Source: Nitrospirota bacterium
Lineage (GTDB): Bacteria; NPL-UPA2; JAADIA01
Direction of reading: 5' to 3'
Assembly: GCA_013151555.1 (NCBI GenBank)
Contig: JAADIA010000011.1
Location: 1-9,570 of the forward strand
DNA: 9,570 nucleotides
Numbering within the stretch: position 1 is the stretch's first letter; every line of letters begins with the position of its first letter. Below, piece by piece: positions 1-9,570 of this stretch. The notes beneath the pieces are model-generated. The model saw nothing but the letters and a program-made list of their open reading frames with translations. It searched no databases and was not told where the DNA came from. The position numbers and the translations under genes are program-made.

Positions 1-7
1 GGAAAAC

Positions 8-1308
8 ATGAAGAAAATCGTAGAAAAATTTGCCCGAAAACCGCAGGGCTTGCCTCGCAAAAAGGTTATCTTTGCCTTTATCTGGGGGGCTTTACTTCAC
101 TGGGGCATTATCCCTCCGGCTCTAATAATAATCTTCCTGAGAATTGATCACTATCTTCCTTCTCTGTCAGTTCGTGTTCCCTATAATTTTTTTCTTGCCG
201 CAGGCCTGTTTATTCTCGGTCTTATCTGGACGATAGGTCCTATTCTTGACCAATGGAGAAAAGGAAAAGGAACCTTTATCACATCCTCATGCCCGACGCA
301 GAAATTGGTTACTGAAGGATGTTACCGTTACTCCCGGAATCCGATGTGGTTGGGTTATTTATTTCTCTTTGCCGGGGTGGGATTAATTTTTAACTCTGTG
401 GCCATAATATTCGGACTGCTTCCTCTCACTGCTCTTTTTCTCGTCCTCTACACAAGAATTTTTGAAGAGAAGGTTCTTTCTTGTAAGTTCGGCAAGGAAT
501 ATGAAGAATATAGAAAGAACACTCCGCTTCTTTTCCCTTTACCTGTAGAATCCTTAGGTTGGGTAATCCCTCAAAGAATAAAATTTGTCCTCTCTATTAT
601 CCTGGCCCTGGGAATTTTCTCCTCTATTTTTATCTCCTATAATGCCTTTTCCTTGAAATCTCAGCGATTTGGGAAGATAATATGGCATGGGCCGAGAGAT
701 GAAAAAGAGATTGCTCTTACCTTTGATGACGGTCCAAGTTCTCCTTATACCGGCCAGATACTTGATGTTTTAAAGAAATATAATGTAAAGGCTACTTTCT
801 TCCTGGTGGGAATCCATGTTGACCAGTATCCTGAATTAGTGAGGAGAATAGTAGAAGAGGGACATGCTATAGGTAATCACACTTATTCTCATTCCACCCT
901 TATCTTCGATAATGGGAAACGGATAAAAGAAGAAATTTCTAAATGCGAAGATTCTATAATAAAAGCAAGTGGTCTGAAGCCAAAGATTATTCGTTTGCCA
1001 AAAAACTGGAGGAAGCCGGAAATATTTGAGATTTCCGAGGAGATGGGTTATGTCATAATCAGTGAGTCTAAAAGGGCTTTTGATTGGGAAAACCCGGGGG
1101 TAAACAAGATTGTAAAGAAGGTCATGAAAGGACTCAAGCCGGGGGATATTATATTATCGGTATGCATGATGGAGATGGCGACCATCTCATCTATCAACAT
1201 TCCCGGGAGCAGACGGTGCAGTCTTTGCCGATAATAATTAAGGAAATAAGGAAAAGGGGTTATTCTTTTGTAACTATCCCGGAGATGCTTTCCCAGGAAG
1301 AGAAATGA
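8..1308 (+). CDS. ICMT/PEMT-like methyltransferase domain fused to NodB polysaccharide deacetylase, frameshifted near the 3' end
   Basis: The N-terminal part (about residues 20-185) is a multi-helix membrane domain with hallmarks of the isoprenylcysteine/phospholipid methyltransferase family: GKGT (86-89), RNPMWLG (110-116) and FEEKVL followed by FGKEYEEY (152-168). After another membrane helix (about 192-212) comes a NodB deacetylase domain with TFDDG (238-242), the metal-binding HTYSH (291-295) and a late D-W pair (359-360). The usual RPP motif is altered to RLPKN (329-333). The open frame runs to 1234, but its last ~25 residues do not fit the family. The next frame, open to 1308, carries the missing MHDGDGD motif and a normal C-terminus, so a frameshift lies at about 1145-1162. 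A GGAAAA ribosome site sits at the window edge. The likely role is deacetylation of an envelope polysaccharide; the methyltransferase substrate is unknown. Whether the break is real or a sequence error cannot be told. Confidence 0.85.
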
Positions 1309-2648
1309 ATATGGCTAAGGAGTATTTGCCCATGAATAAATGTATGAATAAATGTATGTTTAACCTTGATATGTGTGTGCCTCAACTGGAGCTGCCCCGG
1401 GTGATTATTGTTGGGGGTGGTTTCGCCGGTATCCCGCTTGCAAAGGCACTTAAAAATAAACCTGTTCAGCTTATTCTTTTAGACAAAAATAATTTTCATC
1501 AATTCCTTCCCCTTTTGTATCAGGTTGCTACCAGTGGATTAGAACCTGATTCCATTGCCTTTCCCTTAAGAAAGCAATTCCATGATTATGAAAATTTTAT
1601 CTTCCGGATGGCCGAGATCATCCGAATAATACCGGAAGAAAACAAACTGGAAACGTCAATCGGGGCGATAGCTTATGACTATCTGGTATTAGGTACCGGA
1701 AGTAATACTAATTTTTTCGGTTTAAAGGATGTTTCCTTACATGCTAACGGAATGAAAACCATCCAAGAGGCTTTGGATTTGAGAAGCCTGATTTTGCAAA
1801 ATTTTGAACAAGCAGTTAGCACCTGTGATTTAAGTGAACGGGATGCGCTCACTAACTTTATGATTGTCGGGGGTGGACCGGCAGGTGTCGAAACTGCCGG
1901 GGCTTTAGCCGAATTTAAGAAATATATTCTTCCCAAGGATTATCCTGAATTAGACCCGGGTTTAACAAAACTCTATTTGTTGGAAGCCGGGAAAAGACTT
2001 CTCTCTTCCATGTCGGAAAAAGCATCATTTAATGCATATAATGAGTTAAAACGAATGGGAGTCCAGGTGAGATTGCAAACGGGACTACAGTCGTACGACG
2101 GACTGCAGGCAACTACAAACACCGGAGAATCTTTTAACGTTAGAACCCTAATATGGACTGCCGGGGTAAAAGGTGCAGTTCCCAAGGGAATTAAGGAAAG
2201 TGCTCTTGCAAGAGGCAACAGGATTTTAGTAGATGAATATAACCGGGTAAAGGGATATGAGAACATTTTTGCCATTGGTGATGTGGCCGCAATGATTTCC
2301 GATAAATATCCCGGAGGCCATCCCATGGTTGCCCAGGCAGCAATACAACAGGGTAAACAACTGGGAAAGAATATTATGAACCTCATTCTGAAAAGAAAGC
2401 CTCTTCCCTTTATCTATAAAGATAAAGGCTCATTAGCTACAATAGGAAAAAAGAGAGCCGTTGCCGACTTAAATAAGATAAAACTCAGCGGGTTTTTCGC
2501 CTGGCTGATATGGTCGCTTGTCCATCTAATTACCATAAGTGGATTTAGGAACAAGGTAATGGTAACCCTCGATTGGACTTGGAGTTATTTAACCTATGAG
2601 AAGGGAAACCGGCTGATTATAAGAAAATATAACAAAAAGGAAAAATAA
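1305..2648 (+). CDS. ndh: Type II NADH:quinone oxidoreductase (NDH-2)
   Basis: This is a single-subunit flavoprotein of the NDH-2 family, expected to pass electrons from NADH to membrane quinone without pumping protons. The FAD-binding motif VGGGFAG is at residues 36-42 and the NADH-binding motif VGGGPAGVETAGALAEF begins at 188. WTAG (284-287), the second FAD motif AIGDVA (323-328) and the quinone-site pattern AQAAIQQG (343-350) follow. The C-terminal ~60 residues are hydrophobic/aromatic and suit membrane attachment. Length (447 aa) fits the family. Its ATG overlaps the restored stop of the upstream gene as ATGA, with GGAAGAG upstream, suggesting translational coupling. The ~30 residues before the FAD motif are longer than usual, contain three Cys and include a perfect 12-bp tandem repeat, so starts at 1311, 1356 or 1371 are possible. 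A related sulfide:quinone-type enzyme is less likely given the motifs. Confidence 0.9.
   Translation: MNMAKEYLPMNKCMNKCMFNLDMCVPQLELPRVIIVGGGFAGIPLAKALKNKPVQLILLDKNNFHQFLPLLYQVATSGLEPDSIAFPLRKQFHDYENFIFRMAEIIRIIPEENKLETSIGAIAYDYLVLGTGSNTNFFGLKDVSLHANGMKTIQEALDLRSLILQNFEQAVSTCDLSERDALTNFMIVGGGPAGVETAGALAEFKKYILPKDYPELDPGLTKLYLLEAGKRLLSSMSEKASFNAYNELKRMGVQVRLQTGLQSYDGLQATTNTGESFNVRTLIWTAGVKGAVPKGIKESALARGNRILVDEYNRVKGYENIFAIGDVAAMISDKYPGGHPMVAQAAIQQGKQLGKNIMNLILKRKPLPFIYKDKGSLATIGKKRAVADLNKIKLSGFFAWLIWSLVHLITISGFRNKVMVTLDWTWSYLTYEKGNRLIIRKYNKKEK
1332..1355 (+). repeat. Perfect 12-bp tandem duplication inside the NDH-2 N-terminus
   Basis: ATGAATAAATGT occurs twice head to tail and in frame, encoding Met-Asn-Lys-Cys twice. 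Another ATG follows directly at 1356. The duplication lies in the extension before the FAD-binding fold, where it can vary without harming the enzyme. Confidence 0.9.
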
Positions 2649-2656
2649 TAACAACT

Positions 2657-2671
2657 CTGCAAGTTTTGCAG
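2657..2671. promoter_or_regulatory. Palindromic operator/enhancer candidate, copy 1
   Basis: CTGCAA-GTT-TTGCAG is a perfect 6-bp inverted repeat with a 3-bp centre. The same TGCAA-N3-TTGCA pattern recurs at 2709-2721, centre to centre 51 bp, about five helical turns. Both lie upstream of the sigma-54 promoter at 2833, where enhancer-binding activators usually sit. The stem could also form a weak hairpin after the NDH-2 gene, followed by TTTATTT, so a terminator role is not excluded. Confidence 0.5.
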
Positions 2672-2708
2672 TTTATTTCCTTCAAAAACACCGATGAGGG
2701 CAGAAATG

Positions 2709-2722
2709 TGCAAAAATTGCAG
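2709..2722. promoter_or_regulatory. Palindromic operator/enhancer candidate, copy 2
   Basis: TGCAA-AAA-TTGCA is the second copy of the inverted repeat at 2657-2671 and shares the trailing TTGCAGTTT. It is centred about 131 bp upstream of the -12 element of the sigma-54 promoter, a normal distance for an AAA+ activator site. The cognate regulator is not in the window. Confidence 0.5.
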
Positions 2723-2832
2723 TTTGCTCCCAATTGTCGGGAAAGTATAATTTAAGCAACTACCAGTATTTTATTTCCTAACGCTTTGAAGATAACCCAC
2801 TTAGAGAAAAACTGAGAGAGCTTTTTCATTGC

Positions 2833-2848
2833 TGGCACGAAAATTGCA
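2833..2848 (+). promoter_or_regulatory. Sigma-54 (RpoN) -24/-12 promoter
   Basis: TGGCAC-GAAAA-TTGCA matches the RpoN consensus TGGCAC-N5-TTGCW exactly. The GG (2834-2835) and GC (2846-2847) pairs are separated by exactly 10 bases. Transcription would start near 2859, just before the DOMON-protein start codons. Such promoters need an ATP-driven enhancer-binding protein, consistent with the two palindromes upstream. Confidence 0.82.
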
Positions 2849-2882
2849 TTCATTTTAAGAGCGAGGTACTAATATGTTGGGC

Positions 2883-2887
2883 AGGAG
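2883..2887 (+). promoter_or_regulatory. Ribosome binding site that decides the DOMON-gene start
   Basis: AGGAG lies 7 bases before the ATG at 2895 and is better than the GAGGT (2863-2867) serving the in-frame ATG at 2874. The 2895 start also leaves a longer leader downstream of the predicted sigma-54 start point (about 36 nt rather than 15). Confidence 0.5.
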
Positions 2888-2894
2888 TAGAATT

Positions 2895-3704
2895 ATGTCT
2901 AAATCAAAACTTGCGGTGCAGTTGCTTCTGACGGCTGTTTTTACAACCCTTATGGTAAGTCTGGCGCTGGCCCATGAAGCTGGCAAGGAAAAGGGGGCGA
3001 ACCTTTTTGCCGGAGTGAAAACTATAATAATACCCTATGTGGCAAATCCCGGTATTGTTATTGATGGAAAAATCGGAACAGGTGAATATCGCGAAGCCGG
3101 ACGATTTGTGGACGAAGATACTGGAATGGAGGCCTACCTCCTCCATGACGGCAAGAACCTCTATGTGGGTCTGAAAAATCCTGAAGATGGCTGGGTAGCG
3201 ATTGGCTTTGGGAACGATAACGAGGATCTGGATAAGGGGGGCAATGTGGTAACAGGCTACCTGGATAAGGGAGTCCTGATGCTCCGGGAGTTTTATGCTT
3301 CTAAAATCACCGGAGAAATGGAGGTTAAGCCGATTGAGAAGGTTGGAGGCGTGGGCGACATAAGCGCTGCAAAAGGAGGAGATGGTAAAGCAACAACCAT
3401 AGAATTCACCGTTCCCTTAAACTCCACCGGCAAATATGGTCGTCATCTTGAACCCGGAAAGATATATCCGCTTATTATAGCCTTTAACCGCTCCATAGAA
3501 TTCCCGGCTGCCCTGGACCGGGGAGAAATTCATTTTGATAAGGCATATATTGTCCGGAAGAGCGATAACTTAAAGGAAATAAAGGACCTCTTTGCCAAGA
3601 AAAGAGCCCCGTATGCGCCCTATGATACCGTCATCGCCATGACAATTGTTGGCCTGTTTGCACTCGTATTACTTATTGTTTATTCGAAAAAGGGGAAAGA
3701 ATAA
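2895..3704 (+). CDS. Exported, membrane-anchored DOMON / ethylbenzene-dehydrogenase-like (EB_dh) protein
   Basis: Numbered from the 2895 start (269 aa), residues 1-27 form a signal peptide (two Lys, hydrophobic stretch, ALA then His). Residues about 45-225 resemble the DOMON-type beta-sandwich of the ethylbenzene dehydrogenase gamma family, with an opening IDGKIGTGEY segment and the signature GWVAIGFGND. Residues about 246-264 form one membrane helix, followed by SKKGKE, so the domain faces the periplasm. Proteins of this family often bind heme b through Met with His or Lys; several Met and Lys are present but I cannot assign ligands. The stop is directly followed by the cytochrome b ATG, so the two are surely co-translated and probably partners in electron transfer. 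A carbohydrate-binding role of the related CBM9 fold is the alternative. ATG 2874 would add seven residues. Confidence 0.75.
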   Translation: MSKSKLAVQLLLTAVFTTLMVSLALAHEAGKEKGANLFAGVKTIIIPYVANPGIVIDGKIGTGEYREAGRFVDEDTGMEAYLLHDGKNLYVGLKNPEDGWVAIGFGNDNEDLDKGGNVVTGYLDKGVLMLREFYASKITGEMEVKPIEKVGGVGDISAAKGGDGKATTIEFTVPLNSTGKYGRHLEPGKIYPLIIAFNRSIEFPAALDRGEIHFDKAYIVRKSDNLKEIKDLFAKKRAPYAPYDTVIAMTIVGLFALVLLIVYSKKGKE

Positions 3705-4754
3705 ATGAGTAACGATAAGTTTGAATCACAGAATAAGATGGTAACTAAAGTATGGCAATTTCTGGATGAAAGATTGAAATTCAGTACGATATCTTATGAT
3801 ATCCCCAAACACGGGAATAATCTGAGCTACTGTTTAGGTGGGATAACTTTATTCGGGTTCGTACTGCTTTTTATAACGGGAATATACATGGCGGCATTCT
3901 ACCATCCGGAGGTCTCAGAGGCGAACGAGAGCGTCCGTCTTATAACTGCCAGCGGTTTAGGAAGTTTTATCAGGGGGTTGCACTACTGGGGCGGGCAGGC
4001 GGTTCTGATTTCGATTATTTTGCATATGGTGAGGGTATATATAACGGGCTCATACAAGAAGCCGAGAGAATTTAACTGGTTGGTAGGTATAGCCTTGCTG
4101 GCCATAACCATAGGTTTGCTGTTCAGCGGCACCGTTCTGAAATGGAATCAGGAAGCGCTTGAAGCGTATATGCATAATGTCGAGATAGGTAAAATGTTTG
4201 GAACTCTGGGTATGCTGCTCACCGGCACTACAGAGACTTTTAATCTTTTAACGAGGATGTTCATGACTCACGCAATTCTCCTCCCCCTGCTTCTGATTTT
4301 TCTGTTTATGGCGCATGCTTACTTTATAAAACAACACGAAATATCTCCGCTACCCTGGCACAAAAAGACTCCGGAGACAGTTCCCTTTACTTCACATTTA
4401 AAAAAATTGACGGCCTATGGTCTCTCGTTTTGGGTGATACTCGGCATTTTTGCCCTGGTCTTCCCTTCTCCCTTGGGTCCAGCGCCTATTTGGGGAATAG
4501 AGGTAACGAAACCCCCCTGGTTTTTCCTTACCCTCTATCCCTTGGAGGACCTCTTCGGGGTCAAGGCCATTCTCTATGCTACCATACTGACATTTATTTT
4601 GTTAGCAGCTGTTCCCCTGATAGATAGAAGTAAAAATAGAGAGCCACGCAGAAGAAAACTGATGATCGCCGGACTGCTCATAGCCCTTACCCTGTATATT
4701 GTCCTGACTCTCATCGGTGCATTTACACCACCGCGTGTCCATATAGGCATGTAG
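3705..4754 (+). CDS. Cytochrome b of b6/subunit IV type, fused, with PPWF Qo motif
   Basis: The 349-residue protein holds about seven membrane helices, four in a cytochrome b6-like half and three in a subunit IV-like half. Heme b ligand pairs are H93/H107 (H-x13-H) and H189/H204 (H-x14-H); the 14-residue second spacing is the b6 hallmark. SYCLGGITLF at 41-50 matches the b6 segment whose Cys carries the extra covalent heme c_n, making Cys43 a candidate ligand. The quinol-oxidation motif, PEWY in classic complexes, is PPWF here (270-273), so the usual Glu is absent. AGGGGA at 3691-3696 gives a good ribosome site and the gene starts immediately after the upstream TAA. No Rieske protein or c-type cytochrome follows, so the electron acceptor is unclear; the DOMON protein is the obvious local candidate. 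It most likely acts as a membrane quinol/quinone oxidoreductase. Confidence 0.88.
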   Translation: MSNDKFESQNKMVTKVWQFLDERLKFSTISYDIPKHGNNLSYCLGGITLFGFVLLFITGIYMAAFYHPEVSEANESVRLITASGLGSFIRGLHYWGGQAVLISIILHMVRVYITGSYKKPREFNWLVGIALLAITIGLLFSGTVLKWNQEALEAYMHNVEIGKMFGTLGMLLTGTTETFNLLTRMFMTHAILLPLLLIFLFMAHAYFIKQHEISPLPWHKKTPETVPFTSHLKKLTAYGLSFWVILGIFALVFPSPLGPAPIWGIEVTKPPWFFLTLYPLEDLFGVKAILYATILTFILLAAVPLIDRSKNREPRRRKLMIAGLLIALTLYIVLTLIGAFTPPRVHIGM

Positions 4755-4758
4755 GCCA

Positions 4759-5031
4759 ATGCATGCTCCCGCAGAAGAACTCACCCTGATCCCCAACATG
4801 ATCCCTAAAACGGATATAGAGAAGGCCGTATGTAAGGCTATATCCGACAGGAAGGTGTCTTCTGTTTTAGAGTTGGAAGATTACGTGGCTGATTGTCTTT
4901 TCACAAATGAAGTTGCTGGTGGGGTGGTAATGGCCGGCATAGGAGATATCGGGCCGCAGGCCTTTCTCGAAGATGCTATAAGGATAATTCAGTCGTTAAA
5001 TGGCAGATTGATAACAATAAAAAAACGGTGA
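4759..5031 (+). CDS. Small conserved-context orphan protein, third gene of the cytochrome b operon
   Basis: I do not recognise this 90-residue protein. It starts 4 nt after the cytochrome b stop with no convincing ribosome site (TAGG only), which points to translational coupling. An in-frame ATG at 4798 would give 77 residues. It looks soluble: no signal peptide or membrane helix, with likely helices near 17-33 and 70-84. Two Cys occur (residues 25 and 46), and a glycine-rich segment EVAGGVVMAGIGDIGP spans about 51-66. The sequence has coding-like composition with a long open frame and no competing frame. It may be an assembly or regulatory factor for the neighbouring complex, but that rests only on position. 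Confidence 0.65.
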   Translation: MHAPAEELTLIPNMIPKTDIEKAVCKAISDRKVSSVLELEDYVADCLFTNEVAGGVVMAGIGDIGPQAFLEDAIRIIQSLNGRLITIKKR

Positions 5032-5051
5032 TGTTCAAAACTTAAGAAGGT

Positions 5052-5090
5052 ATGAATAATAGCTGGTTAATGAGAAAGGATTTATCATAA
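5052..5090 (+). other. 12-codon mini-ORF resembling the EIIA N-terminus
   Basis: An ATG frame encodes MNNSWLMRKDLS and stops. It matches 7 of 12 residues of the start of the second EIIA-like protein (MKLSNLMREDLI). It lies in the 92-nt gap before the TSUP gene. It may be a decayed EIIA remnant or chance; the AAGAAGG upstream is too close (1 nt) to be a good ribosome site. Confidence 0.2.
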
Positions 5091-5123
5091 GAGCGAGAAC
5101 CTCTATGGAAAAGGAATACGCTT

Positions 5124-5948
5124 GTGGATTTTAGCTTGCTTAATTCCGGATTAAGTATTCTTGTGGGATTCTTTATCGGAATTACTATCGGGATGACTGG
5201 CATTGGTGGAGGCGCATTAGTTATGCCGGCATTGATCTATATTCTTAAAATACCTCCGGTCCCTGCGGTAGGTACAAGTTTGGCTTATGCTATCCTCACG
5301 AGAATAGGGGGTTTGATTGAACACCTGCGTTTGAAGACGATTAGAAAAAGAACGGGATTGTATTTTATTCTGGGCAGTGCTCCGGCGGTACTTTTAAGTT
5401 CCCAGCTCTTAAACCAACTCTCCCGGAAGATTGATCCTGCTGCTCTCAACCCTATCCTTCAAGTTAGTATCGGTATCGTTCTCTTGATAACTTGCGGAGC
5501 TTTGATTTTCGAGACTTATTTTCTGGAGAAGCTAACCGGAAAAAGTTCGAACGAACATTATATTCCCCGGGATAAATTTCCTTTAAAACGCAAAATAGGG
5601 GGAATCTGTTCCGGTATAATTGTCGGCTCTATTGTCGGAGCTACATCAATAGGAGGGGGAGTTTTACTTATTCCCCTGTTGATTATATTTTTCAATCTCA
5701 GTGCCAGCAATACGGTAGGGACAAGCATGATGATCTCCGTTGTTTTAGCGGTGCTGGGCGGTTCGGTGTATCTTTTAAATGGCAATGTAATCATCCTCAC
5801 CGTTATCCTAATGACTATCGGGTCTTTACCCGGAGTTTCCCTCGGCAGCAGGATAGCGGTAAGATTGCCGGAAAAAGTCCTTAAGTTTTTTATTATTGCT
5901 ATTATTGGTTTTGCTGCCGTCAGTTTATTCTTTGGATTAAAGAGATAA
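5124..5948 (+). CDS. TSUP-family membrane transporter (TauE/SafE-like)
   Basis: This 274-residue, largely hydrophobic protein has the internal two-fold repeat of the sulfite exporter TauE/SafE family. GMTGIGGGALVMPAL (23-37) is echoed by GATSIGGGVLLIPLL (172-186), and AVGTSL (48-53) by TVGTSM (197-202), with about eight membrane helices and a charged central loop near 138-157. Family members move sulfite, sulfoacetate or other small organic anions; the substrate here cannot be read from sequence. The start is GTG at 5124, with AGGA 8 nt upstream; no in-frame ATG precedes it. The next gene begins 17 nt after its stop, suggesting one transcript with the EIIA-like gene. Confidence 0.9.
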   Translation: MDFSLLNSGLSILVGFFIGITIGMTGIGGGALVMPALIYILKIPPVPAVGTSLAYAILTRIGGLIEHLRLKTIRKRTGLYFILGSAPAVLLSSQLLNQLSRKIDPAALNPILQVSIGIVLLITCGALIFETYFLEKLTGKSSNEHYIPRDKFPLKRKIGGICSGIIVGSIVGATSIGGGVLLIPLLIIFFNLSASNTVGTSMMISVVLAVLGGSVYLLNGNVIILTVILMTIGSLPGVSLGSRIAVRLPEKVLKFFIIAIIGFAAVSLFFGLKR

Positions 5949-5964
5949 GGCGAGGGGGAAGAAA

Positions 5965-6450
5965 TTGTTGCTCGCTAACTTAATGAAAGAAGATTTGATC
6001 ATAATGGACCTGCATTCCCGGGAGAAGATGCTGGTTATCAGGGAAATGATAGACCGGCTGAAGCAGGCTGGGGAGATTGCCAATTGGATAGATTGTTTGA
6101 ATGTGATTTCCGAAAGAGAACAATTAAAAACTACCGGTATCGGGGAAGGAATCGCTATCCCTCATGCAAGAACGAATGCTGTTAAAAATTTAGTCATTGC
6201 CTTTGCCCGGTCCCGGGAAGGAATTGATTTTAAGTCTATAGATGGTCAGCCGGTTCACTTAATCTTCATGTTGGTTTCGCCTCCTCCCGATGCCGGCCTT
6301 TACTTGAATGCCCTGGCCAGGATATGTGCTCTGTTAAGACGGAAGGATTTCAAAGAATCTTTAATCAAAGCAGATAATGCTCAAGAAATAATATCCCTAA
6401 TAAGAGAATCTGAGATAATGGGAGGAAGAGAAAGTGCCAAAACCGGATAA
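5965..6450 (+). CDS. Solo PTS EIIA-like (fructose/nitrogen type) regulatory protein, copy 1
   Basis: This is a 161-residue single-domain protein of the PTS EIIA type 2 family. GIGEGIAIPHART (58-70) contains the phosphoacceptor His67, with IAFARS and LIFMLVSPP further on. I chose the TTG start at 5965, behind GAGGGGG (5952-5958), because the protein then aligns residue for residue with the second copy at 7525; an ATG at 5983 would remove the shared NLM-EDL beginning. No EIIB, EIIC, HPr or EI gene is present, so a regulatory role like that of PtsN (EIIA-Ntr) is more likely than sugar uptake, perhaps on the adjacent transporter. Residues after 150 extend past copy 2 and overlap the next gene by 17 nt. 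Confidence 0.85.
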   Translation: MLLANLMKEDLIIMDLHSREKMLVIREMIDRLKQAGEIANWIDCLNVISEREQLKTTGIGEGIAIPHARTNAVKNLVIAFARSREGIDFKSIDGQPVHLIFMLVSPPPDAGLYLNALARICALLRRKDFKESLIKADNAQEIISLIRESEIMGGRESAKTG

Positions 6451-6817
6451 AACATCTATCGATAAATGTTCAACCTGTGGCAATTTCACCTTAAGCACCT
6501 CAGCTCATGGCATAAGCCTGCCCGAGGGGACCTTTTGCAAAGATTGTCTGGCTGAGCTGGTAAAGATAGGCCTGGCTCAGAGAACTCAGAAAACTGTTAG
6601 GTGGTATTATAGCATCCCTTTCGTTATCCTTGAGCTCTTACTTTTTGGTCCTTTCGCACTACCCTTACTCTGGAAAAGCGATAGGTTTAGTTCTCTGGTA
6701 AAGGTTGTCCTAACCTTGATTGTGGCTATCTTTACCGTCTTAATTGCAATCTATGCGATGGCCTTAATTAAGAAAGCTTCTGCCTATTTCCAGTCAACTA
6801 TTGACCTTTTGGAGTAA
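6434..6817 (+). CDS. Zinc-ribbon protein with two membrane helices
   Basis: The N-terminus holds a four-Cys zinc ribbon, C-x2-C at residues 12-15 and C-x2-C at 35-38. Two hydrophobic helices follow (about 57-80 and 87-112), joined by a short charged turn. The segment GPFALPLLW (72-80) is a pattern I recall from several small bacterial membrane proteins of unknown function. A short tail ends the protein at residue 127. The GTG start is preceded by GGAGG (6421-6425) at 8 nt, and the gene overlaps the EIIA-like gene by 17 nt, indicating tight co-expression. The Cys-rich head probably lies in the cytoplasm, where the EIIA and RsbT-like neighbours would be, but topology is inferred. No enzymatic role is evident. 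Confidence 0.75.
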   Translation: MPKPDKTSIDKCSTCGNFTLSTSAHGISLPEGTFCKDCLAELVKIGLAQRTQKTVRWYYSIPFVILELLLFGPFALPLLWKSDRFSSLVKVVLTLIVAIFTVLIAIYAMALIKKASAYFQSTIDLLE

Positions 6818-6822
6818 TTAAG

Positions 6823-7263
6823 ATGAGCTATTTGCAAATCATAAAGATGACCGGGGAACTTTCTTCCCTTGAATTCCCCGCATGTTCAATAGAGGACAAA
6901 TATGATGTCCTCGAGATCCGCGGTACAGCTAAGAGATTAGCTGACGCGATTGGTCTGGATCCGGAGAGAGAATACCAATTGGAAGCCGTTGTTACTGAGT
7001 TTACGGAGATAGTTACCAAACCAAGGAGGACGGGTTCTATTAGCCTTCGTCTCGTAAAGGAGGGAGAGAAGAAGGGAATAGAGGTGCTCGTCAGGAATAA
7101 CCGTTTGGGGAAGAAGAGGTCCAGGGCCTTTCTGGAAAGGAAAAATGCTCTTCTGGGAAAAAGCCTTCTCGAATTGGCTGCCGAAGAGAAGGGAAATAAC
7201 TTGCAGTTCTCCCATTCCCTCGGGAAAGGTCTGGAAATAAAGGTCATAGAGTGGGCAAAATAG
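6823..7263 (+). CDS. RsbT/anti-sigma-like HATPase-fold protein, apparently degenerate
   Basis: This 146-residue protein resembles small GHKL anti-sigma/RsbT regulators in layout. YQLEAVVTEFTEIV (51-64) aligns with the N-box helix (usual pattern E-L-x-x-N), SISLRLV and GIEVLVRNN follow where the D-G-x-G strand should be, and the end LGKGLEIKVIEW (133-144) matches the closing GKGT-x-V-x-x-K-W of RsbT-type proteins. The N-box Asn and the ATP-binding Asp are not visible, so ATP binding or kinase activity is doubtful. It may act by protein contact only. A GGAG lies 8 nt before the ATG, and the gene starts 5 nt after the zinc-ribbon gene. Assignment to the fold rests on faint motifs; an unrelated small protein is possible. 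Confidence 0.5.
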   Translation: MSYLQIIKMTGELSSLEFPACSIEDKYDVLEIRGTAKRLADAIGLDPEREYQLEAVVTEFTEIVTKPRRTGSISLRLVKEGEKKGIEVLVRNNRLGKKRSRAFLERKNALLGKSLLELAAEEKGNNLQFSHSLGKGLEIKVIEWAK

Positions 7264-7265
7264 CG

Positions 7266-7271
7266 AGGAGG
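7266..7271 (+). promoter_or_regulatory. Strong ribosome binding site before a tiny ORF
   Basis: AGGAGG lies 4 nt before a GTG at 7276, directly after the RsbT-like stop. A perfect Shine-Dalgarno sequence with no long gene behind it is what argues that the short frame at 7276 is, or was, translated. Confidence 0.55.
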
Positions 7272-7275
7272 AAAA

Positions 7276-7439
7276 GTGCTTATATATACCCGTTGTGGTA
7301 AAGAAGCGGATACGGTTTATTTTCATTGCAAGGAAGATGTGTGGGTGAAAACTGTTTAAGGTTTATAAAAGAGCAGGAGAAGCTGCGGAAGAGGTTCCTG
7401 TTAGCGGTTCGGGATAGAATGCCGTATACCGAAAAGTGA
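7276..7439 (+). pseudogene. Tiny Cys/His-containing gene, frameshifted at an A-run
   Basis: From GTG 7276 one frame encodes 27 residues (starting VLIYTRCGKEADTVYFHC) and stops at 7359. The frame one base back stays open to 7439 and reads, from the overlap, CLRFIKEQEKLRKRFL and on to RDRMPYTEK, a strongly helical, charged sequence. Adding one A to the GAAAAC run at 7347-7352 would join both into a 54-residue protein with Cys7, His17, Cys18 and Cys27. The second part could also start alone at GTG 7341 behind AAGGAAG, giving 32 residues. I do not recognise it. Position and ribosome site support a real small gene; whether it is broken, recoded or misread is open. Confidence 0.35.
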
Positions 7440-7524
7440 AAAGGAAATCGAAGGCATTCGGAATATAAGATAATTTAGCTTTAGCCTGGCCGTAAAGAGA
7501 AAAGGAAAAAGGAGAAGCAAGGAT
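7440..7524. other. Short gap with no recognised feature
   Basis: Together with the broken tiny gene before it, this completes the ~260-nt interval between the RsbT-like gene and EIIA-like copy 2. It is purine-rich and ends in the ribosome site of the EIIA-like gene. I see no promoter or terminator of convincing quality. Confidence 0.4.
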
Positions 7525-7980
7525 ATGAAGCTTTCCAATCTAATGCGAGAAGATTTAATCTGCCTGAATCTAAGGGTAGAGAAGAAGAGAGACGGTATTA
7601 ACGAGATAGTTGATCTCCTGGCCAGGACGAGGGGGATTACTGACCGAGATAAATTCTTAAGGGCCATTATGGAAAGAGAAAAATTGGCATCCACGGGAGT
7701 AGGGGAAGGTGTTGCCATTCCTCATGCCCGAACGGAAGCAGCTAAAGAGATGGTGATTGCCTTTGCCCGTTCTGAAAAAGGAGTAGATTTCGACTCGTTG
7801 GATAAAGAGCCGGTCTATCTCATCTTTATGATCGCTGCTCCGGAAAAGCCGGTCGAGCCTTATCTGAAAGCTCTGGCCAGGATTTCCCGCCTTCTTGGAA
7901 AGAAGCCTTTTAAGGAGAGTTTGAGGAAGGCCAAATCGCCTCAGGAAGTAATAGAAGTAATAAAAGAAACAGAAAAGTAA
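7525..7980 (+). CDS. Solo PTS EIIA-like (fructose/nitrogen type) regulatory protein, copy 2
   Basis: This 151-residue EIIA-like protein aligns without a gap to copy 1 (78 of 150 positions identical by hand count, about 52%). GVGEGVAIPHART (58-70) keeps the phosphoacceptor His67. The beginning MKLSNLMREDL confirms the chosen TTG start of copy 1. The ATG at 7525 has AAGGAG about 10-15 nt upstream and AAGGAT closer. Retention of His67 in both copies suggests both can be phosphorylated, yet divergence in residues 15-50 and 104-112 suggests different partners. As with copy 1, no transport subunit is nearby, so regulation of the zinc-ribbon protein, RsbT-like protein or transporter is an inference from position. 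Confidence 0.87.
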   Translation: MKLSNLMREDLICLNLRVEKKRDGINEIVDLLARTRGITDRDKFLRAIMEREKLASTGVGEGVAIPHARTEAAKEMVIAFARSEKGVDFDSLDKEPVYLIFMIAAPEKPVEPYLKALARISRLLGKKPFKESLRKAKSPQEVIEVIKETEK

Positions 7981-7994
7981 AAGGGAGCATAGCT

Positions 7995-8033
7995 ATGGCA
8001 GAAGTAAAGAAAAGCGATCAGGTTAAAGGTTAA
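7995..8033 (+). other. 12-codon mini-ORF before the HtrA gene
   Basis: AGGGAG (7982-7987), 7 nt before ATG 7995, precedes a frame encoding MAEVKKSDQVKG and a stop. The spacing is good for translation. It may be a leader peptide or the stub of a lost gene; there is no attenuator-like hairpin after it. Confidence 0.2.
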
Positions 8034-8077
8034 AAACCAATTAACTTCAAGCCTAAAATCTCAAAGGGAGGTGCAAG

Positions 8078-9559
8078 ATGTTCAAGCCAAATTTTTGGAG
8101 AGTCGGTAAGACCGGTTATGCCGGGTTGCCCAGGTTGGCAATCATAATCAGCTTAATGGTTTTTCTTCTGGCGATGGGAGGGATTTTTCCTTATTCTTCC
8201 TTGGCCAATGAAGATATGTTCGTTAAGGTAGCTGCGGAAGTAGGGAAAAGCGTAGTAAGCATTACTGCCGTTCAGACAGAGACCGTCCAGTATGTTGCTC
8301 CATCCTTCGGGGAAGATTTTTTTAGACGTTTTTTCGAGTTTCCCCAGGGTCCCCGGCAGCAGGAAGTTCCCAAGCCGAAAGAGCGAACTTACCGGTACCC
8401 GGTTCTGGGCTCCGGGGTTATCATTAATTCAGAAGGGTATATCCTGACAAATGAGCATGTAATTCACAATGCCGATCCCGATAAGATAACCGTGAAACTT
8501 CCCGATGGTCGGGAATTTCCGGGGAAGGTTACGGGCAGTGATCCCCGTTCCGACCTGGCAGTGGTGAAGATTCAAGGGAAGAACCTTCCCGCGGCTAAAT
8601 TAGGTGATTCCAGCAAGCTGAAGGTAGGCCAGTGGGTTATGGCCATGGGCAATCCTTTCGGATTTCTTCTCAATGATCCCCAACCGACCTTGACAGTAGG
8701 AGTAGTGAGTGCCCTCAACCGTTCATTAAGCGGTACACCCCTGGGTAGAGGCAAATTTTACGAGGGGTTAATCCAGACCGATGCGGCGATAAACAAAGGC
8801 AACAGTGGTGGTCCCCTGGTCAATTCCCAGGGAGAAGTTATCGGGATCAATGTAGCGATATTCTCTACCAGCGGCGGTTCCCAGGGGATAGGATTTGCTA
8901 TTCCCATTAACACGGCCCGGGGGATAATCGCCGCCCTCAGCAAAGGTAAGAAGGTAACTTATGGCTGGTTGGGAGTAAGCATCCAGAACCTGAAGCCCGG
9001 ATTAGCCAAGAAGTTTGGAGTTTCTCCGGAACAGAAAGGTGCCCTGGTGGGAGGAGTGATAAAGAATAGTCCCGCCGATAAGGCCGGTCTGAAACAAGGA
9101 GATATCATCGAGGAAGTCGAGGGTAAAAAGATAAACACGGCCAATGAATTGGTAAGGGTGATTGGCCTGACGGCGGTGGGGAAGAAAGTGGCAGTAAAAA
9201 TCATCCGGAGAGGGAAAGAGCAAGTCTTAACAGTGAAGATAGGAGAGAGACCATCCGAGCCGGGAGGGTTGGTTAACAATCAGGACTTCTGGCGGGGAAT
9301 AAGAGTGCAGGAGCTTACAGAGGAACTGGCAAAGAAATTAGACCTTGCGAAAAAGGAAGGAGTCCTCGTCTCAGAGGTGGAGATGGAGAGTCCTGCTTAT
9401 GAAGCCGGTCTAAGGAGCGGGAACGTTATCGATGAGATTAATCGAATAAAGATAAAAGGTCTGGAGGATTATCGGAAGGCCATTGAAGGGATAAAGGCAA
9501 AGGAAGATGTGCTTGTTCACACGGGCAGAGGGTACACCGTTATCCCGGGAAAGAAATAA
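8078..9559 (+). CDS. htrA: HtrA/Deg-family periplasmic serine protease with two PDZ domains
   Basis: The 493-residue protein begins with a membrane/signal segment (about 20-43, ending SSLA), followed by a trypsin-like protease domain with the full catalytic triad: His127 in TNEHVIH, Asp159 in SDLAVVKI and Ser243 in GNSGGPL. The loop at 75-106 (GEDFFRRFFEFP, then a Pro/Lys/Glu-rich stretch) corresponds to the LA loop of DegP/DegQ. PDZ1 spans about 295-388 (YGWLGV, then SPADKAGLKQGDII) and PDZ2 about 405-490 (SPAYEAGLRSGNVI). Two PDZ domains and overall length place it with DegP/DegQ, which degrade or refold damaged periplasmic proteins. AGGGAGGTG at 8065-8073 is a strong ribosome site. It lies 97 nt after the EIIA-like gene and may be on the same transcript. 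Confidence 0.95.
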   Translation: MFKPNFWRVGKTGYAGLPRLAIIISLMVFLLAMGGIFPYSSLANEDMFVKVAAEVGKSVVSITAVQTETVQYVAPSFGEDFFRRFFEFPQGPRQQEVPKPKERTYRYPVLGSGVIINSEGYILTNEHVIHNADPDKITVKLPDGREFPGKVTGSDPRSDLAVVKIQGKNLPAAKLGDSSKLKVGQWVMAMGNPFGFLLNDPQPTLTVGVVSALNRSLSGTPLGRGKFYEGLIQTDAAINKGNSGGPLVNSQGEVIGINVAIFSTSGGSQGIGFAIPINTARGIIAALSKGKKVTYGWLGVSIQNLKPGLAKKFGVSPEQKGALVGGVIKNSPADKAGLKQGDIIEEVEGKKINTANELVRVIGLTAVGKKVAVKIIRRGKEQVLTVKIGERPSEPGGLVNNQDFWRGIRVQELTEELAKKLDLAKKEGVLVSEVEMESPAYEAGLRSGNVIDEINRIKIKGLEDYRKAIEGIKAKEDVLVHTGRGYTVIPGKK

Positions 9560-9570
9560 AATCTGAGCTT

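Follow-up and report, generated by a model that had tools for sequence, protein, structure and literature searches.

A conserved clade of Rieske-free, b6-type cytochromes b paired with variable secreted subunits in bacteria and archaea

Organization of the locus

The stretch of DNA analyzed here (the window) is an entire contig of 9570 bp, from a 1.81 Mb genome that is 93.7% complete and belongs to a sparsely sampled phylum. Three co-directional open reading frames (ORFs) on the forward strand were confirmed at the positions at which they had been predicted. The first (2895–3704) encodes a secreted protein of the DOMON type, held in the membrane by a single C-terminal anchor. An AGGAG sequence lies 7 nt 5′ of the ATG at 2895 and an in-frame ATG is also present at 2874, giving products of 269 and 276 aa, respectively. 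The TAA codon of this gene (3702–3704) is followed with a gap of 0 nt by the ATG (3705) of an unsplit b6-type cytochrome b gene (3705–4754), and 4 nt separate the end of the latter from an orphan ORF of 90 aa (4759–5031). Pfam, NCBIfam and further homology searches found no relative of the 90-aa ORF. Its codon usage is like that of the adjoining genes (a score of 0.276, versus 0.219 for the 99th percentile of random reverse-strand stretches), and it is probably a real gene.

Two other regions of the window are worth describing. An ORF at 8–1234 joins PEMT-like and polysaccharide deacetylase segments and has no normal C-terminus; its continuation (HDGDGD...SREQTVQSLPIIIKEIRKRGYSFVTIPEM) sits in another frame, in ORF 1084–1308. 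A frameshift near position 1150 is likely, as either a sequencing error or a broken gene. The 127-aa product of positions 6434–6817 has a membrane segment as well as two CxxC pairs and was assigned to no family.

A sigma-54 promoter separates the module from NDH-2

An NDH-2 gene (1305–2648) lies upstream of the DOMON gene, and the two had been proposed to be parts of one short respiratory chain. The 225-bp gap between them holds a promoter-like site and two palindromes. The former, TGGCACG-AAAA-TTGCA (2833–2848, forward strand), is a perfect match to the sigma-54 consensus located 46 bp 5′ of the ATG at 2895, with 0 matches in 200 shuffles. The palindromes, TGCAAGTTTTGCA (2658–2670) and TGCAAAAATTGCA (2709–2721), are both exact instances of TGCAA-N3-TTGCA; they are spaced 51 bp apart, are the only two in the window and are likely enhancer (activator) sites. 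Sigma-54 promoters are usually arranged with activator sites upstream. We also considered the stem after NDH-2 as a terminator and rejected this assignment, since its exact twin 51 bp further on makes an activator box more likely.

Because the sigma-54 promoter and palindromes intervene, the DOMON, cytochrome b and 90-aa genes are most likely a regulated sigma-54 unit of their own, with NDH-2 as a neighbor. NDH-2 is thus probably outside the unit and the proposed chain is not upheld, although it is possible that NDH-2 and the cytochrome b module have one quinone pool in common. None of the other clade loci that we fetched contains an exact sigma-54 match. We note that two PTS EIIA-type (PtsN-like) paralogues are encoded downstream on the same strand (5965–6450 and 7525–7980). 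PtsN-like proteins are often tied to sigma-54 regulation, in agreement with the promoter at 2833.

A distinct clade of cytochrome b

In the 349-aa cytochrome b, the b6 and subunit IV parts form a single chain. Of the cytochrome b families in Pfam, only the bc-type Cytochrome_B is matched (4.3e-24), together with Cytochrom_B_C (1.5e-4), and the nearest solved structure is cytochrome b6 (1.1e-31). The heme-ligand histidines (His93, His107, His189 and His204) are all kept, and they are invariant in the clade described below. Cys43 (window positions 3831–3833) aligns with the cysteine of the YCLGG motif of cytochrome b6, the attachment site of heme ci; nearly all other clade members have serine or threonine at this position.

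A scan of named genomes with patterns derived from the window protein alone gave one relative, in a metagenome-assembled genome (MAG) titled Thaumarchaeota archaeon. A clade profile built from three sequences was searched in 386 bacterial genomes; clade scores were 613, 591, 540, 488 and 285 bits, and ordinary cytochromes b scored 209 bits and below. The gene is found in 42 of the 46 genomes of one bacterial family (f10, probably the Nitrospinaceae), in an unrelated GC-rich bacterium (G340) and in two archaea, the Thaumarchaeota MAG and G582 (2 of 300 genomes of that class), and is absent from eight further genomes sampled from the window's phylum. Bacterial and archaeal members are 38–39% identical. 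In a maximum-likelihood tree, every clade member lies on one side of a branch with 100/100 support, and the window, G340 and archaeal sequences group together (95/81) apart from f10; the placement of G340 is unsure because of its long branch. The patchy distribution of the clade suggests horizontal transfer.

Rieske genes are absent from clade loci

A search of the window's genome (93.7% complete) with PF00355 found no Rieske gene, where 10 of 14 control genomes were positive. A Rieske motif is encoded in the fetched locus of 29 of the 31 ordinary cytochrome b genes but of none of the 35 clade genes, and none occurs in eleven clade stretches of 5–20 kb. No ORF with a CxxCH motif, as carried by cytochromes c1 and f, was found in the window or in most clade loci. 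The f10 and G340 genomes and an archaeal genome do own Rieske genes, none of them near the clade gene. In a single-contig f10 genome the closest is ~240 kb away, and f10 separately encodes a complete operon for a Rieske protein, a split cytochrome b and an octaheme cytochrome c. A Rieske protein encoded elsewhere in f10 could bind the clade cytochrome b.

The original prediction of a Rieske-less cytochrome b is thus borne out by the clade loci and by the window's genome. It had also been asked whether the gene pair recurs, and the cytochrome b is indeed found beside a secreted single-anchor subunit, Rieske-free, in three further lineages (f10, G340 and the archaea). Neither of the outcomes named beforehand as speaking against the prediction, a Rieske or cytochrome c gene just beyond the conserved operon or a pair that does not recur, was encountered.

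Residues on the docking side of cytochrome b are altered

The Qo site of known bc structures, like their Rieske-docking surface, is made up of the CD and EF regions. We compared the clade with 46 cytochromes b chosen solely by an adjacent Rieske motif. The window cytochrome b has, in its own numbering, Thr143, Lys146, Glu150, Glu153, His157, KPPW (269–272) and Glu281. The position of Rhodobacter capsulatus Y147 is threonine (Thr143) in all 33 clade rows and tyrosine in 44 of 44 Rieske-linked comparators; in R. capsulatus bc1, the change of Y147 to serine alone abolishes activity (PMC10583091). Four residues are fixed only in the clade: (i) Glu153, which is Trp or Phe elsewhere; (ii) His157, elsewhere Val or Ile; (iii) Gly166, replacing Pro and (iv) Glu281, replacing Leu. 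Lys146 and Glu150 (R. capsulatus M154) differ from the comparators in nearly all clade members. Based on the motif alignment, the clade-specific residues fall in the CD and EF regions, and the outer quinol side is rebuilt consistently across the clade.

The PEWY motif is KPPW in the clade and KPFW in G340. We considered this change as a diagnostic feature and dropped it, because proline replaces the PEWY glutamate in four Rieske-linked comparators as well, including the canonical complex of f10, whose Rieske-linked subunit IV has KAPWY (L146, 8244–9005; L147, 5065–5817). Loss of this glutamate does not equate to loss of the Rieske protein, and of the two positions only the tyrosine change is diagnostic. 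His346 near the C-terminus was set aside as a conserved clade residue because its alignment with the Rieske-linked comparators is unstable. An AlphaFold model of the cytochrome b made from two sequences has a pLDDT of 46, too low for locating residues.

The outer partner varies between lineages

The window DOMON-type protein begins with a signal peptide, which is followed by a DOMON-type domain and a single helix at the C-terminus with YSKKGKE after it; the positive charges after the helix should place the domain outside. Its Pfam DOMON match (1.4e-5) scores 25.8 bits against the family's own cut-off of 32.7, and a full-DOMON protein of another genome matches it at 1.1e-13. Cytochromes f and c1 have a signal peptide, an outer domain and a C-terminal anchor, whereas Rieske proteins are anchored at the N-terminus. 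The window protein has the cytochrome f/c1 topology. Heme-binding DOMONs supply an axial methionine and histidine (PMC10691727); the corresponding window residues are Asp120 and Leu214 (numbered from the 2874 start), unlike two DOMONs of genome G051 in which both ligands are present. Heme may be held in the window DOMON by others of its residues (His91, His191, His220, Met85, Met136 and Met149). The window partner has no cysteine, nor do 20 f10 partners have one within their final 115 residues, so that these proteins cannot hold a Rieske cluster or a CxxCH heme. An AlphaFold model of the DOMON protein from a single sequence has a pLDDT of 41, too low for a fold comparison.

A secreted protein with a single C-terminal anchor adjoins the cytochrome b gene at the loci examined, upstream in the window, f10 and the archaea and downstream in G340. 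Its outer domain is low-complexity, rich in His and Met and non-DOMON in f10; has a weak match to EB_dh and the type II DMSO reductase heme b subunit in the archaea and contains a His-rich stretch, with no good Pfam match, in G340. The domain of the outer subunit varies by lineage, and most clade members have a partner that is non-DOMON. PDB searches with the DOMON protein and with partner profiles gave nothing useful, and a profile comparison of the window DOMON with the archaeal partner did not demonstrate homology. A conserved histidine at the N-terminus of the mature partner was dropped as a candidate feature because several f10 partners lack it.

The genes surrounding the partner differ as well. 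The f10 operon encodes a PCYCGC-motif protein, a TlpA-like thioredoxin, the His/Met-rich anchored protein and the clade cytochrome b (L033, 8286–10774; L082, 6441–9006). In G340, genes resembling ccmA, ccmB and then ccmF (identified by eye) come directly after those of the cytochrome b and the His-rich protein (L083, 8642–11743).

Proposed function

We put at about an even chance that the clade forms a Rieske-free, non-bifurcating electron conduit that crosses the membrane between the quinone pool and the periplasm and is fitted with a variable outer subunit. The cytochrome b would no longer split the electrons of quinol in the Rieske manner. Hemes bH and bL would instead form a linear electron path across the membrane, with the (mena)quinone pool at one end and, at the other, a redox partner or substrate outside the cytoplasm. 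Roughly in the place of cytochrome f/c1, the outer subunit (a DOMON in the window) would be a docking or binding platform, not a heme relay.

The likelier direction in the window's genome is export from menaquinol to a periplasmic acceptor; in f10 the reverse is possible, with nitrite-derived electrons passing to quinone. A menaquinol-oxidizing exporter to a periplasmic acceptor would fit an anaerobe-like genome. In the window's genome, the gene of a MenA-like prenyltransferase has as its neighbors a tetraheme cytochrome c gene and an Hdr/MvhD-like cluster with FAD-oxidoreductase-like genes (L137, 9499–17129, contig C73 of G000; named by eye except UbiA), which suggests anaerobic hydrogen or sulfur metabolism. 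No bd oxidase was found in this genome. MqnA/D were likewise not found there, which counts against a menaquinone-based reading. COX1 also gave no match, but this negative is soft because the same search misses Corynebacterium glutamicum, which has an aa3 oxidase.

The altered outer-side residues could also be a new quinol-oxidizing site. We think it unlikely that at such a site Glu150, Glu153, His157 and Glu281, helped by a bound metal or by the outer subunit, replace the Rieske cluster in quinol oxidation. An outside chance attaches to a metal (e.g. copper) or thiol device, a quinol-driven reductase of metals or disulfides on the outer side or an oxidase-assembly factor. The newly invariant His157 and glutamates would suit such a role, as would the His/Met-rich f10 partner and the His-rich stretch of the G340 partner with its neighboring ccm-like genes, and the role stays open because the f10 operon begins with the PCYCGC protein and the TlpA-like thioredoxin. 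However, neither the window partner nor the archaeal ones show a comparable abundance of His and Met, and their loci lack TlpA and PCYCGC genes.

The original prediction had a heme b in the DOMON protein stand in for the Rieske cluster and take up electrons at the quinol site. We consider this doubtful. The window partner does belong to the DOMON superfamily, the archaeal partners weakly resemble the EB_dh and type II DMSO reductase heme b proteins, and cellobiose dehydrogenase and ethylbenzene dehydrogenase both hold heme b in related folds. Against this, the Met and His ligands are replaced by Asp120 and Leu214 in the window protein, no DOMON accompanies the clade gene in f10 or G340 and the C-terminal anchor resembles that of cytochrome f/c1. 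The predicted module stands in its composition (a DOMON-type single-anchor protein, a b6-type cytochrome b and a small orphan); the heme role given to the DOMON is not supported.

An ordinary bc/b6f cytochrome b, with a Rieske partner whose gene lies at another locus or dropped out of the assembly, is improbable. The Rieske genes elsewhere in f10, G340 and an archaeal genome would allow it, and the assembly of the window's genome may lack ~6%, but no Rieske gene was found in that genome, a complete Rieske, split cytochrome b and octaheme cytochrome c operon exists separately in f10 and the docking-side residues are replaced and fixed in all clade members. A degenerate, non-functional paralogue, which would account for the missing assignment of a partner enzyme and the absence from eight other genomes of the phylum, is barely credible given that bacterial and archaeal members, at 38–39% identity, share the heme ligands and many unusual residues without change and that 42 of 46 f10 genomes keep the gene.

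Textbook bc complexes need the Rieske protein for splitting the electrons of quinol. A conserved clade without it, with new fixed residues on the docking side, is a natural experiment on the two-heme core alone. A literature search, with subscription papers mostly outside its scope, found no description of a Rieske-free cytochrome b clade or of the residue signature. If f10 is the Nitrospinaceae, nearly all members of a major marine nitrite-oxidizing group carry the clade gene, and a linear conduit between quinone and periplasm would bear directly on reverse electron flow in these organisms, where the path from nitrite to quinone in Nitrospina-type oxidizers is covered by genome-based hypotheses only (PMC3578206). 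Should the rebuilt quinol site be real, it would amount to a complex III without a Rieske protein that occurs in both bacteria and archaea and that almost every member of one family, probably marine nitrite oxidizers, possesses.

Comparison with known systems

The nearest relatives are the b6f (cytochrome b6 plus subunit IV) and bc1 complexes, which have in common with the window protein the fold family and the four heme histidines; the window chain is b6-type and unsplit, with the subunit IV part included. It differs from both in having no Rieske gene and no CxxCH cytochrome f/c1 in the locus, and it has threonine at the Y147 equivalent, KPPW for PEWY and the new Glu153, His157 and Glu281. 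The best NCBIfam match of the window cytochrome b is ExtP (NF040969), known from selenite/tellurite reduction operons, but its 155.8 bits are far under the curated cut-off of 290 and cover the b6 half only. The archaeal partners match the type II DMSO reductase heme b subunit (TIGR03477, EB_dh) weakly and below the cut-off; no molybdoenzyme was seen in the archaeal clade loci, and the window partner does not match.

In the CbsAB/SoxNL cluster of the Sulfolobales, the cytochrome b SoxN reportedly lies beside an outer b-type cytochrome, CbsA, and SoxL is said to be a Rieske protein. The presence of SoxL sets this cluster, which is named in an earlier study (PMC7325606), apart from the Rieske-free clade loci by description, not by sequence. 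CYB561-DOMON proteins (PMC10691727) join an outer DOMON to a transmembrane cytochrome b with two hemes, and the window pairs its cytochrome b with a DOMON-type protein in a similar way, but the window core is bc-type rather than b561-type, the DOMON ligands are absent and the two parts are encoded by separate genes.

The closest precedent comes from Nitrospina gracilis, whose canonical complex is encoded by a Rieske, split cytochrome b and octaheme cytochrome c operon and for which a second, unsplit b/b6-type cytochrome b is mentioned in one sentence (Luecker et al. 2013, PMC3578206); its partner and residue signature are not described there. Because f10 carries this Nitrospina-type operon, with the clade gene elsewhere in the genome, the second N. 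gracilis cytochrome b very probably belongs to the Rieske-free clade, which would then have been glimpsed already in that organism, the identity of f10 being deduced.
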